Shown here: piece after piece, positions 1 to 64,000 of the stretch | How the letters are laid out: each line of letters opens with the position of its first letter | How positions within the stretch are numbered: the stretch's first letter is position 1 | Notes under the pieces: model-generated | Told to the model about the DNA's origin: nothing | Seen by the model: the letters and a program-made list of their open reading frames with translations, nothing else | Database searches by the model: none | Translations under genes and position numbers: made by a program | Assembly: GCA_023265395.1 (NCBI GenBank) | Contig: JAHFTX010000004.1 | Span: 1 to 64,000, forward strand | DNA: 64,000 bases | Direction of reading: 5' to 3' | DNA from: Thermoplasmata archaeon | Lineage (GTDB): Archaea; Thermoplasmatota; DTKX01; JAHFTX01

Positions 1-2418
1 CAGCAGGTCGAGGTGGTCGCTCCCGGCGAGGCGTAACCCCGCGCCGTAGTGGTGGACATCGACGCTCGTCGCAGCTCCATTGTTGTCCTCGAGGTATTCG
101 AGGTAGAGGTCCTGGGGATCGACCACCAAGGAGAAGGACTGGTCCAGCCCGCGCGTCGCGTCCCATTGCAGCAGCAGGGGGTGGGTCTCGCCAGGCGTCC
201 CCGCGGCGCCCAGCAGCGGGATGGTCGTGCTAGCGACCAGCGCATCGTCGAGGGGTCCGCCCAACCGCACCGATACGTCAGTCGCTGGCACGCTCCCGAG
301 GTTGCGCACCTGTGCACGGAAGGTGACCGTGTCCCCCTCGACGAGCAGCCCATCATCGGCAGCGAAGCCCTCGAGCTGCAGCTCCACGTGGGGCAGCTGC
401 ACCGGTACGATCGTGCCGACGTCACCGCTGACGACGAGGGAGAAGTCCTGCGGCCCGACCGGGACGTCTTGCCCGCGCACCTCGACGCGCCACGTCCCCA
501 CCTGTGGAGCGAGCAGGCGCGACCCTTCGACGTTGTTGACGCTGTCGGAAGTGGCGGGGTTGGGCAGTGATTCACCGGCGGCGAACTGGTTGCCCCGGTA
601 GGACGTCCCGTCGGGGGCGATCAGCCGCAGGTCGAGGTCGTTGACCAACGAGGGTATGGGGTTGTTGCCTGCGCCTGCCTCATCGCCCCAGACGAGGTCG
701 ACCCGCAGCTCGGCGCCGCTGCGCACCGGCACCTCCCAGGCAGCGACCTGTCCAGCGTCGAGGGCCAGCAGGGAGTCCTGGTCGACGTACCAGATCCGGT
801 GGGTAGGGCTCTGCTGCGTCGAGGCGACGATGTCGATACGGCCCCAGCCGGTGTCGAACGACGGGTAGGGTTGACCGCTGATGGGGGACGCGCCATTGAC
901 CAGGAGCGCCTTGGTCAGCGCCGGTGAGGGAGTGACGCCATCACGCGCACTGTAGTATTGCAGCATCACCGTCGTCGCCCCCGCCGCGCCAGGAGTGGCC
1001 ATCGAGGTCCCCGCCCAGCTGGTGTAGCAGGTGGCGCAGGAGATCGATGCCGAGGTCACCGACATGCCTGTGGACATCACATCAGGTTTGATCCGGCCGT
1101 CCGAGGTCGGGCCGCGGCTGCTGAAACCCGCGACCCCCAGTGAGTTGGAACTGAGCGCACCGATCGAGACGACGTCCTTGGCGGTGGCAGGGTGGATGAT
1201 GGTGGTCGCTCCGGCGCCGGAGTTGCCCGCAGCAAAGAAGGTCAGCTGCTCCTGCCGCCCTGGCAGCGCGTCGTCGACATCGCGCACGGCAAGGTCGTAC
1301 TCGCGGCTCAGGACCGTGTACTCCCCGAAGAAGGCAGGCCAACCCCAGGAATTGGTCGAGGCGTTTGCCCCGTGCGCGCGAGCATCTCGCAGCTGTTCCT
1401 GGCCGCCGACGCCCCAGCCGCACACGAGCATCACCTGGCCGATGAGCTGCGCCTTGGGCGCCATCCCTGCATAGACGGGTCCTTCTCCTGCTGAGGTACC
1501 GGCGACGTGGGTGCCGTGCCCATCGCAGTCATCCCAGTCACCGCCGGCCGCCCCGTAGGCACCGTACCACTTCTGCTTGGCAGCGGGGATCAGCGCGTGC
1601 CCACCCCACACACCGGTGTCGCCGACGGCGACGGTCATCCCTTGACCGGCGATGCCGTCGAACCCGGGCAGGGTCGGATCGTAGGACCACAACGCCGTTC
1701 CATCGTCGCGCAAGGGCCCGTCGAGGTCCTGGCGCACCCGCAGCTGCCGGGCGACCTGGTCGTTGACCACCTGAGGGTCGACCCAGGGCAGGATGTAGGC
1801 AGCCTCGGGAGAGTGAGCAAGCGCAACCAGACGGTCGCGGGACAGACTGATGCGCAGGTCCGCTGGGTCGAAGCGCAGCACCGTGCCCTCGAGCGCACGG
1901 ACCTCCCTCGCCAGCGCATAGGCGTCATCGAAGGGGACGACCAGCAGGTCGAGGACAGGCTCATCGAGCGACAGATGGGGCTCGAGCCGCAGCCCCGCGT
2001 CATAGGGGATCACCGCGCGGACGTGCGGAAGCGCCTCCATCGCTGCGACCTCGCGGTCGTCGATGCGCACCAAGAATGCGTCTTGCGGCTGGTACCAGCC
2101 AATCTTCGCGCCAAGACTCTCCAAAGGGACGAGGTCGTCGTGGTGCACCGGCCCCTGAAACTGCACGAGGTAGAGCTCCGTGGTGCCACCCCACGGGTCA
2201 GGTTGCCAGGGGGCGCCTGCAGCGGGGTCGAAGGAATAGTCGTTGAAGCGCAGCAGGTGCGCCGGGTCTCCCTCGTCGACGAGCGGAGCTCGCAATGGCG
2301 TGGGCGCGACGATCGTTGTCGGAGGCTCGTCAGCGGTGGCGGACCAGACCACCGAAGGGACTATCAGCAGTAGACCCAGGGCGAAAGCCAGCTGGCGCTG
2401 CGCTCTCCCACCTCCCAA
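1..2418 (-). CDS. Secreted subtilisin-like serine protease (S8), C-terminus cut by window edge
   Basis: The reading frame is open from a TTG at 2418 to the window edge, so the C-terminus is missing. The first ~27 residues form a signal peptide (Gln/Arg-rich start, then a hydrophobic stretch ending VVWSA). The S8 catalytic triad is visible: Asp267 in AVGDTGV, His304 in GHGTHVAG and Ser472 in GTSMATPG, with FSSRGPTSDGRIKPDV just before the Ser. After the catalytic domain there is a beta-sandwich region (LVNDLDLRL, typical of proprotein-convertase-like P domains) and a CARDB-like domain (VTFRAQVRNLGSVPATDVSV). TTG is chosen as start because a TATA box (TTATATA, 2444-2438) lies ~23 bases upstream, which fits a leaderless transcript, and because the signal peptide begins directly after it. 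The likely role is extracellular protein degradation. A second S8 protease lies at 43251. Confidence 0.9.
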   Translation of the reverse strand, partial: MGGGRAQRQLAFALGLLLIVPSVVWSATADEPPTTIVAPTPLRAPLVDEGDPAHLLRFNDYSFDPAAGAPWQPDPWGGTTELYLVQFQGPVHHDDLVPLESLGAKIGWYQPQDAFLVRIDDREVAAMEALPHVRAVIPYDAGLRLEPHLSLDEPVLDLLVVPFDDAYALAREVRALEGTVLRFDPADLRISLSRDRLVALAHSPEAAYILPWVDPQVVNDQVARQLRVRQDLDGPLRDDGTALWSYDPTLPGFDGIAGQGMTVAVGDTGVWGGHALIPAAKQKWYGAYGAAGGDWDDCDGHGTHVAGTSAGEGPVYAGMAPKAQLIGQVMLVCGWGVGGQEQLRDARAHGANASTNSWGWPAFFGEYTVLSREYDLAVRDVDDALPGRQEQLTFFAAGNSGAGATTIIHPATAKDVVSIGALSSNSLGVAGFSSRGPTSDGRIKPDVMSTGMSVTSASISCATCYTSWAGTSMATPGAAGATTVMLQYYSARDGVTPSPALTKALLVNGASPISGQPYPSFDTGWGRIDIVASTQQSPTHRIWYVDQDSLLALDAGQVAAWEVPVRSGAELRVDLVWGDEAGAGNNPIPSLVNDLDLRLIAPDGTSYRGNQFAAGESLPNPATSDSVNNVEGSRLLAPQVGTWRVEVRGQDVPVGPQDFSLVVSGDVGTIVPVQLPHVELQLEGFAADDGLLVEGDTVTFRAQVRNLGSVPATDVSVRLGGPLDDALVASTTIPLLGAAGTPGETHPLLLQWDATRGLDQSFSLVVDPQDLYLEYLEDNNGAATSVDVHHYGAGLRLAGSDHLDLL

Positions 2419-2437
2419 CGGTAGGTGGCTTCCGAGC

Positions 2438-2444
2438 TATATAA
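2438..2444 (-). promoter_or_regulatory. TATA box of the secreted protease
   Basis: TTATATA on the minus strand, centred 23 bases before the TTG start. This is the spacing expected for an archaeal promoter with a transcript starting at or next to the start codon. Confidence 0.6.
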
Positions 2445-2489
2445 CCCTCAGGCAAGAGCCCTCTACCTAGGGCTCGCCGAGGTGCGCCG

Positions 2490-3824
2490 CTAGAGCACCA
2501 CTTCGACCTTGAGGTCCTCGGAGAAGCCCATCGCGCCGAAGTCGTCGTAGACTTGGACGTTGGCGTAATAGTCCCCGACCTGTGAGTAGCGGTGGGTCAC
2601 CTTCGATGAGGTTCCGTTGACCTCTGGGCCCGAGGCGTCCTCGACGTCGAAGTAGAAGTGGTACGCGACCACCTTGCCATCGCCGTCGCGGCTGCCACTG
2701 GCATCGAAGTCGACCTCACCACCGGCGAGGGTGAGACTGACAGTCACCCGCGTCTTGCCCCCATCGGCAGTCAGCTTCCCTGCGGGTGCGACGTTGATCG
2801 GTCCCCGCAAGGGGCAGACCGAGGTCCCACTGGTGCACGGCAGCGGCAGCTTGGCCCAGTCAACCTCGACCGAGAGGCTGGAGATCGCCGAGGAACTCGC
2901 CACCCGGGTGTTGGTCATCGTCGCCTCGACGTGGTAGTCCCCGGCAACGGTGGCGATGAACTCGTAGGGATCGGGCTGACTCGGGCTGCGAAGGGTAAAG
3001 TCGATCGTGTGGCGGACCTCGACGAAGCCCGGTGGTCCGGTGATCACCAACTGCAGCGCTTCACCTTGGACCGGTGCGACGGGGCCGCGCATGTCAGGGC
3101 CTCCCGAGGCGTTGCGCTCCGTCGGACCCATCAGGAGCACGAAGAGGTTGACGTGCGCCTGGCCGCCCGGCTGCACCGGGATTCCCGGCGCGGCCTCGCC
3201 CAACCCCCCGTCGATGCTGATCGAATCGGGGAGCGAGACGAAGAAGCGCTCTGTGGCGGAAGTCTTCCCCTGGAAGGTCGCAGTCACCTCGTAGCTCCCG
3301 GGCGTCGTGACGAAATCGACGAAGGGAAGGACCAACCGCGCGTAGTTGCCGCCGATCCTCAGACTCGTCCGATAGACCTCTGTGCCGGCCTTGGCGATCA
3401 CCAGCGTCGTAGCGCCGCTGACTTGACCTTGTGTACCGCTCAACGACAGGGCGACCCCCAGCTCGACCGAATCCTTGGTCACCTGGGGCACGACCGTGAT
3501 GGCACTGACGGTCCCGGGGATCGTCAACTGCAGGAACACCCCTGCGACGATGAGGATGGTGACGACCCCGATGACCGCAGCGACCTTGCGGTTGCGCTTG
3601 CGGTGTCGCGCCAGCTCTTCCTTGTAGAAGCGCTCTTCGAGGTCCTTCTGGCGAGAAGCCTTGCGTTTTGGAGACGCCTCCTCCTCCTCGAGCACCTCGA
3701 GGACCTCGTCGTCGACCTCCTCGTCGGTGGGCGGGGCCTTGGCCCCTGTGGGACGCTTGACGTCCCTCGCACCGCTCTGCAAGCTCGATCCTGGGGGGAC
3801 TTTCTTCTTGGGTGTCGAGGTCAT
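2490..3824 (-). CDS. Membrane-anchored protein with C-terminal PKD domain
   Basis: A 444-residue type II membrane protein. Residues 1-80 are cytoplasmic, highly charged and probably partly coiled coil (an acidic run, VDDEVLEVLEEEEA, followed by a Lys/Arg-rich segment). One transmembrane helix follows at about 82-105 (VAAVIGVVTILIVAGVFLQL), and the rest is a beta-rich ectodomain. The last ~90 residues match a PKD domain (FDASGSRDGDGKVVAYHFYFD, later HRYSQVGDYYANVQVYDD). PKD domains are extracellular beta-sandwiches involved in protein or carbohydrate contacts. It lies downstream of three other surface-protein genes on the same strand. The stop codon is TAG. The specific partner is unknown. Confidence 0.85.
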   Translation of the reverse strand: MTSTPKKKVPPGSSLQSGARDVKRPTGAKAPPTDEEVDDEVLEVLEEEEASPKRKASRQKDLEERFYKEELARHRKRNRKVAAVIGVVTILIVAGVFLQLTIPGTVSAITVVPQVTKDSVELGVALSLSGTQGQVSGATTLVIAKAGTEVYRTSLRIGGNYARLVLPFVDFVTTPGSYEVTATFQGKTSATERFFVSLPDSISIDGGLGEAAPGIPVQPGGQAHVNLFVLLMGPTERNASGGPDMRGPVAPVQGEALQLVITGPPGFVEVRHTIDFTLRSPSQPDPYEFIATVAGDYHVEATMTNTRVASSSAISSLSVEVDWAKLPLPCTSGTSVCPLRGPINVAPAGKLTADGGKTRVTVSLTLAGGEVDFDASGSRDGDGKVVAYHFYFDVEDASGPEVNGTSSKVTHRYSQVGDYYANVQVYDDFGAMGFSEDLKVEVVL

Positions 3825-3929
3825 GGGAGATCACCGTTGGGGTTCCTAGGCTGGGGAGTGTGAGGTGGCGCAGCGACAGGGGGTGACCTAGGGTCCGACC
3901 GTCCTGTCGCAACGCCTGGGTCGCTGTGC

Positions 3930-4859
3930 TCAGCGAGAGCCATTGCGCATCCGGCGCGTGCGCCGCTCGAGCAGCACCGCCATCACGGCAAAGACCATCA
4001 TCGCCATCGTCAGGTCGAAGCCAGGGATGAAGAATCCCTTCTCGTAGATGGTGAAGACATAGGGTTTGGAGACCAGCAGCTCCTGGGTGGCGGCGTTGTC
4101 GCTCTTGATGAGCACACGGACCTGCGCGACCTCACCGGGCTTGATGGCGATGAAGGTCACCGGGCGGCTCAACCCGATGGTGATCGGCCCAAAGTCGTCG
4201 GGCGGGACGTTGTCGACCGTCGGGCGGCTCAGTTGGGTGATCCAACCCTGTTTGGCGAGTTCCTTGGAGTTCTCCAGGTCCACCGAGAAGGTGTCCAACC
4301 CGTTGCCCTGGTTGTAGATCTTGAGCGAGAGCACGTTGACCTGACCCGGTGCGGTCTGCAGGAACGCTTGCTGGCTCTCGGGGGTCATGCGGAAGTACTG
4401 CTTGACGAGCACCTGCGCACAACTGTTGGCGGAGTAGGCCTGGCCACCAAAGATCCCGATGGCATTGACGCACACGACGCCGACCGACGAGGCCGGGGTC
4501 GCTTGCGGCACGACCACCGCGACCGTGACCTTCTGGTTTCCACCGGCGCCGGGGAAGGGGACTGCCCCGGGGGAGACGACCGCCGGCCAACCGGTGTCGA
4601 TCGATACTGTGATTGTCACGCGCATGGGGGGACCGACAGGCTTGGTGACTGTGATTTCAGTCTCGAAACTGGCGTGCCCTTGGGCGCTCGGGGTCGGTTC
4701 GGTGATCTTTTCAGGGGGGAGCAACCCGCTCATCTTGAGCGTCGGGAACACCTGCGCGCTCACCGGCATGCTGGCCGCAAGGACTGTCGTCAAGAGCATT
4801 CCGCTCAATAGCAGCAGACCCAGAGGGGTCGATCGGGAGTGGTCGGACGCACGCTTCAC
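3930..4859 (-). CDS. Surface protein with signal peptide, beta domain and PGF-type C-terminal helix
   Basis: 309 residues from a GTG start at 4859. This start is chosen because it places a basic signal-peptide head (KRASDHSRS) before the hydrophobic core (LGLLLLSGMLLTTVLAAS) and the cleavage site near VSAQVF; a TATA box lies ~40 bases upstream. An in-frame ATG at 4931 is upstream of that TATA box and is unlikely. The ectodomain is beta-rich and resembles the two neighbouring paralogues at 5001 and 5662. The C-terminus reads IPGFDLTMAMMVFAVMAVLL followed by ERRTRRMR: a PGF tripeptide, one helix and a basic cluster. That is the layout of PGF-CTERM archaeosortase substrates, though it could equally be a plain anchor. 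Function unknown. Confidence 0.8.
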   Translation of the reverse strand: MKRASDHSRSTPLGLLLLSGMLLTTVLAASMPVSAQVFPTLKMSGLLPPEKITEPTPSAQGHASFETEITVTKPVGPPMRVTITVSIDTGWPAVVSPGAVPFPGAGGNQKVTVAVVVPQATPASSVGVVCVNAIGIFGGQAYSANSCAQVLVKQYFRMTPESQQAFLQTAPGQVNVLSLKIYNQGNGLDTFSVDLENSKELAKQGWITQLSRPTVDNVPPDDFGPITIGLSRPVTFIAIKPGEVAQVRVLIKSDNAATQELLVSKPYVFTIYEKGFFIPGFDLTMAMMVFAVMAVLLERRTRRMRNGSR

Positions 4860-4894
4860 TGTGGACCCTCGCAAGGGCGCACACTTGGGGGACT

Positions 4895-4902
4895 TTATAT
4901 AA
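4895..4902 (-). promoter_or_regulatory. TATA box before the PGF-tail surface protein
   Basis: TTATATAA on the minus strand, about 40 bases upstream of the GTG at 4859, which predicts a 5' leader of roughly 10-15 bases. It suggests this gene is not wholly dependent on the upstream paralogue pair for transcription. Confidence 0.55.
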
Positions 4903-5000
4903 CCGTTGTTGTGGGCAAACATCGTCGGCACCCGTTGGTAGCCTCAGTCTGGAGCCAGAAGGGGATAACCTGCCTGGTGGGGCTGTTTGACCGCTTCGGG

Positions 5001-5675
5001 CTAGCCCTTGGGGTCGCGCCGGAGCCGCGAGACCCGCTGCGGTCGCCGCCTGGCCGTGGCTCGTACGCGCCCGGCGACGTCGACGGCTCCGCGGCGCAGA
5101 GGTGCGCGCAACAAGAAGATCGTCGCGCCGCCGCCGACGACGAGTATCAGCACGCCCATGATGATCACCAGCGAGCCACGCTGCGCATCGGCCACCCTCT
5201 GCGGGACGTTTAGGTCATCGTGCGGGGGTGGCGGATGGCTGACGACGATCGACCCGCTGGCCTGATCGGTGCTCTGCAGCGCACCGCCCTTCGCCACGGC
5301 AGTGATGCTCACCCCTGATTGGGTCGTGCCGTTGAGGTCGAGCGGCAGGACGACGGTCACGGAGAAGGGGTGGACTCCGACCGTGCTGAAGCTCATCGAC
5401 GACGGCTCGGTCGTGACGACCCAGCTTGTGGTGCTGCTCGTCTGCAGGGTGACGCTGACCGAGACGTTGGGCGGCTTGGCGGAGATCTCGACGGTGCCGT
5501 TGAAGGTCACCACCTCCGGGGGGATGGAGGCGTTGACCTCGACGATCGTGGGCTCGCTCAGTTCGACATCGACGATCAGGGCGAACACCTGGGCATGGGC
5601 CGGAGCCGGGATCAGCAGGCTGCAGAGCAGCAGCGCCACTGCGGCGGCCTGCAGCAGGGACTCAGTAGTCCTCAT
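5001..5675 (-). CDS. Surface protein paralogue with N- and C-terminal membrane segments
   Basis: 224 residues from ATG 5675, with a signal peptide (LLQAAAVALLLCSLLIPAPAHA), a ~130-residue beta domain, a short Pro/His linker (HPPPPHDD), a transmembrane helix (SLVIIMGVLILVVGGGATIFLL) and an Arg-rich cytoplasmic tail. The beta domain matches that of the upstream gene in pattern (PEVVTFNGTVEIS here, PTVVTYNGTVSVT there), so the two are paralogues. The start codon lies inside the last codons of the upstream gene (14-base overlap, different frame), which implies translational coupling and a shared transcript. Function is unknown; a surface complex of paralogous subunits is an inference. Confidence 0.8.
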   Translation of the reverse strand: MRTTESLLQAAAVALLLCSLLIPAPAHAQVFALIVDVELSEPTIVEVNASIPPEVVTFNGTVEISAKPPNVSVSVTLQTSSTTSWVVTTEPSSMSFSTVGVHPFSVTVVLPLDLNGTTQSGVSITAVAKGGALQSTDQASGSIVVSHPPPPHDDLNVPQRVADAQRGSLVIIMGVLILVVGGGATIFLLRAPLRRGAVDVAGRVRATARRRPQRVSRLRRDPKG

Positions 5676-6489
5676 CGCGCGCACCGCCGGCGCGTGAGGT
5701 CCGCGGAGTGGAGCTGCGGTGCCCGCCGCCGCTGCTGCGCTGACGTGGCGGCCCTCGACGCAGTGGTCCGTCATCGATGACCTCGGCCTCCTCCGGCTCT
5801 TCGGATTCGATCGGCTCGTCGAAGTCGTCGTCGGAGGGTCTGCCGCCGCTGCCGCGACGCACGAAGAGGAACACCACGCCGATGGTGACGACGATGCCCA
5901 AGGCAGACATCAGTACCAGCGGATCGCCGAGGTTGAGTGGCGAGCCCGAGTTGTCCTGGGTCTTGTTCGTCGGGGGGTCCTTGCCGTCCCCGCCACCGCC
6001 ACCGCCACCGCCCCCACCGCCGCCGCCTCCGCCGTCGTCGGTGGCATTGGTGATCTGGAGCGTCGCGGTGTCTTGGGCGACGTTGTGCACTGGCGGCAGC
6101 CCCGAGGCGTTGAGGGAGGCCTGGACGTTGAAGGTGAAGGAGGTCTGTCCCGACTCGAGCACCTTGGGGACGGCCACCTGCAGCAGGAACTCGGCCGAGG
6201 CGGTGGTGGTGAACGAGAAGCTGTCGGGGACGACGGCCAGCTCCATCCCGGGCGCCTGCCCTGAGGTCGAGGCGTTGATGGTCAGGGTGATGGCGCCGGT
6301 GACGAAGGGCGGGTAGGTCACGGAGACCGTGCCATTGTACGTGACCACGGTCGGCAGCGCTGCGGCATCGACCGACTTGCTCTCCTCCGTCATCGTCAGC
6401 TTGACCGAGGGGACTTGCGCGCTCGCCATCGGCGCAAGGAGCAACACGAGCGTTGCGAAGCAGACGAGCGCACGGAGCATGCGACCCAT
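5662..6489 (-). CDS. Surface protein paralogue with poly-glycine stalk and acidic tail
   Basis: 275 residues: signal peptide (MLRALVCFATLVLLLAPMASA), a beta domain paralogous to the next gene, a run of about 15 glycines forming a flexible stalk, a transmembrane helix (LVLMSALGIVVTIGVVFLFV) and a ~65-residue cytoplasmic tail that is first acidic (DDDFDEPIESEEPEEAEV) and then Arg/Ser/Gly-rich. The poly-Gly is encoded by a GC-rich simple repeat that could be length-variable. It is first in a same-strand run of surface genes and overlaps the next by 14 bases. A weak TATA-like element (GATTAGGA) lies ~30 bases upstream of the ATG. Function unknown. Confidence 0.8.
   Translation of the reverse strand: MGRMLRALVCFATLVLLLAPMASAQVPSVKLTMTEESKSVDAAALPTVVTYNGTVSVTYPPFVTGAITLTINASTSGQAPGMELAVVPDSFSFTTTASAEFLLQVAVPKVLESGQTSFTFNVQASLNASGLPPVHNVAQDTATLQITNATDDGGGGGGGGGGGGGGGDGKDPPTNKTQDNSGSPLNLGDPLVLMSALGIVVTIGVVFLFVRRGSGGRPSDDDFDEPIESEEPEEAEVIDDGPLRRGPPRQRSSGGGHRSSTPRTSRAGGARDEDY
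5990..6034. repeat. GC-only simple repeat encoding poly-glycine
   Basis: A run of CCG/CCA/CCC triplets on the plus strand reads as about 15 consecutive Gly codons in the minus-strand surface gene. It is a slippage-prone tract, so its length may vary between strains or be mis-assembled. Confidence 0.8.
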
Positions 6490-6554
6490 GGCTGCACCGT
6501 GCCTGTAGGTCCTAATCGCCTTTGCGGTTGGCCCGACCGGCGGCCATGGACCCG

Positions 6555-7862
6555 CTACGCCTTGGCGCGGCCCCTGCTCTTGCCTTTGGGGGGGCCAGGG
6601 CCGGCCTGCTGCGCGGTCGGTCGCGCGGGACCATCGTCCTCCGGTCGCATCGCGTGCCCCTCGAGCCAGCCAGCGACCTCGCTGGGGAGGCGACCGGTGG
6701 AGGTGGCGCCGAGGATCAGTACGCCCTTGCCTGAGGCGACCGCCGCCTGCAGCTGCTCGAGGACGGGGACGAGCGCCCCCTCGGGCGCTGCGGTGGCGAG
6801 CTCTTGGAGGTCATCGAGCAGGACCATCGCCCTGCCGTGGGTCTGGCCCAGGACGTCTTCGACGATGAAGGGCAGCATCTGCAGGTGCCCCTCGTTGGTG
6901 GGGTCCAGCTCGTCCTTGGTGGGCTGAGCGCTGAAGCGCAGCAGCGGGGTGGTCTGCAACGAGGTGCGCTTGCGCAGCGTCTCGGGGAGCGTGAAGACGA
7001 ATCCGATCCCGACCGCACCAGCGAGCACCTCGGAGGCGAATGCCATCTCTGCGCGCACCGCGCACCTCGAGGCATCGAAGAGGTAGACCCCTCCGTCGAC
7101 GAAGGTCCACAGCGGCTTGGAGGCACGACCCGAGCCCTCCTCGCGGGTGGCTTCGACGGCAAAGAGGCGGTAGCGGTGGATGGCGAAGAACAACCCCCCG
7201 CTGGTCGCCGTGGTGGCGATGATGGAGAAGGCCGGCAGGTTCTTCCCCAGGATCGTCAGGATGATGTCGTTGACGACCCCGACGACGATGGGCACGGCAA
7301 AGCCGAACGTCACCACCAGGGATTGGTGGAAGAAGGTCGCAGTGGGTGCCGCCACGGTGAATCGAATCAGCAGGACGAGGTCGACGACGAGGATGAGGAT
7401 CATCGACAGGCCGACGATGTTGAAGGCCCAGCGGGCATCCTGGAACCAGAAGGTCAAGCTGCCGCTCAGCAGTACCACCAACGCCCAGCAGCCCAGCGCA
7501 TAGCGCAGGGGTACCGAACGCGCCCAATCGTCGTTGCGGGTGAAGCGGAGGACGGTGATCAGGGTCAGGGGCAGCAGCAGCGCGATGCCCAGCCACTGAC
7601 CGCCGCTGATGCCGTAGGCGATCCAGTCGCGGTCGATGCCCGTGGCCGCTTTGAGCTGCCCGGCGCGGTCGACCAGCTCGAAGTACCGGCCCGGCAGGTC
7701 GAAGAGGTTCCACACGACGATGCACACTTGCATCAGCAGGAAGGTGCGGACCAGCTTGGTCTGTGGCAGCCCCAGGCGCAGGTACACGAGCATCGCGACG
7801 TTGGCGGCCAGTGCCAGTGCCGCAAGGGGCAGCAGCCACAGCTGCAGAGGCTGGATTGCCAC
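6555..7862 (-). CDS. Seven-helix membrane receptor-like protein with C-terminal DUF835 domain
   Basis: 435 residues from GTG 7862; AGGAGA lies 7 bases before it. The N-terminal ~230 residues hold seven predicted helices in the style of the histidine-kinase N-terminal 7TM region (first helix LWLLPLAALALAANVAMLVYL; sixth VVTFGFAVPIVVGVVNDIIL). There is no H-box or ATPase domain. The cytoplasmic part (about 245-400) matches DUF835: a V/ALDxLQ-type strand (RAMVLLDDLQELAT), then a helix and a final strand (GVLILGATSTGRLPSEVAGWLE). DUF835 is common in Thermoplasmatota, often linked to sensory modules, with unknown biochemistry. The tail is Pro/Gly/Lys-rich (PPKGKSRGRAKA). Probably a membrane sensor; ligand and output are unknown. 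The stop codon is TAG. Confidence 0.75.
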   Translation of the reverse strand: MAIQPLQLWLLPLAALALAANVAMLVYLRLGLPQTKLVRTFLLMQVCIVVWNLFDLPGRYFELVDRAGQLKAATGIDRDWIAYGISGGQWLGIALLLPLTLITVLRFTRNDDWARSVPLRYALGCWALVVLLSGSLTFWFQDARWAFNIVGLSMILILVVDLVLLIRFTVAAPTATFFHQSLVVTFGFAVPIVVGVVNDIILTILGKNLPAFSIIATTATSGGLFFAIHRYRLFAVEATREEGSGRASKPLWTFVDGGVYLFDASRCAVRAEMAFASEVLAGAVGIGFVFTLPETLRKRTSLQTTPLLRFSAQPTKDELDPTNEGHLQMLPFIVEDVLGQTHGRAMVLLDDLQELATAAPEGALVPVLEQLQAAVASGKGVLILGATSTGRLPSEVAGWLEGHAMRPEDDGPARPTAQQAGPGPPKGKSRGRAKA

Positions 7863-7929
7863 GGCTGGTTCTCCTGTGTGCTATCGCTGCCAACGCGCTC
7901 GCGCGGCGCAAGGCCTCAGCGGGGGAGGA

Positions 7930-8013
7930 TGCGGGAGGCAGGATTTGAACCTGCGAACCTCTAGGGACTGGACCCTGAATCCAGCGCCTTTGGCCAAGCT
8001 TAGCGACTCCCGC
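7930..8013 (-). tRNA. tRNA-Leu (anticodon CAG)
   Basis: An 84-base type II tRNA on the minus strand. The acceptor stem GCGGGAG/CTCCCGC pairs perfectly over 7 bp and is followed by discriminator A, as expected for leucine. The anticodon stem CTGGA/TCCAG encloses loop TTCAGGG, giving anticodon CAG. The T arm GCAGG-TTCAAAT-CCTGC is complete, and a long variable arm (TCCCTAGAGGTTC) fits tRNA-Leu. No intron is visible and CCA is not encoded. Confidence 0.97.
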
Positions 8014-8042
8014 GCAAGGAACGGCGCTGCTAGTTGCGTACA

Positions 8043-8051
8043 CTACATAAA
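8043..8051 (-). promoter_or_regulatory. TATA box of tRNA-Leu
   Basis: TTTATGTAG on the minus strand, about 30 bases upstream of the mature tRNA 5' end, with a GAAC-type BRE-like element just before it. Spacing is typical for an archaeal tRNA promoter. Confidence 0.55.
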
Positions 8052-8137
8052 CGTTCTCGCAACGGCGCAACCACCTCGAATCGGAACGGTTGTTCGACAC
8101 CGTCAGCGGAACGCTCCTAGATGCGCGCACACGCACG

Positions 8138-8308
8138 CGAACGTTCGTGCTCCCTCGATGAAGGTATATATAGGCACCCCAGCATCGAGGCGGGCTCAGC
8201 CGCGGGGAACCACGCGGGGGTTCACCGTACCACTCCTGGCACGCCCCCCGCGCGATGGCGACCGCAGCTGGCCATGGCTGCTGATGCCATGTGGGGGTCG
8301 AGAGCGCG
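8138..8308 (+). promoter_or_regulatory. Promoter and ~110-base leader of the giant TPR gene
   Basis: A strong TATA box (GTATATATAG, 8164-8173) is preceded by a perfect 10-base palindrome CGAACGTTCG at 8138-8147, a plausible operator. Transcription should start near 8195, leaving a leader of over 100 bases before the start at 8309. That is unusual here, where most promoters are leaderless. The leader has a possible 9-codon upstream ORF at 8255-8284. Confidence 0.5.
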
Positions 8309-11300
8309 ATGGTGACCTGCAGCAACTGCGGTGCGGACAACCCTCCCGGCGCGCTCAAGTGCGCCGGCTGCAACAGCGCCCTGCCGCGCGGCGGTGGGAT
8401 CGGTGGCCAAGGGCTGATCCGCGGCCGTGGGCTGGAACGCAAGCGCCCGACGGTCACCAAGGCTGCGGTCGAGGTCGGGCCCACGGTCTACGGTGAGGAC
8501 GTCTCCTTCACCGGCGGCGCCGACACGCTGCGGCAGATCAAGAACACCAACATCGATGACCTCAGCGAGAGCGAGTTCGGTTCGATCGTCCGCCAGTGGA
8601 ACACCATCCTCACCCAGCTCGAGGTCCCCGTGGTCATGGACCGCGAGACCAAGCTCGAGCTCAAGCGTGGCGACCGCCAGCTCGTCGAGCTGCTGGCGAC
8701 CAAGCTCAAGGAGGGCAATACCCGCTTCAACCGCTGGCTGGGCATCGAAGAGACCTACCTGCGCATGGGCAACGCGATCTACCTCTCCCGCCTCGAGCGT
8801 GACGAGTCGGTCAAGCGTGGCGAGCCCTCGACGATCGACGAGCAGGTGTTCAGCTACGAGCAGGCGATCATCTTCTACGATGCCGCGCTCTCGGTCAAGT
8901 CCGACTACGACGAGGCATGGAACGCCAAGGGCAAGGCCTACGAGCGGCTGCGGCGCTTCGAGGAGGCCATCACCTGCTACGACAAGGCCCGGGGGCTCAA
9001 GCCCTACAACGAGGAGGCGTACAACAACCTGGGCAATGCCCTCTCCGAGCTGGGGCGCTACGACGAGGCGCTCAAGATGTATGAGAAGGTCATCGAACTC
9101 AAGCCCGAGTACGAAGAGCCGTGGAACAACAAGGGCTACGTGCTCGGCTGCCAGGGCAAGTTCGAGGAGGCGATCGCCTGCTACGACAAGGCCATCGCCC
9201 TCAACGGTGAGTACGAGGTCGCCTGGAACAACAAGGGCTTCGCCCTCGCCTCGTCGGCGCAGCGGCTACGCACCGCCCGGCGCAACGACGAAGCGCAGAA
9301 GGCCTTCCATGAGGCCATCATCTGCTACGACAAGGCCATCGCGATCCAGGAGGACTACGAGGAGGCGTGGAACAACAAGGGCAACGCCCTCTTCCAGCTG
9401 GGCGACCACGACGGCGCCGTCGCCTGCTTCGACCGCGCCATCGCCATCAACCCGCGCTACGACAAGGCCTGGTACAACAAGGGCTCGGCGCTGGGTGCGC
9501 GCAAGCAGTTCGATGCGGCCATCGAATGCTACGACAAGGCCATCGAGGCTGACCCGCACTATTCCAAGGCGTACAACAACAAGGGCAACGCCCTCTACAA
9601 CCTTGGGCGCACCGAGGAGGCGATCGCCTGCTACGACCTGGCGATCCGCTATGAGACCGACTTCGCCCAGGCGCACAACAACAAGGGCAACGCGCTCTAT
9701 TCGCTCAACCGCGTCGACGAGGCGATCACCAGCTACGACGAGGCCATCCGCATCAACCCGCGCTACGACAAGGCTTGGTACAACAAGGGGAACGCCGCCT
9801 ACAATCAGGGCCGCACCGAGCTCGCCATCGAGTGCTACGACCGGGTGATCAAGCTCGACCCCAACCACAAGAAGGCCTGGTCCAACAAGGGCTATGCCCT
9901 CTCCAACATCGGTCGACACAAGGAGGCCCTCGAGTGCTTCGATCGCACGCTCGCGCTCGACCCGCGCTACGAGGCCGCCTACAACTACAAGGGCGACGCC
10001 CTGTATGCGCTGGGGCGCTTCGACGAGGCGCTGGCGCAGTTCGACAAGGCGCTCGGACTGCGCGGCGACTTCGAGGAGGCGTGGAACAACAAGGGCATCA
10101 CCCTCCACGAGATGGGCCGCTACGAGGAGGCCATCGTCGCCTTCGACCGGGCCATCGAGGTCAAGGGCGACTTCGAGAGCGCCTGGTTCAACAAGGGCAG
10201 CTCCCTCTTCCACCTGCGCCGCCTCGATGAGGCCATCGTCGCCTTCGACAAGGTCATCGCGCTGGACCAGAACCACGAGAGCGCCTGGTACAGCAAGGGC
10301 CGCGCGATGCTCGGCCAGGAGAAGATCGAGGCCGCCATCCGCTGCTTCGACCGCGCCATCGAGATCAATGGCGACTACGAGGCCGCCTGGCACCAGAAGG
10401 GCAACGCGATGCTCAGCCTAGGTCTGGCCGACCCCGCGCTGCAGTGCTTCAACAAGGTCATCGAGTTCTCTCCCGAGAGCGAGGAGGCCTGGTTCGGCCG
10501 TGGCCGCGCCTTTGCCCTCTCGGGCAAGCACAAGAAGGCCGAGGAGTGCTTCGACAAGGTCCTGAGCATCCGATCGACCAACCACGAGGCCTGGCTCCAC
10601 AAGGGACGGCTGCTGGCCTCCCTGGACCGCCAGGACGAGGCGATCCTCTGCTTCGACAAGAGCATCGGCCTGCAGCCAACCTTCGGCGCCGGCTGGCGCG
10701 CCCGCGGATCGGCGCTGCTGACGCTGGGTCGCCACGCCGAGGCGGTCGCCGCCTTCGACAAGGCCATCGAGGTCGACAAGGGAGACGAGGAGGCGTGGCA
10801 CCTCAAGGGCAACGCCATGCGCGCGCTCGGACAGCTCGAGGCGGCGGTCGCCTGCTTCGACCGGGTCCTCGAGCTGCGAATCGGCCACCAGGGAGCATGG
10901 AAGGGCAAGGGCGACGTCCTGGGTTCGCTCGGCCGCCACGAGGAGGCATTGAGCTGCTTCGACCGCGCGCTCGAGCTGGGTGGCGAGGACCAGGTGCTGT
11001 GGAACACCAAGGGGCTGACACTGATCGCGTTGGGGCGCCCCGAGGAGAGCCTGGGCGCCTTCGACCGCGCCATCGAGATCTCGGGCGGGTACAACGAGGC
11101 GTGGTACAACAAGGGGCTGGCCCTCTCGGCCCTGGGTCAAGAGAGCGCCAGCGTCGATCGAGGTCGACTCGATGACGCCTTGGCGTGCTTCGACAAGGCC
11201 GTGAGCCTCACCCCGCATGACCTCCAGGCATGGAACCGCAAGGGCGAGGTGTTCTTGGCGCTTGGCAAGCCCAAGGAGGCGCTGGCCTGCCTCGACAAGG

Positions 11301-14300
11301 CCCTGGCGATCGACGGCGCCGTGGCGCTGACCCACCACAACCGCGGCCGGGCCCTCGCGGCCCTCAACCGTCACGAGGACGCGCTAGCAGCATTCCAGCA
11401 GGCGATCAAGCTCGACCCCGCCCTCGCGGCGGCGCATTTCGCGCTGGGCCGCTCGCTGGTCGCACTCGGGCGCCAGCAGGAGGCGTTGCCCGCCTTCGAT
11501 GCGGCGTTGCGCGCCGACGACAAGCTGAGCGCTGCGTGGAAGGAGAAGGGGTTGGCCCTGCAATCGCTCGGACGGATGGACGAGGCGGTCGCTGCGTTCG
11601 ATCGCGCCGCTGCTGGGGGCGACAGCGGGGTGTGGATGAGCAAGGGGGAAGCCCTCTTCGCCGCCGGCCGCTTCGTCGAGGCCGCCGACTCCTTTGGCAA
11701 GGTCGCCGCAGCCGAACCCACCAACGTCACCGCGCTACTGCGGCGTGCCCAGGCGCTCCAGAAGGGGGGTGACCTGGTCGCCGCGCTGCAGGCGTACCAG
11801 AAGGTCATCGAGAAGGACCGCAACAACCTCGTCGTCTGGAACGCGATCGGGGGCATCTTGCTGGGGCTCGGGCGTAACGAGGACGCGCTCAAGGCGTTCG
11901 GTGAGGTCCTGCGGATCAAGAGCGACGACGCCGAGGGGCTCTACAACAGCGGCGATGCGCTGCGTCGCTTGGGCCGCACCGATGATGCGCTCGCGACCTT
12001 CGACCGCGCAGTCAAGCTCAACGCCGGCCATGCGCTGTCATGGGCGGGCAAGGGTGACCTCGAACTGCAGCTAGGCAAGCACAAGGACGCCGTGGCCTCC
12101 TTCTCACGTGCGCTCGACCTCAAGGTCGACCTCGTGGGCGCATGGGTCGGAAAGGGCATCGCGCTGCGCGCACTCAACCGCACCGCCGAGGCCGTGCCGG
12201 CCTTCGAGCAGGCGCTCGCGCTCGCACCCTCCGACGCACGGGCATGGTACGAGAAGGGCGAGTGCCACTCCGCCGAAGGCCAGACCGAACTCGCCCTGGC
12301 GGCCTTCCAGAAAGCTGCGCAGCTCGATGCCAAGCACCCCAGGGCCTTCTCGCGCGCGGCCGATTGTCTGCTCACACTCGGACGCCATGCCGAGGCCCTG
12401 AGCGCCTACGACAAGGCCCTCCAGAGCGATGATACCGACCCGGTTGTGCACAACCGCCGCGGACAGGCGCTTGCGGCGCTGGGTCACGACGACGAGGCCT
12501 TGGTCGCCTTCAGCCGCGCGATCGCGCTCAAGGCCGACTTCTCCGACGCCCATGCCAACAAGGGGCTGGTGTTCAAGGCCAAGCGGCAGTTCGTCGCCGC
12601 CGTCGAAGCCTTCAGCGAGGCGATCACGCTCAACGACCGCAACCACGCCACCTGGAACCAGCTGGGCGAGGTGCTAGTCCTGGTCGACAAGCCCAAAGAG
12701 GCCCTCAAGGCCTTCGAGCGGGCGCTGAGCATCGAGGCGAGATTCCTGCCTGCGCTGCTCAACCGTGCCTCGGTGTTGGCCGCCCGCGGCGAGTGGGAGC
12801 TGGCGGTCATCGCCTGCGACGCCGCCCTTGCAGTCGAGGGGGGCAGCGTCGCCGCGCTGGTGGGAAAGGGCACGGCGCTTGCCAGCCTCAAGCGCCACGA
12901 GGAGGCTCTGGCCGCCTTCGACCGGGCGCTGAGCCATGCGCCGCAACACGTGGCAGCGCTGCGGGGGCGTGCACAGACGCTGGCTGCCCTGGGCAAGCAC
13001 GCGGAGGCGGTCGGTGCCTACGAGACTCTGCTCAAGGTCGAAAGCAACGCCGAAGGCTTGGTTGCGAAGGCCGTCAGCCTCCTGGCGCTGGGCCGCCATG
13101 ACGAGGGCGTCCAGGCGCTGGGCGCGGCACTCCAAGCCGACCCACAGAACTGGCAGGCCTACTTCCACCTCGGCGATTGCCTCAAGGCGCTGAAGAAGCT
13201 CGAGGAGGCGGTCAGCGCCTATGACCGCTCCCTCAGTCGCAACGGGAAGCAACCCAGGGCGCACTTCGCCCGTGGCGACGCCCTCGAGGCCCTCAAGCGG
13301 CCCGGCGATGCGCTCGCTGCCTACGACGCCTGTCTCGCCCAGGACCCCGGGCACGCCGAGGCGTGGTACCGCAAGGGGATGCTGCTGCGCGCGTCGGGGC
13401 GCACGACCGACGCGCTCTCCTGCTTCGAGAAGGCCATCGAGTTCGACCCCAAGCACGCCAGCGCCTGGTCGGCCAAGGGCGGGGTGCTCGGGGAGCTGGG
13501 CCGGCCTGCCGAAGCCGACGCGGCGCTGGCCAAGTCCCTCGAGCTCAATCCCGACGCCGGTGGGGTGTGGAAGCGCCGCGGCATGGCGCTCTATGAGCAG
13601 GGAAAGGCCACCGAGGCCCTCGAGGCCTTCGAGAAGGAGCTAGCCTCCAACCCCGCCGACGTCGAGAGTTGGTACAACAAGGGATCGCTCCTCTTCGAGA
13701 TGGAGCGCTTCGATGACGCACGAGGTAGCTTCGACAAGGTGTTGCAGCTCAACCCCAAGCACGCCTTCGCCCACTCGGACAAGGGCCGGTCGCTCTACAT
13801 GCTCGAGCAACTGGAGGAGGCCCTGGCCAGCTTCCGCAAGGCCGTCGAGATCGATCCGGACTACCTGCAGGGGTGGACCAACATGGAGGTGACCCTGCTC
13901 GACCTCAAGCGCACCGAGGAGACGCTCCCCTGTTACGACCAGCAGATCCGACTCCAGCCCGCTGAACCGACCCCGATGTTCAACAAGGCGCTGGCCCTAC
14001 GTGCCCTCCAGCGCAACGACGAGGCGCTGCAGATGCTCGACCGGGCGCTCTCCAAGAACGACCAGCTCGAAGAGGTGTGGGCTGAGAAGGGCTCGCTGCT
14101 GTACGCACTCAAGAAGACCGACGAGGCGCTCAAGGCCTTCGACAAGGTCCTCGGACTCAACCCCGACAACGTCCAGGCGTGGAACGACAAGGGCTCGATC
14201 CTCTACAAGCGCAACGAGTTCCAGAAGGCCGTCGACTGCTACGATCAAGCGCTGCGCCGCCAGGAGGACTTCGTCGAGTGCCACAACAACCGCGGCAGCG

Positions 14301-15223
14301 CGCTCTATCAGCTCGACCGCCTCGACGAGGCCATCGCCGCCTACCAGGCGGCACTCAAGCACAACCCCGAGTTCGCTCAGGCCGAACACAACCTCGGCAA
14401 CGCCTTCTCCCAGAAGGGCACCTTCGCGGAGGCGATCGCCCACTACGACCGGGCGCTGCAGCTGCGCCCCAACGTCCCACCGATCTGGGTCAGCAAGGGC
14501 AACGCTCTGCGCGACCTCAAGCGCTACGACGAGGCGATCAAGGCGTACGACGAGGCGTTGGCGATCAAGGCCGATTACCAGAAGGCTTGGGCGGGCAAGG
14601 GGACGGTCCACAGCGCCAAGCGGAACTACCGCGAGGCGATCGCCGCCTACGACAAGGCCCTCAAGCTCGACGACAATGACGAACACTGCTGGAACAATCG
14701 CGGCTTCGCGCTGGCTGAACTGGGGCGCTACGACGACGCGATCAAGGCCTATGAGAAGGCCATCAGCCTCGATGCGCAATTCGCCGAGGCCTACAACAAC
14801 AAGGGGAACGCCCTGACCTCACTGGGCAAGGTCGAGGAGGCGCTGCGCTACTACGACAAGGCCCTTGAGATCGACCCCGACCACGCCAAGGGCTGGAACA
14901 GCCGCGGCGCTGCGCTGCGCAAGCTCGACCGGCACGAGGAGGCCTACGCATGTTTCAACAAGGCCACCCAGGTGGAGCCGGAGTTCCTCGAGGCCTGGCT
15001 CAACAAGGGGGCTGCGCTGTTCAACCTCAGCCGTTTCGACGAGGCCATCGCCGCCTACAAGGGTGCCCTCAAGCTCGAGGAGGGCTCCGAGGACGGCTGG
15101 TTGGGGCTTGCCAATGCCCAACGGCATTCCGGTGACAAGGCCGCGGCCAAGACCTCCTACGAGCGGGTGCTGCGCATCAACCCCAACCACACCGAGGCCA
15201 AGCGCGAGCTGACGGCCCTCTAG
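8309..15223 (+). CDS. Giant zinc-ribbon TPR-repeat protein (2304 aa)
   Basis: The protein begins with a four-cysteine zinc ribbon (Cys4, Cys7, Cys18, Cys21) and continues after a ~150-residue linker into roughly sixty tandem 34-residue tetratricopeptide repeats that run to the C-terminus. The repeats follow the TPR consensus (for example AWNNKGNALFQLGDHDGAVA, then CFDRAIAINP) and are very regular; many share AWYNKG and CYDKAIE. TPRs form a superhelical protein-binding scaffold, and no catalytic domain, signal peptide or membrane segment is seen, so a cytoplasmic scaffold is likely. ATG 8309 is chosen because the zinc ribbon follows at once; an in-frame GTG at 8291 would add six residues. A small TPR gene and a PIN-TPR gene follow with a 15-base gap and a 4-base overlap, suggesting one operon. 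The binding partner is unknown. Confidence 0.9.
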   Translation: MVTCSNCGADNPPGALKCAGCNSALPRGGGIGGQGLIRGRGLERKRPTVTKAAVEVGPTVYGEDVSFTGGADTLRQIKNTNIDDLSESEFGSIVRQWNTILTQLEVPVVMDRETKLELKRGDRQLVELLATKLKEGNTRFNRWLGIEETYLRMGNAIYLSRLERDESVKRGEPSTIDEQVFSYEQAIIFYDAALSVKSDYDEAWNAKGKAYERLRRFEEAITCYDKARGLKPYNEEAYNNLGNALSELGRYDEALKMYEKVIELKPEYEEPWNNKGYVLGCQGKFEEAIACYDKAIALNGEYEVAWNNKGFALASSAQRLRTARRNDEAQKAFHEAIICYDKAIAIQEDYEEAWNNKGNALFQLGDHDGAVACFDRAIAINPRYDKAWYNKGSALGARKQFDAAIECYDKAIEADPHYSKAYNNKGNALYNLGRTEEAIACYDLAIRYETDFAQAHNNKGNALYSLNRVDEAITSYDEAIRINPRYDKAWYNKGNAAYNQGRTELAIECYDRVIKLDPNHKKAWSNKGYALSNIGRHKEALECFDRTLALDPRYEAAYNYKGDALYALGRFDEALAQFDKALGLRGDFEEAWNNKGITLHEMGRYEEAIVAFDRAIEVKGDFESAWFNKGSSLFHLRRLDEAIVAFDKVIALDQNHESAWYSKGRAMLGQEKIEAAIRCFDRAIEINGDYEAAWHQKGNAMLSLGLADPALQCFNKVIEFSPESEEAWFGRGRAFALSGKHKKAEECFDKVLSIRSTNHEAWLHKGRLLASLDRQDEAILCFDKSIGLQPTFGAGWRARGSALLTLGRHAEAVAAFDKAIEVDKGDEEAWHLKGNAMRALGQLEAAVACFDRVLELRIGHQGAWKGKGDVLGSLGRHEEALSCFDRALELGGEDQVLWNTKGLTLIALGRPEESLGAFDRAIEISGGYNEAWYNKGLALSALGQESASVDRGRLDDALACFDKAVSLTPHDLQAWNRKGEVFLALGKPKEALACLDKALAIDGAVALTHHNRGRALAALNRHEDALAAFQQAIKLDPALAAAHFALGRSLVALGRQQEALPAFDAALRADDKLSAAWKEKGLALQSLGRMDEAVAAFDRAAAGGDSGVWMSKGEALFAAGRFVEAADSFGKVAAAEPTNVTALLRRAQALQKGGDLVAALQAYQKVIEKDRNNLVVWNAIGGILLGLGRNEDALKAFGEVLRIKSDDAEGLYNSGDALRRLGRTDDALATFDRAVKLNAGHALSWAGKGDLELQLGKHKDAVASFSRALDLKVDLVGAWVGKGIALRALNRTAEAVPAFEQALALAPSDARAWYEKGECHSAEGQTELALAAFQKAAQLDAKHPRAFSRAADCLLTLGRHAEALSAYDKALQSDDTDPVVHNRRGQALAALGHDDEALVAFSRAIALKADFSDAHANKGLVFKAKRQFVAAVEAFSEAITLNDRNHATWNQLGEVLVLVDKPKEALKAFERALSIEARFLPALLNRASVLAARGEWELAVIACDAALAVEGGSVAALVGKGTALASLKRHEEALAAFDRALSHAPQHVAALRGRAQTLAALGKHAEAVGAYETLLKVESNAEGLVAKAVSLLALGRHDEGVQALGAALQADPQNWQAYFHLGDCLKALKKLEEAVSAYDRSLSRNGKQPRAHFARGDALEALKRPGDALAAYDACLAQDPGHAEAWYRKGMLLRASGRTTDALSCFEKAIEFDPKHASAWSAKGGVLGELGRPAEADAALAKSLELNPDAGGVWKRRGMALYEQGKATEALEAFEKELASNPADVESWYNKGSLLFEMERFDDARGSFDKVLQLNPKHAFAHSDKGRSLYMLEQLEEALASFRKAVEIDPDYLQGWTNMEVTLLDLKRTEETLPCYDQQIRLQPAEPTPMFNKALALRALQRNDEALQMLDRALSKNDQLEEVWAEKGSLLYALKKTDEALKAFDKVLGLNPDNVQAWNDKGSILYKRNEFQKAVDCYDQALRRQEDFVECHNNRGSALYQLDRLDEAIAAYQAALKHNPEFAQAEHNLGNAFSQKGTFAEAIAHYDRALQLRPNVPPIWVSKGNALRDLKRYDEAIKAYDEALAIKADYQKAWAGKGTVHSAKRNYREAIAAYDKALKLDDNDEHCWNNRGFALAELGRYDDAIKAYEKAISLDAQFAEAYNNKGNALTSLGKVEEALRYYDKALEIDPDHAKGWNSRGAALRKLDRHEEAYACFNKATQVEPEFLEAWLNKGAALFNLSRFDEAIAAYKGALKLEEGSEDGWLGLANAQRHSGDKAAAKTSYERVLRINPNHTEAKRELTAL
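8900..15200 (+). repeat. Array of ~102-bp TPR-coding direct repeats
   Basis: The coding sequence consists of diverged direct repeats with a 102-bp period (34 codons), recognisable by recurring AACAACAAGGGC- and GACAAGGCC-type blocks. Similarity between units is high enough to allow slippage or recombination and could cause collapsed assembly. Confidence 0.85.
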
Positions 15224-15238
15224 GGCTTGCACCGCACC

Positions 15239-15679
15239 ATGCCGGTCCCCCTCCCCCCCAACGTCACTGCCCACCCGACCGTGGCGCAGCTGCTCCCGCG
15301 GGCCGTGCTCGAGCGGCTGGCCGCTGACGGTGACGAACCTGCTGCCGAGATTGACGACCGCCAGGCAAGCCGCGAAGCCGTCAGCGCGGCCTTGGCGCAG
15401 CTAGCGACCGAGGAACCTGCCCCGGTGCTCGAGCTCCTCGACCGTGCGGTCGCGCTGTGGCCTGAGAACGCCGCAGGATGGATCGCCAAAGGGTGGGTCT
15501 ATGAGTGCCTGGGCAGGTCTGGCAGCGCACTGGCCTGCTACAATCGGGTGCTGCTCGACCTGCAGACGGAGGGTGCCTTCCTCCTCGAACGCAAAGCCGA
15601 GTGCCTCCAAGCTCGGGGCCAGGCAGAGGCCGCATCGCTCTGTCGCAGCCGGGCAGCAAGACTGCGGACCGATGAGTGA
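15239..15679 (+). CDS. Small TPR-like protein
   Basis: 146 residues. The second half contains TPR-type helices (AVALWPENAAGWIAKGWVYE, then GRSGSALACYNRVLLDLQ), while the first ~50 residues are a Pro-rich start and a helical linker. It sits 15 bases after the giant TPR gene and its TGA stop overlaps the GTG of the PIN-TPR gene (GTGA), so all three are probably co-expressed. An in-frame TTG at 15227 would add four residues. A bridging subunit for the two large neighbours is inferred from context only. Confidence 0.75.
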   Translation: MPVPLPPNVTAHPTVAQLLPRAVLERLAADGDEPAAEIDDRQASREAVSAALAQLATEEPAPVLELLDRAVALWPENAAGWIAKGWVYECLGRSGSALACYNRVLLDLQTEGAFLLERKAECLQARGQAEAASLCRSRAARLRTDE

Positions 15680-17748
15680 TTCGCAAACTACATGGCACGA
15701 CCGACCCTCGACATCTCGTGGCGACCTTCTTGTTGGACGCCAACCTCTTCATCGGGTTGAGCGCCGCCCAGCGTGGTCCGTATGTGCCAGGCGTGGCAGC
15801 TGCCCTGGCGGGCCACGGGGACCGCGGCGCGCTGACCCCCTTGGTGCTTGGCGAGATCGGCACCCTCACCCACGATGACCGGAGCAAGGTCGCGGACCTT
15901 GCCCGCAAGCACCTGCAGGTGATCGATATCCCCGAACGGATGATCGATGCCCTCGAGCAGCGTGCCGGTGGGACGACGAGCGCCCCCCAGCGGACCGACC
16001 TCTCCTTGCTCGTCGCCGCCGGCCAGGTGCAGCAACAGGGTCAGAAGGCGGTCGTCGTCAGCGACGACTTCAAGATCTACCAGACCGCGCAACGGCTGCA
16101 GCTGGGCGTGGAGGTGATCTCCCCCTCGGCCTTCCTGCTCCAGCTGTCGAACACCGTCTCCGACCCGACGGAGCGCAAGTTGTTCCGACGCCTCTACCGT
16201 TCACTTCGCCGCCACGAGGTCTCCTACCTCTTGAGCCGCCGCGATCTGTATGACCCGGAGCCCAAACTCGACTGGTTGATCGACAACCTCTTGGCGGTGT
16301 CCCCGTCGACCGCCGCGCCCGCGCGGACACCGATGGCGTCCGTGACGACGGGGGACGCGCACGACGAATCGTGGGAGGAGGTGCTGCGACATCTGCGCGG
16401 CGAGCGGGTGCGCCCCGCCAAGCTGCGCCCCTTCGAGCCGCTGCTGCCCCACCTGCAGCCCATCCTCGAGTATGAGCACGCCCACGCGCAGGTCCTCGCC
16501 GTCGCGCGCGAGGGCGACGCCCAGGAGGCGCTGCGGATGCTGCGCACGGCCCTGGCGCGGCTGCAGACGCGACTCCACCTTGGCGTGACCCAGCTGCCCC
16601 CCGAGCACGGGCTGCAGTTGCGCCGCGTCTATGCGCACGTGCTCTGCCACGGTCACCTGCTGGTCGCGTTGCTGGCGCTGTCGGTGGACGAGGGGACGGA
16701 GGCCATGGCGCGGCTGCAGGCCGCGGCGGCCGCGGCGCTCGAGACAGGGGACTCGCATACCGTCGTCCTGGCGCACTATCTCCAGGGGATGGGGGCGCTC
16801 GCCGAGCAGGACCTCGACGGAGCGACGACCGCCTTGGAGGCGACCGTCGACCTGGCGGTGATCCATCAGGAACGCACGCTGGCGCTGATGGCGCGGCTGG
16901 CATTGGCGATCGTCACCTACCACCACAACCAGCCCAAGGCCGCCGCTTCGGCGATGGAGGACGCACAGCGGGCGCTCGCCAGCGCAGGAGCCAACGCCAC
17001 CGAAGCGCTACTGGGGCTTGGCGATCACCTGTTCCACATCGGTCGGCTCGCCGAGGCACTGCTGGTCTTCGATGAGGGCCTCGAGGTCGCGTTGACGTGG
17101 CACCAAGACGCCCAGCTGGCGCAGTTGCGTCAGCGGGTGACGGTCTGCCACACCGCGCTGGGCGTCGAGGCCTACCACCTTGATGAGGGGCTGCGGGAGT
17201 TCATCGACCATGCCAATCGCCTCGAGGAGGGGGTGGCACAGGCCTACAACGAGGAGCTCCACGCCATCAACACCGCGGCGCAGTCCTACAGCGTGCCACT
17301 ACCCCGCAGCTGGCCGGCCTGGACGCTAGGAGCTGACCTCTCCGAGGTCGCCGGTGGGTGGCACGAGGTGCTGCGCCTGATCCCCCTCGACGGCTCGGGG
17401 CTCCCGCTGCCGCCCTCTCCCGAGGGAACGGCCGCGCCGCAGCAGGGCACGCTGCTGGTCTGCTACCTCCCCAGCCTGGGCCCGATCGCCTTCTACCATC
17501 CGAGTGTCCTGGTTCCCTCGGTCACCGAGCATCTCTTCGTCCGTCTCGACCCCCAGTCGCGCTTTCGGCTCCTCGATGCCCCGACCGCCTGTCGTGAGCG
17601 CTTTGGCGTGCGCGGGCTGCTGGGAGGCCACGAGGGGGGTGGACTGCAACTGCGCCGAGGGGTGCACGCCCTCTTCGAAGAAGGAGCGGCGGACGACCTT
17701 CGCCCGCCGTCGCGTCCACAGCGCAGCGACGCCTCGCTCAGCGGGTAG
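15676..17748 (+). CDS. PIN-domain ribonuclease fused to helical TPR-like region (690 aa)
   Basis: Residues ~15-155 look like a PIN domain: Asp21 in FLLDANLFIG, Glu60 in LVLGEIG, Asp108 in RTDLSLLVAAG and Asp130/131 in VVVSDDFKIY are placed as the acidic metal-binding residues of PIN nucleases. Residues ~235-600 are helical, TPR-like repeats (AVAREGDAQEALRMLRTALA; DHLFHIGRLAEALLVFDEGL), and the last ~120 residues form an unrecognised domain. PIN domains cut single-stranded RNA using Mg or Mn, so an RNase docked to the giant TPR scaffold is plausible but inferred. The GTG start overlaps the preceding TGA by four bases. The 3' end overlaps convergent galU by 11 bases. The usual VapC is ~130 residues, so this is a large fusion and not a classic toxin. 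Confidence 0.75.
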   Translation: MIRKLHGTTDPRHLVATFLLDANLFIGLSAAQRGPYVPGVAAALAGHGDRGALTPLVLGEIGTLTHDDRSKVADLARKHLQVIDIPERMIDALEQRAGGTTSAPQRTDLSLLVAAGQVQQQGQKAVVVSDDFKIYQTAQRLQLGVEVISPSAFLLQLSNTVSDPTERKLFRRLYRSLRRHEVSYLLSRRDLYDPEPKLDWLIDNLLAVSPSTAAPARTPMASVTTGDAHDESWEEVLRHLRGERVRPAKLRPFEPLLPHLQPILEYEHAHAQVLAVAREGDAQEALRMLRTALARLQTRLHLGVTQLPPEHGLQLRRVYAHVLCHGHLLVALLALSVDEGTEAMARLQAAAAAALETGDSHTVVLAHYLQGMGALAEQDLDGATTALEATVDLAVIHQERTLALMARLALAIVTYHHNQPKAAASAMEDAQRALASAGANATEALLGLGDHLFHIGRLAEALLVFDEGLEVALTWHQDAQLAQLRQRVTVCHTALGVEAYHLDEGLREFIDHANRLEEGVAQAYNEELHAINTAAQSYSVPLPRSWPAWTLGADLSEVAGGWHEVLRLIPLDGSGLPLPPSPEGTAAPQQGTLLVCYLPSLGPIAFYHPSVLVPSVTEHLFVRLDPQSRFRLLDAPTACRERFGVRGLLGGHEGGGLQLRRGVHALFEEGAADDLRPPSRPQRSDASLSG

Positions 17749-18631
17749 CCGGGTGGCCGCGCAGGTAGTCGCGCAGCGGCGGTCCCAGCGTCGGATGCTT
17801 GAGCATCAGCTCGATGTTAGCGACCATCCAGCCGTGCTTGTCCCCGATGTCGTAGCGCCGCCCCTCGTACTCAAGCCCAAGCAAGCGATCCTCACGGGCC
17901 AGCCGATCGAGGGCGTCGGTGATCTGGATCTCCCCGCCCACGCCCGGGGCGGTCTGCTCGAGCAGCTCGAAGACCGAAGGGGGCAAGACGTAGCGCCCCA
18001 TGACCGCCAGCTGCGAAGGGGCCTTCTCCGCCGGGGGTTTCTCCACCAGACCTTCGATGGAGAACACACCCTCGCGAAGCGGGCGTCCCGAGACGACCCC
18101 GTAACGGGATATCTCGGGTCCGGTGTGCCGCTCGAGGGCGACCACGCCGCAGCCCTCGGCGGCCGCCAGCGAGAGCAATTGTGCGGTGACAGGCTCGACG
18201 CTGTCGATGATGTCGTCACCCAGCAACACCGCGAAGGGTCGATCGCCGACATGGTGGCGTGCGCAGAGCACCGCATGGCCCAGCCCCAGCTGCTCCTTCT
18301 GCCGCACGAAGTGGAGCTCGGCGATCCGGCTGATCCCCTCGACGAGCTCGAGTAGCTCGGCTCGACCTTTGGCGCTGAGCACGGCCTCGAGCTCGGTGGA
18401 GCGGTCGAAGTGGTCCTCGATTGCGCGCTTGGTGCGCCCCGTGACGATGAGGATGTCGTCGAGGCCGGAGTGGGCGGCCTCCTCGACGACATACTGGATG
18501 GTGGGCTTGTCGACGACCGGCAGCATCTCCTTGGGGGAGGCCTTGGTCGCCGGGAGGAAGCGCGTCCCCCAACCTGCGGCGGGGATGACCGCCTTGCGCA
18601 CCCTGCTGAAGTCGACGGATGAGGCCATCAT
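17738..18631 (-). CDS. galU: UTP--glucose-1-phosphate uridylyltransferase
   Basis: Makes UDP-glucose from UTP and glucose-1-phosphate for glycan and lipid glycosylation. The 297 residues have the full signature: IPAAGWGTRFLPATKASPKE (nucleotide-binding loop), DKPTIQYVVEEA, VLLGDDII, GRYVLPPSVFELLE, GGEIQITDAL and a conserved YDIGDKHGW near the C-terminus. Length matches the family (~290-300). ATG 18631 is used; an adjacent in-frame ATG at 18628 is equally possible, and longer in-frame extensions upstream lack similarity. It is convergent with the PIN-TPR gene and seems independently transcribed. S-layer or surface glycosylation is a likely use given the many surface proteins in this window. 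Confidence 0.93.
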   Translation of the reverse strand: MMASSVDFSRVRKAVIPAAGWGTRFLPATKASPKEMLPVVDKPTIQYVVEEAAHSGLDDILIVTGRTKRAIEDHFDRSTELEAVLSAKGRAELLELVEGISRIAELHFVRQKEQLGLGHAVLCARHHVGDRPFAVLLGDDIIDSVEPVTAQLLSLAAAEGCGVVALERHTGPEISRYGVVSGRPLREGVFSIEGLVEKPPAEKAPSQLAVMGRYVLPPSVFELLEQTAPGVGGEIQITDALDRLAREDRLLGLEYEGRRYDIGDKHGWMVANIELMLKHPTLGPPLRDYLRGHPATR

Positions 18632-18674
18632 GGTGGCACCCCCCGGTCGTGGAAAAAGGATTGCGGGAGGTGCG

Positions 18675-19115
18675 CTAGGGCGGAAGCCGTCCGAAGACGG
18701 TGCCATGGTCCATCGCAAAGGTTCCGGGGGGAGAACCTGGTGCGGCGAAGGTGACCTTGGCCGTGTCGTCGAGCAGCGGCAGTCCCTTGGCGGGGGCCTG
18801 GGCCTCGTAGATGAAGAGCAGGTACCACTTGCGGTCCCCATCCTCGGGGTAGCTCTGCACTGCCACGAGCTGGGAGGGAAGAGAGATGCCGAACCATTGA
18901 TGCGCCACTCGCGTCGCGGTAGCGTCAGGGGATTCGTTGGGTTGGAGGGTCTCGCCGGGAAGGCTCCAACCGACCGTACCCTTGAGCTGGACGCAGGCGA
19001 TCTTGCGCGCGGCGTCGCGGATCACGAGGAAGCACTGCAGACGCAGGCCCAGCCCGTCGCTGTTGGTGTAGTTGGTCGGGCTTGGTGGGTGCAGAGGAGC
19101 AGGGGTAGTGGCCAT
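18675..19115 (-). CDS. Nudix-fold protein with degenerate catalytic box
   Basis: 146 residues with a Nudix-like layout: strand RLQCFLVIRDAARKIACVQL, then WSLPGETLQPNESPDATATR. The box should read GGx5Ex7REUxEExGU. Here the second Gly is Glu and the REUxEE block is RVAHQW, so the Glu residues that bind catalytic metal are gone while the fold-defining positions (LPG, the Glu in PNES, Arg, FGI) remain. Such proteins usually bind rather than hydrolyse nucleotides; that is an inference. ATG 19115 sits ~27 bases after a TATA box, consistent with a leaderless transcript. It lies 44 bases upstream of galU on the same strand. Confidence 0.65.
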   Translation of the reverse strand: MATTPAPLHPPSPTNYTNSDGLGLRLQCFLVIRDAARKIACVQLKGTVGWSLPGETLQPNESPDATATRVAHQWFGISLPSQLVAVQSYPEDGDRKWYLLFIYEAQAPAKGLPLLDDTAKVTFAAPGSPPGTFAMDHGTVFGRLPP

Positions 19116-19137
19116 CGAAAGGCGAGCGAGGGGGCCA

Positions 19138-19147
19138 GATATAAGGG
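19138..19147 (-). promoter_or_regulatory. TATA box of the Nudix-like gene
   Basis: CCTTATATCT on the minus strand, centred 27 bases before the ATG at 19115, fitting a leaderless archaeal promoter. It lies inside the 3' end of no other gene (the upstream gene stops at 19157). Confidence 0.6.
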
Positions 19148-19156
19148 CGCGTCCGC

Positions 19157-19618
19157 TCAGCTGCGTGGTGTCGGCCCTCGGGCGCGTTGGGCCAGGGCCT
19201 GCTCGTAGGCCTGGCGGTCCTTCTCGATCCACTGGCGAGGACGACCCTGGGCCGAGAGCGCTTCGACTCGCGGGCGCCAGACCAGCTCCCAGATCCGCTG
19301 CTCCCGGGATTGCACCGCGGCTACCGCACCTTCATGGCGGGCTGAGGCGCCCTCGGTGGCCCCCGCCTGTGTCGCCCATGCTCGCAGCTCTCCAAGACAG
19401 GCCGATTCGGTCGCACCCTCCCAGCAGAGCGTCGCACTCAGCGTCACCTCATCGGCGGCGTCGCGTTCGTACGTCGCCGTCACCTTCTCGCTCGTGCTTC
19501 CCCACCAGGTCGAGGTGCGGTTGCCCTTCCAGGCGTAGCCGTGGCGCTTGATGATCGCCTTGAAACCGTCCTTATGGGCATTGTAGGCCTCGCCATCCAT
19601 GGTGAAGCAGACTTGCAT
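19157..19618 (-). CDS. Hypothetical protein, 153 aa
   Basis: Not recognised. The N-terminal ~75 residues look like a small alpha/beta fold (MQVCFTMDGEAYNAHKDGFK, then WKGNRTSTWWGS and ATYERDAADEVTLSATLCW). The C-terminal half is Ala/Gln/Glu/Arg-rich and helical, ending QAYEQALAQRARGPTPRS. There is no signal peptide or membrane segment, so it is probably cytoplasmic. A TATA-like CTTTTGTA occurs ~50 bases upstream. Codon use (GC-rich third positions) is like the neighbours, supporting a real gene. Confidence 0.6.
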   Translation of the reverse strand: MQVCFTMDGEAYNAHKDGFKAIIKRHGYAWKGNRTSTWWGSTSEKVTATYERDAADEVTLSATLCWEGATESACLGELRAWATQAGATEGASARHEGAVAAVQSREQRIWELVWRPRVEALSAQGRPRQWIEKDRQAYEQALAQRARGPTPRS

Positions 19619-19722
19619 CGCCGCGCCCCTGGTAGAACCGCAGGAGCTGCGCGGGGCTACAAAAGTCTTGGCCCCTCAGGCACGCCGCTGCCCATTCCTG
19701 GCCATCCGGACGCCGCTTGCGA

Positions 19723-20187
19723 CTATTGGATCGAGAGCATCTTCTGTGCGACCCACTGGGGGTGGTCCGCGGCTTGGGCAACGACCCTGTACTCGCCCGG
19801 CGGGGCGTCCGTGCCGTTGGTGTAGCGTCCGTCCCAGGCGACCTCGAGCAGCACCGTCGACGAGAACTCGGGTACATCGACCGACGTGCGCACCTGCGCA
19901 TAGTTGCGCCCCTCGGAGGAGCTGAAGGGATGGTCCAGGGTCGCAGGGTTGGTGATCAGCACGTCAGCGGTCTTGCTGGTGTTGAAGGTCACCTGCACGG
20001 ACGCGGGGCTGACCGACGTGAGGATGACCCGGATCGTCACACTCTGCCCCGGCTGCATGCTGGCGGTGCTCAGCTGCACGTCGAAGCGTAGGTCTTCCTC
20101 GCTGCCCCGCGGCGGGTCGTCGGAAAGACAGCCGCTCAGCGGCAGTACCAGCAGCACCAGCGCGGCCGTCGCCAGATGGGACCTCAT
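19723..20187 (-). CDS. Secreted lipoprotein with BsuPI-like domain
   Basis: 154 residues. The N-terminus is a lipoprotein signal: basic start, hydrophobic core, and lipobox LSGC with Cys at ~22 followed by an acidic SDDPP spacer. The mature part has a beta-sandwich pattern like the intracellular proteinase inhibitor (BsuPI) fold: PGQSVTIRVILTSVSPASVQ, then VTFNTSKTADVLI, and late AWDGRYTNGTDAPPGEYRV. The start ATG overlaps the aminotransferase stop (ATGA), so the two are translationally coupled. Inhibitor activity is not shown; the domain could also be a generic surface binding fold. Two secreted S8 proteases in the window are possible targets, as a guess. Confidence 0.7.
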   Translation of the reverse strand: MRSHLATAALVLLVLPLSGCLSDDPPRGSEEDLRFDVQLSTASMQPGQSVTIRVILTSVSPASVQVTFNTSKTADVLITNPATLDHPFSSSEGRNYAQVRTSVDVPEFSSTVLLEVAWDGRYTNGTDAPPGEYRVVAQAADHPQWVAQKMLSIQ

Positions 20188-21416
20188 GCGCCCCTCCGCT
20201 CGATCCCTGGTACCGACGCGCGACCCAGCAGTTCCGGCAGGGCGGCCAGTCGCGCGCCAGCGTCGTCGAGGGTCTCGTCCTTCTTGCTGAAGGTGAAGCG
20301 TAACAGGTGCGAACCATCGGCTCGCCGCGAGTAGAAGGACGAACCGGGAACGGCAGCGACCCCGACGGTGCCCACCAACCACTTGGCGAAGGCGACGTCG
20401 TCGACCAGACCCAGATCTGAGAGGTCGCACAGGATGTAGTAGGCACCCTCAGGGGTCACGGGGGACATCCCAGCGGCACGCAGATGCGCGAGCAGCCTCT
20501 GCCGCTTGCCGATGTACAGCTGGAGCAACCCCTCGTAGTAACGTGCAGGCAGCTGCAGCGCGGTCACCGCGGCCTCCTGCAGAGGCGCCGGGGCGCCGAC
20601 CGTCAGGAAGTCGTGGATGCGCTTGATCGCATCGCTGATGGCTGGCGGTGCGATCGCCCAGGCGACCCTCCACCCAGTGACGCTGTAGGTCTTGCTGATT
20701 CCGCTGATGGTAACGGTGCGCTCGGCCATGTCGCCGATCGTGGCCATGGGCACGTGGCGCAGACCCTCGTAGACGATGTGCTCGTATATCTCGTCGGTCA
20801 CGGCGATCGCGTCGTAGTCGACGCACAGGTCAGCGATGAGGCGCAGCTCCTCGGTGCGCAGCACGCGGCCCGTCGGGTTGTTTGGGGTGTTGATCACCAC
20901 GACCTTGGTGCGGGTGGTGAAGGCCGCCTTCATCGCCTCCTGCGGGAGGGCGAAGTCGGGTGGTCGCAGTGGGACGAACCGTGGGGAGGCCCCGCTGACG
21001 ATGGCATCAGGTCCATAGTTCTCGTAGAAGGGTTCGAGGATCACCGCTTCATCGCCTGGGTCGATCAGCGCCAGCATCGCCGCCATCATCGCCTCGGTGG
21101 ATCCGCACGTGACCGTGACATCACGCCCTGGGTCGACCTCCAGGCCGTAGGTCCGCTTCACGGCGACCGCGATCGCCTCCCGCAGCCGTGGTGCGCCCCA
21201 GGTGATGGCGTACTGGTTGAGGTCGGCGTCGATGGCCGCCTTGGCAGCCTGCTTGAGCTCGAGCGGTGCCGGGAAGTCGGGGAACCCTTGGGCGAGGTTG
21301 ACCCCACCATGGTGCAGGCACAGCCGAGTCATCTCGCGGATCACCGACTCGGGGAAGGATTGCACGCGCGCGCTCACGCGCGAGTCGGCGATGGCGTGAC
21401 GCGGTTGCTCTCCCAT
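20184..21416 (-). CDS. Class I/II PLP-dependent aminotransferase
   Basis: 410 residues of fold type I aminotransferase. The family start is VNLAQGFPDFPAP, the substrate-binding glycine region is WGAPRLREAIA, the Asn/Pro loop is NTPNNPTGRV, the PLP-ring Asp is in TDEIYEHIVYEG, and the Schiff-base Lys lies in SGISKTYSVTGWRV. Together these resemble kynurenine/methionine/aspartate-type aminotransferases that use 2-oxoglutarate; the exact amino acid is not predictable. ATG 21416 gives the normal family N-terminus; in-frame codons further upstream extend into the divergent promoter. It overlaps the downstream lipoprotein gene by four bases. Confidence 0.9.
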   Translation of the reverse strand: MGEQPRHAIADSRVSARVQSFPESVIREMTRLCLHHGGVNLAQGFPDFPAPLELKQAAKAAIDADLNQYAITWGAPRLREAIAVAVKRTYGLEVDPGRDVTVTCGSTEAMMAAMLALIDPGDEAVILEPFYENYGPDAIVSGASPRFVPLRPPDFALPQEAMKAAFTTRTKVVVINTPNNPTGRVLRTEELRLIADLCVDYDAIAVTDEIYEHIVYEGLRHVPMATIGDMAERTVTISGISKTYSVTGWRVAWAIAPPAISDAIKRIHDFLTVGAPAPLQEAAVTALQLPARYYEGLLQLYIGKRQRLLAHLRAAGMSPVTPEGAYYILCDLSDLGLVDDVAFAKWLVGTVGVAAVPGSSFYSRRADGSHLLRFTFSKKDETLDDAGARLAALPELLGRASVPGIERRGA

Positions 21417-21546
21417 GGTGACCGACCTCCGGTGCGCGTGGGTGCCCAAAAGGCTTGAGGCACCCCGGTTGGAGCGCACACCACTCCGACGCCAACCTTT
21501 TTGCCCCACGACCCGGTTGTGCACACTGTCGAGGAAGGAGTGAGCG

Positions 21547-21816
21547 ATGGTCGCGACCGAGGTGGCAATCGCCTTCGTGATCCTCCTGGCGCTGCTCATC
21601 CTCCTGCTACTCTACTTCGCCTCTCTACGTGCGCCGGACCCCAATGGTGAGCGCCAGATCGTCGGTTCTTACGTCAACTGGGCTGACTGGCAGGGTCATG
21701 GCGGCATGGACACGACGTTGCGCGGGCAGAAGGAAGTCCGCACGGTCAAGGGCAAGGGCTCGACGCGGCCCAAGCGCACCGACGAAGGGACCAAGGGCGG
21801 TTCCGACGACGCCTGA
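21547..21816 (+). CDS. Small single-helix membrane protein
   Basis: 89 residues: a long hydrophobic N-terminal helix (VAIAFVILLALLILLLLYFA), then a polar tail with Trp/Tyr/Asn (YVNWADWQGHGG) and a basic, Gly-rich end. AAGGAG lies 6 bases before the ATG, a good ribosome binding site. No family recognised. It is divergent from the aminotransferase and precedes the CDF transporter by ~155 bases. Confidence 0.65.
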   Translation: MVATEVAIAFVILLALLILLLLYFASLRAPDPNGERQIVGSYVNWADWQGHGGMDTTLRGQKEVRTVKGKGSTRPKRTDEGTKGGSDDA

Positions 21817-21970
21817 GCGCAGCGCGGGGCCCCAACGAAGGGCTTATACCGCAGCGATAGGTGGCGTCCCCATCCAGTGACGGCCCCCGTTCTTAGCTTA
21901 TGGCCTGCGCACGCGAATCAGCCGCGGCGCCGGGGCAGGATCCATCGCTTGTGGAGGTGCTGCTGCCCCA

Positions 21971-22999
21971 ATGGCTGACGATGACCAGGAGGACCAAGAG
22001 GATGATGACCCCCACCAGGTCGAGCAGCCCGACGAGGCCACCGAAAGCCGCACGGCCGTGCTCATCGCCCTGGCGGCTAACCTCCTCATCGCCGCCCTCA
22101 AGGGTATCGCGTTCTTCGTGACGGGATCGGCCTCGCTGCTTGCTGAGGCGCTCCACTCCTTCTCCGACTCAGGGAACTCGCTGCTCTTGCTCGTGGGGCT
22201 GCGGTCGGCGCAGAAGCCCCCCGACGATGAGCACCCGTACGGCTACGGCAAGGACGCCTACTTCTGGTCGCTTCTGGCGGCGCTGTTCATGGTCGGCGTG
22301 ATCTCGACCCAGTCGATCAACGCCGGGTTCGAGCGCTTCGAGCACCCGCGGCCGCTGCGGAATGCCTCGACGGGGCTGCTCATCCTCGGGATCTCGGCCC
22401 TCGTCGAGACCGCCGCGGTCGTGGTCGCCCTGCGGGCCTTCCGCAGCAAGGCCAGCGCCCGTGCAGGTCACCGCTTGGGACTCGTCGAATCGCTGGCACA
22501 CTTCCGTGCCACGGACGCCCCAGCGGTCAAGCTGGTCTTGATCGAAGACCTGCTCGCCCTGGCAGGCGTGCTCGTGGCGATGGCGGCCGTCGCGATCACC
22601 GAGCGGACGGGGATCCATCAGGTCGACGGGATTGGCGCGATGGTCATCGGCGTGATGATCGCCGTGCTGGCGGTGGTGCTCGCCCGCGAGTACCGCACCA
22701 AGCTCATCGGAACCGCGGCTGACCTCGAGATCGAGGACCGGATCCAACGGGTCTCGATGACCTACCCCCCGGTGCGGGACGTCCGAGAGGTCACGACCAT
22801 GGTGGTCGGTCCCAACCGGGTGATCGCCCACCTGACGATCGAGCTCGACCCACACACCCGCATCGAGGAGATGGACGACATCACCGCCGAGCTCGAGCGT
22901 CGGCTGATGCGGGCCATCCCGCAGATCAGCGACGCCTACATCGAGGTCATCGCCGACGAGGACCCCGATTACTCGGGTGCCCCGATCGGGCTGCGCTGA
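21971..22999 (+). CDS. Cation diffusion facilitator (CDF) family metal transporter
   Basis: 342 residues. CDF transporters export Zn, Mn, Fe, Co or Cd across the membrane by proton exchange. An acidic N-terminal cytoplasmic segment (ADDDQEDQEDDD) may bind metal. TM2 carries LLAEALHSFSDSGNS (His/Asp of the transport site), followed by HPYGYGKDAYFWSLL; TM5 carries LVLIEDLLALAG, where Glu-Asp replaces the common His/Asp pair and resembles the ZnT9/SLC30A9 branch. The C-terminal cytoplasmic domain (IQRVSMTYPPVRDVREVT...HLTIELDP) is the usual dimerising fold. TATA-like elements occur near 21840 and 21897. Metal specificity is uncertain. Confidence 0.88.
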   Translation: MADDDQEDQEDDDPHQVEQPDEATESRTAVLIALAANLLIAALKGIAFFVTGSASLLAEALHSFSDSGNSLLLLVGLRSAQKPPDDEHPYGYGKDAYFWSLLAALFMVGVISTQSINAGFERFEHPRPLRNASTGLLILGISALVETAAVVVALRAFRSKASARAGHRLGLVESLAHFRATDAPAVKLVLIEDLLALAGVLVAMAAVAITERTGIHQVDGIGAMVIGVMIAVLAVVLAREYRTKLIGTAADLEIEDRIQRVSMTYPPVRDVREVTTMVVGPNRVIAHLTIELDPHTRIEEMDDITAELERRLMRAIPQISDAYIEVIADEDPDYSGAPIGLR

Positions 23000-23071
23000 G
23001 CGCCCGCCCCTTGTGCATCGGGCGACCCCCCGATCGGGGGGCCGCCAGATGGCAGCCCCCCCCGCGGATGC

Positions 23072-26000
23072 CTATTCCTCCTCGCCGTCGTCGGAGCCGA
23101 CGCCCTCGTCTTCGTCATCCTCCGAGGGTGCCGGGGGCTTGCGGATCATCAGCACGACGGCCGCTGCGACCAAGGCCAAGACCGTGATGATCACGGCCAG
23201 CCCTGCCGGGGAGTTCCAGTCCATCCCCTCGGGGGTGGTGTCCTTGGCAGGGGCGGTCACGGTGAAGGGGAGGCCCTTGCTGGCGGAATTGGGCACCGGC
23301 GCCCTGTCGGTCGCGCGGACCGTGATGGTGTACTCGCCGGCCTTGAGAGACTTCAGCTCGAGGCTGAACACCCCCGTGGTCGGCGCCAGCGTCAGCGCAG
23401 TCCAGTTGGTCCCATCGATGCTGTACTCGACGCGGCTCAGGCCCGAGGCGTCCGTGACGCTCCCGGCGATGACCACCTTGCCCTCCTCGAAGGAGACCCC
23501 CGGGGCGGTGCTGAATGATATCGTCGGCGCGGTGCCATCAGTCGGCGGTGGTGCCACCACGTAGGGGTCGGGGGTCGCGCTGCCGACCTGGGGCTGGTCG
23601 AGCACCCGGCTGGTGGCGTTGAGCTGGTGGCCGGCGACGGTGACGTTCCCATCCGCGCGCGTGCTGCCGACGATGTAGCCCAGGGGGGCGATCGCCGCGA
23701 CCAACTGCCGCAGCGGCGAGTAGTCCGCATCACCGCTCTTGGTGCTCATCACCGGCAGCTGCCCAGTGAGCCCCGTCCACTGGTACAGCGGCGTCGCAGC
23801 GACGGTCCCGTTGGTCGCATCGAAGGCGGTGATGCTCCCGAAGGATGCCAGCCATGCCCGCTGCATGCCATACCACGCCGGCTGCAACGTCCGATTGAGG
23901 GGATCGTCGAGCAGGGTGCTGCCCGCCGGGACCGCTGGAGCGTTGAGCACGGTGTCGGTAAGGACCATCGGCAGGTGGGCCCGGAACAGCTCACCGACCG
24001 ACGTGTAGGTGTTGGGGACGTAGCCGTCAGGCACCGTCACGAAGGTGAGGCGCCAGAGCGCCGAGGCGTTGGGGTCGCTGGCATTGACGAAGACGCCCTC
24101 GGGGATCGCCCCGAGGATGTCCCCCTGACCCGCCACCGGTATCCCCTGTTCATCGACCAGGACGTAGGCTGACGAGGGAGTCGGGGAGGTCTCGCCAAAG
24201 TCGTAGAAGGAGACCCGCGAATCGTCGACCCAGGCTTCTTGCAGTGGGTAGGCGTGGGCCGAGGCTTGCACGAAGGTGGGGACCGCGACGGGTTCGCCCA
24301 CGATGGGGCAGTTGAGCCACAATCCCACCATCGACGCATTGAGCCCCGCAGCCTCCACATCGGCGACCGAGCGCAGCAACCCGCCGGTGGCATTGTCCAA
24401 GAGAGTGATCCGTAGCACCTCCCACAGCGGGGTGTAGTTGATGTCGCCGGGAATCGTCCCGACGATGCTCTTCTGCACCGGCGTCGAGAAGGTCCAAATC
24501 GGCGCAGCGGACACCGTGCCCGCCGTGGCGTTGAAGAGCGAGGGGGTGTCCTCGGTGGTTTCGAACGTCAGATAGGAGACCGGCTGCCCTGCATACCATC
24601 CCCACTGCAGGGAACGGTTGGCCGGATCGTCGTTGAGCCGCGAGCCCGCAGCGACCACGGGAGCGTTGCGCACCTCTGCAGTCGGCGTGACCGGGTCGTC
24701 GCCGCCGACGATCTCCGAGGCATCCTTGAGCTCGTTGACGACGTAGTCGTCGCCGACCCACACGTGATAGACCTGGACGAAGTCGGTGTAGGCCGCATCT
24801 CCATCGTGCCCAGCGAGGACACCCTGGGGGATGACACTGAGGATCGGCGCCTGGCCGACGAAGGGCGCCCCGCTATCGTTGACAGGGACGTAGATCGGCG
24901 TCGGCGTGCCATTTGCACCGCGGAAGCCGTAGTAGCTGATCAGGGAGCCCTCATGCCAGCCCCAGGTCAGGTCGTAGCTGACCGCGCTGGCGTCGGCGTA
25001 GCGCATCACGCCCTGGGGAATGCCCACCAGCGGCATCGTGTGCAGCTGTGACGCGACATCACCGCTGAGGTTGGCACCCTGCAACGCATCGACGGAGCGC
25101 AACGTATCAGGGATGTAACCGGTCGACGGCTCGTAGAGGGTCATGCGGTGCAGCGGCGAATAGCTCGCCGCCCCGGGAATCGTGGCGACGATCGGCAGTT
25201 GGCCGCTGACGTTGATCCCGAAGATCTCCGCCTGTTGCAGTTGACCACTGGTGCCGTTGAAGCCGGGCAGCTGGGTGGTGTTCTCGAAGGGTACCAGGTA
25301 GGCATCGGTCCCGCGGTACCAGGCGCGCATGCTGGGGTGGGACCCGACGTCCTCCTCGAGCCAGGAGCCCTTGGGCACCACGGGCGCATCGAGCAGATCG
25401 TCAGTGACGACCATCGAAAGGTTGGCGCCCATCAAGGCGGCGGCGTCCTTGTAGGTGTTGGGGACGTAGCCATCGGGGACCGTGACCTCCACTGCGCGCC
25501 ACAGGTCGCTGGCACCAGCATCGGCGCTGTGGTTGAGGTACACGCCATCCTGGACGGCATCGATGATCGGCCACTGGCCCTCGATCGCCACACCGGTGCT
25601 GTTGACCAGCATGTAGACCGGCGACGTCGTCGTGGGGTTGGGACCGAAGTCGTACCCTTCGATGCGGCTGCCGTCGACCCATGCCCAGAAGGGCTCGTAG
25701 GCGACCGCCGGGGCGTGGGCGAGCATGGTCGGGGCAGAGACGTTGCTGACCACCGGCCGGTTGGCCAGCCACACGGGGCCCTCAAGGGTCCAGTTGTCCT
25801 CGTCGAGGAGCAGTTGGTCGACCTGCGCGATCGCGCGCACGCTCCCTGGAACGAAGTCGACAGGGTCGCCCGAGAGCGTGCTGACGTTGACCAAGGGGGC
25901 ATAGTCGACGTCATCCGCCAAGGCGGAGAAGACGTCCGCCTGGCCATCGGCGTCGCCGAAGGTCACGGCGGTCGTTGTCCCGACGAGGTCGGTCGTGGCG

Positions 26001-27442
26001 TTGTACGCCACTTCCGTCGAACCGTTGTCGGAGAAGTCGAAGAAGGTGACCGCGTTGCCCATGAACCAGGCCACCGCGCTTGCAGCATCTTGCGGTTCCT
26101 CCAAGGTCGACCCCTCAGCGACAGGGACGAGGTTGAAGACCTGATCGGTCAGCGACACATACGCGTCCAGACCGACCAGCTGGAGGTCGCGGACGCTGCG
26201 CACGGCGTTGACGCTGTAGCTGGTGTCCTGGGGGATCATGACGTTGGCGATGCGGAAGAAGGTCGAGGCGTTGGGGTCGCCGACGTAGTCGACGAATACC
26301 CCGTCACGGAGCGAGCCGAGCACCTCCCACTGGCCGTCGACCGGGCTGGGGCCACTGAGGTTGTCGAACCAGAAGCGGTAGAAGATGCTGGGGGTCGGCG
26401 AGGTCATCCCGAAGTCGTAGTACTCCAGCGCCATGCCGTCCGCCCACCCGTCGATGCGGGGGTACAGAATCGACGCGGCGGGGGTGTAGGTCGGTTCGGG
26501 GGTGATGCCATCGCCGATGATGGCGACCGAGTAGGTCAGCCGTTGGGACTCGGACCAGTTGCTGGGGTCTGCGGCCATCGCCGCCTCGATCTGCGAGACC
26601 GACCTGAAGGTGGGCAGGTCCGGCAACAGGGTCGCATTGACGTCGAGGAAGCGGACCGTGAACAGGCCGCTGTAGTCCGTCGAGGTGGCGTTGGCCGCGA
26701 CCACGACACGATTGGTGCCATTGAGGATGACCAGCGCCTCGGGGGCGGTGACGTTGCCATTGCCCTCGAGCATGCCGGGGTCGTCGAAGGCATCCCGCAT
26801 GGTCCACATGGGAACCGATTCGTTCTCATAGAATACGAGAGTCTCGTTGATGGTCAGGGAGAGCCCGATCACCCAGCTCCCTGGGGGCATCAGCGGGCTA
26901 AAGAGCACGTGAGGGGTGGGAGTCTGGGCGCCATAGGTCGTCCAGGTCCCGTTGTTCGCGATCTGGTCCCATAGCGTCCAGAGGTCGGAGATGGAGCCGG
27001 GGACGTAGGTCGGCGGCACCGTGACCTCGACCAGCTGGTGGAAGTCAGAGGCACCTGTGGTGCCGGTGGGCTGCTCGACGAAGATCCCTGCGGAGACGTT
27101 GCCGACGACCCAGGGCTGGTCGACCGCGGTGGCGTTGGCGCCCCAGACCAACTCGTAGATGGGATCGGTCGCATTGGGGCTCTGGTGGAGCGGCGAAGCG
27201 AGGACCTCGGAGTCATTGAACCAGGCGATATCGAAGCTCAGCACTTCCGACGGCTCGAAGGTCAACGCACGGCCCTGGGCGCCAAGGGACGAGGGCGCAC
27301 TCGGGAGCGTGGTCGCGACCACCGGTTCGCTCCCAGGTCCCGCCAGGGCGGGAACATACACGGCACCAGCGGCACTGACACTGACGCTCAGGAGCATGAA
27401 CAAGGACAGCAGGATGGCAGGGATCCGCGAGTTCGACGTCAT
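23072..27442 (-). CDS. Giant internally repetitive surface protein (1456 aa)
   Basis: A signal peptide (IPAILLSLFMLLSVSVSAAGA) starts the protein. Most of the ectodomain consists of ~10 diverged ~115-residue units in two alternating types: one carries GQWPIIDAVQDGVYLN, then VTVPDGYVPNTY and LDAPVVPKGS; the other carries SGQLPIVATIPGAASYSPL, then GYIPDTLRSVD. About 100 residues of Ig-like sandwich (VSFEEGKVVIAGSVTDASG; KAGEYTITVRATDRA) precede a transmembrane helix (LAVIITVLALVAAAVVLMI) and a 23-residue acidic cytoplasmic tail. I do not recognise the repeat family. ATG 27442 is used; ATG 27457 would add five residues. A TATA-like GTTTATTG lies ~45-50 bases upstream. Adhesion or an S-layer-like role is inferred from architecture only. 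Confidence 0.8.
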   Translation of the reverse strand: MTSNSRIPAILLSLFMLLSVSVSAAGAVYVPALAGPGSEPVVATTLPSAPSSLGAQGRALTFEPSEVLSFDIAWFNDSEVLASPLHQSPNATDPIYELVWGANATAVDQPWVVGNVSAGIFVEQPTGTTGASDFHQLVEVTVPPTYVPGSISDLWTLWDQIANNGTWTTYGAQTPTPHVLFSPLMPPGSWVIGLSLTINETLVFYENESVPMWTMRDAFDDPGMLEGNGNVTAPEALVILNGTNRVVVAANATSTDYSGLFTVRFLDVNATLLPDLPTFRSVSQIEAAMAADPSNWSESQRLTYSVAIIGDGITPEPTYTPAASILYPRIDGWADGMALEYYDFGMTSPTPSIFYRFWFDNLSGPSPVDGQWEVLGSLRDGVFVDYVGDPNASTFFRIANVMIPQDTSYSVNAVRSVRDLQLVGLDAYVSLTDQVFNLVPVAEGSTLEEPQDAASAVAWFMGNAVTFFDFSDNGSTEVAYNATTDLVGTTTAVTFGDADGQADVFSALADDVDYAPLVNVSTLSGDPVDFVPGSVRAIAQVDQLLLDEDNWTLEGPVWLANRPVVSNVSAPTMLAHAPAVAYEPFWAWVDGSRIEGYDFGPNPTTTSPVYMLVNSTGVAIEGQWPIIDAVQDGVYLNHSADAGASDLWRAVEVTVPDGYVPNTYKDAAALMGANLSMVVTDDLLDAPVVPKGSWLEEDVGSHPSMRAWYRGTDAYLVPFENTTQLPGFNGTSGQLQQAEIFGINVSGQLPIVATIPGAASYSPLHRMTLYEPSTGYIPDTLRSVDALQGANLSGDVASQLHTMPLVGIPQGVMRYADASAVSYDLTWGWHEGSLISYYGFRGANGTPTPIYVPVNDSGAPFVGQAPILSVIPQGVLAGHDGDAAYTDFVQVYHVWVGDDYVVNELKDASEIVGGDDPVTPTAEVRNAPVVAAGSRLNDDPANRSLQWGWYAGQPVSYLTFETTEDTPSLFNATAGTVSAAPIWTFSTPVQKSIVGTIPGDINYTPLWEVLRITLLDNATGGLLRSVADVEAAGLNASMVGLWLNCPIVGEPVAVPTFVQASAHAYPLQEAWVDDSRVSFYDFGETSPTPSSAYVLVDEQGIPVAGQGDILGAIPEGVFVNASDPNASALWRLTFVTVPDGYVPNTYTSVGELFRAHLPMVLTDTVLNAPAVPAGSTLLDDPLNRTLQPAWYGMQRAWLASFGSITAFDATNGTVAATPLYQWTGLTGQLPVMSTKSGDADYSPLRQLVAAIAPLGYIVGSTRADGNVTVAGHQLNATSRVLDQPQVGSATPDPYVVAPPPTDGTAPTISFSTAPGVSFEEGKVVIAGSVTDASGLSRVEYSIDGTNWTALTLAPTTGVFSLELKSLKAGEYTITVRATDRAPVPNSASKGLPFTVTAPAKDTTPEGMDWNSPAGLAVIITVLALVAAAVVLMIRKPPAPSEDDEDEGVGSDDGEEE

Positions 27443-27549
27443 CGATGGAGCCTCCATGGCGGAGATGACGCAGAACCCAGGATAGCGCACAATAAACCTT
27501 GCGGCACCTTCGCTTCGGTGTGGTCGTCACCTTCGTGCGCGAGGGGAGG

Positions 27550-27933
27550 TCACTCTCGCACCAGGATGTGGCCCTTGCGCAGCGTGATGACGCCTACCCC
27601 TGCACGGCGCAACACGCTGCGCAAGAGGCGGTCGTTGGTCAGGACGATCGCGCGCTCGAGCTGCGCCGCCTGCACCAGGGCGTCGTCACCCTTGGCGTCG
27701 ACCTCGATCACGCGATAGCGCTGTGCCAAGGCCAGCGCTCCCTTGGCAGCGACATCGGTGCGCGCCAACGATCGTAACTCCAGCAGCACTCGGCGCGGCA
27801 CGATCAGCTCGTACCGCCCCAGCGCGTCGCGCAGCGCCTCATCGAGGTTGAAACGCAGTTGGAATGGCGCCATCAGGCCGTTGGTGTCGACGATGACGCG
27901 TATCGGCACCATCGGCGCTGGGCCGTCGACCAC
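27550..27933 (-). CDS. PIN-domain endoribonuclease linked to translation operon (FCF1/UTP23-like)
   Basis: 127 residues, almost entirely PIN domain: Asp16 in VIVDTNGLM, Glu52 in VLLELRSL, the acidic pair in VDAKGDDALVQAA, and Asp in VLTNDRLLR. The archaeal PIN protein in this genomic position (after rps6e and aIF2-gamma) is related to eukaryotic Fcf1/Utp23 rRNA-processing nucleases, so a role in pre-rRNA processing is likely from context. GTG 27933 is chosen because AAGGAGG lies 8 bases upstream; an ATG at 27912 is the alternative. It follows aIF2-gamma by 33 bases on the same strand and lies last in the operon. Confidence 0.85.
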   Translation of the reverse strand: MVDGPAPMVPIRVIVDTNGLMAPFQLRFNLDEALRDALGRYELIVPRRVLLELRSLARTDVAAKGALALAQRYRVIEVDAKGDDALVQAAQLERAIVLTNDRLLRSVLRRAGVGVITLRKGHILVRE

Positions 27934-27966
27934 GGCACGCGCCTCCTTGGGGGTCGGCGACGGCGC

Positions 27967-29187
27967 CTACTGCACCACGCCAAAACCGATCAGACGGAAG
28001 CGGCCGCCCAGTCGCCGGCTGACCGCGACACGGGCACCATCGTCGACGCAGAGCGGGAGCTTGAGGTGGAGGTCGACGATCTTGTCGCGTGCGGAACGGA
28101 CCATCCCCACCGTCGTCGCAGAGCCGGCATTGAGCAGCACCGGCTCGTTGGCACGCAGGTTGTCGACCTGCTGCTCCCCGGCGCTGCCAGCCACTCGCTC
28201 GAGCAGGGTGATCCCAAGGGTCAGGCTCTCGCGCACCGGCGGCAGCGTCCCGGGGACGCCGACGATCTTGCCCAGCATCGAGTCGCCCTTGGTCTTGGCC
28301 GGGTCGAGGTCGGTGGCCAGGCCGACCAAACCCCCCGGATGGACCTTCTTCATCGTCCGGCCGCCGCTGACGAGGGAGTTGACCCGCGTCACCAGGCCCT
28401 CGTACCCGCGAGGTCCCTTGTTCTCGGGTTGGATCTCGATCTCCTGGCCTGCAGCGAGCTCCCCCTGGAGCACCGAGCCACCGAGCACGCCCCCGACGAG
28501 GTTCTGGGGCAGGGTGCCGGGCTTGTTGATGTCAAAGGACCGGGCGACGATCAACCGCATGGGGAGCGTCGTGTCCACCTTGGGTGAGGGGATCAGGTGC
28601 TCCATCGCGCCGATGAGCGCGTCGATGTTGGCGTTGTGGTGGGCGCTCACCGGGATGATGGGCGCCTTTTCAGCGACCGTCCCGGCGACGAAGTGGCGGA
28701 TCTCCTCGGCAGATTCCTTGGCGCGAGCGTCACTGACCAGGTCGACCTTGTTCTGCACCACGATTATTCGCTCCATGCCCATGATCTCCAGGGCCATCAG
28801 GTGCTCCCGTGTCTGCGGCTGGGGGCAGGGTTCGTTGGCAGCCACCAACAGCAGCGCCCCATTCATCAGCGAGGTCCCGCCGAGCATGATCGCCATCAAT
28901 GTCTCGTGGCCCGGGACATCAACGAAGGAGATCGCCCGCTCGAGCGTGCACTTCTTCCCGCTGGTCGGATGGGTCTCGGCGATGCTATAGCAGTCGGGCT
29001 CTGGCAACTCGGGGTCGCGGTAGACCGCGGTGTCGGCGTAGCCGAGCTTGATGGAGATGCCGCGCTTGATCTCCTCAGAGTGCTTGTCGGTCCACTCGCC
29101 GGTGAGCGTCTGGGTCAGCGTGGTCTTACCATGGTCGACGTGTCCGACCATCCCGACGTTGACTTCCGGCTGTTGGGGGACCTTCAT
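27967..29187 (-). CDS. eif2g: Translation initiation factor aIF2 subunit gamma
   Basis: GTPase subunit that carries initiator Met-tRNA to the small ribosomal subunit. 406 residues with G1 GHVDHGKTTLTQTLTG, switch I TDKHSEEIKRGISIKLGY (specific to eIF2-gamma/SelB), G3 VDVPGHETLMA, G4 NKVD and the following beta-barrels (EIEIQPE; VGMVRSARDKIVDL). The zinc knuckle normally inserted before the G3 strand is reduced: only one Cys on each side (PDCYSIAE, GKKCTLE) with a nearby His, not two CxxC pairs. GGAG lies 5 bases before the ATG. It lies between rps6e and the PIN gene. Confidence 0.96.
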   Translation of the reverse strand: MKVPQQPEVNVGMVGHVDHGKTTLTQTLTGEWTDKHSEEIKRGISIKLGYADTAVYRDPELPEPDCYSIAETHPTSGKKCTLERAISFVDVPGHETLMAIMLGGTSLMNGALLLVAANEPCPQPQTREHLMALEIMGMERIIVVQNKVDLVSDARAKESAEEIRHFVAGTVAEKAPIIPVSAHHNANIDALIGAMEHLIPSPKVDTTLPMRLIVARSFDINKPGTLPQNLVGGVLGGSVLQGELAAGQEIEIQPENKGPRGYEGLVTRVNSLVSGGRTMKKVHPGGLVGLATDLDPAKTKGDSMLGKIVGVPGTLPPVRESLTLGITLLERVAGSAGEQQVDNLRANEPVLLNAGSATTVGMVRSARDKIVDLHLKLPLCVDDGARVAVSRRLGGRFRLIGFGVVQ

Positions 29188-29245
29188 TCATGCTCCAAGA
29201 GGCACGACCACCGCATCGGCGCGTCCGCGCCTGCGGCAGGGCACA

Positions 29246-29641
29246 CTACTCCTTGCCGCCGCTGGACTGCAGCAGGTCCTCGATCGCCTTGCTACCATGG
29301 CTGCTGATGCGCATGTTCAACTGCACGATGTCTTGCGAGACGGTGCGGCCCCGGTAGGACTTGCGCTGGCGCTGCCCGTGGCGGGGGGCATGGAAGCCGG
29401 CGCTGGTCGAGACCAGCACCTTGCGGCGGCGCGGCCCATCGACATCCTTGCGCATGGGGAAGCCCTGGCCGTCAGCGCCACCGGTGAGCACCAGCTTGTA
29501 CCCCGGCAGTCCGACGAAGATGCCGTCGAACTCGTCGCCCAGGGCCTTGCCGATCAGCGAGTTTGCTTGGTGGCCGCTGACGGGGGTCTGGTAGCTCTTC
29601 CCCGACTTGGGGTCGCTGACTACTGCCTTGAACTCGACCAT
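29246..29641 (-). CDS. rps6e: 30S ribosomal protein S6e
   Basis: 131 residues of archaeal S6e: EFKAVVSDPKSGKSYQTPV, LIGKALGDEFDG, LTGGADGQGFPMRKDVDGP and RRRKVLVSTSAGF are the family signatures; the C-terminus is basic (RQRKSYRGRTVSQDIVQLN). Archaeal S6e lacks the phosphorylated C-terminal extension of eukaryotes, as here. ATG 29641 is the family start and has a TATA box ~40 bases upstream. First gene of the rps6e - aIF2-gamma - PIN operon; the 58-base gap to aIF2-gamma includes the latter's Shine-Dalgarno. Confidence 0.96.
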   Translation of the reverse strand: MVEFKAVVSDPKSGKSYQTPVSGHQANSLIGKALGDEFDGIFVGLPGYKLVLTGGADGQGFPMRKDVDGPRRRKVLVSTSAGFHAPRHGQRQRKSYRGRTVSQDIVQLNMRISSHGSKAIEDLLQSSGGKE

Positions 29642-29676
29642 CTTCGACCTGCCGGAGCTTGCCCAATCCGCTCCCC

Positions 29677-29687
29677 TTACATAAAGG
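29677..29687 (-). promoter_or_regulatory. TATA box of the rps6e operon
   Basis: CCTTTATGTAA on the minus strand, ~40 bases before the S6e ATG; predicts a leader of about 15 bases and drives rps6e, aIF2-gamma and the PIN gene. Confidence 0.55.
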
Positions 29688-29742
29688 CTGCACTCGTCGG
29701 CAGCGCGCAAAGGAGGCGCGCCCGTCGAGGGATGCCGCCGAC

Positions 29743-30402
29743 CTACAAGGTGAGCTCGTGGCCCATCTGGTCACGTTTGGCCTCGAGGTAGGCACGATTG
29801 TGGATATTGGGGAGCGCTTGCAGCGGAAGACGCGATTCGACGCGGATCCCATGGGCGCGCAGGCTGCGGATCTTGCGCGGGTTGTTGGTGAGCACCTCGA
29901 CCGAGGCGACCTGCAGGTCGTGGAGGATCAGGGCAGCGACTTGGAAGTCGCGGCTGTCGGCGGGGAAGCCCAGGTGCCGATTGGCTGCGACGGTGTCGAA
30001 GCCCTGGTCCTGCAGGTGATAGGCGCGCACCTTGTTGGCCAGTCCGATGCCGCGGCCCTCCTGGCGCAGGTAGAGCACGACGCCGAACCCGGCGGCGTGA
30101 ACCCGGCGCATGGCGTCGTGCAGCTGCTCGCCACAGTCGCAGCGCAAGCTCCCCAGCGCATCCCCCGTCAAGCACTCGCTATGGACGCGGGTGAGCACCC
30201 GCTCCTTCCCGGCGACCTCCCCCACGACCAATGCAAGGTGGGTCGCGCCCTCCTCGTGGTAGGCGGTGACACGGAACTCCCCAAAGGCCGTGGGCAGCTT
30301 GGCGCTGCTGATCCGTTGGAGCAGCAGCGTGTGGCCGTCCTTGGTGTAGGAGAGCTCACGCGGGCGGGCGACCGGGGTGTCAAGACTTGCTGGCACGGCC
30401 AT
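29743..30402 (-). CDS. ribA: GTP cyclohydrolase II
   Basis: Converts GTP to the pyrimidine precursor of riboflavin. 219 residues: zinc ligands Cys77, Cys88 and Cys90 in SECLTGDALGSLRCDCGEQL, catalytic Tyr/Arg region LYLRQEGRGIGLANKVRAY, and TNNPRKI near the C-terminus. This is the bacterial-type RibA, not the archaeal GTP cyclohydrolase III; it is a stand-alone domain without the RibB half. The ATG at 30402 yields ~20 extra residues before the core. It is followed by the divergence-free rps6e promoter region on the same strand. Confidence 0.95.
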   Translation of the reverse strand: MAVPASLDTPVARPRELSYTKDGHTLLLQRISSAKLPTAFGEFRVTAYHEEGATHLALVVGEVAGKERVLTRVHSECLTGDALGSLRCDCGEQLHDAMRRVHAAGFGVVLYLRQEGRGIGLANKVRAYHLQDQGFDTVAANRHLGFPADSRDFQVAALILHDLQVASVEVLTNNPRKIRSLRAHGIRVESRLPLQALPNIHNRAYLEAKRDQMGHELTL

Positions 30403-30474
30403 CCTCGCACGTCACGTCTACCGACTCAGGTCGGCGGGGCAAGCAGTGCTGGTGGTCCGTCCCTACTTAAGTGT

Positions 30475-31095
30475 TCACCCCACCCGCGGGCGGACAGGGG
30501 GAAGCGTGAGTGAGCGAGAGGGCCGATCGTCCCGATCCTGCTCATCCAGGTCATCGGCGAACAGCGCCCCGATCGCCCGCGAGCCGCTGCCGTTGACGTG
30601 TTCGAGGAACGTGCTCAGCGGCATCCCCTCGTCCCAGACGAGCACGAGGTTGCCGCTACGAGTGCTGGAGACCTTGGGCAGGCGGTCGTACATCAGCTTG
30701 CCCATTCCCTCGACGAACTCGAGCTCGGGGGCGAAGATCCGCCAGCTGTCGCCGCGGATGCCCTTGATGCGGTAGGCATACAACGGCACGACACCCGAGC
30801 GCTCGCACTGAGCGACGAAATCGGTGTATTGTTCGGTCAGTCGTGGATTGGAGCTGAAGTGCAGCCGCGCCTTGCGCGAGGACTTGACCTCGATGGGGAA
30901 GCTGAAGTCCCCGCGCAAGGCGACGAGGTCGACCCCGAGGCTGCCCGCGCCGCGGATGACGAGGAAGGGCTTGGAGGCGCACAGCAGATAGGCCGCTCGC
31001 TGCTGGGCCGTGGTGGTCTTGGTCGAGGCGAGGATGGCACCGCGGTCCCCGCCGAGGATCGACCGGAGCTCTCGCTCGTAGGAACTCCCGCTCAT
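30475..31095 (-). CDS. hjc: Archaeal Holliday junction resolvase (Hjc-like)
   Basis: Resolves four-way DNA junctions in recombination. The PD-(D/E)XK core is visible: Glu7/Glu9 in SYEREL, Asp56 in RGAGSLGVDLVAL, and Glu69-x-Lys71 in PIEVKSSRKARLHFS. There is an insertion of ~25 residues (about 15-42) between the first helix and the strand leading to Asp56, and a ~80-residue C-terminal extension ending in an Asp/Arg-rich tail; at 206 residues it exceeds the usual ~120-140. ATG 31095 is ~25 bases from a TATA box, so leaderless. Other archaeal PD-(D/E)XK nucleases cannot be fully excluded. Confidence 0.8.
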   Translation of the reverse strand: MSGSSYERELRSILGGDRGAILASTKTTTAQQRAAYLLCASKPFLVIRGAGSLGVDLVALRGDFSFPIEVKSSRKARLHFSSNPRLTEQYTDFVAQCERSGVVPLYAYRIKGIRGDSWRIFAPELEFVEGMGKLMYDRLPKVSSTRSGNLVLVWDEGMPLSTFLEHVNGSGSRAIGALFADDLDEQDRDDRPSRSLTLPPVRPRVG

Positions 31096-31115
31096 CGCGG
31101 TGCCATGGTTCTGAG

Positions 31116-31124
31116 CCTATAAGG
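31116..31124 (-). promoter_or_regulatory. TATA box of hjc
   Basis: CCTTATAGG on the minus strand, centred ~25 bases before the ATG at 31095; leaderless spacing. Confidence 0.6.
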
Positions 31125-31169
31125 GCCGGTCGCTGAGCCGCCCGTCGGCACGGTGCTGGGTCTTCACGG

Positions 31170-34100
31170 TCAGCCGACCTGGAGCGTGAACACCGGTCCC
31201 TGCAGGGTGACGCCATTGGTGAGGGTGACCGCGTAGCGCACGGAGACGGTGCCCGCCACCAGGTAGGGCCCCAACGGTACCTCATAGGAGCCATCGGCTC
31301 TGAGTGTGGCGACCCGGGTCTGCCACCACAGCTCGGCGGGGCCCCAGACGTCGACGGTCACCTTGGCGATCCCCTCGGAAGTGACCACCGCGAAGGTCGC
31401 ATAGACGACCTCGTTGGGCAAGAAGGGATCCAGCTGCAGCACGGGGGGGCCGAACTCGACGTCGATGTCGAAGACCCCGAAGGTGGTCGTACGCGAGCCC
31501 AGCACCAGGGGCAGCAGGGATGGGTCGGTGCTGGTAGGGAGCTGCACGATGTCAAGGACCACCTCGTAGGTGCCATTGACCGCGTCGTCGATGCTCACGT
31601 CGACGCGGAAGCGCGCGGTGGCATCGAAACCCAGCGCCGCCTTGGGCAGCGGGAGCCACTGGTTGTCCTGCAGAAGCAGCCCGCTGGCCTCCAGGGTCCG
31701 GCCGTCGGGAGTGAAGATCGTCGCCCGCACCTGTGGTTGCACCTGCAACGAACCGAGGTTGTGCAGCCGACCCTCGATGGTGATGCGGGTGGGGTTGACC
31801 AACGAGGCGTTGGGGACGCTCAGCTCGAGGATCTCGATCGTGTCGACGTGGTGGACGACGACCCGTTCGGCCATCAGCCAGCCATCGACCTGCGAGTCGG
31901 TGGGGCTCGAGAGCACGGTCTGCAGCAGCCGATCGACCCAATCGTCGCCCCCGTCGGCTGCGGCGATGCCCAGGGCCGAGGCGATGCGGTCGCGGGCGAC
32001 GCCGTTGTTGACCCAGTAGCCCCAGACCTCGACCGAGGTGCTGATGTAGGTGGGCCCATGCAGCACGCTGAGGTTGACCATGGCCGCATGGTAGACCTTG
32101 CCGTCGTCGCCGCGCGCCGAGAGGCTATAGACGCCGACATCCATCGGCGAGGCCGTCACCAGCAGGGTCACCCCGGTGGGATCGATCAGGTGCGCCGCCA
32201 AGGCGACCGTCTTGGCAGTCGTGCCCGTGGCGTAGCCACTCAGGTGGACGTGCGTGATGGTGCCGTTGGCGATGCCCTCGGGGGGGTTGGTCGCAATCTC
32301 CTCCAGGGAGGTGTCGATGATCAGCGGCGCGTCCTCGACGACGAGATCGGCGACCACCAGCGGCAGGCTGGCGTCGTGGTGTCGCAGCAGCGCGCCACTG
32401 TCCCAGAGGGTGCCAGTGATCGAGAGGAAAGCCACCCCAGAGTTGGGCACCGCGTAGTCACCGATGATCGCCACCGCCATGGCATCGGTCAGGTGCACAT
32501 CCTTGCGGTCGAGCACCTGGGTGAAATTCTGGTCCCACAGCAGTGCGACCGTCGGGTTGGGGCCACCGCCGACGCTGATCGCCTGCTCGGCACCCGTGCC
32601 GAAGGTCTCCTTGAGCAGCGCGGCGAGCTCGGCGGTCTGGAAGAGGTAGGCGTAGCTGCTCAGGTGGACGCCCCGGAGCACGGTGTGGCCGGCAGCATTG
32701 GTGCGCAGCTCGTCCCAGAGCTGGAGCACCTCCCGGTCCACGATGTCGTTGGTGCGGTCCTCCAGCTGGGTCAGACCCAGCTTGATGGTGAGGTTGAGGG
32801 CGCCCACCGACGTGCTGATGCCCAGCTCCTCGTTGGCCCGCGAGCCGTGCAGCGGCACGACGGGCAGGGTGACCCGGCCCCACAGCGACTCGTTGCGCAG
32901 CTCCTCGGGCGCGAGGATCGCCCAGAAGGTCAGCTGGTCGATGCGGCTGTCCTGCTCGAAGAGCAGCACCAGCTGGAGGCGCACGGCGCCAACGAGGTCG
33001 ACGAGGCGATCGAGGGTCTTGGTGGGGATGCGGTCCTTGACCGCTTGGAGATCGATCTCCGAGGAACGTCCGTGGGCGAGCACATCACCGCTGACCGGCT
33101 GCGTGTCCAACAGGTGCACGGTCGATGCCAGGACGAAGCGGGCGCCCAGCAGGTAGCCGACCTTGAGCACCGCCAGGGTGCGGACGAAGGTCCGATTGAA
33201 CTGCGCCTCGTCGCTCTCGAAGACGAAGTCGAGCTGGGGCAGCTTGCTCAGGAAGGCGCGCGGGACGACGACGCCGTGGATCGTGACGTTGGTCCACAGG
33301 GCCGTCGTGCGGTCGAGGGCGACGTAGGAGAGGTGCTCTGCGGGAGTGCGCGACACCCCGATGGAGTGGTTGCCCACCACCAGCCCAAGGGCAGTGATGT
33401 CGACCACGAGGTTGGTGAAGTCCCTGCTCCCGACCGAGGTCGTCGCGACGCTCGTCGGGAGGATCTCCCCCAGCACGGGCAGCGCCGCGCCGGCGGGGTG
33501 CTGCAGGGTGAGGTCTCCATGGAGCACGACGCGTTCGCCCAGCCGGCTCTGCAGCTCGGCACCCAGCGTGACCTGCTCGACGTAGGGGCGCTCCTGCTCG
33601 AGGCGTGTGATGACGTAGCCGACGTCGGTATGCCCGCCGGCAAGGGCGGCCATGCGGTAGTTGCGGCCGGTGCCATCGTAGACGAGCAGGCCGCGGCGCG
33701 CGTCGGAGCCGTCGGTGGGGTTGGTGCCGAGCTGCTCCTCGAGCTCGTTGGGGACGCCATCGCCATCGATGTCGTCGGGGCTGGGCGGGTAGATGACCAC
33801 GGGCCCCTCGTTGGGCGCCACTGGCTCCTCATCGGACGGCTGCGGGGCCCCCAGGGGGCTGACGCTCATCAGCGGTCCGGCCACCGACAGCACCAGCAGC
33901 AGGATGAGCAGGCAGATCACCCCAGCAGCGACGAACAGGGGCTGGGCACGCCGCGGGACCGGGCGCAGCGCGCTCGGCGGTGCGTGGCGGTGGGTCTGCT
34001 GGCGCTTGGGGCGGGATGCCGAGGCTGAGGCGTGGGGCAGGACCTTCGCGGGAACGGCCACGTCATCGGTCTGGGTGATCGAGGTCACGGCTGGGGCCGC

Positions 34101-34235
34101 AGTGCGAGGCTTGGGTACCGGGCGCTTGAAGTCGAACTTCTGGCAGGCCTTGCAATAGAGGAACCCGGCGGCATGGTCGGCCACCAGCGGACCGCCACAA
34201 CTGCCGCAGTGCGGAGCGTTCGTCTGCTTGGGCAT
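31170..34235 (-). CDS. Zinc-ribbon / single-TM / large ectodomain protein (1021 aa)
   Basis: The N-terminus is a cytoplasmic zinc ribbon (HCGSCGGPL, then YCKACQ), followed by a Pro/Arg-rich linker, one transmembrane helix at ~100-122 (LFVAAGVICLLILLLVLSVA) and about 890 residues outside. Just after the helix is a thrombospondin type 3 / EF-like calcium motif (DDIDGDGVPNELEEQLGTNP). The rest is beta-rich with no family I recognise; the last ~200 residues look like Ig/CARDB-type sandwiches (RITIEGRLHNLGSLQVQPQV). Topology (zinc ribbon in, ectodomain out) is inferred from the positive linker. ATG 34235 has GGGGGA 8 bases upstream and a leader of ~30 bases with a hairpin. Function unknown. Confidence 0.8.
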   Translation of the reverse strand: MPKQTNAPHCGSCGGPLVADHAAGFLYCKACQKFDFKRPVPKPRTAAPAVTSITQTDDVAVPAKVLPHASASASRPKRQQTHRHAPPSALRPVPRRAQPLFVAAGVICLLILLLVLSVAGPLMSVSPLGAPQPSDEEPVAPNEGPVVIYPPSPDDIDGDGVPNELEEQLGTNPTDGSDARRGLLVYDGTGRNYRMAALAGGHTDVGYVITRLEQERPYVEQVTLGAELQSRLGERVVLHGDLTLQHPAGAALPVLGEILPTSVATTSVGSRDFTNLVVDITALGLVVGNHSIGVSRTPAEHLSYVALDRTTALWTNVTIHGVVVPRAFLSKLPQLDFVFESDEAQFNRTFVRTLAVLKVGYLLGARFVLASTVHLLDTQPVSGDVLAHGRSSEIDLQAVKDRIPTKTLDRLVDLVGAVRLQLVLLFEQDSRIDQLTFWAILAPEELRNESLWGRVTLPVVPLHGSRANEELGISTSVGALNLTIKLGLTQLEDRTNDIVDREVLQLWDELRTNAAGHTVLRGVHLSSYAYLFQTAELAALLKETFGTGAEQAISVGGGPNPTVALLWDQNFTQVLDRKDVHLTDAMAVAIIGDYAVPNSGVAFLSITGTLWDSGALLRHHDASLPLVVADLVVEDAPLIIDTSLEEIATNPPEGIANGTITHVHLSGYATGTTAKTVALAAHLIDPTGVTLLVTASPMDVGVYSLSARGDDGKVYHAAMVNLSVLHGPTYISTSVEVWGYWVNNGVARDRIASALGIAAADGGDDWVDRLLQTVLSSPTDSQVDGWLMAERVVVHHVDTIEILELSVPNASLVNPTRITIEGRLHNLGSLQVQPQVRATIFTPDGRTLEASGLLLQDNQWLPLPKAALGFDATARFRVDVSIDDAVNGTYEVVLDIVQLPTSTDPSLLPLVLGSRTTTFGVFDIDVEFGPPVLQLDPFLPNEVVYATFAVVTSEGIAKVTVDVWGPAELWWQTRVATLRADGSYEVPLGPYLVAGTVSVRYAVTLTNGVTLQGPVFTLQVG

Positions 34236-34245
34236 CTGGCAGGCT

Positions 34246-34265
34246 CCCCCGCGCGACGGCGGGGG
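34246..34265 (-). promoter_or_regulatory. Hairpin in the leader of the zinc-ribbon ectodomain gene
   Basis: CCCCCGC pairs with GCGGGGG across a 6-base loop (7 bp, all GC) between the predicted transcription start and the ATG at 34235. It overlaps the likely Shine-Dalgarno, so it could control translation. Confidence 0.45.
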
Positions 34266-34284
34266 TCCTCTCCTTCTCGCGCGC

Positions 34285-34295
34285 GATATTTAATG
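34285..34295 (-). promoter_or_regulatory. TATA box of the zinc-ribbon ectodomain gene
   Basis: CATTAAATATC on the minus strand, 50-60 bases before the ATG at 34235, the most AT-rich stretch in this intergenic region. Confidence 0.55.
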
Positions 34296-34347
34296 GGTCC
34301 TGGGAGGACCCTGGTCCTTCGGGAGCTCCCCACGTGCCCGGGGTCCT

Positions 34348-35217
34348 TCAGGGGGTGCCCCGAAGGGCGACGGGGACCAGTGACCCGGGGCGGTAGCCCT
34401 TCTCATCGATGGCGACCTCGGTATAGCCCAACCTCTCCAGGGGGGCGACCACGTTCCCAGCAGCGCTCAGCTGCTGGAGCAAGGCGACCTGGTCGGCGTC
34501 GACCTCGATCGAGCCCCTGGTGCCGTCGGTGCGCACGCGCACCTGGCGGAATCCCAGGCTACGCAGGTGCGCCTCGGCGCCCTCGACGCGAGCCAGCAGC
34601 TCGGCGGTGATGGTGGTCCCAAAGGGGATGCGGCTGCTCAGGCACGCGGCGGCAGGCTTGTCCCAGTTGAGCAAGCCGATCAGCTTCGCCATCGCCCGGA
34701 CCTCCTCCTTGGTGGCCTCGATCTCCGCCAACGGATGGTCGATTCCCGCCTCGGTGGCGGCGGCGATGCCTGGGCGGTACTCCTTGGTGTCGGAGAAGTT
34801 GACCCCGTCGACGATCCGCACGTATCCCTGCTCCTTGGCGACCTTCGAGAGCGCAGCAGCCAGCGCCCCCTTGCAGAAGTAGCAGCGCTTCTCGTCGTTG
34901 CGGGTGATCTCGCCGACCGCCAGCTCGTCGTGGGTGACCTCGAGCAGCTTGATGCCGATCATCTTGGCCGTCTGCCGCGCCGCCTCGAGCTCGACCTTGG
35001 GCAGCGTCGGTGAGACGGCGATGACCGCCAGCGCATCGCGGTCGAGCTCATCCTTGGCGACCTTGGCGACCAGCGAACTGTCCACGCCGCCGCTGAAGGC
35101 GACGATCGTCTTGCCATGGCCGGTGAGCTTGGCCCGCAGGATCTTGATCTTCCGCAGCGTGGGGTTGGCCATGCTATAGGCGGCTGCGCGGATCTGAGCC
35201 TCCCCAAAGCCGGTCAT
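34348..35217 (-). CDS. LarE-like ATP-dependent sulfurtransferase (PP-loop, three-cysteine type)
   Basis: 289 residues of the ExsB/LarE PP-loop ATPase family. The PP-loop is AFSGGVDSSLVAKVA (42-48). Cys112 and Cys115 lie in NDEKRCYFCKGALA and Cys192 in PAAACLSSRIPFG. LarE inserts sulfur into the nickel-pincer cofactor precursor; the form with three Cys binds a [4Fe-4S] cluster that delivers sulfur, while the one-Cys form sacrifices its own Cys. Neither larB nor larC is in the window, so the substrate here may be different. Start 35217 is used; an ATG at 35172 (MANPTLRKIKIL) is a reasonable alternative since the conserved region starts after it. Confidence 0.8.
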   Translation of the reverse strand: MTGFGEAQIRAAAYSMANPTLRKIKILRAKLTGHGKTIVAFSGGVDSSLVAKVAKDELDRDALAVIAVSPTLPKVELEAARQTAKMIGIKLLEVTHDELAVGEITRNDEKRCYFCKGALAAALSKVAKEQGYVRIVDGVNFSDTKEYRPGIAAATEAGIDHPLAEIEATKEEVRAMAKLIGLLNWDKPAAACLSSRIPFGTTITAELLARVEGAEAHLRSLGFRQVRVRTDGTRGSIEVDADQVALLQQLSAAGNVVAPLERLGYTEVAIDEKGYRPGSLVPVALRGTP

Positions 35218-35312
35218 CGGCTCCGTAGGCCATCGGCAGCGCCATCAACCTTTGGGAGTCGCGGTTGGCAAGACCGCGCTGTTGATGAGGGAGGGCGGCA
35301 CTGCCGAGCGCC

Positions 35313-37151
35313 ATGTCGCTGCCGCGACTGCACTACGACGTCTCGATCGCCCGGGCCCATGAGCACCTGGCACTCGTGCACTTCGAGGCCCACTGGCCCG
35401 ACCCTGCGCCCAAGGACGTGGTGGTGCGCTACCCCCGGTGGACCCCGGGGTCCTACCTGATGCGCGAGTACGCGCGCGACGTCCAGCAGCTGGAGGTGCG
35501 GGACGCATCAGGGGCGCTGCTGGTGCCCGAGCGCACCGCGGTCGACCGCTGGAGGGTCCCGCTGGGGGGGAGCCAGAGCCTTGCAGCTCGCTATCTGGTC
35601 TACTGCCACGAGCGGTCGGTGCGCGGGTCGCACCTGGACCTCTCGCACTTCCACTTCAATGGCGCTTCGCTCTTCGCCTGGCTCGAGGGGCTCGACACGG
35701 CCCCGGCGACGCTTGCCGTCCACCTGCCCCACACCTGGGGGATCTCCTGCGCGCTGCCGCGACTGCCTGGGCATGCGCACGACCCACCCGGGACGGTGCG
35801 CCTGGGACCTGCCGACCACCATGCGCTGCTCGACAGCCCTGCCGAGGCGGGAGCGCACCCGGTCTTCCCCTTCACGGTCGCCAACGTCCCCTACGGCATC
35901 GCCATCGCCGGCACGCATCGCGGTGACCCTTCGGTGCTGCTGGCAGACCTCCAGCGCATCGTCGAGGACTGCACCTCGCTCTTTGGTGGCCCGGTCTACG
36001 ATCGCTACCTGTTCCTGTTGACCTTGGCGGAGAAGGGCTTCGGGGGGCTGGAGCACAAGCTCAGCAGTGACAACCTGGCGCCGCGCACCAGCATGACGGA
36101 GCGGGGGCCGTACGTGCGGCTCCTCTCCCTGCTGGCCCACGAGTTCCTCCACACCTGGAACGTCAAGCGCCTGCTGCCCAAGCCGTTCCTCCACTACGAT
36201 TACGGCATCGAACAGATCACCCCCAGCCTGTGGCTGGCGGAGGGGCTGACCGACTACCTCTGCCGCCGCTGCCTGCTGCGCACCGGCCTTTCCTCCCCCA
36301 AGGAGTATGTCACCAAGCTGGGCGAGGGGATCCGCGACTACGAGCAGGGTGCGGCGCACACCATCCAGTCGCTGGCCGACTCCAGCCGCGAGACCTGGGT
36401 CAAGTTCTATCGGAGCGACGAGACCACCGCCGACAGCCGGGTCTCCTACTACCGGCAGGGGGAGCTGACCTGGGCCCTGCTGGACCTGCAGCTGCGTGCC
36501 GCCTCGGGCGGTGCGGCGACCGTCGATTCGTTCATCGGCGCGCTCTGGCACCGCTGCGGGGTCAGCGGCAGAGGGTACACCGAGCAGGACGTCATCGACC
36601 AGCTCGCGACGCTGCTCCCTACCTTCGACGCAACGGCATTCCACGCCGCCTACGTCGAGGGGACGACGCCGCTGCCCCTGCAGGAGGCGTTGGCGTCGGT
36701 GGGCTTGACGCTCCTGCGCAAGGGCAAGGAGGACGCCGATGACGACAAGGAACCGACCGCCACGGCTCAGAGCCGAAGCCACGACCCGCTGGGCGGCTGG
36801 ATGGGGGTCGTCCCAGGTGTCAGCGGCAACCGCCTGATCCTCAAGGAGGTCCGTCGTGGCGGTCCAGCCGCTGCCGCGGGACTCTCCCCCGATGACGAGC
36901 TCATCGCCCTCGATGGCGAGCGGGTCAGCGACACCGACCAGCTGACCTCGCTGCTCAAGGCCCTGGCCCCGAAGACGCCGATCAACGTCCTCTTCTCGAG
37001 GGAGGGCATCGTCTCTTCGACCACCCTGACGTTGGGCCGCCCCCCGGCCAAGAGCATCACCATCATCGCTGACCCACAAGCGACCGAGGGACAGGCCGCA
37101 CTGGGCGATGCGTGGCTCTGCGGTGGGCGCGGCCGGTTGCCCAAGGCGTAG
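35313..37151 (+). CDS. M61-family (glycyl aminopeptidase-like) metallopeptidase with PDZ domain
   Basis: 612 residues. The N-terminal beta domain is typical (VVVRYPRWTPGSYLMREYAR). The gluzincin catalytic core has HEFLH at 276-280 (LLAHEFLHTWNVKRL, zinc His276/His280 and general base Glu277), the third ligand Glu310 in LWLAEGLTDYL and the upstream GGLEH (245-248). A PDZ domain follows at ~490-585 (GGPAAAAGLSPDDELIALDG). M61 enzymes remove N-terminal Gly/Ala or act as broad aminopeptidases. No signal peptide is visible, so it is likely cytoplasmic. Divergent from the LarE-like gene. Length matches the family. Confidence 0.93.
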   Translation: MSLPRLHYDVSIARAHEHLALVHFEAHWPDPAPKDVVVRYPRWTPGSYLMREYARDVQQLEVRDASGALLVPERTAVDRWRVPLGGSQSLAARYLVYCHERSVRGSHLDLSHFHFNGASLFAWLEGLDTAPATLAVHLPHTWGISCALPRLPGHAHDPPGTVRLGPADHHALLDSPAEAGAHPVFPFTVANVPYGIAIAGTHRGDPSVLLADLQRIVEDCTSLFGGPVYDRYLFLLTLAEKGFGGLEHKLSSDNLAPRTSMTERGPYVRLLSLLAHEFLHTWNVKRLLPKPFLHYDYGIEQITPSLWLAEGLTDYLCRRCLLRTGLSSPKEYVTKLGEGIRDYEQGAAHTIQSLADSSRETWVKFYRSDETTADSRVSYYRQGELTWALLDLQLRAASGGAATVDSFIGALWHRCGVSGRGYTEQDVIDQLATLLPTFDATAFHAAYVEGTTPLPLQEALASVGLTLLRKGKEDADDDKEPTATAQSRSHDPLGGWMGVVPGVSGNRLILKEVRRGGPAAAAGLSPDDELIALDGERVSDTDQLTSLLKALAPKTPINVLFSREGIVSSTTLTLGRPPAKSITIIADPQATEGQAALGDAWLCGGRGRLPKA

Positions 37152-37157
37152 GTACCC

Positions 37158-37376
37158 TCAGTGGTGGGCCCCACCGGTCGCCTGGTACTGGTGCGCCTGC
37201 GGCTTGTGCCACGGGGTGCAGAAGGAGCAGTGGTCGCAGTGGCTCCGATGCAGCCCGACCGGGGAGACTTCGTCATGCATCGCGGAGCGGCAACGGGGGC
37301 AGTGCTCGGTGCGCATCGATTCGTAGTTATACTTGACGAAATGGCGGCCGTCGTGGATCGTGGTGCGCTCTCCCAT
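37158..37376 (-). CDS. Small zinc-binding protein, 72 aa
   Basis: The protein has two Cys/His clusters: HCPRC at ~25-29 and HCDHCSFC at ~46-53, with more His in the tail (TPWHKPQAHQYQ...GGAHH). This suggests a treble-clef or ribbon-type zinc site. GGGAGG lies 8 bases before the ATG and a TATA box (CCTTTATGG, 37430-37422) ~50 bases upstream, which support a real gene. It is convergent with the M61 gene (6 bases between stops). Family and function unknown. Confidence 0.65.
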   Translation of the reverse strand: MGERTTIHDGRHFVKYNYESMRTEHCPRCRSAMHDEVSPVGLHRSHCDHCSFCTPWHKPQAHQYQATGGAHH

Positions 37377-37515
37377 CGGGTCGGCCTCCCGGCGCGGATG
37401 GGTGCGCAGCTTGGCAAGCGTCCATAAAGGTTGCCACCAAGCCGAGCAGCTGCCTCCGCTTGGGTGCCGATAGGCACTTCAAGGGACCGGGTACTCTCCC
37501 CCCTGGGGCTCTGCG

Positions 37516-38073
37516 ATGGAATCCACTGGCGCCAAGGGACTGAAACTGGGCGATGCGTGCCCCACCTTCGAGCTGCCGGGCGTCGATCGGTCGACGCGCA
37601 ACCTGAAGAGCTACGATGCGATCCGGGTGTTGGTCATCGGCTTCACCTGCAACCACTGCCCCTACGTCCAGGCCTGGGAGGACAGGATCATGGAGCTGCA
37701 ACGCACCTTCGCCTCCCAGGGGATGCAGATCGTCTGCATCAACTCCAACGAGACCCAGAACTACCCGCAGGACAGCTTCGACCACATGGTCGAGCGCGCC
37801 CGCGAGCGGTGGTTCAACTACCACTACCTGCGCGATGAGGACCAGGCGGTGGCCAAGGCCTTCGGTGCCGAGTGCACGCCGGAGTTCTTCGTCTTCGACC
37901 AGCAGCGCAAGCTGCGCTACCGCGGGCGGCTCGACGACGACCACGAGCACCCCGACAAGGTCACCAAGCGCTACCTGCGCGATGCCATCGAGACGCTGCT
38001 GGCGGGCAAGCAGCCAACCACACCGACGACCCACGCGATGGGTTGCTCCATCAAGTGGGAGAAGGCAGCCTAG
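37516..38073 (+). CDS. Thioredoxin-fold (AhpC/TSA-like) redox protein
   Basis: 185 residues with peroxiredoxin/redoxin layout: LGDACPTFELPGVDRSTRNL, then the active-site strand-loop VIGFTCNHCPYVQAWED (CxxC) and the cis-Pro region TPEFFVFDQQRKLRYRGRLD. The CxxC in the first helix resembles ResA/TlpA-type proteins and the cytosolic AhpC-like family containing FTCNHCPYV. A third Cys occurs in the tail (AMGCSIKW). No signal peptide. Probable substrate is a peroxide or protein disulfide; not determined. Preceded by a ~75-base gap after the small zinc gene's promoter. Confidence 0.85.
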   Translation: MESTGAKGLKLGDACPTFELPGVDRSTRNLKSYDAIRVLVIGFTCNHCPYVQAWEDRIMELQRTFASQGMQIVCINSNETQNYPQDSFDHMVERARERWFNYHYLRDEDQAVAKAFGAECTPEFFVFDQQRKLRYRGRLDDDHEHPDKVTKRYLRDAIETLLAGKQPTTPTTHAMGCSIKWEKAA

Positions 38074-38458
38074 GACCGTACCGTCCGACCCTCGTCCTCT
38101 CCACTACGGGGGAATCTCCCCGAGTCCCCACACAGCGGGCCGATTCATTGCCTGCGGCCGCAAGCCCTACCATGTGACCAGACTGAAGGGCGCTGCAACG
38201 TCGGTGGGGACGATCGTCGGAAGTTTGCCCCCATGCAGGGTATGGGCAGACCTCCCGACCCTCTGCCATGGAACGAGGCGGGCTCACGCCGAGTGCATGT
38301 AAGCGGACGAGAATACGAAGGCACTCTCGTGGACTTTCCTGTTTGCGCGAATGCGCCATCGTAAGAATCGCACAATGGACCGATGAAGTGAGACATGGTT
38401 GACTCACACAGCACTGCCTCAGGAATAGGCTTAAGGGCTTTCTCAGCAGACACAGACC
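38074..38458. other. Gene-free 385-base interval, lower GC toward its right end
   Basis: No convincing ORF, RNA gene or repeat was seen on either strand; the reading frames here lack the codon bias of neighbouring genes. The right half is visibly lower in GC and carries a TATA-like GGCTTAAGG at ~38428 that probably serves the Doc/Fic gene. Confidence 0.5.
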
Positions 38459-39349
38459 GTGGCCGGGCGAACGCACCGCAGGGGGAAGAGGAACGGCGCT
38501 CCTCGGAAAGAGAAGAGGTTCGCTCGTCGCGGTCGGCCGACGGCCCTTGACAATTGGATCTTTCTTGCGAAGGCATCCTGGGGGGACGTTCTTGAGATTC
38601 TTGGAAAGGATCCAGTCTTCGGTGCTTTCGATCAAAAGCCCTACGAGATTCCTGACCCAGAGAGTGACTCCGGCGAGTGGGCACGGCTCTCAATCGCTCA
38701 TGAAAAGGCGATGATGAAGACTCGCAAGTCCATTCAGTATCTTAGCACTCCTGACGTTTTGCGAATCCATGATGAGATGATTGATGCCTATGGTGGGGAC
38801 CACGGAATCCTCGACCAGGGAAAGGTTGATTCGGCGCTCGACCGAATCATGTACTCCCGGGTCGGAGGCCAAGATGCCATGCCCTCAATCATTGAGAAGG
38901 CCGCGTTCCTGATGCACTCGATCTTGCGGTACCACCCTTTCGCGGACGGACAGAAGAGAACCGGGTTATCGTCAGCATTCGTCTTCTTGGGGCTCAATGG
39001 GTACTACCTGTGGTCGCGCTCGCCCCTCGACGAGGTCCACTTCGCCATCCATGTTGCCCGAGGAGAGTTCGAGGTCGCGGACATCGCCAAATGGCTTGCC
39101 ATGAGGATTGCACCAGGGATGATTCTCCAGGACCAAGGGATCATCGATTCTTCCCTGCGAGCAGTGGATAGGCGGCGCCAGTGTACCGTGTGTGGGAAGC
39201 GAATGAGGGTGAATCAGGAGATTATCACTTGCCCTGGGTGCCACGCCCGCTATCGCGTGTCCTTGAAGGCGGCAGTCTGGCGCCGTACCCACAGGAATCA
39301 GAGAGAGTTGTTCATCACTGAAAGCCTGCACATCCTCGGGGAGGGTTGA
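38459..39349 (+). CDS. Doc/Fic-domain protein with C-terminal zinc ribbon
   Basis: 296 residues. Residues ~94-205 match the Doc (death-on-curing) branch of Fic: YLSTPDVLRIHDEMIDAYGG, VDSALDRIM, EKAAFLMHSILRYHPFADGQ and LGLNGYYLW. The motif is HPFADGQKRTG (159-169) where the family has HPFxDGNKR: Asn165 is Gln. Fic enzymes AMPylate proteins; Doc phosphorylates EF-Tu. The N-terminal 93 residues are basic then helical and unrecognised; the C-terminus has a zinc ribbon (Cys242, Cys245, Cys258, Cys261) and a basic stretch. No Phd-like antitoxin lies beside it. Codon use is less GC-rich than neighbours, suggesting transfer. Start GTG 38459 follows a TATA-like CTTAAG by ~28 bases; a downstream start is possible. 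Confidence 0.75.
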   Translation: MAGRTHRRGKRNGAPRKEKRFARRGRPTALDNWIFLAKASWGDVLEILGKDPVFGAFDQKPYEIPDPESDSGEWARLSIAHEKAMMKTRKSIQYLSTPDVLRIHDEMIDAYGGDHGILDQGKVDSALDRIMYSRVGGQDAMPSIIEKAAFLMHSILRYHPFADGQKRTGLSSAFVFLGLNGYYLWSRSPLDEVHFAIHVARGEFEVADIAKWLAMRIAPGMILQDQGIIDSSLRAVDRRRQCTVCGKRMRVNQEIITCPGCHARYRVSLKAAVWRRTHRNQRELFITESLHILGEG

Positions 39350-39561
39350 GGCGTCCCATTGCTGGGCTGTGTCAGCGTTCCTGAGACTGACAGGGGTATC
39401 GAGATTGCCAGGGTTCCTGGTCCGCGCGATGGATCGGACAACCCATGATATGATGCCCGTGGAGCTTGTGGGCAGCCGCCAAGCACACACCAGGATCAGT
39501 GGACCACTCGCGGCTCCATCAGACATCCAACGCTGGGGGGAGCGTGCGTTTCGCTCGGGCC

Positions 39562-40362
39562 TTACCGGTTCCAATACCGTGCCTGCGGGTGCAGTGTCAC
39601 GACCGCCGCCGTCGACTGCTCGGGCAGCCACGCCGCGCCGGCGGTGAGCTCCAACCCGATGCGCGAGGTCTGCAGCAGGCGCTCGACGATCCGCTGCTCC
39701 TCCGTGCTGGGGCAGCTGGGGTAGCCCCAACTGTAGCGCTTGCCGACGGCGGTGGGCAGACGGAGCTGCGTGCGCACACGTCGGTGGGTCCACTCGGCGG
39801 CCGCCTCAGCCAGCTCGACGGCAAGGCCGTGCAGGTAGAGGTACTCGGTGTAGTCGTCGGCCGCCATCAACGCGTCGCAGGCGATGGTCGCTCCTGGGCC
39901 GACCGTGACCGCCTGCAGGGGCAGCACCTGCAATCCCGAGGGATGGTCGGTGGCGAAGTAATCGGCGACCGAGGTCCCTTCGCGGCCACGTGGGAAGGAG
40001 AGCACCGCGTCGGGGGTGCGTTGCGGCGGGGCTATCGATGATCCCTCCTGCGGGGTGGGGATGAACACCTCCAGGCTCTCGCCCCTTGGTCGACACAAGA
40101 AGTACCCGTGCACACCGCGGGGAGTGAGCACACCGCTGGTGCGGTGGGTCTGCTTGAGGCGATCGAGGATGGGCAGGTAGATCCCCTGCCGCAGCCTCTC
40201 CCACTCGGCGGCACTGGCGTTCTTGGGCTTGGCGCGCCACCAGCCTATGAGCAGGTCGTGCTGGTTGATCAGGTCCAGCAGTTCCTCCAGCGGGAGCGGG
40301 TCGATCAGGGCAGTGCCCCAGAAGGGCGGCTCAGCGCGAGGAAGGGGCGGAATGGCTGCCAC
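39562..40362 (-). CDS. Separate MetH activation-domain protein
   Basis: 266 residues homologous to the C-terminal AdoMet-binding reactivation domain of cobalamin-dependent methionine synthase: ADYFATDHPSGLQVLPLQAV, YTEYLYLHGLAVELAEAAAE, and the AdoMet-site strand GKRYSWGYPSCPSTEEQRIV followed by TSRIGLELTAGAAWLPEQST. It rescues oxidised cob(II)alamin by reductive methylation. Here it is a separate gene, as known from Thermotoga. GTG 40362 is chosen because GGAGG lies 9 bases upstream and the region before it has no similarity; the gene overlaps the end of metH by 32 bases, so they are coupled. Confidence 0.88.
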   Translation of the reverse strand: MAAIPPLPRAEPPFWGTALIDPLPLEELLDLINQHDLLIGWWRAKPKNASAAEWERLRQGIYLPILDRLKQTHRTSGVLTPRGVHGYFLCRPRGESLEVFIPTPQEGSSIAPPQRTPDAVLSFPRGREGTSVADYFATDHPSGLQVLPLQAVTVGPGATIACDALMAADDYTEYLYLHGLAVELAEAAAEWTHRRVRTQLRLPTAVGKRYSWGYPSCPSTEEQRIVERLLQTSRIGLELTAGAAWLPEQSTAAVVTLHPQARYWNR

Positions 40363-42967
40363 CGATGCCGACCTCCGCGTGAAGGGTTGCGACGTGGTCG
40401 TCATCGTCGCCGCCGCGTGAGAGGGCCACCAGCTCATCGAGGATGGCCAACCCCTCGAAGGCGTCCTTGGCATAGTGGGCTCCTCCGGCATATCCCTCAC
40501 CAATCCGCCCGACGAAGCGACGGTTGATCGCCGCACCACCGCAGATCAACGGGTAGCGCAGCCCCTGCTCCTGGAGCAGCTTGGCGATCAGGGGCATCTG
40601 CTGGGAGGTGGAGACCAGCAGGGCTGACAGGCCGATGGCATCGGCATCGAGCTCCTTGGCCTTCTCGAGGATCACCGTGGCCGGGACCTGCTTGCCCAAG
40701 TCGACGACCTCGTACCCGTTGTTGACCAGGATGGTCCGCACCAAGTTCTTCCCGATGTCATGGACGTCACCATAGACCGTGGCGAGCACCACGGTACCCT
40801 TGGTGTAGCTGGCGTTGCGCTCGAGCAGCGGCTCGAGGTGGGCGACGGCCACCTTCATCAGCTTGGCGCTCTCGAGGACGAAGGGCAGGGCGATGTTGCC
40901 TGCGCCGAACTGGTCGCCGACGGTGCGCATGGCCGAGATGAGGACATCGTTGATCAGGTCCAGCGGCGGGACGACCTGCCGGGCGTCATCGAGCAGCTGG
41001 ATGAGGGTGCGACGGGCGGTCCCCACCTCCTCCTTGCGATGGACGATGGCGTAGTGGACCGCTTCGGTGGCGGTCAGCTGGTCCTCGGCAGCGAGCTTCT
41101 CCGAGACCCGTCCCTCCTCGGCGGTGCTGTCGGCAAAGTGGCCAAGGAACGCCTCCAGGGCCTTGGGGTGGCGGGCAAAGAGCAGGTCTTCGGTGACCTG
41201 GCGCTCCTCCCGACCGATGTCCGTGATCGGCAGGATATGCTTGGCATCGACGATGGCGGCATCCAACCCGGCCTCGACCGCATGGAACAGCAGCAGCGAG
41301 TTGAGCACGCGCTTGCCGCGGTCGAGGTCGTTGCTCAGACCGAAGCTGCAGTTGCTGATCCCCAGGGAGATGTTGATCTGCGGGTAGGTGGCCTTGATCG
41401 CCCGGATCGCGTCGAGGGTCTGGACCCCGGCGTCGGCGTAGGCAGGGTCGCCCGTGACCAGGGGGAAGGTCAACGGGTCGATGATGAGGTCGTGCACCGG
41501 CACGCCATACTCCTTAGCGAGCCCCACGAGCCGGTCGGTGACCTCGCACTTGCGCGCAGCGCTCAGCGCCATCCCCGCGCTGTCGATGGTCAGACCCACG
41601 ACCAGGGCGCCATGGTCGCGGACGACCTCGAGGATGCGACGGCCCTTCTGCTCATCCTCGAGGTTGAAAGAGTTGACCACCGCGCGACCGGGGAAGCGCT
41701 CCAGTGCGGCGGCGATGACCTCTGGTTCGGTGCTGTCGATCTGCAGGGACGCGTCGACGGAGCCGCCGTCGGAGCGCCAGAGCGCGTCGACCGCGAACTG
41801 GACGCACGCGAGCTCCTCGAGGTCGTTGTGGGCGGCGGTCAGGTCGAGCAGCTGCGCACCGCTGTCGACCTGCTTCTTGGCGATCGCCCGGATCGCCGCG
41901 GCATCCCGCGCCGCGAAGGCCTCGCGGGTGCGGCCGTAGCCCAGTGCGTTGAGCCGTTCGCCGATGAGCAGGGGCGGGGGGTCCTGGCGCACGGACACCC
42001 GGCGGAAGGGGGAGCTGATGCCGGCAGCAGGACGGGTGACCGTGCGCCGCGGCTGCAGCCCGTCGACGCCGTCCCGCAACAGCCGGATGTGCTGCGGCGT
42101 CGTACCACAGCAGCCGCCGACGAAGTTGATGCCCAGCTCCTCGACGTAACGCCGCAGCGTACGCTCCATCTCCTGGGCGGTCAGGCCGTAGAAGGAGCGT
42201 CCGTCGACGTTCTCGGGGATCCCGGCGTTGGGGATGCAGCTGACCGGCAGGTCGGTGTGGCTGCTGAGGTAGCGCAGGGCATCCTCCATCTCGATCGGGC
42301 CGGTCGAGCAGTTGAGCCCGACCGCATCGACGGGGAGTCGCTCGATGAGGCTGAGCAGCGCGCTCATCTCGGTGCCCAGGAGCATGCGCCCCTGCTGGAC
42401 CGAGACCGAGATCATCACCGGCAGCCGGGCGGGCAGCTGCGCGTTGACCACTGCAAGCCCGGCGATGGCCGCCTTGACCTCAAGGAGGTCCTGCGAGGTC
42501 TCGACGAGGAAGAGGTCGACGCCCCCCTTGGCCAGCGCCCGCCCCTGGGCGGCGACGCAGTCGCGCAAGGTGGCGTAGTCGGACTGACCAAGCGAGGGGA
42601 GCAACCCCGTCGGGCCGATGCTCCCAGCGATCCAGTGGGGGCCGGGCGCGCCCACCGCAGCGATCGCAGCACGCGCCAGCTCCACGGCGGCGACGTTAAC
42701 CTCCTCGAGCCGGTCACCCAGCCCATACTCGCGGAGCTTGGGCAGGTTGCCGCCGAAGGTGTTGGTCTCGAGGACTTCGGCGCCCGCACGCAGGAAGTCC
42801 TCGTGGATCCCTTGGATCATCGATGGCTGGACGAGGTTGAGGTAGTCGTTGCACCCAAGCTTGCCGCCATAGGTCTGTTCCGTCGGGCGGTGCGCTTGAA
42901 TAGAGGTCCCCATCGCGCCATCGAACACCACGACCCGCCGACGGGCCTCGCGCAGCAGGTCGGTCAT
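40331..42967 (-). CDS. metH: Cobalamin-dependent methionine synthase, catalytic part
   Basis: Transfers methyl from methyl-tetrahydrofolate (or tetrahydropterin) via methylcobalamin to homocysteine. Of 878 residues, the first ~300 are the homocysteine-binding domain with zinc ligands Cys220 (VGLNCSTGP) and GGCCGT (284-289); ~335-600 is the pterin-binding domain (SGAQLLDLTAAHNDLEELAC, VVNSFNLEDEQKGRRI); then a four-helix cap; then the B12 domain with GDVHDIGKN (His736 as cobalt ligand), SALLVSTS and LICGGAAI. The fourth activation domain is missing and is encoded next door (39562-40362). ATG 42967 follows AGAGG by 6 bases. Canonical MetH is uncommon in archaea. Confidence 0.95.
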   Translation of the reverse strand: MTDLLREARRRVVVFDGAMGTSIQAHRPTEQTYGGKLGCNDYLNLVQPSMIQGIHEDFLRAGAEVLETNTFGGNLPKLREYGLGDRLEEVNVAAVELARAAIAAVGAPGPHWIAGSIGPTGLLPSLGQSDYATLRDCVAAQGRALAKGGVDLFLVETSQDLLEVKAAIAGLAVVNAQLPARLPVMISVSVQQGRMLLGTEMSALLSLIERLPVDAVGLNCSTGPIEMEDALRYLSSHTDLPVSCIPNAGIPENVDGRSFYGLTAQEMERTLRRYVEELGINFVGGCCGTTPQHIRLLRDGVDGLQPRRTVTRPAAGISSPFRRVSVRQDPPPLLIGERLNALGYGRTREAFAARDAAAIRAIAKKQVDSGAQLLDLTAAHNDLEELACVQFAVDALWRSDGGSVDASLQIDSTEPEVIAAALERFPGRAVVNSFNLEDEQKGRRILEVVRDHGALVVGLTIDSAGMALSAARKCEVTDRLVGLAKEYGVPVHDLIIDPLTFPLVTGDPAYADAGVQTLDAIRAIKATYPQINISLGISNCSFGLSNDLDRGKRVLNSLLLFHAVEAGLDAAIVDAKHILPITDIGREERQVTEDLLFARHPKALEAFLGHFADSTAEEGRVSEKLAAEDQLTATEAVHYAIVHRKEEVGTARRTLIQLLDDARQVVPPLDLINDVLISAMRTVGDQFGAGNIALPFVLESAKLMKVAVAHLEPLLERNASYTKGTVVLATVYGDVHDIGKNLVRTILVNNGYEVVDLGKQVPATVILEKAKELDADAIGLSALLVSTSQQMPLIAKLLQEQGLRYPLICGGAAINRRFVGRIGEGYAGGAHYAKDAFEGLAILDELVALSRGGDDDDHVATLHAEVGIGGSHSAPSSR

Positions 42968-43250
42968 GGACGCCTCTAGAGGCAACAGCCTTCGCCACAG
43001 CTGCCACCGGGCGGCGTGATTGGCACCTTCGGGGGGTGTGCCCCGCGAGCGAGTCGTCCCATGCCTTCCCCCTTGGATGCCAACGACTTAAGCATAACGT
43101 GCATAACCGCTGATAAATACGCAACTATGAGTAGTGCTTTGCCCCGTCCCTCCAGGACACCCTCGGAGATGGATCCCCCGGCTGAGGACCAGCCGCGGGG
43201 ACAAGAACACTCATGCCCACCGCCGACTGGTCACCACAGAGGATTGCGGC
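42968..43250. promoter_or_regulatory. Divergent promoter region between metH and a secreted protease
   Basis: Contains an AT-rich core: GATAAATA (43112-43119, readable as TATTTATC on the minus strand) and ACTTAAGC (43086-43093), both possible TATA boxes. A 7-base direct repeat, GCATAAC at 43092-43098 and 43101-43107 (period 9), lies next to them and is a candidate operator. The metH leader (~90-120 bases) has small GC hairpins but no riboswitch I can identify. Confidence 0.45.
43092..43107. repeat. Short direct repeat GCATAAC x2, possible operator
   Basis: Two exact 7-base copies with a 2-base spacer, overlapping the predicted core promoter. A two-copy repeat at 9-base period is small for a helical-phase operator, so this may be chance. 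Confidence 0.35.
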
Positions 43251-45056
43251 ATGTTCGCGCGCGGCGGAGTGCTGGTGCTGGCAGCGATGGTGCTGCTACC
43301 GGCAGCGATCCCAGCGATCGCTGAGGGGCCCCTGGCGACCCTCGGCAACGTCGAGGGACCAGGCCGCACCACGTTGCTGCGGCCCGTCCACGTCCCATCC
43401 ATCCGCGCGACGACCAGTGCCAACGACGCCTCCCTCCCCTGGTGGGAGCGCACGTCGATGGACCTCGACCGCGATGGTCTGGCTGATTCTCTGGAGCTAC
43501 GACTCGATGCTGCCCTCTCCCCCTCGCCCGCCGTGACCGAGGAGGGAGCGCACCAGCTGTGGCCGCGATTGCCCCTCGACGCTCCGTTGCAGGTCTTCGT
43601 CGACACCGATGGCGACCCGACCGATTGGCAAGTGGAGGCAATCGCTGCGCTGGGGTTGGATGTCGTCGAGAGATTCGACTTCGTCGACGCCATCCAAGTC
43701 AACGACGTGCCGCCCCAGGCGATCCCTGACCTGCTGAGGATCGACGGGGTCGTCTTCGTCGAGCCGCGTGGGGTGCCAGTGCTCGCTGGAGACATCCAGA
43801 CCCCCTCCAACAAGGTGCGCGACTCGGTCGAGTACTCGCCCTCCACCGCCTGGGATCTCGGCTACCTCGGCCGCAACGTGTCGATCGCCATCATGGACAC
43901 CGGCGTCGACAACGGCCATCCCAGCTACGCCGGCAAGTGGCTCGGCGGGGTCGACGTCAGCAAGCCCGAGACCCCGCTCTGGCCCCGCGACGGCACCTTC
44001 GACGCCGACGATACGCAAGGGCACGCCACCAGCTGCACGGGGATGGCCATGGGCACAGGAGCCCCCGAGGGCACCTACATGGGGGCCGCCCCCGAGGCCA
44101 AGCTCGTCGACCTCCGGATCGGCACGATCTTCGGTGCCGCCCCCGGCGAGGGACCGCAGAACGTCTACGACGCGACCATCCAGGGGACCCAGTGGGCGAT
44201 CACCCACAAGGACGACACGTGGGCGGGTGCCTCTCCTGAGTACTCCGGCATCGAGGTGCTCTCGCTCTCGTGGGGCAACAACGTCGGGGGCAGCTCCGAC
44301 GGCACCGACGTCTACAGCCGCGGCATGACCCAGCTGGTCAACGCCGGCATCGTCGCAGCGGTCGCTGCAGGCAACGCTGGGCCCGACAACGACGGCTTCG
44401 ATGGCCTGGGGAGCTCCGACGAGGTGATCACTATCGGCGCTACCGACGACCAGAACACGATCAACCGTACCGACGACGTCATCGCCGATTACAGCAGCCG
44501 CGGCCCGCGTCGCGACGACGGCGACGGCTACCCCTACGACGAGCTCAAGCCCGACGTCTCCTCCAGCGGCACCGATATCATCCAGGCCAACTTCGACCGC
44601 TTCGGCGATGGCAGCAGCGGCACCTACGGCCCGCGCGGCAGCGGCACCAGCTATGCGACCCCCGCCGTGGCCGGCACCATCGCCGTGATGCGGGAGGCCA
44701 ACACCAACCTCACGCCAGCGGTGACCAAGGAGATCCTGCGGCGCACCGCCGAGCGCCGTGGCGATGCCTTCGACCCCGAGGTCGACCCGTTCTGGAACAA
44801 GGACTTCGGCTGGGGGATCATCGACGGCTACCGCGCCACCAAGCTCGCGTCGGAGATCGATGATGTCTCGGCCATCGACGTCGAAGTGCAGACCTTCATC
44901 ACCAACGTCACCGTCGGCAGCAGCGCGCTGACCGTCTCGGGGGTCGCCTGGCACCGTGTCGGTGAGGAGCTTCGCGCCGTCGAGGTCCGGATCGACGACG
45001 GGCCGTGGCTGCAGGCGCGCGACGAGGGCGTCGACACCACCTTCCAGAACTGGTAG
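43251..45056 (+). CDS. Secreted subtilisin-like protease (S8), ends at an in-frame TAG
   Basis: 601 residues. Signal peptide MFARGGVLVLAAMVLLPAAI, short calcium-type acidic motif (MDLDRDGLADSLELRL), an inhibitor-like propeptide (~100-195), then the catalytic domain with Asp216 (IAIMDTGVDNG), His258 (DTQGHATSCTG), the oxyanion Asn in AVAAGNAGPD and Ser467 (GSGTSYATPAVAG). After the catalytic domain (~residue 555) a beta-sandwich begins (VTVGSSALTVSGVAWHRVGE) and is broken at codon 602 by TAG. The same frame stays open for 101 more codons and encodes a transmembrane helix. ATG 43251 follows AGAGGA by 8 bases. The product as terminated would be secreted without anchor. Confidence 0.9.
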   Translation: MFARGGVLVLAAMVLLPAAIPAIAEGPLATLGNVEGPGRTTLLRPVHVPSIRATTSANDASLPWWERTSMDLDRDGLADSLELRLDAALSPSPAVTEEGAHQLWPRLPLDAPLQVFVDTDGDPTDWQVEAIAALGLDVVERFDFVDAIQVNDVPPQAIPDLLRIDGVVFVEPRGVPVLAGDIQTPSNKVRDSVEYSPSTAWDLGYLGRNVSIAIMDTGVDNGHPSYAGKWLGGVDVSKPETPLWPRDGTFDADDTQGHATSCTGMAMGTGAPEGTYMGAAPEAKLVDLRIGTIFGAAPGEGPQNVYDATIQGTQWAITHKDDTWAGASPEYSGIEVLSLSWGNNVGGSSDGTDVYSRGMTQLVNAGIVAAVAAGNAGPDNDGFDGLGSSDEVITIGATDDQNTINRTDDVIADYSSRGPRRDDGDGYPYDELKPDVSSSGTDIIQANFDRFGDGSSGTYGPRGSGTSYATPAVAGTIAVMREANTNLTPAVTKEILRRTAERRGDAFDPEVDPFWNKDFGWGIIDGYRATKLASEIDDVSAIDVEVQTFITNVTVGSSALTVSGVAWHRVGEELRAVEVRIDDGPWLQARDEGVDTTFQNW

Positions 45057-45362
45057 GTCAAGATGCCACTTGCCGGACAGGCGGTGGGCAACCACACCGT
45101 GCAGGCGCGAGCGATCACCGAGGGCGCGGTCGGGTTGCACGACGAGTCCACCTTCACCCTGACCTCACCACCCTCGGCGACGAGCTCCAGCGTCGGCTCG
45201 GGTTGGCTCCTGTGGTTCCTTGGCGCGCTGGTGATGGGTGCCGCGATCTTCGTGACCTATCGGCACCTGCGGAACCGCCGTCTGCGCCCGACCCTCGCCC
45301 AAGAGGTCGGGAGCGAGCCAGCACCGGCCCACGCCGACCCCGCCGACGTCGTGGAGCGGTAG
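45057..45362 (+). other. In-frame continuation of the protease after TAG: beta domain end, TM helix, tail
   Basis: Directly after the TAG at 45054-45056 the same frame runs 101 codons to another TAG: it completes the sandwich (GNHTVQARAITEGAVGLHDE, then STFTLTS), then a transmembrane helix (WLLWFLGALVMGAAIFVTY) and a basic/acidic cytoplasmic tail. This matches the layout of other anchored surface proteins in the window, so the TAG most likely replaced a Trp or Tyr codon (NW*VKMP). Readthrough, a strain-specific truncation or a sequencing error are all possible. Independent start at ATG 45063 would lack a signal peptide. Confidence 0.8.
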
Positions 45363-45377
45363 GGCTAAGGCCTGCGT

Positions 45378-46088
45378 GTGGCAACGTCACCGATGGTCCC
45401 CCAGAGCGCGGACCTCGCGGGCGGGACCTACCAGCAGCTGCGACTGGAGGTCACCACGGGGCTGACCCCAGAGCAGGTGCGGCGCCGCCAGCATCGGGTG
45501 CCGACCGACATGGTGTTCGTCTTCAGCGCCCCCGGACGAGACCCTGTCCACTGCACGATCGAGGATGCCCAGCCGATGGCGCTGGGCGAGACTGTCCTGG
45601 CGCTGCTGCACACGCGCAAGCGCTACCATCGCGACTTCTTCGGCCAGGGCCCCTTCCACTGGGAGTTCTGGCTCAGCCCCGTCGGCGGCGAGGCGGTGCA
45701 GCTGAGCATGCGCCCGATGGGAGGGCACCTCGTGCCGCGGCGCACCATCGAGGGTCAACGGGAGGCCGTCGAAGGACTCCTCGTGGGCGCCGCCCAGCTC
45801 GGCTGGGACACCTCACGCATCCACAGCACCGGCCTCGCCGCCTGGCTCGACGCCTATTATGAGAGCCCGGTCGGGGCGTGGCTCTGCCTGCAATTCGACG
45901 AGCTGCGGGTCGAGCTGCCGCTGCGCCGAATCGTCGAGGAGACGCTTGGCGCCATGGACCAGGATGCCGCCATCCAGGGTCGTCGCCTCAAGCCCGCCTT
46001 CGATGAGCGGGAGGACGAGGCGACGCGGGTCAGCTCAGGACTGCGACGGTGGTTGACGCCTGAGGAGGCCGGGCGGACCAAGGGCTGA
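45378..46088 (+). CDS. Hypothetical cytoplasmic protein, 236 aa
   Basis: Not recognised. It has a mixed alpha/beta pattern without signal peptide or membrane segment: QQLRLEVTTGLTPEQVRRRQ, FVFSAPGRDPVHCTIEDAQP, FHWEFWLSPVGGEAVQLSMR and WLCLQFDELRVELPLRRIVE. The C-terminus is charged (PAFDEREDEATRVSSGL). GTG 45378 lies 15 bases after the protease frame; ATG 45393 is an alternative start. Probably on the protease transcript. Confidence 0.65.
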   Translation: MATSPMVPQSADLAGGTYQQLRLEVTTGLTPEQVRRRQHRVPTDMVFVFSAPGRDPVHCTIEDAQPMALGETVLALLHTRKRYHRDFFGQGPFHWEFWLSPVGGEAVQLSMRPMGGHLVPRRTIEGQREAVEGLLVGAAQLGWDTSRIHSTGLAAWLDAYYESPVGAWLCLQFDELRVELPLRRIVEETLGAMDQDAAIQGRRLKPAFDEREDEATRVSSGLRRWLTPEEAGRTKG

Positions 46089-46364
46089 GAGCAGCGCTCT
46101 TGCCGACCGTCGAGCTCTCAGACCATGGCGACCGACAGGTGAGCCGTCAGCCCTTGGGCCCTGGCGGTACCGGCTCCATCATCACGATAGCTCCCTCCAC
46201 CGTTGAGGCATTCGCGGCCGGGGCAGGAGAGGAGCCTGAACTAGGGATCACCAAGAGACCACTGGCGTGATCCTGGTCCACCCAGCCGGTCAGAGCTGAT
46301 TCCCAGGCAGGAGGCACCCGGGTCGTCAAGCTGCGGGACGACGTTGCCACTGATCCAGACGATC

Positions 46365-46883
46365 CTACGTGCCCGGCGGCCGCTGCCACGGAGGGACCAC
46401 ACCCGCTGGGCCGTAGGTCCCCGGGGGGTACGCCCCAGGGGGCGGGCCGTAGGCGCCGTAGGGATCTGGGCTGTAGATCGGAGGATAGGGCCCTGGCGGG
46501 GCGTAGGGGTGGTGCTGCGCGTAGGGGGAGCCGTACCCCGGTGGTGGCGGCTGACCCGCACCGTATGGGGCGTAGGGCGGCGGGGGAGCGGCCATCGGCG
46601 GCGGGGCCCCGGGAGGGGGGAGATAGGGTTGAGGTGGGGAACTGACCAACCCATAGAGCAGGACGATACTTCCGATCAGACCAAAGAGGAGCATTCCGCA
46701 GGTCAGAGCGGGAATCGCGGATCCGGATCCACAGTCCGAGATGTTGACGTGGGAAGTGTTGTTGAGAGCGGTCCTATCCTGCTCGCACGAGACGGTACTA
46801 TCGATCTCGAGGACCAAGGCATAGAGGAGGCTCCCCGTCAGTACGAGCAGGGCCACCCCCGCGATCACGAAGTTCTGTCGCAC
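46365..46883 (-). CDS. Small two-helix membrane protein with Pro/Tyr/Gly-rich tail
   Basis: About 172 residues from GTG 46883. Helix 1 is FVIAGVALLVLTGSLLYALV; a ~40-residue loop holds three Cys (VSCEQD, SDCGSG, ALTCG), likely outside; helix 2 is MLLFGLIGSIVLLYGLVS. The C-terminal ~85 residues are low-complexity Pro/Tyr/Gly/Ala (PPPYAPYGAGQPPPPGYGSP), probably cytoplasmic and disordered. GTG is chosen since longer in-frame extensions add non-membrane sequence upstream of the helix. Family unknown; such proline-rich tails often bind signalling domains. Confidence 0.6.
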   Translation of the reverse strand: MRQNFVIAGVALLVLTGSLLYALVLEIDSTVSCEQDRTALNNTSHVNISDCGSGSAIPALTCGMLLFGLIGSIVLLYGLVSSPPQPYLPPPGAPPPMAAPPPPYAPYGAGQPPPPGYGSPYAQHHPYAPPGPYPPIYSPDPYGAYGPPPGAYPPGTYGPAGVVPPWQRPPGT

Positions 46884-47238
46884 GGTTGGTCCCTGCTCCC
46901 CTTGGTCTGGATTGTTCCTGAACGTCCATACACATCCAACGTGATAGTTTTCGCGGCATTCCCCGGGGGAGCCGCGCGCGATCGTCACGGACCTTGCGCA
47001 TGTGACTCGATTCCCCACAACAGCCTCAGCAGGAGAAACTCCTCAGGTGGTGCAAGAGGATGAGAAGGTGAATCAGGCCATTCGGAGGGGAGTACGGGTT
47101 TCTGCGCGAGGCAGTGGCGGAGCGTGGATGACCTCGACGGGCCCCGCCCAGGTCGACTCGACGAATCCGACGGCGGCATCCCAAAGGGAGGCAGGTGCCC
47201 ATCTCAGAGGAGAATCTTGCCGCAGAGGTCCGGCGCCC
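46884..47238. other. Gene-free 355-base interval
   Basis: Nothing convincing on either strand. A TATA-like GTGTATGG (minus strand, ~46934) could serve the small membrane protein. Reading frames that cross this interval are complementary to the methyltransferase or lack coding bias. Confidence 0.4.
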
Positions 47239-48036
47239 TCAGGTGTGGGACTCGCGTCGAGCGGCAAGGACCAGGAAGAAGGGGATCCTCCCCGTGCATT
47301 CGAGCTCGGGGTAGGTCGCGATGTCCTTCTTCGTCGCCCGAGGCTCGGACAATCCGGTGATGGCGAAGCCGCTACTGCCGAGCAGCTTGAACCAGCTTTC
47401 GAGCGGACGGTGCCAATAGATGGTGTCAAAGGGCCGTTTCAACCGCGGCATCGTCCAGTGGGTGATGCCGGTCCGCTCCTCGAAGTACCGGTCGATCTGG
47501 ATCGCGCCCAGATGGCCGTTGGCATCGCGTTCCCACGTGTCTGCGGCAGTGTTGACGGGATGGGCGATGGAGAACACGAGCCGTCCGCGGGGTCGGAGCA
47601 GCCGGTGTGCCCCGCGGAGGACTCGCGGGAGGTCTGGCATGTCCATCAAGGACATGCACCCGACGACGAGGTCGAAGGTCCCTGGAGCCCACGCACGGGA
47701 GGCGCTCCGTGCGTCCATCGCACGAAAATCGATTCCCAGCGGCTTGCGCGCTTCGCGCGCCTGTGCGCGCGCGATCATCTCGCGCGACCAATCGATCCCG
47801 GTGACCTTCGCACCACGGCGTGCGAGGCTGCGAGTGAACCTCCCTTGCCCACACCCGAGGTCGAGGACCCGCCGACCGCGGATTGGCCCGATCGCCTTGA
47901 GGAGGGCGGGTCCGTGCACCCGGTCTCGCGAGTGGTCCTTTCCAGATTCCTGGAAGTCGTCATAGGCCTCGATGGAACGATCCCACGCAATCCGGGCTTG
48001 CGCCGCCACCCCTCGTCGTCGTTTCCCCTGCGCCAT
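47239..48036 (-). CDS. Class I SAM-dependent methyltransferase
   Basis: 265 residues. Motif I VLDLGCGQGRFTRSLARRG (AdoMet glycine loop), motif II VTGIDWSREM (acidic residue for ribose), motif III region FRAMDARS and motif IV FDLVVGCMSLMDMPDL are all present, followed by LRPRGRLVFSIAHPVN. The last ~90 residues (YWHRPLESWFKLLGSSGFAI) are typical of ubiquinone/menaquinone- or small-molecule methyltransferases. Substrate is not determined. ATG 48036 is preferred to 48051 because a TATA box (ATTTAGTAT) lies ~26 bases upstream. Confidence 0.88.
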   Translation of the reverse strand: MAQGKRRRGVAAQARIAWDRSIEAYDDFQESGKDHSRDRVHGPALLKAIGPIRGRRVLDLGCGQGRFTRSLARRGAKVTGIDWSREMIARAQAREARKPLGIDFRAMDARSASRAWAPGTFDLVVGCMSLMDMPDLPRVLRGAHRLLRPRGRLVFSIAHPVNTAADTWERDANGHLGAIQIDRYFEERTGITHWTMPRLKRPFDTIYWHRPLESWFKLLGSSGFAITGLSEPRATKKDIATYPELECTGRIPFFLVLAARRESHT

Positions 48037-48056
48037 CGAAAACCGCACCATCTGGG

Positions 48057-48068
48057 GATACTAAATGC
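48057..48068 (-). promoter_or_regulatory. TATA box of the methyltransferase
   Basis: CATTTAGTATCC on the minus strand, centred 26 bases before ATG 48036 (leaderless spacing), which decides that start over ATG 48051. Confidence 0.55.
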
Positions 48069-48270
48069 GGCCCTCTCCCCGGAGGGGAGCCTGCACGGGA
48101 TGCGCACGAGGCGGTCGAGGACCGTACCTGCTGCGTCGATTACCGCACCAGAAGGGTCCATTCGCACCAAGCCTCATACCATGGAGACGACGCAACGAGG
48201 GGTGGCTTCACGCACCCAGGGGGCGCCACAAGGCGCAAGGTGGGAATACCTCGGGAAGTAGACCATGAGC

Positions 48271-48280
48271 CTTACATAGG
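48271..48280 (+). promoter_or_regulatory. TATA box of the multi-helix membrane protein operon
   Basis: CTTACATAGG centred 26 bases before the ATG at 48301; leaderless spacing. Confidence 0.6.
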
Positions 48281-48300
48281 CGACCTCGGCTGCAGCGCCC

Positions 48301-49785
48301 ATGGCCGATGGTCTGACGGAAGCGGAACAGGGGACGCCGCTCGAGTCTGAAGCGCCGGCCGTCGCGACCCTCGTGCCGCTGCCCGACATCATCCCAGGGG
48401 ACCTCCCCGACGGTACCGTCCCGATCGAGGCGATGGAGAGCATCCACTGGACTCCCCCTCGCCCGCGCTGGCGCTGGCATCCCTTCTCACCGGGAGGTTA
48501 CATCGGGACCGTCCGGGTCGCACAGGGGTATCGACTCATTGAGTTCGGGTTCCTCTTCGCCCTCATCCTCACCGCCGGCAGCAACGCCCTGCAGGCAGCC
48601 ATCGTCAGCTGGGGACCCTCAGCTGCACCGACCGACGTGGCTGGCCTGGTCGGGTTGCTGCTCAACCGCGTTGGACTGGCACTCGCTCTGATCGGTCTGG
48701 ACCTTTGCGGGTACCTCGATACGCTGGCGATCATCCTCGGCTTCCTGCTGGTCACGCTCGCGGCGGCACAAGCGCCGCGCCGACCCCGGACACTGCTCCT
48801 GAGCGTGGCAGCACTGGCGTTGTTCCTCGTCATCGTCGCGGCGGACCAGATCGGTGCATACGCCGTCCTTGGTGGAGGCCTGGCAGGCGCGTTGGTCCGC
48901 GCCGTGCTCGTGGCGACCCCATTCCTGTTGGTGGCCTCTGCCTACAGCACCAGGCTCGAGCAGTCCCTCGTGACGACCTACGCGGCCACGCTGTTGCTCG
49001 CCCAGTTCGTCGGCTCGCTGCTGCCGCTGCCTGCCCTCCAGGTGGTGCTGGCGAAGTTCCTGGTGGTGTGGGTCGCGCTGGCGGCCGGAGCCATCGGGTT
49101 CCACCTGCTCGCCAATCGCCTCTCGGCATTCGATCCCGCGCCGCCGCTAAAGCAGCGACTCCTCCCGATCGAGGTCCCGACCACGCACTCCGCCCGGATC
49201 GGCCTGCGCGCGCTGCGGCACAGCCGGGGCCATCAGGCCGCGGCTCTGACCGTCGCACTGTTGGTGCTGGTGAGCCTGCCATCGATCGCGGCCGTCGGCG
49301 ACTCCTTGGTCGATCGGCCGACCCATCGCCTCGCCGGCGGGATGGTCCTCACCCCGATCGAGGTCACGACGGTCACGGGCAGCGTCAGCGAGGGAGAGAC
49401 CATCGAGATCCCGGTCGAGGTCACACAGAGCATGGTCGTGGCGCTCAACCTCACCCTGCTCTTTGCCGACGAGCCCGACCAGTCGCGGCACACCAACCAA
49501 CCGGATTCCTTCTCGGTCGAAGCGGCGGTCCCCGGGGGTCCCATCGCCAGTGGCGCGGCGACGAACCCCCACAACGGGGAAGGCAGCATCGCCCTGACCC
49601 TCTACGACGGCGATCAGGTCGACCTAGACGCGGTACCCGTGAGTATCAACGTCACGCTCTCCGACGCCGGCGACCAGACCCCCAGCATCGGACCCAACGT
49701 CCTGGGGCTTCGGACCAACGCCGACCGCTCCAACGATTTCTCCCTCACCCTCTACGTCGTCGCCTTCCAGCCGGCCGATGGATAG
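48301..49785 (+). CDS. Multi-helix membrane protein with C-terminal ectodomain (494 aa)
   Basis: The first ~65 residues are acidic and Pro-rich, then about eight hydrophobic helices run to ~355 (FGFLFALILTAGSNALQAAI; TLLLSVAALALFLVIVAADQ; FLVVWVALAAGAIGFHLLA; ALTVALLVLVSLPSIAAVG). The last ~140 residues are beta-rich and probably outside (MVVALNLTLLFADEPDQSRH; IALTLYDGDQVDLDAVPVSI). No transporter or enzyme family recognised. A TATA box lies 26 bases before the ATG. Its end overlaps the aldo-keto reductase gene by 8 bases. Function unknown. Confidence 0.8.
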   Translation: MADGLTEAEQGTPLESEAPAVATLVPLPDIIPGDLPDGTVPIEAMESIHWTPPRPRWRWHPFSPGGYIGTVRVAQGYRLIEFGFLFALILTAGSNALQAAIVSWGPSAAPTDVAGLVGLLLNRVGLALALIGLDLCGYLDTLAIILGFLLVTLAAAQAPRRPRTLLLSVAALALFLVIVAADQIGAYAVLGGGLAGALVRAVLVATPFLLVASAYSTRLEQSLVTTYAATLLLAQFVGSLLPLPALQVVLAKFLVVWVALAAGAIGFHLLANRLSAFDPAPPLKQRLLPIEVPTTHSARIGLRALRHSRGHQAAALTVALLVLVSLPSIAAVGDSLVDRPTHRLAGGMVLTPIEVTTVTGSVSEGETIEIPVEVTQSMVVALNLTLLFADEPDQSRHTNQPDSFSVEAAVPGGPIASGAATNPHNGEGSIALTLYDGDQVDLDAVPVSINVTLSDAGDQTPSIGPNVLGLRTNADRSNDFSLTLYVVAFQPADG

Positions 49786-51403
49786 CGTGACGCGCAGCCG
49801 CGTCACCGCGGCCTTCTTGAGGGGAAGCCCCGCTGAGGCCTTGGGCGCGCACATGGGACGGATGGGGGGATTCGCGACCGCCGCCGGGACCGCGGGCTTC
49901 GCTGCAGCGCACCCGCTGGGACACCAGCGCGCCCATCTGCGCCTGGGTGGGACAGGTCTGACGGTCAGCGGCGTCGGCTTCGGTTGCTACCGCGTCTCCT
50001 ATCGCAGCCCGTCCCATCATCAGGCCCTGGTGCAAGCGCTGCTGGGCGGTGTCAACCTCATCGACACCTCCACCAACTACACCAACGGCGAGAGTGAGCG
50101 CTTGGTGGGTGAGGTCCTCACCGAACAGATCGGGGGGGGAACGCTTCGCCGCGAGGAGGTCGTCGTCGTCACCAAGGCCGGGTACCTCCAGGGCGAGAAC
50201 TACCAGATCGCCCTGATGCGCGAGTTCCACAGCAACCCCTATCCGGAAGTCGTCAAGATCCAGGACCAGCTGTGGCATTGCATCTCGCCGGAGTTCCTCG
50301 CCGACCAACTGGACCGCTCGCTCAAGCGGTTACAGCTGCGCAGCGTCGACGTGCTGCTGCTGCACAACCCCGAATACTTCCTCAAGGCGGCCCACATGCA
50401 CGGCGCTGCAGACGAGCGCGTGTCCACGGAGTACTACCGCCGCCTGGGCGCGGCCTTCCTGCATCTGGAGGAGGAGGTGAACGAGGGTCGGATCGCCTGG
50501 TATGGCATCAGCTCCAACACCTTCGTCGAGTCGACGCAGGAGCCCGAGTTCACCTCGCTGCAGCGGGTGCTCGAGACCGTCGGGTCGGTGATTGGCAAGG
50601 AGCACCACCTGCAGGTGGTGCAGCTGCCCGCGAACCTCGTCGAACCGGGGGCGGCGCTCGAGCACAATCAGCGGGGTGGCACCATGTCCGCGCTGGAGCT
50701 GGCGGCCGAGGCGGACCTTGGGGTGCTCATCAACCGCCCGCTCAACGGCTACGACGCTCGGAGGCTGCATCGGCTGGCAGACATCCCTGCCACCAAGGAG
50801 GCGCCCCCCCCTGCCGGGGTCGATGCCCAGCTCCAGGCGATCGGGCGCTTCGAGGAATCCTTCCTCGCCCAGCTGCGGACGGAGCTCGGCGCCGAGCACG
50901 AGGCTATCGCCCCCCTGGAGTCCTTCCTGGTCATCGGCTCTCAACTGGGTTCGGCGTGGCGACGGCTGGGGAGCTATGAGAACTGGTGCGAGGTACGCGA
51001 GGGCGCCCTCGAGCCACGGTTGCGTGGGATCGGGCACGTCATGGCGGCAGCCGACGGGGGCGCCGGTGGACCCTTGCGCGTCCAGGCCCAGGACTACGTC
51101 GCGCAGGTGCGAGTGCTCCTGGGGCTCCTCGATGCCCACTACGCCGCCTCGGGCCGCGCGGAGCGACAGGCCTGGCATGACCACCTCGAGCCTGTGCTCC
51201 CCCCTTCGTTGCAGGGACTCTCCCTCAGCCAGAAGGCCATCGTGCTCCTGCGCAGCCTGCCTGCCGACCCGTGCGTGCTCGTGGGCATGCGCCAGCCCGC
51301 ATACGTGCGTGATGTGATCGGCGCGATGGCGTACGAACCTCCTGCGGCGGGCGCAGAGCTGTGGCGAAGGATCGGCGGGGCACCGCCGATGCCAAGGGAG
51401 TGA
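49778..51403 (+). CDS. Aldo/keto-reductase-family protein, extended (541 aa)
   Basis: The AKR barrel is visible from ~55 to ~330: LRLGGTGLTVSGVGFGCYRV, then DTSTNYTNGESERLVGEVL (catalytic Asp and Tyr), VVVVTKAGY (Lys), VDVLLLHNPEYFL (His) and IAWYGISSNTF. Residues ~330-540 form a larger C-terminal part, with VLINRPLNGYDARRLHRLAD in place of the usual closing strands and a helical tail ending in VLVGMRQPAYVRDVIGAMAY, which looks like the family's final helix after a ~150-residue insertion. NAD(P)H use is likely. The 8-base overlap with the upstream membrane protein and 4-base overlap with the next gene imply one operon. Substrate unknown. Confidence 0.8.
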   Translation: MDSVTRSRVTAAFLRGSPAEALGAHMGRMGGFATAAGTAGFAAAHPLGHQRAHLRLGGTGLTVSGVGFGCYRVSYRSPSHHQALVQALLGGVNLIDTSTNYTNGESERLVGEVLTEQIGGGTLRREEVVVVTKAGYLQGENYQIALMREFHSNPYPEVVKIQDQLWHCISPEFLADQLDRSLKRLQLRSVDVLLLHNPEYFLKAAHMHGAADERVSTEYYRRLGAAFLHLEEEVNEGRIAWYGISSNTFVESTQEPEFTSLQRVLETVGSVIGKEHHLQVVQLPANLVEPGAALEHNQRGGTMSALELAAEADLGVLINRPLNGYDARRLHRLADIPATKEAPPPAGVDAQLQAIGRFEESFLAQLRTELGAEHEAIAPLESFLVIGSQLGSAWRRLGSYENWCEVREGALEPRLRGIGHVMAAADGGAGGPLRVQAQDYVAQVRVLLGLLDAHYAASGRAERQAWHDHLEPVLPPSLQGLSLSQKAIVLLRSLPADPCVLVGMRQPAYVRDVIGAMAYEPPAAGAELWRRIGGAPPMPRE

Positions 51404-51606
51404 TCGTCATCCCGCGGCGCAAGTATGGCCGGTTGACCCGCCCGGTACCCCCGACGCCCAAGGAGAAGTGCCCGCAGTGTCTGCTGGGCCGCCCCTGTCC
51501 GATCCATGGGACGACGGGTGGCGTCGCGCCCGACCTTCGCCAGGGAGGTCAGGCGCCGCAGAAGCCAGGCAAGCGCAAGAGGGGCCCCAAGCAGCGATTC
51601 AAGTGA
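51400..51606 (+). CDS. Small basic zinc-type protein, 68 aa
   Basis: GTG 51400 overlaps the reductase TGA (GTGA), the same coupling seen elsewhere in the window. The protein has CPQCLLGRPCPIH (CxxC then CxxH), a likely zinc knuckle, and a Lys/Arg/Gly-rich tail (GKRKRGPKQRFK) suited to nucleic-acid binding. No family recognised. Confidence 0.6.
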   Translation: MIVIPRRKYGRLTRPVPPTPKEKCPQCLLGRPCPIHGTTGGVAPDLRQGGQAPQKPGKRKRGPKQRFK

Positions 51607-51635
51607 GCGCCCGGAGCGCGGCCAAAGGGCTACCG

Positions 51636-52094
51636 CTATTTTGTCGCCGGCGCACCGTGCGGACGTACGAGCAGTACCGAGGCGGTGCACCGCTGGAGCA
51701 CCGATTCGGCGACCGAGCCGAGGATCATCGGGGCCCAGCCGCGGCGACCGTGGGTCCCCATGACGATCAGGTCACATCCGATCCGTGTGCTGACGCGCTC
51801 GACCTCTTCGGCGATGATGCCATGCACCAGATGAGTGTGTGCGCGCACCCCGCGGGAGCGTGCGGTCCCGGCCGCTTGTTCGAGTACACCGCTCCCGTGC
51901 TCTTCGAGCTTCTCGAGCAGGCTCTTCTGCGCATCCAGGGGCAGCGCCTTGGGGGCTGCCTGCACGATTCGCCGGTCGATGACATGGATCAGGTCGATCT
52001 CGCCGCCGCTGCTGTGGGCATAGTCGATCGCATGGTCGAGCGCGCGCTGCGCGACGTCACTGCCGTCGAGGGGGACGAGCAGGTGGCGGAACAT
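51636..52094 (-). CDS. Universal stress protein (UspA), copy 1
   Basis: 152 residues of the UspA alpha/beta fold: start MFRHLLVPLDGSDVAQRALD, and the nucleotide-binding signature GTHGRRGWAPMILGSVAESV (G-x2-G-x9-G-S intact), so ATP binding is expected. UspA proteins are usually induced by starvation, oxidants or respiratory arrest. Last of five UspA genes on this strand; its ATG lies 4 bases after the next upstream copy's stop. Confidence 0.93.
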   Translation of the reverse strand: MFRHLLVPLDGSDVAQRALDHAIDYAHSSGGEIDLIHVIDRRIVQAAPKALPLDAQKSLLEKLEEHGSGVLEQAAGTARSRGVRAHTHLVHGIIAEEVERVSTRIGCDLIVMGTHGRRGWAPMILGSVAESVLQRCTASVLLVRPHGAPATK

Positions 52095-52098
52095 GCAC

Positions 52099-52575
52099 TC
52101 AGGCCCCTGCCGATGCGGCGGCCCCTTCGCGGACGATGAGCACCATCTCTGGGGCAAGCTGTGCCACGGCGTGCGCGACGCTCCCGAGCAGAACGCGCTG
52201 CAGTCCCGTGCGCCCGTGGCTCCCGATGACGATCAGGTCACACCCCTGCTCCTTGGCGCACGCCAGCAGGCGTTGTGCGATGATCCCCTGCTCGAGATGG
52301 GTGGTGGCGCTGACTTGATGGCGCTTGGGCACGGCCTCCGCCTCGGCCAACAGCGACTCCCCCGCAGCGTGGAGGGTCCGCACGATCTCCTCGACCATCG
52401 GTTGGAGGTGGACCATGCGGGCCGTCTCCAGCGCGCGCTGGTCGATCACATGGACCAGCACGAGCGTGCACCCGGGGTACTGCTTGGCGATGTGGCACGC
52501 GAAGTCGAGAGCCCGAAACGAGCAGTCGCTGCCGTCGAGGGCCACGAGGATCCGCTGGAAGCTCGTCGCTGCCAC
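52099..52575 (-). CDS. Universal stress protein (UspA), copy 2
   Basis: 158 residues: FQRILVALDGSDCSFRALDF, HVIDQRALET and an intact G-x2-G-x9-G-S signature (GSHGRTGLQRVLLGS). GTG 52575 is used because the domain starts five residues later and it follows the previous UspA gene by 11 bases. Part of the UspA array. Confidence 0.92.
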   Translation of the reverse strand: MAATSFQRILVALDGSDCSFRALDFACHIAKQYPGCTLVLVHVIDQRALETARMVHLQPMVEEIVRTLHAAGESLLAEAEAVPKRHQVSATTHLEQGIIAQRLLACAKEQGCDLIVIGSHGRTGLQRVLLGSVAHAVAQLAPEMVLIVREGAAASAGA

Positions 52576-52586
52576 GGTGCCCCACC

Positions 52587-53024
52587 TCAGGGACGTACCA
52601 GCAGGATGGGCACGTCGGTCGTCGCAAGGACGCCTTGGGCGACACTCCCCAGGACGAGGCGGTCCCACCCCGTCCGTCCATGGGTCCCCATCAGGATCAG
52701 GGTCGTCTTGAACTCCTTGACGGAGGCGCCGATCTCGGCAGGGACGTAGCCGTTGCGCAGCTGGGTCGTGACCTTGACGCCCGCATCCTTGAATCGCTTG
52801 GCGGCCGCTGCGAGCACCTGCTCGCCCTCCTCGCGCATCTTGTCGGCGAAGAACGTGTAGTCAGGCTGGACATAGGAGGGCTCCGCCAGTACGTGGATGC
52901 TGTCATCGACGACGAAGACCAGCCGGACTTCGGCCTTGAAGCGCGTGGCGACCTCGATGGCCAAGGTGGTGGCTTTCGCAGCGGGCGGACTCCCATCGAT
53001 CGGGACCAGGATTCGTTCGAGCAT
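52587..53024 (-). CDS. Universal stress protein (UspA), copy 3
   Basis: 145 residues: MLERILVPIDGSPPAAKATT, VVDDSIHVLA and GTHGRTGWDRLVLGSVAQGV (ATP-binding signature intact). A strong Shine-Dalgarno (GGAGGT) lies 6 bases before the ATG. Follows copy 4 by 22 bases. Confidence 0.93.
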   Translation of the reverse strand: MLERILVPIDGSPPAAKATTLAIEVATRFKAEVRLVFVVDDSIHVLAEPSYVQPDYTFFADKMREEGEQVLAAAAKRFKDAGVKVTTQLRNGYVPAEIGASVKEFKTTLILMGTHGRTGWDRLVLGSVAQGVLATTDVPILLVRP

Positions 53025-53046
53025 CGATTGACCTCCGTTCAGACCT

Positions 53047-53478
53047 TCAACGGACCAGGAATACCGGGCACGGCGACTCTGCCAACACACCTTGGGCGAC
53101 GCTCCCCAGCAGCACGCCGGCCGCACCTGTGCGGTTATGGGTCCCCATGACGATCAGGTCGGCGCTGAACTCCTTTGCAGCGGTACAAATCTCGTGGGCG
53201 ACGACCCCCTCGGTGCCAAAGACGGAGACCGGGACGTCCCAGCGGGTGCAGCGCTCCTTGCCAGCCTCCAGCACCTCGCGGCCGCTGGCGCTCAACTGCT
53301 CGATGATCTTCGGCTCGGTAGGCGCCATAAGGCGGCGCACCGTCGCCGTGGTACGGTGGTCGACGACGTGCACCAGGCGGATCTTGCCCCGCGTGGTGCG
53401 GGCGATCGTCAGGGCATAGTCGAGGGCCTTGTCAGAGAGTTCACCGCCATCGAGGGCGACGACGATATGGTCGAACAT
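53047..53478 (-). CDS. Universal stress protein (UspA), copy 4, altered signature
   Basis: 143 residues: MFDHIVVALDGGELSDKALD and HVVDHRTTATVRRLM. The signature reads GTHNRTGAAGVLLGSVAQGV: the second Gly of G-x2-G is Asn, so ATP affinity may be reduced. GGAGGAG precedes the ATG by 3-4 bases. Lies 8 bases after the tandem UspA gene. Confidence 0.9.
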   Translation of the reverse strand: MFDHIVVALDGGELSDKALDYALTIARTTRGKIRLVHVVDHRTTATVRRLMAPTEPKIIEQLSASGREVLEAGKERCTRWDVPVSVFGTEGVVAHEICTAAKEFSADLIVMGTHNRTGAAGVLLGSVAQGVLAESPCPVFLVR

Positions 53479-53486
53479 CTCTCCTC

Positions 53487-54353
53487 CTACGCCGCCTCCC
53501 AGAGCGGTTCGCGCATCGGCACGACGATGACGGGTGCGGGGGAGTTGCCCACCACGTGGGCGCTGACGCTGCCCAACAACGCGCGGGCCAGGCGGCCGCG
53601 CCCGTGGGAGCCCATGACGATGACGTCGGAGCGCTCGACGAGCACGGCCTTGAGCACCTCGCGACCCGGGGGGTCTCCCACCAGCAGACGGGTGGCGGGC
53701 CGCACGATGCCCGAGGCCGCCATGGTGGCAGCGGCCTTCTCGATGAAGGCCTGGGGGAGCAGAGCCTTCTCCGGCGCGACGCACATCAGGGTGACGGTCG
53801 CGTTGCGTGTGCGACCGAGTGCTTGGGCCGTTCCCATGAGCGCTTGGGGGACCGCGCCCTCCTGCAAGGGCACGAGCACGCGCAGCCCCTCGGGGGACGC
53901 TTGGGAGAGCCGGTAGGGGGTGACCCCGACCTTGGCGGTCTGGGTCAGCAGCGCGATAGGGCTGTTGCGTAGGAGGTAATCGGCCATCGAACCGAACGCG
54001 TTGGCGCGGTAGCCGGTCTTCCCGTGGGTGCCGATGGCCAGCAGGTCACCGCCCGCTCGCTCTGCAGCAGCGAGGATCCCATCGGGGTAGCGGTCGATGA
54101 TCGCCTTGACCTCGACCTTGACGCCGTGGCCCTTGGCCATGCGCGTGACGGCGCTCAAGGCCGTCTCCGCCTCCTTGTGGAGCGCCGAGTACTGCGCCTC
54201 CTTGGTCTCGTCGATGAGGGTGAATGCGTGAAGCGTCGCCCCCAGGGACTTGGCCAGCATGGCCGCTTGCTCGGCGGCGAGGAGCGCGTGTTCGGAGCCG
54301 TCGACGGCGACGACGATCGAATCGAGGTCCAGTGTCGAGATCGCTTTGCCCAT
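53487..54353 (-). CDS. Tandem UspA protein (two domains)
   Basis: 288 residues, two UspA domains in series. Domain 1 (about 1-145): SIVVAVDGSEHALLAAEQAA, signature GTHGKTGYRANAFGSMADYL. Domain 2 (150-288): LRVLVPLQEGAVPQALMGTA, signature GSHGRGRLARALLGSVSAHV. Both ATP loops are intact. Start 54353 is preferred over 54359 because AGGAGGGG then lies 8 bases, not 2 bases, upstream. First UspA gene after the CBS protein; likely the same operon. Confidence 0.92.
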   Translation of the reverse strand: MGKAISTLDLDSIVVAVDGSEHALLAAEQAAMLAKSLGATLHAFTLIDETKEAQYSALHKEAETALSAVTRMAKGHGVKVEVKAIIDRYPDGILAAAERAGGDLLAIGTHGKTGYRANAFGSMADYLLRNSPIALLTQTAKVGVTPYRLSQASPEGLRVLVPLQEGAVPQALMGTAQALGRTRNATVTLMCVAPEKALLPQAFIEKAAATMAASGIVRPATRLLVGDPPGREVLKAVLVERSDVIVMGSHGRGRLARALLGSVSAHVVGNSPAPVIVVPMREPLWEAA

Positions 54354-54379
54354 GGTCATCCCCTCCTGATGTCGTGCAC

Positions 54380-54934
54380 CTAGCTCTCCCACGCGCAGTC
54401 GCTACAGAGCAGTCCGCCGTAGCGGAACAACAGAGCCTCTGATGCCTTGCCGCACTTGTCACAGACCCCTTCCTCGCTCTCGTCGGCCATCTGGTGCTCG
54501 GTGCCCGATGTCGTGGCGGAGAGGACTTCCTCAGGAGCCTTGCCGGTCAGATCGCGGAGGCTGATGATCCCGACGAGCTTGCCCTGCTCGGCGACCGGGA
54601 GGTGACGGATCCCCAAGTGGTCCATGCGCTCGAGGGCCTGGCGCAAGTCCATATCGGGCGTCGCGCAGAAGATCGGACTGCTCATGAACCGGCGCACCGG
54701 CACGGCCGAGGGCCGTTCGTCGAGCAACAGGAACCGCTGGGTGACGTCGCGTTCGGTCACAATCCCGACTGGGTGGCCACCACGCACGACCACGAGGGAG
54801 GCGATGCTGTGGTCCCGGAAGATCTCCGCCGCCCGGTACGCGCTGGTATCCTCCTCGATGGTCACGACCTTCCGCTGCATCGTCTCACGGACGGTCGTCG
54901 GTTCCTTCTCTGGATTCTTGTGCGCTTTGGCCAT
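54380..54934 (-). CDS. CBS-domain pair protein with C-terminal zinc ribbon
   Basis: 184 residues. Two CBS motifs (Bateman module) at ~15-70 (VVTIEEDTSAYRAAEIFRDH; GIVTERDVTQRFL) and ~80-135 (CATPDMDLRQALERMDHLGI; GIISLRDLTG) bind adenine nucleotides such as AMP, ATP or AdoMet. A zinc ribbon follows (CDKCGK, 15 residues later CSDC) that probably docks to a partner or nucleic acid. Start ATG 54934 follows GAGGGG by ~6 bases. Located between the response regulator and the UspA array on the same strand; a nucleotide-level sensor is inferred. Confidence 0.88.
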   Translation of the reverse strand: MAKAHKNPEKEPTTVRETMQRKVVTIEEDTSAYRAAEIFRDHSIASLVVVRGGHPVGIVTERDVTQRFLLLDERPSAVPVRRFMSSPIFCATPDMDLRQALERMDHLGIRHLPVAEQGKLVGIISLRDLTGKAPEEVLSATTSGTEHQMADESEEGVCDKCGKASEALLFRYGGLLCSDCAWES

Positions 54935-54944
54935 GGTGGTCCCC

Positions 54945-55328
54945 TCAGTTCGATGTGGCTGCCAATACTGCCCCGATCCGGCGCACCAACTCCGCGGGGT
55001 CGAAGGGTTTGGTCAGGTAGTCCTGCACCCCGATCACTCGAATCCCCATCTGCTGGTCGATGCTCGAGGTCTTGGCGGTGAGCATGACGATCGGGATCTC
55101 CTTGGTTCGTCGGTGCTCGCGCAGCTGTCGGCAGACCACCCAACCATCCATCTCGGGCATCATGATGTCGAGGATGATGAGGTCCGGCTGGTCCTTGCGG
55201 GCGACGCGCAGCCCCTCCTCACCGTGGGTGGCGGTCAGGACGCGGTACTTCTCGGCCTTGAGCACCGTGGCGATCATGGCCAGGAGCTCCGGTTCGTCGT
55301 CGATGACCAGGATCGTCTTCTGCGCCAT
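54945..55328 (-). CDS. CheY-like response-regulator receiver
   Basis: 127 residues, a stand-alone receiver: acidic pocket in ILVIDDEPELL, phospho-acceptor Asp in ILDIMMPEMDGW, Thr in VMLTAKTS and Lys in YLTKPFDP. No output domain. ATG 55328 is used (GGAG 5 bases before). Probable target of the histidine kinase at 56548, with the winged-helix protein between them as a candidate partner. Confidence 0.93.
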   Translation of the reverse strand: MAQKTILVIDDEPELLAMIATVLKAEKYRVLTATHGEEGLRVARKDQPDLIILDIMMPEMDGWVVCRQLREHRRTKEIPIVMLTAKTSSIDQQMGIRVIGVQDYLTKPFDPAELVRRIGAVLAATSN

Positions 55329-55362
55329 GACGTCTCCACCCCGCAGGCCATCACTCCGTCCA

Positions 55363-56475
55363 TCAAGCTTGTGCACTCGAGCGAGGCTTGCCGCGCGCAT
55401 CGGTGCGCACCGGAGTGGGCACGGAGAGCGCTTCGGTCAAGTCGCCGTACTCGTGGTTCTTGGGAGTGACGAGGTCGCGCAGGGAGAAGATCGCCCGGTC
55501 GGGAGGGCGTGCGAAGATCTCGTTGATCGTGTAGGCCTCGGTGAAATGGGCATAGGCGGCCTTGTAGCGGGCGAAGTCCTCGAAGGCATTGATGAAGAGG
55601 AGCTCGTTCTTGCCATAGGCCGCGAAGATCGGTGGACCGATGGTGCGGACCAACTCCGGGACGTAGGACTTCAGTCCTTCACTCAGGGTATGGTTGAACC
55701 AGCCATGGGTGACCAGCAGGACTTCGAAGCCGAGGTACTCGAGGTTGGGGATGGTGCGCAGGGCGAAGAGACGCTCGCGCGCGAGGCGCTTCTTCGTCCG
55801 ACCGATCGTCATGCGGGAGGCAGGGATGCGGGTGCTCAGCTCCAGGTCGTGGCACGCCGGGTAGCGCACCAATCCACCCAGGACCTCCTGGTCCTTGTCG
55901 CTAAGCGCTGCTGGGGGGCCAGGTTCGAACGGGAGGGGGTCCGTACGGACATCGAGAGGTTGGTCGGGCCAGAAGGTGTGCTGGAGCAGGTTGGCGTAGT
56001 CGAAGTAGATGGGGACGCTGCTGAGGGAGAACGGGAACTGGATCATGCTGATGGGCGCTTCGAGGTAGCCGATCGATTTGAGCGCACCTTCGAGGTCTTC
56101 GGTGTTGCGTCGGACCGTGGTCAGGTCCGCGCCGATCTGCAAGAAGAGGTCCTGGTTGGCTTCGCTGATGCCGAAGACGAACTCGGGGCGGCGGAGCACC
56201 GAGCTGACCAGACGGACCTTCTGCTCCAGCGGGGGATGGGCCGAGAAGGTCAGCAGCGATGCCGAGAGCAACTCGCAGCCGAGGCGGTTGAACGCCGGGA
56301 CGCGGACGGTCTTGAAATACCCCCCTCGGGCAAGCTTGAGACGGATGGAGGTGACGGTGGGCACCTTGAGGCGTACCTGGGCGCTCAGCTGTTTGTCCGT
56401 CGAGCCAGGGTAGCGCACCAGACCGTAGAGGACCCGCCGCTCCGTCTCGAGCAAGGCCTTGCGTGCGGCGGTCAC
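55363..56475 (-). CDS. Transcription regulator with duplicated winged-helix/Lrp-like units
   Basis: 370 residues in two homologous halves. Each starts with a winged helix-turn-helix (ERRVLYGLVRYPGSTDKQLS / DQEVLGGLVRYPACHDLELS, then VTSIRLKLARGGYF / MTIGRTKKRLARERLF) followed by a ~100-residue alpha/beta sensing unit (FNRLGCELLSASLLTFSAHP / LEYLGFEVLLVTHGWFNHTL). The pattern is that of archaeal Lrp/AsnC-like regulators. Predicted to bind DNA as a pseudo-dimer. GTG 56475 is ~33 bases from an AT-rich TATA-like stretch (GAATAAGG). It lies between the kinase and the receiver on the same strand. Confidence 0.85.
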   Translation of the reverse strand: MTAARKALLETERRVLYGLVRYPGSTDKQLSAQVRLKVPTVTSIRLKLARGGYFKTVRVPAFNRLGCELLSASLLTFSAHPPLEQKVRLVSSVLRRPEFVFGISEANQDLFLQIGADLTTVRRNTEDLEGALKSIGYLEAPISMIQFPFSLSSVPIYFDYANLLQHTFWPDQPLDVRTDPLPFEPGPPAALSDKDQEVLGGLVRYPACHDLELSTRIPASRMTIGRTKKRLARERLFALRTIPNLEYLGFEVLLVTHGWFNHTLSEGLKSYVPELVRTIGPPIFAAYGKNELLFINAFEDFARYKAAYAHFTEAYTINEIFARPPDRAIFSLRDLVTPKNHEYGDLTEALSVPTPVRTDARGKPRSSAQA

Positions 56476-56547
56476 AGGCCGAGAGAATACGAGCGCTTCC
56501 TTATTCTTTTCCTAAAAACTGAATGTATCTGTTGATTCAAGACTGTA

Positions 56548-57933
56548 TTAATGAGCAGATACTTCCGACGGCTCGGATGCCGGCGGGCCATCGACGGGGA
56601 GCACCAGCGAGAAAAGCGCACCGGCGCCCGAGCCCAAGGGCTCGAACCGGTTACGGTCAGGATGGGGGATGGGCGAGGTCAGGGACAACTCGCCGCCATG
56701 GAGGTGGGCCAGCTCGGCGCAGATCGCAAGACCAAGGCCCGGGCTCGAGGCCGTCAATCGCTCGGCCTCCGGGGTGCGATAGAACCGCCGGAACACCAGC
56801 TCCTGGTACTCCGCAGGGACGCCTGGCCCACCATCGGCCACCTCGAGCACATAGGCCTCGCCGACGCCCTGAGGCAGCTCGTCTGGGCGTGCCCGACGCA
56901 AGCCCACGACGACCCTCTGACTGCCGCTGCCATACTTGATGGCATTCTCGATCAGGTTCCCGAGCAGGTCCAGAAGCCGCTCGCGATCCGCGCGGACCTG
57001 TTGGTTCTCCAACCCCTCCTCGATGAGGGCACCCAGGGTGACGCCCTGTTGCTGGGCGCGCAGCTGCGCGCTGTCCATGAGGTCGCGGATGACTGCTGCC
57101 AGCTCGACCCCGCTCAGGCGCAGCAGCAGCTGGTCCTGGTCGATCGTCGAGATGAGCAGCAGGCGCTCGAGCAGGCTATGGAGCCGCTCCCCCTGCTGCA
57201 CGCAGATCCGCAGGTAGCGCTCGATGTCCGGAGGAATCTCCCCCGCCTTGCCCGATTCGATGAAACGGAGGTATCCGAGGATGGTAGTCAACGGCGTGCG
57301 CAGCTCGTGAGAGATGTTGCTGATGAAGCGGTTCTTGAGGGCGTCCTGCGCGGCGAGCGCCTCCAATCGCTGGCGCATCCGCACGGTGTCGGTGGGTTCC
57401 TCGCCCAGGTCGACGATGCCCCCGATCGTCTGGCCCAGCCAGCGCAGGTAGTCTCCGCCCACGACGGGTCGGACTTCGTCGATGCGGAAGATCAGGTACG
57501 AGGAGGCATCCGCCCAGAAGGGGTCGAAGACGTCCCCGTGCTCCTCTCGAAGCTGGTAGAGCGCTGCCAGCTCCTGGTAGCGCGGGGAACCGAGGAAGCA
57601 CTGTTCCATCAGCGTGCAATGGAGACGCAGTCCGCGCAGGAAGTAGGTCTCGCGTTCCGGCTCGACGACCAGGAGGGCCATCTGCTTGGTCTGCAGGATG
57701 TTGCGGAAGGAGCGCTGCAGGAAGACGTGGGCCATGACGATGTGTTCGGGGTCGAGCACCATGCAGGTCCCCACGAACGCGACGTTGGGCGATCCGTCGG
57801 TGGTACTGGTGGCAATCACCTTGACGGTCTTCTCGGAGCGCAGGAACTCGTGGATCTGCTCATGGCCCAGCGGTGGGACCAGCTGGGCGAGCGCTCGCTG
57901 GTTCTCCGAGAGTTCCAGCAAAGGTGCTCGCAT
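56548..57933 (-). CDS. Histidine kinase with PNPOx-like split-barrel sensor
   Basis: 461 residues. The N-terminal ~30-160 match the pyridoxamine-phosphate-oxidase-like FMN-binding split barrel (VKVIATSTTDGSPNVAFVGT, NILQTKQMALLVVEPERETY, GLRLHCTLMEQ), used by flavin, heme or F420 proteins; no membrane helix is present. The kinase core follows: H-box FISNISHELRTPLTTILGYL with His209, N-box LIENAIKYGSG (~327), G1 VADGGPGVP and G2 SSPGLGLAICAE. ATG 57933 is 27 bases from a TATA box (leaderless); ATG 57939 is possible. A soluble redox or flavin/heme-sensing kinase is inferred; fusion of PPOX to a histidine kinase is unusual. Confidence 0.85.
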   Translation of the reverse strand: MRAPLLELSENQRALAQLVPPLGHEQIHEFLRSEKTVKVIATSTTDGSPNVAFVGTCMVLDPEHIVMAHVFLQRSFRNILQTKQMALLVVEPERETYFLRGLRLHCTLMEQCFLGSPRYQELAALYQLREEHGDVFDPFWADASSYLIFRIDEVRPVVGGDYLRWLGQTIGGIVDLGEEPTDTVRMRQRLEALAAQDALKNRFISNISHELRTPLTTILGYLRFIESGKAGEIPPDIERYLRICVQQGERLHSLLERLLLISTIDQDQLLLRLSGVELAAVIRDLMDSAQLRAQQQGVTLGALIEEGLENQQVRADRERLLDLLGNLIENAIKYGSGSQRVVVGLRRARPDELPQGVGEAYVLEVADGGPGVPAEYQELVFRRFYRTPEAERLTASSPGLGLAICAELAHLHGGELSLTSPIPHPDRNRFEPLGSGAGALFSLVLPVDGPPASEPSEVSAH

Positions 57934-57954
57934 CCCCATCAAAGTAGATGCAGG

Positions 57955-57966
57955 ACCTAATAGGAC
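57955..57966 (-). promoter_or_regulatory. TATA box of the PPOX histidine kinase
   Basis: GTCCTATTAGGT on the minus strand, centred 27 bases before ATG 57933; leaderless spacing that favours this start. Confidence 0.5.
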
Positions 57967-58131
57967 TGTGGCCATTCACCTGAGAACGTGCATAGGCTAC
58001 CCTGGAAGGATGAGCAAATGCATGAACTCCCCTGGAGGGGCGAGGGGGGTGCCTCTCGAGGGCACGGGCCGAGGCGCGCAGACCACTGACCTTAAGACCC
58101 CAGGGCGACCGAGCGGAGGAACCGGTGTCCC

Positions 58132-58485
58132 ATGGACGAGCCACTGCCGTCGCCGATCTCTGAGCCATTCATCCAACGACACCGCGCGATCCTCAAGGCA
58201 ATCACCTGGCGTGCCATCGGTGCGACCACCACCTTTGGGTTCTCGATGGCTGCGGCGATGTACCTCGTCAACGACCTGAAGGCGGCGCTGGGGATCAGCA
58301 CCACCGTGACCATCATCGAATCGGCTGGGAAGGTCCTGATGTACTACTTCCACGAGCGGGCGTGGGACGCCAAGGTCCCCTTGCCCCGGCGCACGGGAGC
58401 GACCGCCGCGACGACGGATGCCGCGGTCGGGACACGTGCGCGCGTCCCCTTGCTCGCGCGGCTGGCCCGCGATGGGCTGGACTAG
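58132..58485 (+). CDS. DUF2061 small membrane protein
   Basis: 117 residues with the DUF2061 pattern: ILKAITWRAIGATTTFGFSM, then VTIIESAGKVLMYYFHERAW. Two predicted helices and a conserved HERAW end; function not known in any organism. The C-terminal ~30 residues are Ala/Thr/Arg-rich. Shares 4 bases with convergent osmC. A TATA-like CCTTAAGAC lies ~42 bases upstream. Confidence 0.85.
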   Translation: MDEPLPSPISEPFIQRHRAILKAITWRAIGATTTFGFSMAAAMYLVNDLKAALGISTTVTIIESAGKVLMYYFHERAWDAKVPLPRRTGATAATTDAAVGTRARVPLLARLARDGLD

Positions 58486-58916
58486 TCCGCCGGCTCGATG
58501 TGCAGCTCGTGGGTGATGGTCGCCCCTGCGGCGCGGAAGGTCGCCAGTGCAGGGCAGTACTTGGTCATCGACAACTCGATCGCACGGTCCGCGGCCTCGC
58601 GCTCGACAGCGCCGCGTAGCGTGTAGATGACGTGGATGGCCAGGTAGCGGCGCGGGTACTCCTCGGCCTTGGTCCCGCGCACCTCGACGGTCAGCCCCTT
58701 GAGCGGTTGGCGCTTCTTGCCCAGCACCATGACCACATCCATGCAGGTGCACGCTGCCGTCGCGGCGAGGAAGATCTGGTAGGGCTGGTGTCCCTGCTGG
58801 ACCCGACCGTCGTTGTCGGTATCGAAGACGATCGCCCGCGTGTTGTTGTCCGTCCCCACGAAGGTCTGGTCGTGGGACCATCGGGCGCTCCCTCGGTGGA
58901 TGACCGGCTCGGCCAT
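58482..58916 (-). CDS. OsmC/Ohr-family peroxide-reducing protein
   Basis: 144 residues. Peroxidatic Cys lies in AATAACTCMDVVMVLGKKRQ (Cys56/58) and the second in MTKYCPALATF (Cys121), with VQQGHQPYQIFLAATAACT as the typical substrate-side strand. OsmC/Ohr proteins reduce organic hydroperoxides with thiols; this branch has the YeeD/OsmC-like CTCMD motif. Convergent with DUF2061. It could protect against the same stress sensed by the adjoining kinase locus (inference). Confidence 0.9.
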   Translation of the reverse strand: MAEPVIHRGSARWSHDQTFVGTDNNTRAIVFDTDNDGRVQQGHQPYQIFLAATAACTCMDVVMVLGKKRQPLKGLTVEVRGTKAEEYPRRYLAIHVIYTLRGAVEREAADRAIELSMTKYCPALATFRAAGATITHELHIEPAD

Positions 58917-58978
58917 GGCCGGTAGGTCATCGTGTAGCGCTTGAAGCCTTCGCCACAGACGGGAGGGGCTTCGATGCT

Positions 58979-61900
58979 TCAGCCCAATTGGTCGAGCAGG
59001 GCGTCAAGGTCGTCCTCGTCGGTCGTGTCCTTGGGAGTGCTCGGCGCCGCCTTCTTGTCCTCAAGCAGGGCACTGATGTCCTCGAGGGAGGACTCCCTGC
59101 TCGATTCTGCGGGTGCCCCATCCGTCGGCGGCATCGGACCGACCTCCTCTTCCTCGACGTCGATCGGGAAGGCCTCACCGAAGCTGGGGGCTGGCACGCT
59201 CTGCGGGAGCACCTCGCCATCCTCGGGCGCGGCCACCGGTTGGGGGGTCGCTTCCTCCCAGCGGCTCTTGGGCGCTGCTTGCCCAGTCGAGGGAGCGGTG
59301 GTAGCCGTTCCACCTGCGGCCCCAAGGTCGAGCCCTCCGCGGAACGTCGGCTCCTCGTCGAGTGCATCGGCGAGATCGTGAGCGGTCCGTGCGGTCGGCT
59401 CGGTCTGCTCGGCGTCGTCATCGGCCTCGCCGGGCGGCAGCGGCGGGGTGATCGCAGGCTCTTCGCCGGGGAGCGGCCCGAGCTGAGAGCGTTGGCGCCG
59501 CCGCATGAGCACGATGGCGACGACGATTCCGCCCACCAGCAGTGCGAACAGGAGCCAGTTGGTGGACAGGATCGTGGTCACTTGCTCGATGGGGGAGGGT
59601 CCTGGAGGAGGCACGACGGCCTTGGCGGTCGTGAAGGTGAAGAGCTTCTCGCCCCCCACGATCGCTAGGCCCTGCGCCGATTCGGCACTCGGACCTAGGC
59701 GCACCGTGTAGTGCGTGCCGTCCTCGAGTGGGGTGCTGGGGGTGAGGGTGACGTTGCGACCCGTCCAGGAGAACGTACCGGTGATCGCCGGTACGAAAGT
59801 CAGTGCCGACTCGACGCTGCTCTGGTCCATCAGGGTCGAGAACCGCAGCACGATGGTGGTGTTGACCGGGACGTCGGTCGCCCTGTCGGCAGGGGTGGTC
59901 GACCGCAGCTCCGGTGGTACCACCGGCTCGGGGATCAGCACCGTGATGTTGGCGGCCGCGTGCGAGTGCACCAACGTCCCGTTGGCGTCGACGTAGGTGG
60001 AGTCGAGGGCTAGCGGGTAGGTGCCGTTGCCCAAGGTGACCCCCACGACCACCTTGACCGTCAGTGGGAAGGTCCCGATGGAGACCGTCGTGAGGTTCCA
60101 GTGTCCTGGTGCATCGGCGTAGGAGGCCGAAGGGTCGCGAAGGCTCAACCGGCCGTCGTACCGGAGGTTGAAGTCCGCCCACGGCAGAGGACGATTCCCA
60201 GCATTGGTGATGCGAATCGTCGCCGTGACCAGCGAGTTGGGGCGCACCGGTTGGGCCGACAACGAGAGCGAGGAATCCATGAGGATGATGGGGGGAGCCA
60301 GGAGACGGACGCTCACCGGCAGGGCGATCGCCAGCGGCCGGGGAAGCCCGGTCGCACCCACATAGCTGACGTTGCCGCCCACGGTGACGTTCCCGCTCTG
60401 CGGTGCAGAATCCACCAAACGCAAGGTCAACCGCAGCAGATGGCTGGTCGATGGCGGGAGCTTCAGGGCAGCGTAGTGCCAACCCCGGGCACCCTCCGGG
60501 CAGGGGATGCCGCACAGGGGTGGCGAGAGGTTTCCTTCGTCAGTGTCATCGAGGACCTCCAGCAACGGATCGATGGCGAGCACCAGGTCTGCCTCGACGG
60601 CGTCGCCACCGCCATTGTTGGTGATGTTGACGTCGACGACCATCACCTGACCGGCGTAGAGCTCGGTCCGCGTCGTCTCCAACACAAGGGACAACGCCGG
60701 CTCGGGCCCACCCAGGAGCTGCGCGCTGACATCGCTGGAGGTGCCATTGGCGACCTCCTCGAGGACGAGGTTGGTGTAGCGATAGGAGACGTTGGTGACG
60801 AGCGTCGCGACCTCGTCGAGCGCGGGGTCGACCGTACCGGTGATGGTGAGGTTGCCCCCGGTACCGGCGTCGATGATGCCCAGCCGGAACTCGTTTCCCA
60901 CCTTGGCGGCTTCGTCGGAGGAGGTGGTGTAGGTCCACAGGTCGGTGTCGAACAGATGCGTCAGGGTCAGGGAGCCGGCGTCACCTTCCCCGATGTTGAG
61001 GTAATCGATGCGCAGCGTCAACTGCTCTCCGGGCAGCGCCGCGGGCCGGTCGAGACTGACCGCGACGACGACCTGCGGGGGCACCAGAGGGATGACCAGC
61101 ACCTGCCAGGTGTTGCCCTCGACCAACGGGAGCAGGACCCCTGAGGGGCTGGTGTAGGTGGCGTTGGGCTGGGTCGTGAGGTTGGTACCCTCGGGCGTCG
61201 AAGCAGAGATCAGTCCCGTGACGGTGAGGTTGTGGGAGCCGGGTTGGACATCGAAGATGGTGAAGGTGTCCCCGATACGTGCAGTGGGCTCGGAGGTGGC
61301 GATGAACTGCATCCCTGCTGGCAGGGTGAACTGCAGGTCCATCCGTGCGGCGGCTGACAACCCGGTGTTGTTGTAGTAGACCGTATAGAGCACTTGCTCG
61401 CCACGGGAGGCGTTGGTACGGTCGGCGACCTGCCCCAGCTCGAGGGCGGGGATGTGCTCCCACGAGAGGTGCACCTCCTCGACGAACCGCGTGTCGCGGA
61501 TGCGGCCGGATTCGTGGGTGATGGCGATCTGGTACTGCAGGAATCGGGCTGAAGGGGAGTCGACGACGGCGCCCGAGGAGGTGATCCACGGTTCCCAGGG
61601 AGCGTCCGCCAAGGAGAGGGCGTCGTCGGCGCTGCGGGTGCGCATGCGCACATCGGTGAAGGGGCCGTTCCCGGCGGTCTCGGTCCACCCCAGCGTCAAC
61701 CAGGCGACGGTCTCGCCCGCGTCGATGGGCGGGGAGGTCCAACTGCCCCCGGTGGTCAGCATCAGCGCCTCGCCGACGCCGTTGCCCGTGCCCGCACCAG
61801 AGATCGTGTAGGCGTCGTCGCAGGGGCCCAGCAGCAGGGTCCCCAAGCCACCGAAGGGACGGTTCCGCTGGGTGATCGCCCCCGTCGATTCGGTCAGCTG

Positions 61901-63976
61901 CACCAGTTCGCCGAACCCGGCCGTGCCGAACCAGTCGTTGCCCAGGCCGCCGGAGGAACCCGCCAGCAGGGTCTGCTCGCCGTTGAAGGCCACACCGACA
62001 CCGATGAACTGGTCGGTGACCGGGTCGAAGCGGCCGATCAGCGCCGAGTTGCCGTTGGTCGCCTGTGTGCTGACGTAGACGCGACCGTCGGCGCCGAGGT
62101 CAAGGTCGGTCACGTGGTTGGTGTTGACCAGGACGCCGCCCTGGTCGGTGAGGAGGCCGTTGGAGAGGTCGAGCGTCGCCAGGTGCAGCACGGACGCCGA
62201 CCCCAGAAGGACCCGGCCATCGGGCAGCAGTGCAGCGCTGTCCCACGAGTCGACGCCCGCGACCTGCGCGGCAACGTCGTGCCAGGTGACGAGCTCGGTG
62301 AGCGGGTCGATGGAGAAGATCCGGCCCCCTACCTGGTCGTTGGCGCCGATCGTCGCTCCCCAGACCGTCCCTGCGGGGTCGACGAAGAGCACGCCGATGC
62401 GCGCGCCCGCGAGCAGCGGACCGCCGCCGATGGTCGAGAGCACCGTGCCGTTGTAGGGGTCGATCCGCAGCACGCTGCCATCACTCGGACCGCCTGAGCC
62501 TACCCAGACCTCGCCCGGCTCGGTTGCGACGATGGTCACCAGCTGCTGGGCCGGCAGGGGGGAGGCTCCTCCGTTGTAGAGGCTGATCCCGTGGGTGTCG
62601 GTGTCGAGCAGGTAGAGCCGGTCGCTGACGGCAAAGCCGGGGGCGGCGATCCCCACGACGGTATGACCGTCGGGCAGCAAGGCCTGCGGGCCCACCGGTC
62701 CTAGCCCTCCGGGAAGTCCGCGGAACCAGCTATAGGGCTTGAGGCGGACCAGATGCCCGTCGTTGGCGCCCCCGCTGGTACCGACCCACAGTGTACCGTC
62801 CGGCGAGGAGACCAGCGCGGTGACCGCGAGCTGGCCGCCGATGACCAGGTCGAGGTTCTCGGCGCGACGACTGACCGGGTCGTAGCGCAGGAGCAGGCCC
62901 CCGTCATCGGTGCCGAAGTAGATCATGCCATCGTCGCTCAGCAGCGAGGCCCAGGTCGCCTTGGTGTTCCCAAAGAACATGTCGAACAACGGGGTGCTCG
63001 GCGCGACGGCGGGATTGACCACGAAGCCGGACGTCACCCCGGCAGCGCCATCCTCGTCCGTCATGCCCCAGAGGAATCCCAGGTCATCGAAGACCAGCGC
63101 TTGGGCGAAACGGTCGCCGTTGTTGACGACGCGGGTCTGGTAGCCGGTGTTATTGCCTGGACCCACGCGCACGACGTAGGCCTCGTTGGCGCCGTTGGTC
63201 GAGCCGACCCAGATGTCCCCGTCGGGTCCGGTGACCACCGACCGGACCGGTCGGCCAAAGCCCAGGACGCCACCGAGATTGCCCAGGTTGGTCGCCACCA
63301 GCGTCGCCGCATCGACGCGGATGAGGCTCCCGCTGTTGGAGCCCGCCCACAGGGTGTCATCCTGGCCGACGCAGATCGACCAGATGCGCTGGGTCGTCAG
63401 CGAAGCCCCGCCGTTGGCCTCGATGACCGTGTCGCTGGTCGGGTCGTAGACGAAGGCGTAGGCCGGTTGGTCGTTGACCGTGACGCTATCGGTGGCGACC
63501 CCCCAGACCGTCCCGTTGGCGGCAAGGGCCAGCGCCGTGATGTGGTCCTCGCCGGCGATGGCGGCGAGACCACCGTTGAGCAGCGAGAAGGTCAGCGTCT
63601 GGGGGTCGAAGGAGAACAGGCGGCCACTCTCGTAGGTGCCACCCACCAAGGTGCCGTTGGCGAGCCTCACCAAGCCACCGATGGTGTTGTCTCCGAGGAT
63701 CGGTGGACCGAGGTCGAGGATGTTGTCGAGGCCGACCGCACCGTCGGCGATCGCCAGCGGCTGGAGGTTGACGCTGGTGCCCGTCGCGAAGTCGGCGGCG
63801 GTGCTGACGTTGTACCAGTCCATCGCGCGGCTCGAGGGCGTCGCCATCGGCTGGGAGCGGACTGCAGCGTGCGTCGGCAGGGACGGCGAAGAGGGGACCA
63901 GGAGCACCTGCGCGCCCGCCAGTGGGCTGAGCAGCAGGGGCAACAGTATCGAGAGGGTGATGACGGTGTGGCGCAT
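58979..63976 (-). CDS. Giant surface protein: beta-propeller, DUF11/CARDB and Big-like domains, long acidic tail (1665 aa)
   Basis: Signal peptide VITLSILLPLLLSPLAGAQ. Residues ~50-690 form repeated propeller blades (PDGDIWVGSTNGANEAYVVR; PDGTLWVGTSGGANDGHLVR, roughly 12 copies of ~50 residues) like ligand-binding two-component sensor propellers. Then DUF11/CARDB-like sandwiches (QVLYTVYYNNTGLSAAARMD; VDVNITNNGGGDAVEADLVL), and a Big_5-like domain (STTPADRATDVPVNTTIVLR). A helix (LLFALLVGGIVVAIVLM) at ~1468-1490 leads to a 174-residue acidic cytoplasmic tail ending DDLDALLDQLG. The ATG is 24 bases from the window end, so upstream context is not visible. A receptor linking outside binding to an inner partner is inferred. 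Confidence 0.85.
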   Translation of the reverse strand: MRHTVITLSILLPLLLSPLAGAQVLLVPSSPSLPTHAAVRSQPMATPSSRAMDWYNVSTAADFATGTSVNLQPLAIADGAVGLDNILDLGPPILGDNTIGGLVRLANGTLVGGTYESGRLFSFDPQTLTFSLLNGGLAAIAGEDHITALALAANGTVWGVATDSVTVNDQPAYAFVYDPTSDTVIEANGGASLTTQRIWSICVGQDDTLWAGSNSGSLIRVDAATLVATNLGNLGGVLGFGRPVRSVVTGPDGDIWVGSTNGANEAYVVRVGPGNNTGYQTRVVNNGDRFAQALVFDDLGFLWGMTDEDGAAGVTSGFVVNPAVAPSTPLFDMFFGNTKATWASLLSDDGMIYFGTDDGGLLLRYDPVSRRAENLDLVIGGQLAVTALVSSPDGTLWVGTSGGANDGHLVRLKPYSWFRGLPGGLGPVGPQALLPDGHTVVGIAAPGFAVSDRLYLLDTDTHGISLYNGGASPLPAQQLVTIVATEPGEVWVGSGGPSDGSVLRIDPYNGTVLSTIGGGPLLAGARIGVLFVDPAGTVWGATIGANDQVGGRIFSIDPLTELVTWHDVAAQVAGVDSWDSAALLPDGRVLLGSASVLHLATLDLSNGLLTDQGGVLVNTNHVTDLDLGADGRVYVSTQATNGNSALIGRFDPVTDQFIGVGVAFNGEQTLLAGSSGGLGNDWFGTAGFGELVQLTESTGAITQRNRPFGGLGTLLLGPCDDAYTISGAGTGNGVGEALMLTTGGSWTSPPIDAGETVAWLTLGWTETAGNGPFTDVRMRTRSADDALSLADAPWEPWITSSGAVVDSPSARFLQYQIAITHESGRIRDTRFVEEVHLSWEHIPALELGQVADRTNASRGEQVLYTVYYNNTGLSAAARMDLQFTLPAGMQFIATSEPTARIGDTFTIFDVQPGSHNLTVTGLISASTPEGTNLTTQPNATYTSPSGVLLPLVEGNTWQVLVIPLVPPQVVVAVSLDRPAALPGEQLTLRIDYLNIGEGDAGSLTLTHLFDTDLWTYTTSSDEAAKVGNEFRLGIIDAGTGGNLTITGTVDPALDEVATLVTNVSYRYTNLVLEEVANGTSSDVSAQLLGGPEPALSLVLETTRTELYAGQVMVVDVNITNNGGGDAVEADLVLAIDPLLEVLDDTDEGNLSPPLCGIPCPEGARGWHYAALKLPPSTSHLLRLTLRLVDSAPQSGNVTVGGNVSYVGATGLPRPLAIALPVSVRLLAPPIILMDSSLSLSAQPVRPNSLVTATIRITNAGNRPLPWADFNLRYDGRLSLRDPSASYADAPGHWNLTTVSIGTFPLTVKVVVGVTLGNGTYPLALDSTYVDANGTLVHSHAAANITVLIPEPVVPPELRSTTPADRATDVPVNTTIVLRFSTLMDQSSVESALTFVPAITGTFSWTGRNVTLTPSTPLEDGTHYTVRLGPSAESAQGLAIVGGEKLFTFTTAKAVVPPPGPSPIEQVTTILSTNWLLFALLVGGIVVAIVLMRRRQRSQLGPLPGEEPAITPPLPPGEADDDAEQTEPTARTAHDLADALDEEPTFRGGLDLGAAGGTATTAPSTGQAAPKSRWEEATPQPVAAPEDGEVLPQSVPAPSFGEAFPIDVEEEEVGPMPPTDGAPAESSRESSLEDISALLEDKKAAPSTPKDTTDEDDLDALLDQLG

Positions 63977-64000
63977 CGCGATGCCCCCCTGTGGCGGTGG

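Follow-up and report, generated by a model that had tools for sequence, protein, structure and literature searches.

A subtilisin-like protease gene with an in-frame TAG

The window analysed here comprises bases 1–64,000 of a GC-rich contig of 117,480 bases (C57) from a draft archaeal genome (2.78 Mb in 75 contigs, 88.7% complete), the named relatives of which belong to the Thermoplasmatota. On its forward strand, a reading frame starting at the ATG at 43251 runs for 601 codons to a TAG and then stays open for a further 101 codons to a second TAG at 45360–45362. The earlier note had placed the first stop at codon 602 with an open frame of this length behind it, and these coordinates proved exact. 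The features of the locus are as follows:

43251–45056, + strand: open reading frame up to the in-frame TAG, 601 aa, with signal peptide, propeptide, Peptidase_S8 catalytic domain and the first strands of a C-terminal beta-sandwich (frame reading, PF00082 match, alignment, AlphaFold2)
45054–45056, + strand: in-frame TAG at codon 602; each of the 31 aligned relatives has a sense codon here, mostly for Ser or Thr (tblastn, alignment)
45057–45362, + strand: continuation of the same gene, with the remaining beta-sandwich, a membrane helix at about residues 651–677, a basic tail and the final TAG (tblastn, alignment, hydropathy, AlphaFold2)
45063–45362, + strand: possible but unlikely restart frame, 99 aa, from an ATG 6 bases after the TAG (ORF listing)

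The product matches the Peptidase_S8 profile PF00082 at residues 207–522 (E = 1.1e-35; 123.8 bits against a curated cut-off of 21.8). This match covers the profile from end to end (positions 1–288 of 288), so the protein is a subtilase. D216 and H258 are invariant, and S467 is present in the window protein and in at least 90% of the 31 rows; on the basis of these conserved columns and the S8 pattern, we take the three residues to be the catalytic triad. An AlphaFold2 model of the read-through frame (mean pLDDT 77.8) predicts a propeptide, a subtilisin domain, a beta-sandwich whose strands span 546–637, and a helix at 651–677. The TAG falls within a modelled strand of the C-terminal sandwich (residues 599–606; mean pLDDT 89 for residues 601–610). 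Matches to solved structures span the subtilisin domain only and leave the tail uncovered. Five of the 31 members scanned have a Pfam match to a bacterial Ig domain (Big_7); the window protein has none.

In its full-length S8 match, catalytic residues, beta-sandwich, C-terminal membrane helix and basic tail, the read-through protein resembles the archaeal S8 proteases that carry an Ig-like domain and an anchor. It differs from them in being broken at codon 602 and, compared with the 31 other members, in having Ala at position 259, directly after the catalytic His, where all 31 have Gly. On the opposite strand upstream, at 40331–42985, lies a gene for a methionine-synthase-like protein that combines a homocysteine methyltransferase domain with pterin-binding and B12-binding domains; no reactivation domain is among its Pfam matches.

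Conservation of the sequence beyond the stop

That the frame stays open for 101 codons is by itself weak evidence for a genuine tail. On both strands of the contig, 543 of 3673 stop codons are followed by an open frame of at least this length, and 40 of these also score at least 17 on codon usage over those 101 codons, a group that includes true gene starts; the window tail scores 26.4. We consider the tail real because of homology across the stop rather than because of the open frame. The tblastn alignments of relatives with the window protein cross the stop into the tail. At column 602, where the earlier note had proposed that an alignment would reveal the missing residue, all 31 relatives have a sense codon: Ser in 11, Thr in 10, Arg in three, Lys, Val and Asn in two each, and His in one. 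None of them ends at this position, as the note had envisaged orthologues might. The Trp directly before the TAG column is kept in 28 of the 31 rows.

The alignment set was made up of 31 relatives, the intact paralogue from this genome among them; at most 30 of the 31 are different, since L014 and L040 do not differ from each other in the catalytic stretch. This set omits weaker or partial tblastn rows (L003, L004, L031–L036, L044 and L045) as well as L001 and L007, which are self copies; L046 and L047 gave no match at the cut-off. L015, a homologue with a TAG of its own, was included in the identity, column, branch-length and helix analyses and is absent from the alignment used for the triad columns (A1).

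A C-terminal membrane helix is present in 30 of the 31 relatives at a mean hydropathy of at least 1.6, the exception being L009 at 1.24. The window tail reaches 1.96; in the truncated 601-residue form, the best stretch after the signal peptide scores 1.22, and none there reaches the cut-off for a helix. Given the helix in nearly all relatives and in the window tail, the ancestral form was most likely membrane-anchored, and the stop would take the anchor away. The earlier description of the region after the TAG as the rest of a beta-sandwich, a transmembrane helix and a cytoplasmic tail thus agrees with the model helix, the hydropathy and the basic C-terminus.

The genome encodes an intact paralogue on contig C6 (701 aa, 49% identical to the window gene), which has no in-frame stop and terminates at a TAG of its own. 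The nearest genes from the same class, L008 and L009 (genomes G002 and G004), likewise continue into the sandwich tail and a basic C-terminus. Neither has an in-frame propeptide, and the catalytic domain of L008 follows almost directly after a short signal peptide. Over residues 603–680, the window tail is 34.2% identical to that of L008 (73 columns), compared with 33.8% between L008 and L009 (74 columns). Conservation of the tail is roughly on a par with that in intact relatives, so the break looks recent.

The catalytic domain of the window protein is more distant, at 66.3% identity against 78.6% between L008 and L009, and its end branch of 0.40 falls within the 0.33–0.41 of L010, L037 and L038. 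Among catalytic columns conserved at 85% or more, the window protein departs at 11 of 133, including position 259; positions 259 and 438 are both invariant in all 31 other members. With a less strict cut, 25 of 175 catalytic columns differ in the window protein, against 14 of 175 in L008, 16 of 175 in L009 and 32 of 173 in the paralogue. One of the two highly conserved tail positions is changed (position 628, Gly against Ser in all 31 others), which gives a weak hint of relaxed constraint. Taken together, the departures at 628 and in the catalytic columns hint at drift rather than prove it, and the gene appears free of signs of long neglect.

Reading of TAG in this genome

TAG is an ordinary stop in this genome and the commonest among our heuristic gene calls on the contig, where it ends 41 of 75 genes, followed by TGA (31) and TAA (3). 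We rejected recoding of TAG throughout the genome on these counts, which include both halves of the protease gene. Ten stops on the contig have coding signal on both sides; five mark borders between tandem genes, four have a predicted gene across from them on the complementary strand, and only the TAG at 45054 lies inside a gene. Tandem genes parted by a single in-frame TAG are found at 15221 and 27967 of the window and at 98174, 100137, 113582 and 116831 of the contig. At each of them, the downstream frame opens right at the stop; the gene products seem unrelated to one another, and the fit is apparently due to chance spacing.

That the TAG is read as pyrrolysine is the least likely explanation considered, to the point of being negligible. 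An in-frame TAG in a member of the Thermoplasmatota recalls the pyrrolysine-decoding Methanomassiliicoccales of the class Thermoplasmata, and the pyrrolysyl-tRNA synthetase PylS does pass its cut-off in some Thermoplasmatota (two of the 60 genomes searched, the present one included in the search, both of one family). However, the two PylS matches in the present genome reach 22.5 and 20 bits, short of the cut-off of 178.15. Matches of this kind are common at the same E-value limit, occurring in 13 of 14 control genomes, one of which passes the cut-off; at 1e-10, none of four genomes of the same class gave a match. Among the 42 Rfam tRNA matches in the 88.7% complete genome, ARAGORN, run on all loci, found no CUA anticodon; it called one tRNA (L085) as Val(GAC) with an intron, which by eye is a tRNA-Phe and does not read TAG. 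Because no synthetase passes the cut-off and no CUA tRNA was found, pyrrolysine insertion or amber suppression is unsupported, with the reservation that such gaps in an incomplete genome are not proof of absence. In contrast to the case of the Methanomassiliicoccales, this genome uses TAG widely as a stop, and the protein concerned is not a methylamine methyltransferase. At column 602, 21 of the 31 relatives have Ser or Thr.

The earlier note had proposed, as one of two possibilities, that the stop determines whether the protease is secreted or anchored. This holds only in the trivial sense that truncation drops the anchor; a programmed switch found no such backing. Programmed or tolerated UAG readthrough, giving mainly a released form and a minor anchored one, is improbable. 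In its favour, the tail is no less well preserved than in intact relatives. The available text of Belinky et al. (2021; PMC7918605), which reports many stops within the frames of prokaryotic genes, argues that these genes often are not pseudogenes, though it holds most of the stops to be short-lived. Programmed readthrough is recognised by a conserved stop together with a conserved tail, but the stop occurs at column 602 in none of the 31 relatives. Neither a CUA tRNA nor an unusual RNA fold downstream of the TAG was found (z = 0.52 over 60 bases and −0.27 over 100 bases). As far as its available text goes, a review of archaeal recoding (PMC8211752) names selenocysteine and pyrrolysine as the only readthrough events shown in archaea.

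The position of the stop also bears on this question. If a secreted form were built in by design, its end would presumably lie in a linker; on the model, the TAG instead lies within strand 599–606 rather than at the edge of a domain, which makes such a programmed form unlikely. The more specific notion that readthrough of UAG is tolerated in this lineage, in an archaeon lacking pyrrolysine, so that one gene would yield both a released and a membrane-anchored subtilisin, is more doubtful still. Readthrough, if shown, would give archaea an example beyond selenocysteine and pyrrolysine.

A split gene, in which termination at the TAG is followed by a restart at the ATG 6 bases on, is very improbable. 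The closeness of the ATG at 45063 to the stop would allow it, but the resulting separate 99-aa membrane peptide would begin in the middle of a beta-strand and have no signal peptide at its start, and none of the 31 aligned relatives is split at codon 602.

Possible origins of the in-frame TAG

The stop is absent from all 31 relatives and homologous sequence goes on past it, as is found in nonsense-interrupted genes. These observations suggest a single recent nonsense codon, in the form of a strain-level truncation or a young pseudogene, or else a base error in the assembly. We moderately favour the view that the S8 protease gene acquired one nonsense codon in the assembled lineage or strain and is otherwise intact. 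The suggestion of a fresh pseudogene in the earlier note is in keeping with this view: among the aligned copies, the stop occurs in this genome only, the relatives read through the site, the tail shows no decay and an intact paralogue exists. A sequence error, which the note also named, fits these observations too.

Under the favoured explanation, the ancestral gene would have encoded a signal-peptide-bearing, C-terminally membrane-anchored subtilisin-like S8 protease of a Thermoplasmatota archaeon, in which one real and recent nonsense codon presumably arose in a lineage or strain. With the TAG working as an ordinary stop, the product would be 601 residues long, with a whole catalytic domain, an incomplete beta-sandwich and no anchor. 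Such a protein might be released or, as the sandwich is cut in mid-strand, might misfold and be degraded. The intact paralogue could make the loss tolerable. Two points count against this explanation: the scarcity of decay in the tail also fits a tail still in use, and the catalytic-domain changes at 259 and 438 may reflect drift of the gene before the stop arose. The gene resembles the in-frame stops described in prokaryotic genes in having one nonsense codon with both sides apparently constrained, and differs from that set, as far as the available text of PMC7918605 describes it, in that it concerns one archaeal gene alone, with no close sister strains. With the terms used, our literature search found no papers on premature stops in metagenome-assembled genomes and, for the subtilisins of the phylum Thermoplasmatota, nothing relevant among the matches listed.

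The principal rival, a possibility of real but clearly lesser weight than an acquired nonsense codon, is that the living gene is intact and that the TAG is a base error in the assembled metagenome, or a base that entered the consensus from a minority or from damaged reads. The genome is a fragmented and incomplete draft, the TAG is one substitution away from the codon of the paralogue at the same column, the rest of the gene and its tail look normal, and broken copies occur in other drafts. Against this, only one of the ten stops with coding signal on both sides of it lies inside a gene, so the sequence is not visibly error-ridden. Consensus substitution errors are rare. No second allele of the locus was found in the assembly.

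The broken copies in other drafts are of two kinds. A homologue from another family (L015 on contig C38 of genome G050; L096) carries an in-frame TAG in its catalytic domain near residue 446, a site at which L016 and L018, from the same genus, have no stop. A second subtilisin homologue (L044, 5049–7086) was matched as two pieces in different frames and is thus a frame-split copy. Further candidates for internal stops were rejected, namely a TGA flagged in the homologues of G001 and G003, which is their natural end, and a TAG in a paralogue of G020, which comes straight after the membrane helix and seems to be a natural end too.

If the ordinary explanations hold, the locus adds either another gene copy broken not long ago or a base in a draft genome that deserves checking. 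Its value is chiefly as a warning that in-frame TAGs in high-GC archaeal drafts are not to be taken as recoding unless accompanied by a tRNA, a synthetase and conservation. Elsewhere on the contig, outside the window, the reverse strand at 82288–85485 (L092, L093) holds an open reading frame of 1066 codons, the C-terminal part of which consists of short repeats rich in Asp, Ser and Gly.

Follow-up and report, generated by a model that had tools for sequence, protein, structure and literature searches.

A probable redox- or energy-responsive Usp/CBS operon beside a PPOX-sensor histidine kinase in a Thermoplasmata archaeon

In Mycobacterium tuberculosis the DosR dormancy regulon places Usps under a redox/hypoxia two-component system, in which the sensors DosS/T are GAF-heme proteins and DosR is a REC-HTH fusion. 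This regulon, of which Usp is a part (PMC11841059), would be a parallel of the archaeal locus described here in the way it works. Among the members of the Nmp oxygen regulon of Myxococcus xanthus are Usp and CBS genes as well as a kinase system (PMC11841059), and NmpRSTU resembles the archaeal locus both in this combination and in having a CBS gene within the regulator's own operon (PMC11841059). In NmpRSTU the sensor is a protoglobin, the relay has several components and the DNA-binding response regulator is NtrC-like, whereas the archaeal locus has a PPOX sensor, a REC-only protein and a separate Lrp-like regulator. The low-oxygen locus lxa of Burkholderia cenocepacia holds 6 of the 11 Usps of its genome (PMC9733578), a concentration matched here by 6 of 11 Usp domains. 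However, lxa is a 50-gene bacterial locus that includes metabolic genes (PMC6127331), and the term CBS is absent from the two lxa papers searched (PMC6127331, PMC9733578). Among archaea, the FilI/FilR1/FilR2 system of Methanosaeta harundinacea likewise combines a kinase with FilR2, a REC that stands alone, and with a partner that binds DNA (PMC3991700), but FilR1 carries REC and its DNA-binding domain in one chain, whereas in the present locus each resides in a protein of its own, the regulator being Lrp-like. Archaeal redox kinases paired with REC-less regulators are represented by MsmS and RdmS of Methanosarcina acetivorans (PMC6944256), whose PAS/GAF sensors are without a phosphorylatable His, in contrast to the PPOX sensor, intact H-box and REC protein in a neighbouring operon found here. 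In gene content the archaeal locus agrees with low-oxygen and dormancy loci in grouping multiple Usps with a CBS protein beside a two-component system, and by analogy its function may resemble that of the bacterial low-oxygen loci Nmp and lxa.

The locus lies in a 64-kb window, the whole stretch of DNA analyzed, which comprises bases 1–64000 of the 117-kb contig C57 in a genome of 2.78 Mb that is 89% complete. The sampled genomes included one of this order, five of its class and 293 of its phylum. Contamination of the assembly is judged unlikely because the wHTH family of the regulator occurs in 5/5 class genomes, the GC content matches that of other contigs and the euryarchaeal DNA polymerase DP2 family is present, which among the control genomes was found in three euryarchaea only. 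Gene calling and Pfam place nine genes on the minus strand, in the transcription order PPOX-HisKA-HATPase kinase, duplicated wHTH protein (wHTHd), REC, 2xCBS-zinc ribbon, usp5, usp4, usp3, usp2 and usp1. The single-strand arrangement proposed in the earlier note thus stands, as do its protein identities (Usp in five proteins, 2xCBS, Response_reg, and HisKA, HATPase_c and PNPOx_N in the kinase); its start at 51636 is also correct, but the kinase gene ends at 57975 instead of 57966. Spacing mostly below 40 bases holds from wHTHd onward, where the gaps in transcript order are 34, 10, 20–26, 8, 22, 11 and 4 nt, but not between kinase and wHTHd, where the gap is 72 nt. The six UspA domains announced for five genes were found, two of them being Usp stretches in the 288-aa usp5 (53487–54353; 1.8e-40), both with the ATP motif. 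The single-domain proteins are encoded by usp4 (53047–53478; 4.3e-34), usp3 (52587–53024; 4.2e-28), usp2 (52099–52575; 2.2e-34) and usp1 (51636–52094; 4.6e-34). All five proteins match Usp (PF00582), and the motif G-2x-G-9x-G(S/T) is exact in 5/6 domains, with a GTHN variant in usp4, in keeping with the family. The packing of more than half of the genome's Usp domains into 2.7 kb is surprising, the other four class genomes having 1–5 Usp domains each; the same-strand order by itself is not.

The 72-nt gap between kinase and wHTHd (56476–56547, minus strand) contains the 60-bp stretch with the highest AT content of the whole window (0.68 versus a mean of 0.33) and likely holds the end of the kinase unit and the wHTHd promoter. 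Shine-Dalgarno pairing is strong for REC, usp5, usp4, usp3 and usp2 (ΔG −9.7 to −12.1) and moderate for the CBS gene and usp1 (ΔG −6.5), and wHTHd has no Shine-Dalgarno site (ΔG −1.7 versus a background mean of −3.8). A leaderless first gene followed by Shine-Dalgarno-led genes is a known archaeal pattern, and the start of wHTHd appears to carry this leaderless signature. On the basis of the AT-rich gap and the Shine-Dalgarno pattern, the locus probably forms two transcription units, an eight-gene operon from wHTHd to usp1 and a separate kinase unit, although read-through from the kinase unit into the operon is possible. The gap contains no match to the archaeal TATA-like consensus with up to one mismatch, and a sigma-70 and terminator scan gave no signal above chance. 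A perfect inverted repeat, AGAATA-N12-TATTCT, lies upstream of wHTHd at 56484–56507 but did not hold up as a regulatory site, since 21% of shuffles contain one equally long and the genome-wide operator search returned only the repeat itself as a perfect match, all other sites carrying two mismatches. The OsmC gene (58482–58916, minus strand), which had been drawn into one complete cassette with the locus, falls outside the unit because a DUF2061 gene on the plus strand (58132–58485) separates it from the kinase; with the kinase itself apparently transcribed separately, the single-cassette proposal is not sustained.

The kinase (56548–57975, minus strand; 475 aa), one of six HisKA kinases in the genome, matches PNPOx_N (1.4e-7), HisKA (1e-16) and HATPase_c (3.4e-18), the phosphoacceptor His and HATPase domains of a histidine kinase both being above cut-off. 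The H-box SHELRTPL at residue 222 and the DGGPGVP and GLGLAI motifs are intact. No transmembrane-like segment is present (peak 19-residue hydropathy 1.25), indicating from the sequence that the protein is soluble. The PPOX sensor spans approximately residues 39–172. By sequence, its matches in the PDB are HutZ (E 5e-4) and a flavin-binding protein of COG3576, and its model (pLDDT 69) matches HutZ, an FMN-binding protein and F420 reductase, in agreement with the suggestion of a candidate redox sensor kinase with a predicted split barrel of the FMN, heme or F420 type. The predicted PPOX fold is the sole basis of the redox assignment, and Usps answer many stresses. A PPOX sensor fused to a kinase was not found in any other genome searched; in the 293 phylum genomes the PPOX matches lie in short frames, never of kinase length, and the PPOX domain alone as query against the genome contigs gave no match. 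With an alignment query, the best 80 PPOX relatives in the genome contigs were all bacterial, a search biased to the PPOX-GAF family because three of the four query rows were PPOX-GAF proteins. No kinase domain was detected by phmmer in these 80 relatives, and nearly all have a tail of ~270–380 residues after PPOX, with GAF where scanned. The bacterial PPOX-GAF proteins share with the kinase an N-terminal PPOX domain homologous along its length (20–30% identity) but continue into GAF and a C-terminal part with no domain assigned, whereas the archaeal chain continues into HisKA-HATPase and so lacks the PPOX-plus-GAF arrangement. With these as its relatives in sequence, PPOX is already used beside a signaling-type domain, and in the present locus it becomes a candidate for the redox-sensing part of a histidine kinase. 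The bacterial family (L093–L172, for example L093:5947–7299) is mostly from Pseudomonadota, and this C-terminal part is ~100 aa long.

The wHTHd protein (55363–56475, minus strand; 370 aa, GTG start) has no Pfam or NCBIfam assignment. The duplicated wHTH noted earlier is confirmed by an internal repeat score of 93 (29 ± 5 for shuffles) and by the AF2 model (pLDDT 79.7), in which two copies of a wHTH followed by a ferredoxin-like (RAM/ACT-like) domain are predicted. This predicted order of domains is that of Lrp/AsnC regulators, although the protein is a 370-aa tandem duplication rather than a ~150-aa single-unit chain recognized by profiles. The Foldseek search returned many Lrp/AsnC regulators, with TM values (target) mostly about 0.6–0.67. 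The gene is followed by the REC-only response regulator (54945–55328, minus strand; 127 aa; Response_reg 5.2e-30), one of the genome's ten receivers and a single gene away from the kinase, with the phosphoacceptor Asp in place and the DDE, LDIMMP, MLTAK and TKPF motifs all intact. With the residues for phosphotransfer present in both proteins (SHELRTPL in the kinase; LDIMMP, DDE and K in REC) and the genes lying close together, transfer from the kinase to REC is plausible. The clear output route suggested in the earlier note was not borne out, as REC is without an output domain and wHTHd without a receiver; a route from kinase through REC to the regulator would therefore need protein contact, the usual way in which stand-alone REC proteins act in archaea (PMC5847659). 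Stand-alone receivers make up ~40% of archaeal response regulators, most of them without an inferable target (PMC5847659), whereas the operon of this REC contains just one candidate regulator and a defined group of candidate targets, and a kinase gene lies one gene off. Its output route could therefore be tested with few purified proteins. Elsewhere in the genome, on contig C75 (L081), a kinase lies beside a REC-DUF835-HTH protein, in which the receiver is fused to a DNA-binding-type domain, and a second stand-alone REC at C11:57418–58185 (L082) adjoins REC-CheB and is probably a chemotaxis CheY.

We favor an eight-gene operon with its own promoter, downstream of a separately transcribed PPOX kinase and tied to it by a signaling circuit, and give this reading as a whole an even chance of being correct. 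In the proposed circuit, the PPOX split barrel would read the state of a redox cofactor or ligand, with FMN, F420 and heme as candidates, and the kinase would phosphorylate the neighboring REC protein. Phosphorylated REC may then, through protein contact, make the duplicated Lrp-like regulator more or less active, and this regulator would control its own operon. With the operon autoregulated by wHTHd, the nucleotide-binding Usp and CBS proteins would therefore accumulate once the redox or energy state drops. The more specific proposal of an archaeal hypoxia/redox switch, running from the PPOX kinase through the stand-alone receiver to the tandem Lrp-like regulator, is doubtful; if true, it would be a two-component system whose output passes to a feast/famine-type regulator.

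Lrp/AsnC regulators are classically ligand-driven, and the operon could be a one-component system in which a metabolite is sensed by the RAM-like domains of the Lrp-like regulator, which alone controls the CBS and Usp genes, the kinase and REC being neighbors with another output. The likely promoter that sets the kinase apart is in line with such an arrangement, as are the surroundings of the class homologues of wHTHd: in the loci examined, genes for Usp, CBS, REC or a kinase are missing near them, save one Usp gene ~12 kb away on a contig of genome G001. The position of REC inside the tight operon, 34 nt past wHTHd and 10 nt ahead of the CBS gene, and its retained phosphorylation residues argue against it, and we consider the one-component operon possible, although somewhat unlikely.

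The neighborhood check proposed in the earlier note went against the kinase, receiver and wHTH part of the locus. The full gene set is absent around the wHTH homologues in the class (five genomes), and no REC, kinase or wHTHd gene occurs at 40 wider Usp/CBS loci sampled in the phylum. The kinase-REC-wHTH link is thus without conservation support, since no relative keeps the set together, but the refutation is weak because this is the sole sampled genome of its order. The association of CBS with Usp fared better and recurs across the phylum, in approximately seven families, as the only recurring part of the set. Usp and CBS genes are neighbors at 11/29 CBS loci, all in family f16, and at 14/29 Usp loci (families f30, f9, f38, f37 and f18), counts that are not independent because the loci were chosen as best matches and are phylogenetically clustered; a 2xCBS-Usp-Usp row occurs in genome G032 (family f23). 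These pairs resemble the locus in placing Usp beside CBS, with the same CBS-zinc-ribbon family in one genome family, but they contain fewer Usp genes and no REC, kinase or wHTHd. In family f16 (L174, L180, L182, L184, L185, L188, L192, L195, L196, L199 and L200) another CBS gene comes after the CBS-zinc-ribbon gene, and a Usp gene in divergent orientation lies some 0.5–1 kb off. In several other families (L204, L206, L207, L210, L212, L215, L216, L223, L227, L228, L230 and L231) a Usp gene is followed directly, within a few bases or with overlap, by a CBS protein of ~280–300 aa (L255, the example scanned, has four CBS stretches), and a CBS protein of ~400 aa often lies further along, past this pair. 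The CBS protein of the locus (54380–54934, minus strand; 184 aa; CBS 2.9e-29), with its CxxC...CxxC zinc ribbon, has homologues in many phylum genomes over residues 10–181 (26–39% identity), and its four Cys are invariant in 9 aligned members, by which it is a member of a phylum-wide family. The locus may link the Usp-CBS pairing of the phylum to the bacterial low-oxygen loci. It is probably a lineage-specific Usp/CBS operon that responds to redox or energy state, and what is new is that in one sampled genome Usp-CBS has been captured by three further parts: the PPOX kinase, the REC-only protein and the tandem Lrp-like regulator.

Alternatively, the genes may have accreted without a circuit, as a lineage-specific and partly bacterial Usp expansion that came to lie beside regulatory genes unrelated to it, in this genome alone, which is the only one with the full set. 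In the tree, usp1–4 and a tandem Usp gene on contig C8 group with two Usps from Burkholderiales plasmids (support 75; wider group 36) rather than with the Usps of the phylum, and the nearest PPOX relatives found are bacterial as well, both of which fit this account. It is countered by the operon-grade spacing and Shine-Dalgarno sites, by a wHTH family that is native to the class and by the CBS-Usp pairing, whose recurrence in the phylum indicates that this part at least is not random; we regard accretion without a circuit as unlikely. The C8 gene (C8:21396–22310, L052) is a 382-aa tandem frame in which the N-terminal domain pairs with usp3 (94) and the C-terminal domain with usp2 (50), which suggests a fused and relocated copy of the usp3-usp2 neighbor pair.

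The active site of NirDL is located in its RAM-like domains. That wHTHd is a NirDL-like heme-pathway enzyme, with the locus serving heme or redox cofactor supply, is highly improbable even though the best Foldseek match is the fused siroheme decarboxylase NirDL (4ch7; 1.7e-6): relative to the class homologues HTH1 is 48% and HTH2 31% identical, whereas the RAM-like domains, which should be conserved in such an enzyme, are the least so (18–19%), each half taken singly resembles many DNA-binding regulators of the Lrp/AsnC type, and no Pfam or NCBIfam profile assigns the protein to this enzyme family. The conservation of the HTHs rather than of the RAM-like domains argues for a regulator of the DNA-binding type. 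Its best matches in the class genomes are 24–29% identical, and a scan of viral contigs gave no relative. In the flanks of the locus, the window encodes at 58979–63976 (minus strand) a 1665-aa protein with propeller-like repeats, DUF11, Big_5 and a C-terminal hydrophobic segment, which is probably surface-anchored, and at 49778–51403 (plus strand) a 541-aa protein in which residues 79–255 form an aldo/keto reductase domain and the other parts carry no domain assignment.

Follow-up and report, generated by a model that had tools for sequence, protein, structure and literature searches.

Our analysis of a 64,000-nucleotide stretch of DNA from a Thermoplasmata archaeon (the window) identifies a histidine kinase that has a split barrel of the PNPOx class as its input domain. 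Both the fold and the kinase architecture are supported; the novelty lies in the pairing of this sensor with a kinase core, a real and apparently rare combination that turned up once among the 800 or so genomes searched. We propose, with a probability of about one half, that the protein is a cytoplasmic dimer in which a ligand held at the barrel interface – FMN being the likeliest – sets autophosphorylation, the phosphate then passing to a receiver protein. The cofactor itself, and redox sensing by the kinase, are matters that we infer.

Table 1. Features of the kinase gene and its neighbours, in window positions
Feature	Position	Strand	Basis and remarks
PNPOx-type split-barrel sensor histidine kinase gene	56548..57933	minus	461 aa from ATG at 57933; ORF list, Pfam
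PNPOx-like split-barrel domain, about residues 22-160	57454..57870	minus	Pfam PNPOx_N, AF2 model, fold matches
Helical linker into HisKA, about residues 159-199	57337..57459	minus	modelled helices
HisKA dimerisation/phosphoacceptor domain, residues 200-266	57136..57336	minus	phosphoacceptor His209; Pfam, alignment
HATPase_c catalytic domain, residues 316-447	56593..56988	minus	N326, N330, D367-G369-G371, G399-L-G-L402
Probable tandem winged-helix regulator, 370 aa	55363..56475	minus	unmatched in Pfam and NCBIfam; may be the output, judging by position
Receiver-only response regulator, 127 aa	54945..55328	minus	Response_reg E 5.2e-30; two genes downstream of kinase
Twin-CBS protein	54380..54934	minus	next in co-directional run

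Reading frame and kinase core

An earlier note on this DNA had placed the gene correctly and left its strand unstated (Table 1). An in-frame ATG at 57975 would add 14 residues, giving 475 aa. The plus strand of the same interval also has a long open frame, which we set aside as lying antisense to a GC-rich gene. A frameshift or assembly error as the source of the fusion can be ruled out: the frame is single and uninterrupted, GC content per codon position stays coding-like across the junction and within the range of neighbouring genes, and the window sits in a contig of 117 kb. The host is an archaeon, since the window encodes aIF2-gamma (27967-29187); its genome, 88.7% complete, carries two heme-copper oxidase genes and the organism is therefore probably aerobic.

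That the kinase core is a standard HisKA/HATPase core, as first proposed, is borne out by Pfam matches above the curated cut-offs for both HisKA (E 1.2e-16) and HATPase_c (E 3.2e-18) and by retention of every catalytic motif. The protein has the marks of a HisKA-type kinase – the phosphoacceptor H209 and the N (N326/N330), G1 (D367-G369-G371), F (F381) and G2 (G399-G401) boxes – and an alignment of 26 kinases from the host and related genomes shows no variation at His209, Asn326, Asn330, Asp367, Gly369, Gly371, Phe381, Gly399 or Gly401. We found no membrane segment, the highest 19-residue hydropathy being 1.25, in agreement with the proposal of a soluble kinase. The claim that sensor and core are joined directly does not hold: barrel and HisKA are separated by some 40 residues of helical linker, with helices at 159-169 and 181-199 in the AF2 model of the sensor, and in the full-length model, which is of high confidence from about residue 180, helix 181-226 runs unbroken from the linker into HisKA. 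Apart from its sensor the kinase is an ordinary one, with an intact core.

Two further genes of the window deserve mention in their own right. One (6555-7862, minus strand) encodes a protein with a HisKA_7TM sensor region in which neither HisKA nor HATPase is matched at the threshold applied. The other (40331-42985, minus strand) encodes a MetH-like methionine synthase (884 aa) whose match to the model covers positions 2-864 of 1182; because the match ends there, the protein seemingly lacks the C-terminal reactivation domain.

The sensor domain and its distribution

The case for the barrel begins with Pfam. PNPOx_N (PF01243) matches residues 25-107 (E 1.4e-7; 32.4 bits, cut-off 28.1) and, in a search of the whole genome, scores 34.9 bits for the kinase, its sole match in the host. 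A leave-one-out PNPOx profile, built from 37 relatives with the query excluded, gave E 9.9e-21 on residues 25-99 as against 3.7 for the best of 5000 shuffles, values that are mildly flattering given that the profile rows had been found using the query; the Pfam match is independent. Profiles drawn from archaeal or from proteobacterial PNPOx relatives alone also reach the sensor (E 6.7e-20 and 2.1e-10, respectively), and the motifs of the first barrel half are kept: T-x-D-G-x-P-N-V, G55 and R-S-x-R-N. Sequence homology to PNPOx is strong at residues 25-101 only and the leave-one-out profile gave no support over 102-160, so that for the barrel's second half we rely on the structure model.

That model, an AF2 prediction of residues 1-200 from an alignment of homologues (plasmid-derived rows left out), has split-barrel topology, with pLDDT mostly 80-93 over 21-160 except in a loop around 91-100. 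Its best fold matches are the FMN-binding protein 3in6 (Z 15.4), HupZ (15.2) and 2htd (14.8), followed by further FMN, F420 and heme split barrels of the PDB. The earlier note had named structure prediction and a fold search as the check on its proposal, with a PAS, GAF or unrelated fold as the outcome that would count against it; a split barrel was obtained. The proposed fold therefore stands, while its extent shifts from the first 130 or so residues to about 22-160. A full-length model built from kinase homologues only did not recover the fold: the sensor part has pLDDT below 50, so it offers no independent confirmation of the barrel, and the assignment depends on the PNPOx homologues. With that dependence, the modelling supports a sensor of the PNPOx class.

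The fusion is apparently rare. A query with the PNPOx sensor found no counterpart in 60 relatives; most of what it matched in 389 genomes belonging to the phylum were stand-alone proteins, about 130-200 aa long, and 395 genomes from a second phylum gave frames of 166 aa or less. In neither set was a second PNPOx-kinase fusion found. The matches listed from a PF01243 search of the 389 genomes include a few long frames, and in the three examined (G336, G123 and G267) the PNPOx region follows an unrelated open frame, with no kinase. A scan of genome contigs gave one match, covering the kinase core only, and of the loci examined the window alone has a frame that joins kinase and PNPOx. The suggestion that no kinase with such a sensor has been characterised accords with the literature searched, the coverage of which is incomplete, and with a census of archaeal two-component systems that makes no mention of flavin, pyridoxamine or split-barrel domains (PMC5847659).

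The sensor is at most 26% identical to any relative found and forms a long, isolated end branch (1.42) in a tree that does not place its origin. Stand-alone PNPOx-like proteins of the same phylum (about 134 aa) share the split barrel and the T-x-D-G-x-P-N and basic-hydroxyl-x-x-N motifs, but they lack the kinase, the linker and an insert at 102-108, and their identity to the sensor is about 26% at most. The nearest relatives, both in sequence (26% over 123 columns) and as multidomain proteins, are PNPOx-GAF proteins (WP_014249658.1 and WP_011428026.1, for example) of Alphaproteobacteria, with a few betaproteobacterial records. These have an N-terminal split barrel in a signalling-type arrangement, fused to GAF and to a C-terminal domain without assignment rather than to HisKA/HATPase, and apparently represent a signalling use of the fold.

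Two observations were made alongside the survey. Two genomes that share a genus each have a stand-alone PNPOx-like gene beside a histidine-kinase gene of opposite orientation (L013:1941-3218, L015:1927-3216). Two PNPOx-GAF proteins lie on alphaproteobacterial plasmids (L032:3923-5305, L033:3950-5302), each with a C-terminal domain of some 100 aa that has no assignment and with a 4-bp overlap with a small gene upstream; they may constitute an uncharacterised signalling family.

Candidate ligands of the barrel

The earlier note left FMN, heme and F420 as candidate redox cofactors, a reasonable hypothesis that our results narrow toward flavin or no cofactor. R74-S75 of the sensor occupy the K-T position of the stand-alone relatives and are followed by the conserved N78, so that R74-S75-x-R77-N78 reads as a phosphate-binding-like motif. 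Given this conservative replacement and the conserved Asn78 we infer that FMN is the likeliest ligand, a plausible assignment drawn from the residues themselves; most likely the barrel either holds a flavin or has a degenerate ligand pocket. Since the sensor is found in one genome, there is no conservation by which to judge the pocket.

The degenerate pocket leads to a different account, in which the barrel, having lost its cofactor, acts as a dimerisation module or receives some other small molecule, much as PAS and GAF domains bind many ligands: the kinase would be real, and no sensor of flavin or redox state. The extreme divergence of the sensor, a second half that the profile fails to recognise and a Pfam score barely over its cut-off all favour this account, but retention of the first-half motifs sits poorly with it, and we hold it to be somewhat unlikely.

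Heme is suggested by the best single-sequence matches, which are to HutZ (TIGR04110, E 2e-5; 3tgv, the best such match in the PDB, E 4.6e-4 over residues 26-152). A kinase built on a HutZ/HugZ/HupZ-like barrel, its activity set by the presence or redox state of heme at the dimer interface, would also fit the appearance of all three proteins among the fold matches, the heme-copper oxidases of the host, and the precedent of heme-based archaeal sensor kinases such as MsmS (PMC6944256). However, the TIGR04110 score of 24.4 bits is about a tenth of the family cut-off (225), Pfam finds no DUF2470 domain in the kinase, and the ligand residues of these heme-utilisation proteins – none a sensor kinase – are replaced. 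HutZ His63 (numbering of PMC3472187) aligns with Ser75 and HupZ His111 with Arg150, and residues 160-200 contain no His that could act as the HugZ-type C-terminal ligand. Heme bound through the known ligands is disfavoured because of these replacements, and we consider heme sensing unlikely overall, though HutZ Arg92 is matched by Arg103 or by His105 according to which alignment is used, so that other residues of the sensor could yet hold a heme.

F420 has still less in its favour. A barrel that binds F420 in the manner of Rv1155-type proteins would be in keeping with F420 split barrels among the fold matches (Rv1155 4qvb, Z 10.9; MSMEG_6526 4zky, Z 12.1; MSMEG_3380 3f7e, Z 11.9) and with a weak match to TIGR03618 (E 0.005), but scores for the F420-type families fall far below their cut-offs (TIGR03618 17.1 bits vs 79.05; TIGR04023 12.7 vs 85.6). 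CofD is needed for F420, and PF01933 was not found in the 88.7% complete host genome by a search that recovers it in control genomes. F420 is disfavoured on this account, and a kinase that reads it is most improbable.

A redox signal might also be read by thiols: Cys57, Cys106 and Cys112 of the barrel, two of them six residues apart on the same predicted strand, could form a redox-active disulfide to gate the kinase, whether or not a cofactor is bound, and a thiol-based archaeal kinase, RdmS, is known (PMC6944256). With no relatives available by which to judge conservation of the cysteines, we regard such a switch as very unlikely.

A possible signalling route and its setting

Under the reading that we prefer, an FMN-type ligand at the interface of a dimeric kinase, the two barrels would pair to create two interface pockets for a phosphate-bearing ligand, most likely FMN, gripped by the loop R74-S75-x-R77-N78. 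When the ligand's occupancy or redox state changed, the barrel pair would move; the shift would travel through the helical linker (159-199) to the HisKA bundle and alter autophosphorylation of His209. From there the phosphate would pass to the receiver-only protein, which gene order makes the likely partner of the kinase, and the 370-aa neighbour could serve a redox or stress response as its transcriptional output. Genes for OsmC, which lies upstream of the kinase together with a divergent DUF2061 gene, for the twin-CBS protein and for a run of USP-like proteins provide supporting context nearby. The fuller claim – of a new class of sensor-kinase input, in which a flavin-binding split barrel turns the occupancy or redox state of cytoplasmic flavin into kinase activity, having arisen by fusion of a stand-alone PNPOx-like protein with a kinase core in an aerobic archaeon – we advance more tentatively.

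The two halves of the 370-aa protein are alike and could each be read as a winged helix, an interpretation prompted by this internal repeat. Its relatives are present in 17 of the 31 phylum genomes searched; their surroundings, out to about 1.5 kb, contain neither HK nor REC genes, and a conserved kinase-regulator-receiver operon was accordingly rejected. The 72-bp gap between its gene and the kinase is AT-rich and could hold a separate promoter. For both reasons a pathway shared by kinase, 370-aa protein and receiver, suggested by position, is plausible and no more. At 51636-54392 (minus strand), beside the twin-CBS gene, there is a run of at least four genes whose products look like universal stress proteins.

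Regulatory roles for split barrels are known in the plant GluTR-binding protein (GBP), which regulates through protein-protein contact, and in Bacillus PaiB, a stand-alone regulator; neither is a kinase. A heme-bound PaiB structure (9vyc) is among the PDB entries of our fold search, and GBP is reported to be heme-responsive (PMC11014987). The archaeal kinases MsmS and RdmS resemble the present protein in being soluble, and their autophosphorylation is redox-dependent (PMC6944256), but they sense through PAS/GAF domains (heme or thiol) and lack a phosphorylatable His, whereas the kinase described here has His209.

In archaeal histidine kinases sensing falls mostly to PAS or GAF domains, and for nearly all of these kinases the input has yet to be identified (PMC5847659, PMC6944256). 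Input through a split barrel would add to these a further sensor fold, one that is normally an enzyme or a carrier of cofactors, and the small, soluble kinase would provide a direct testing ground for flavin- or heme-dependent control of kinase activity.
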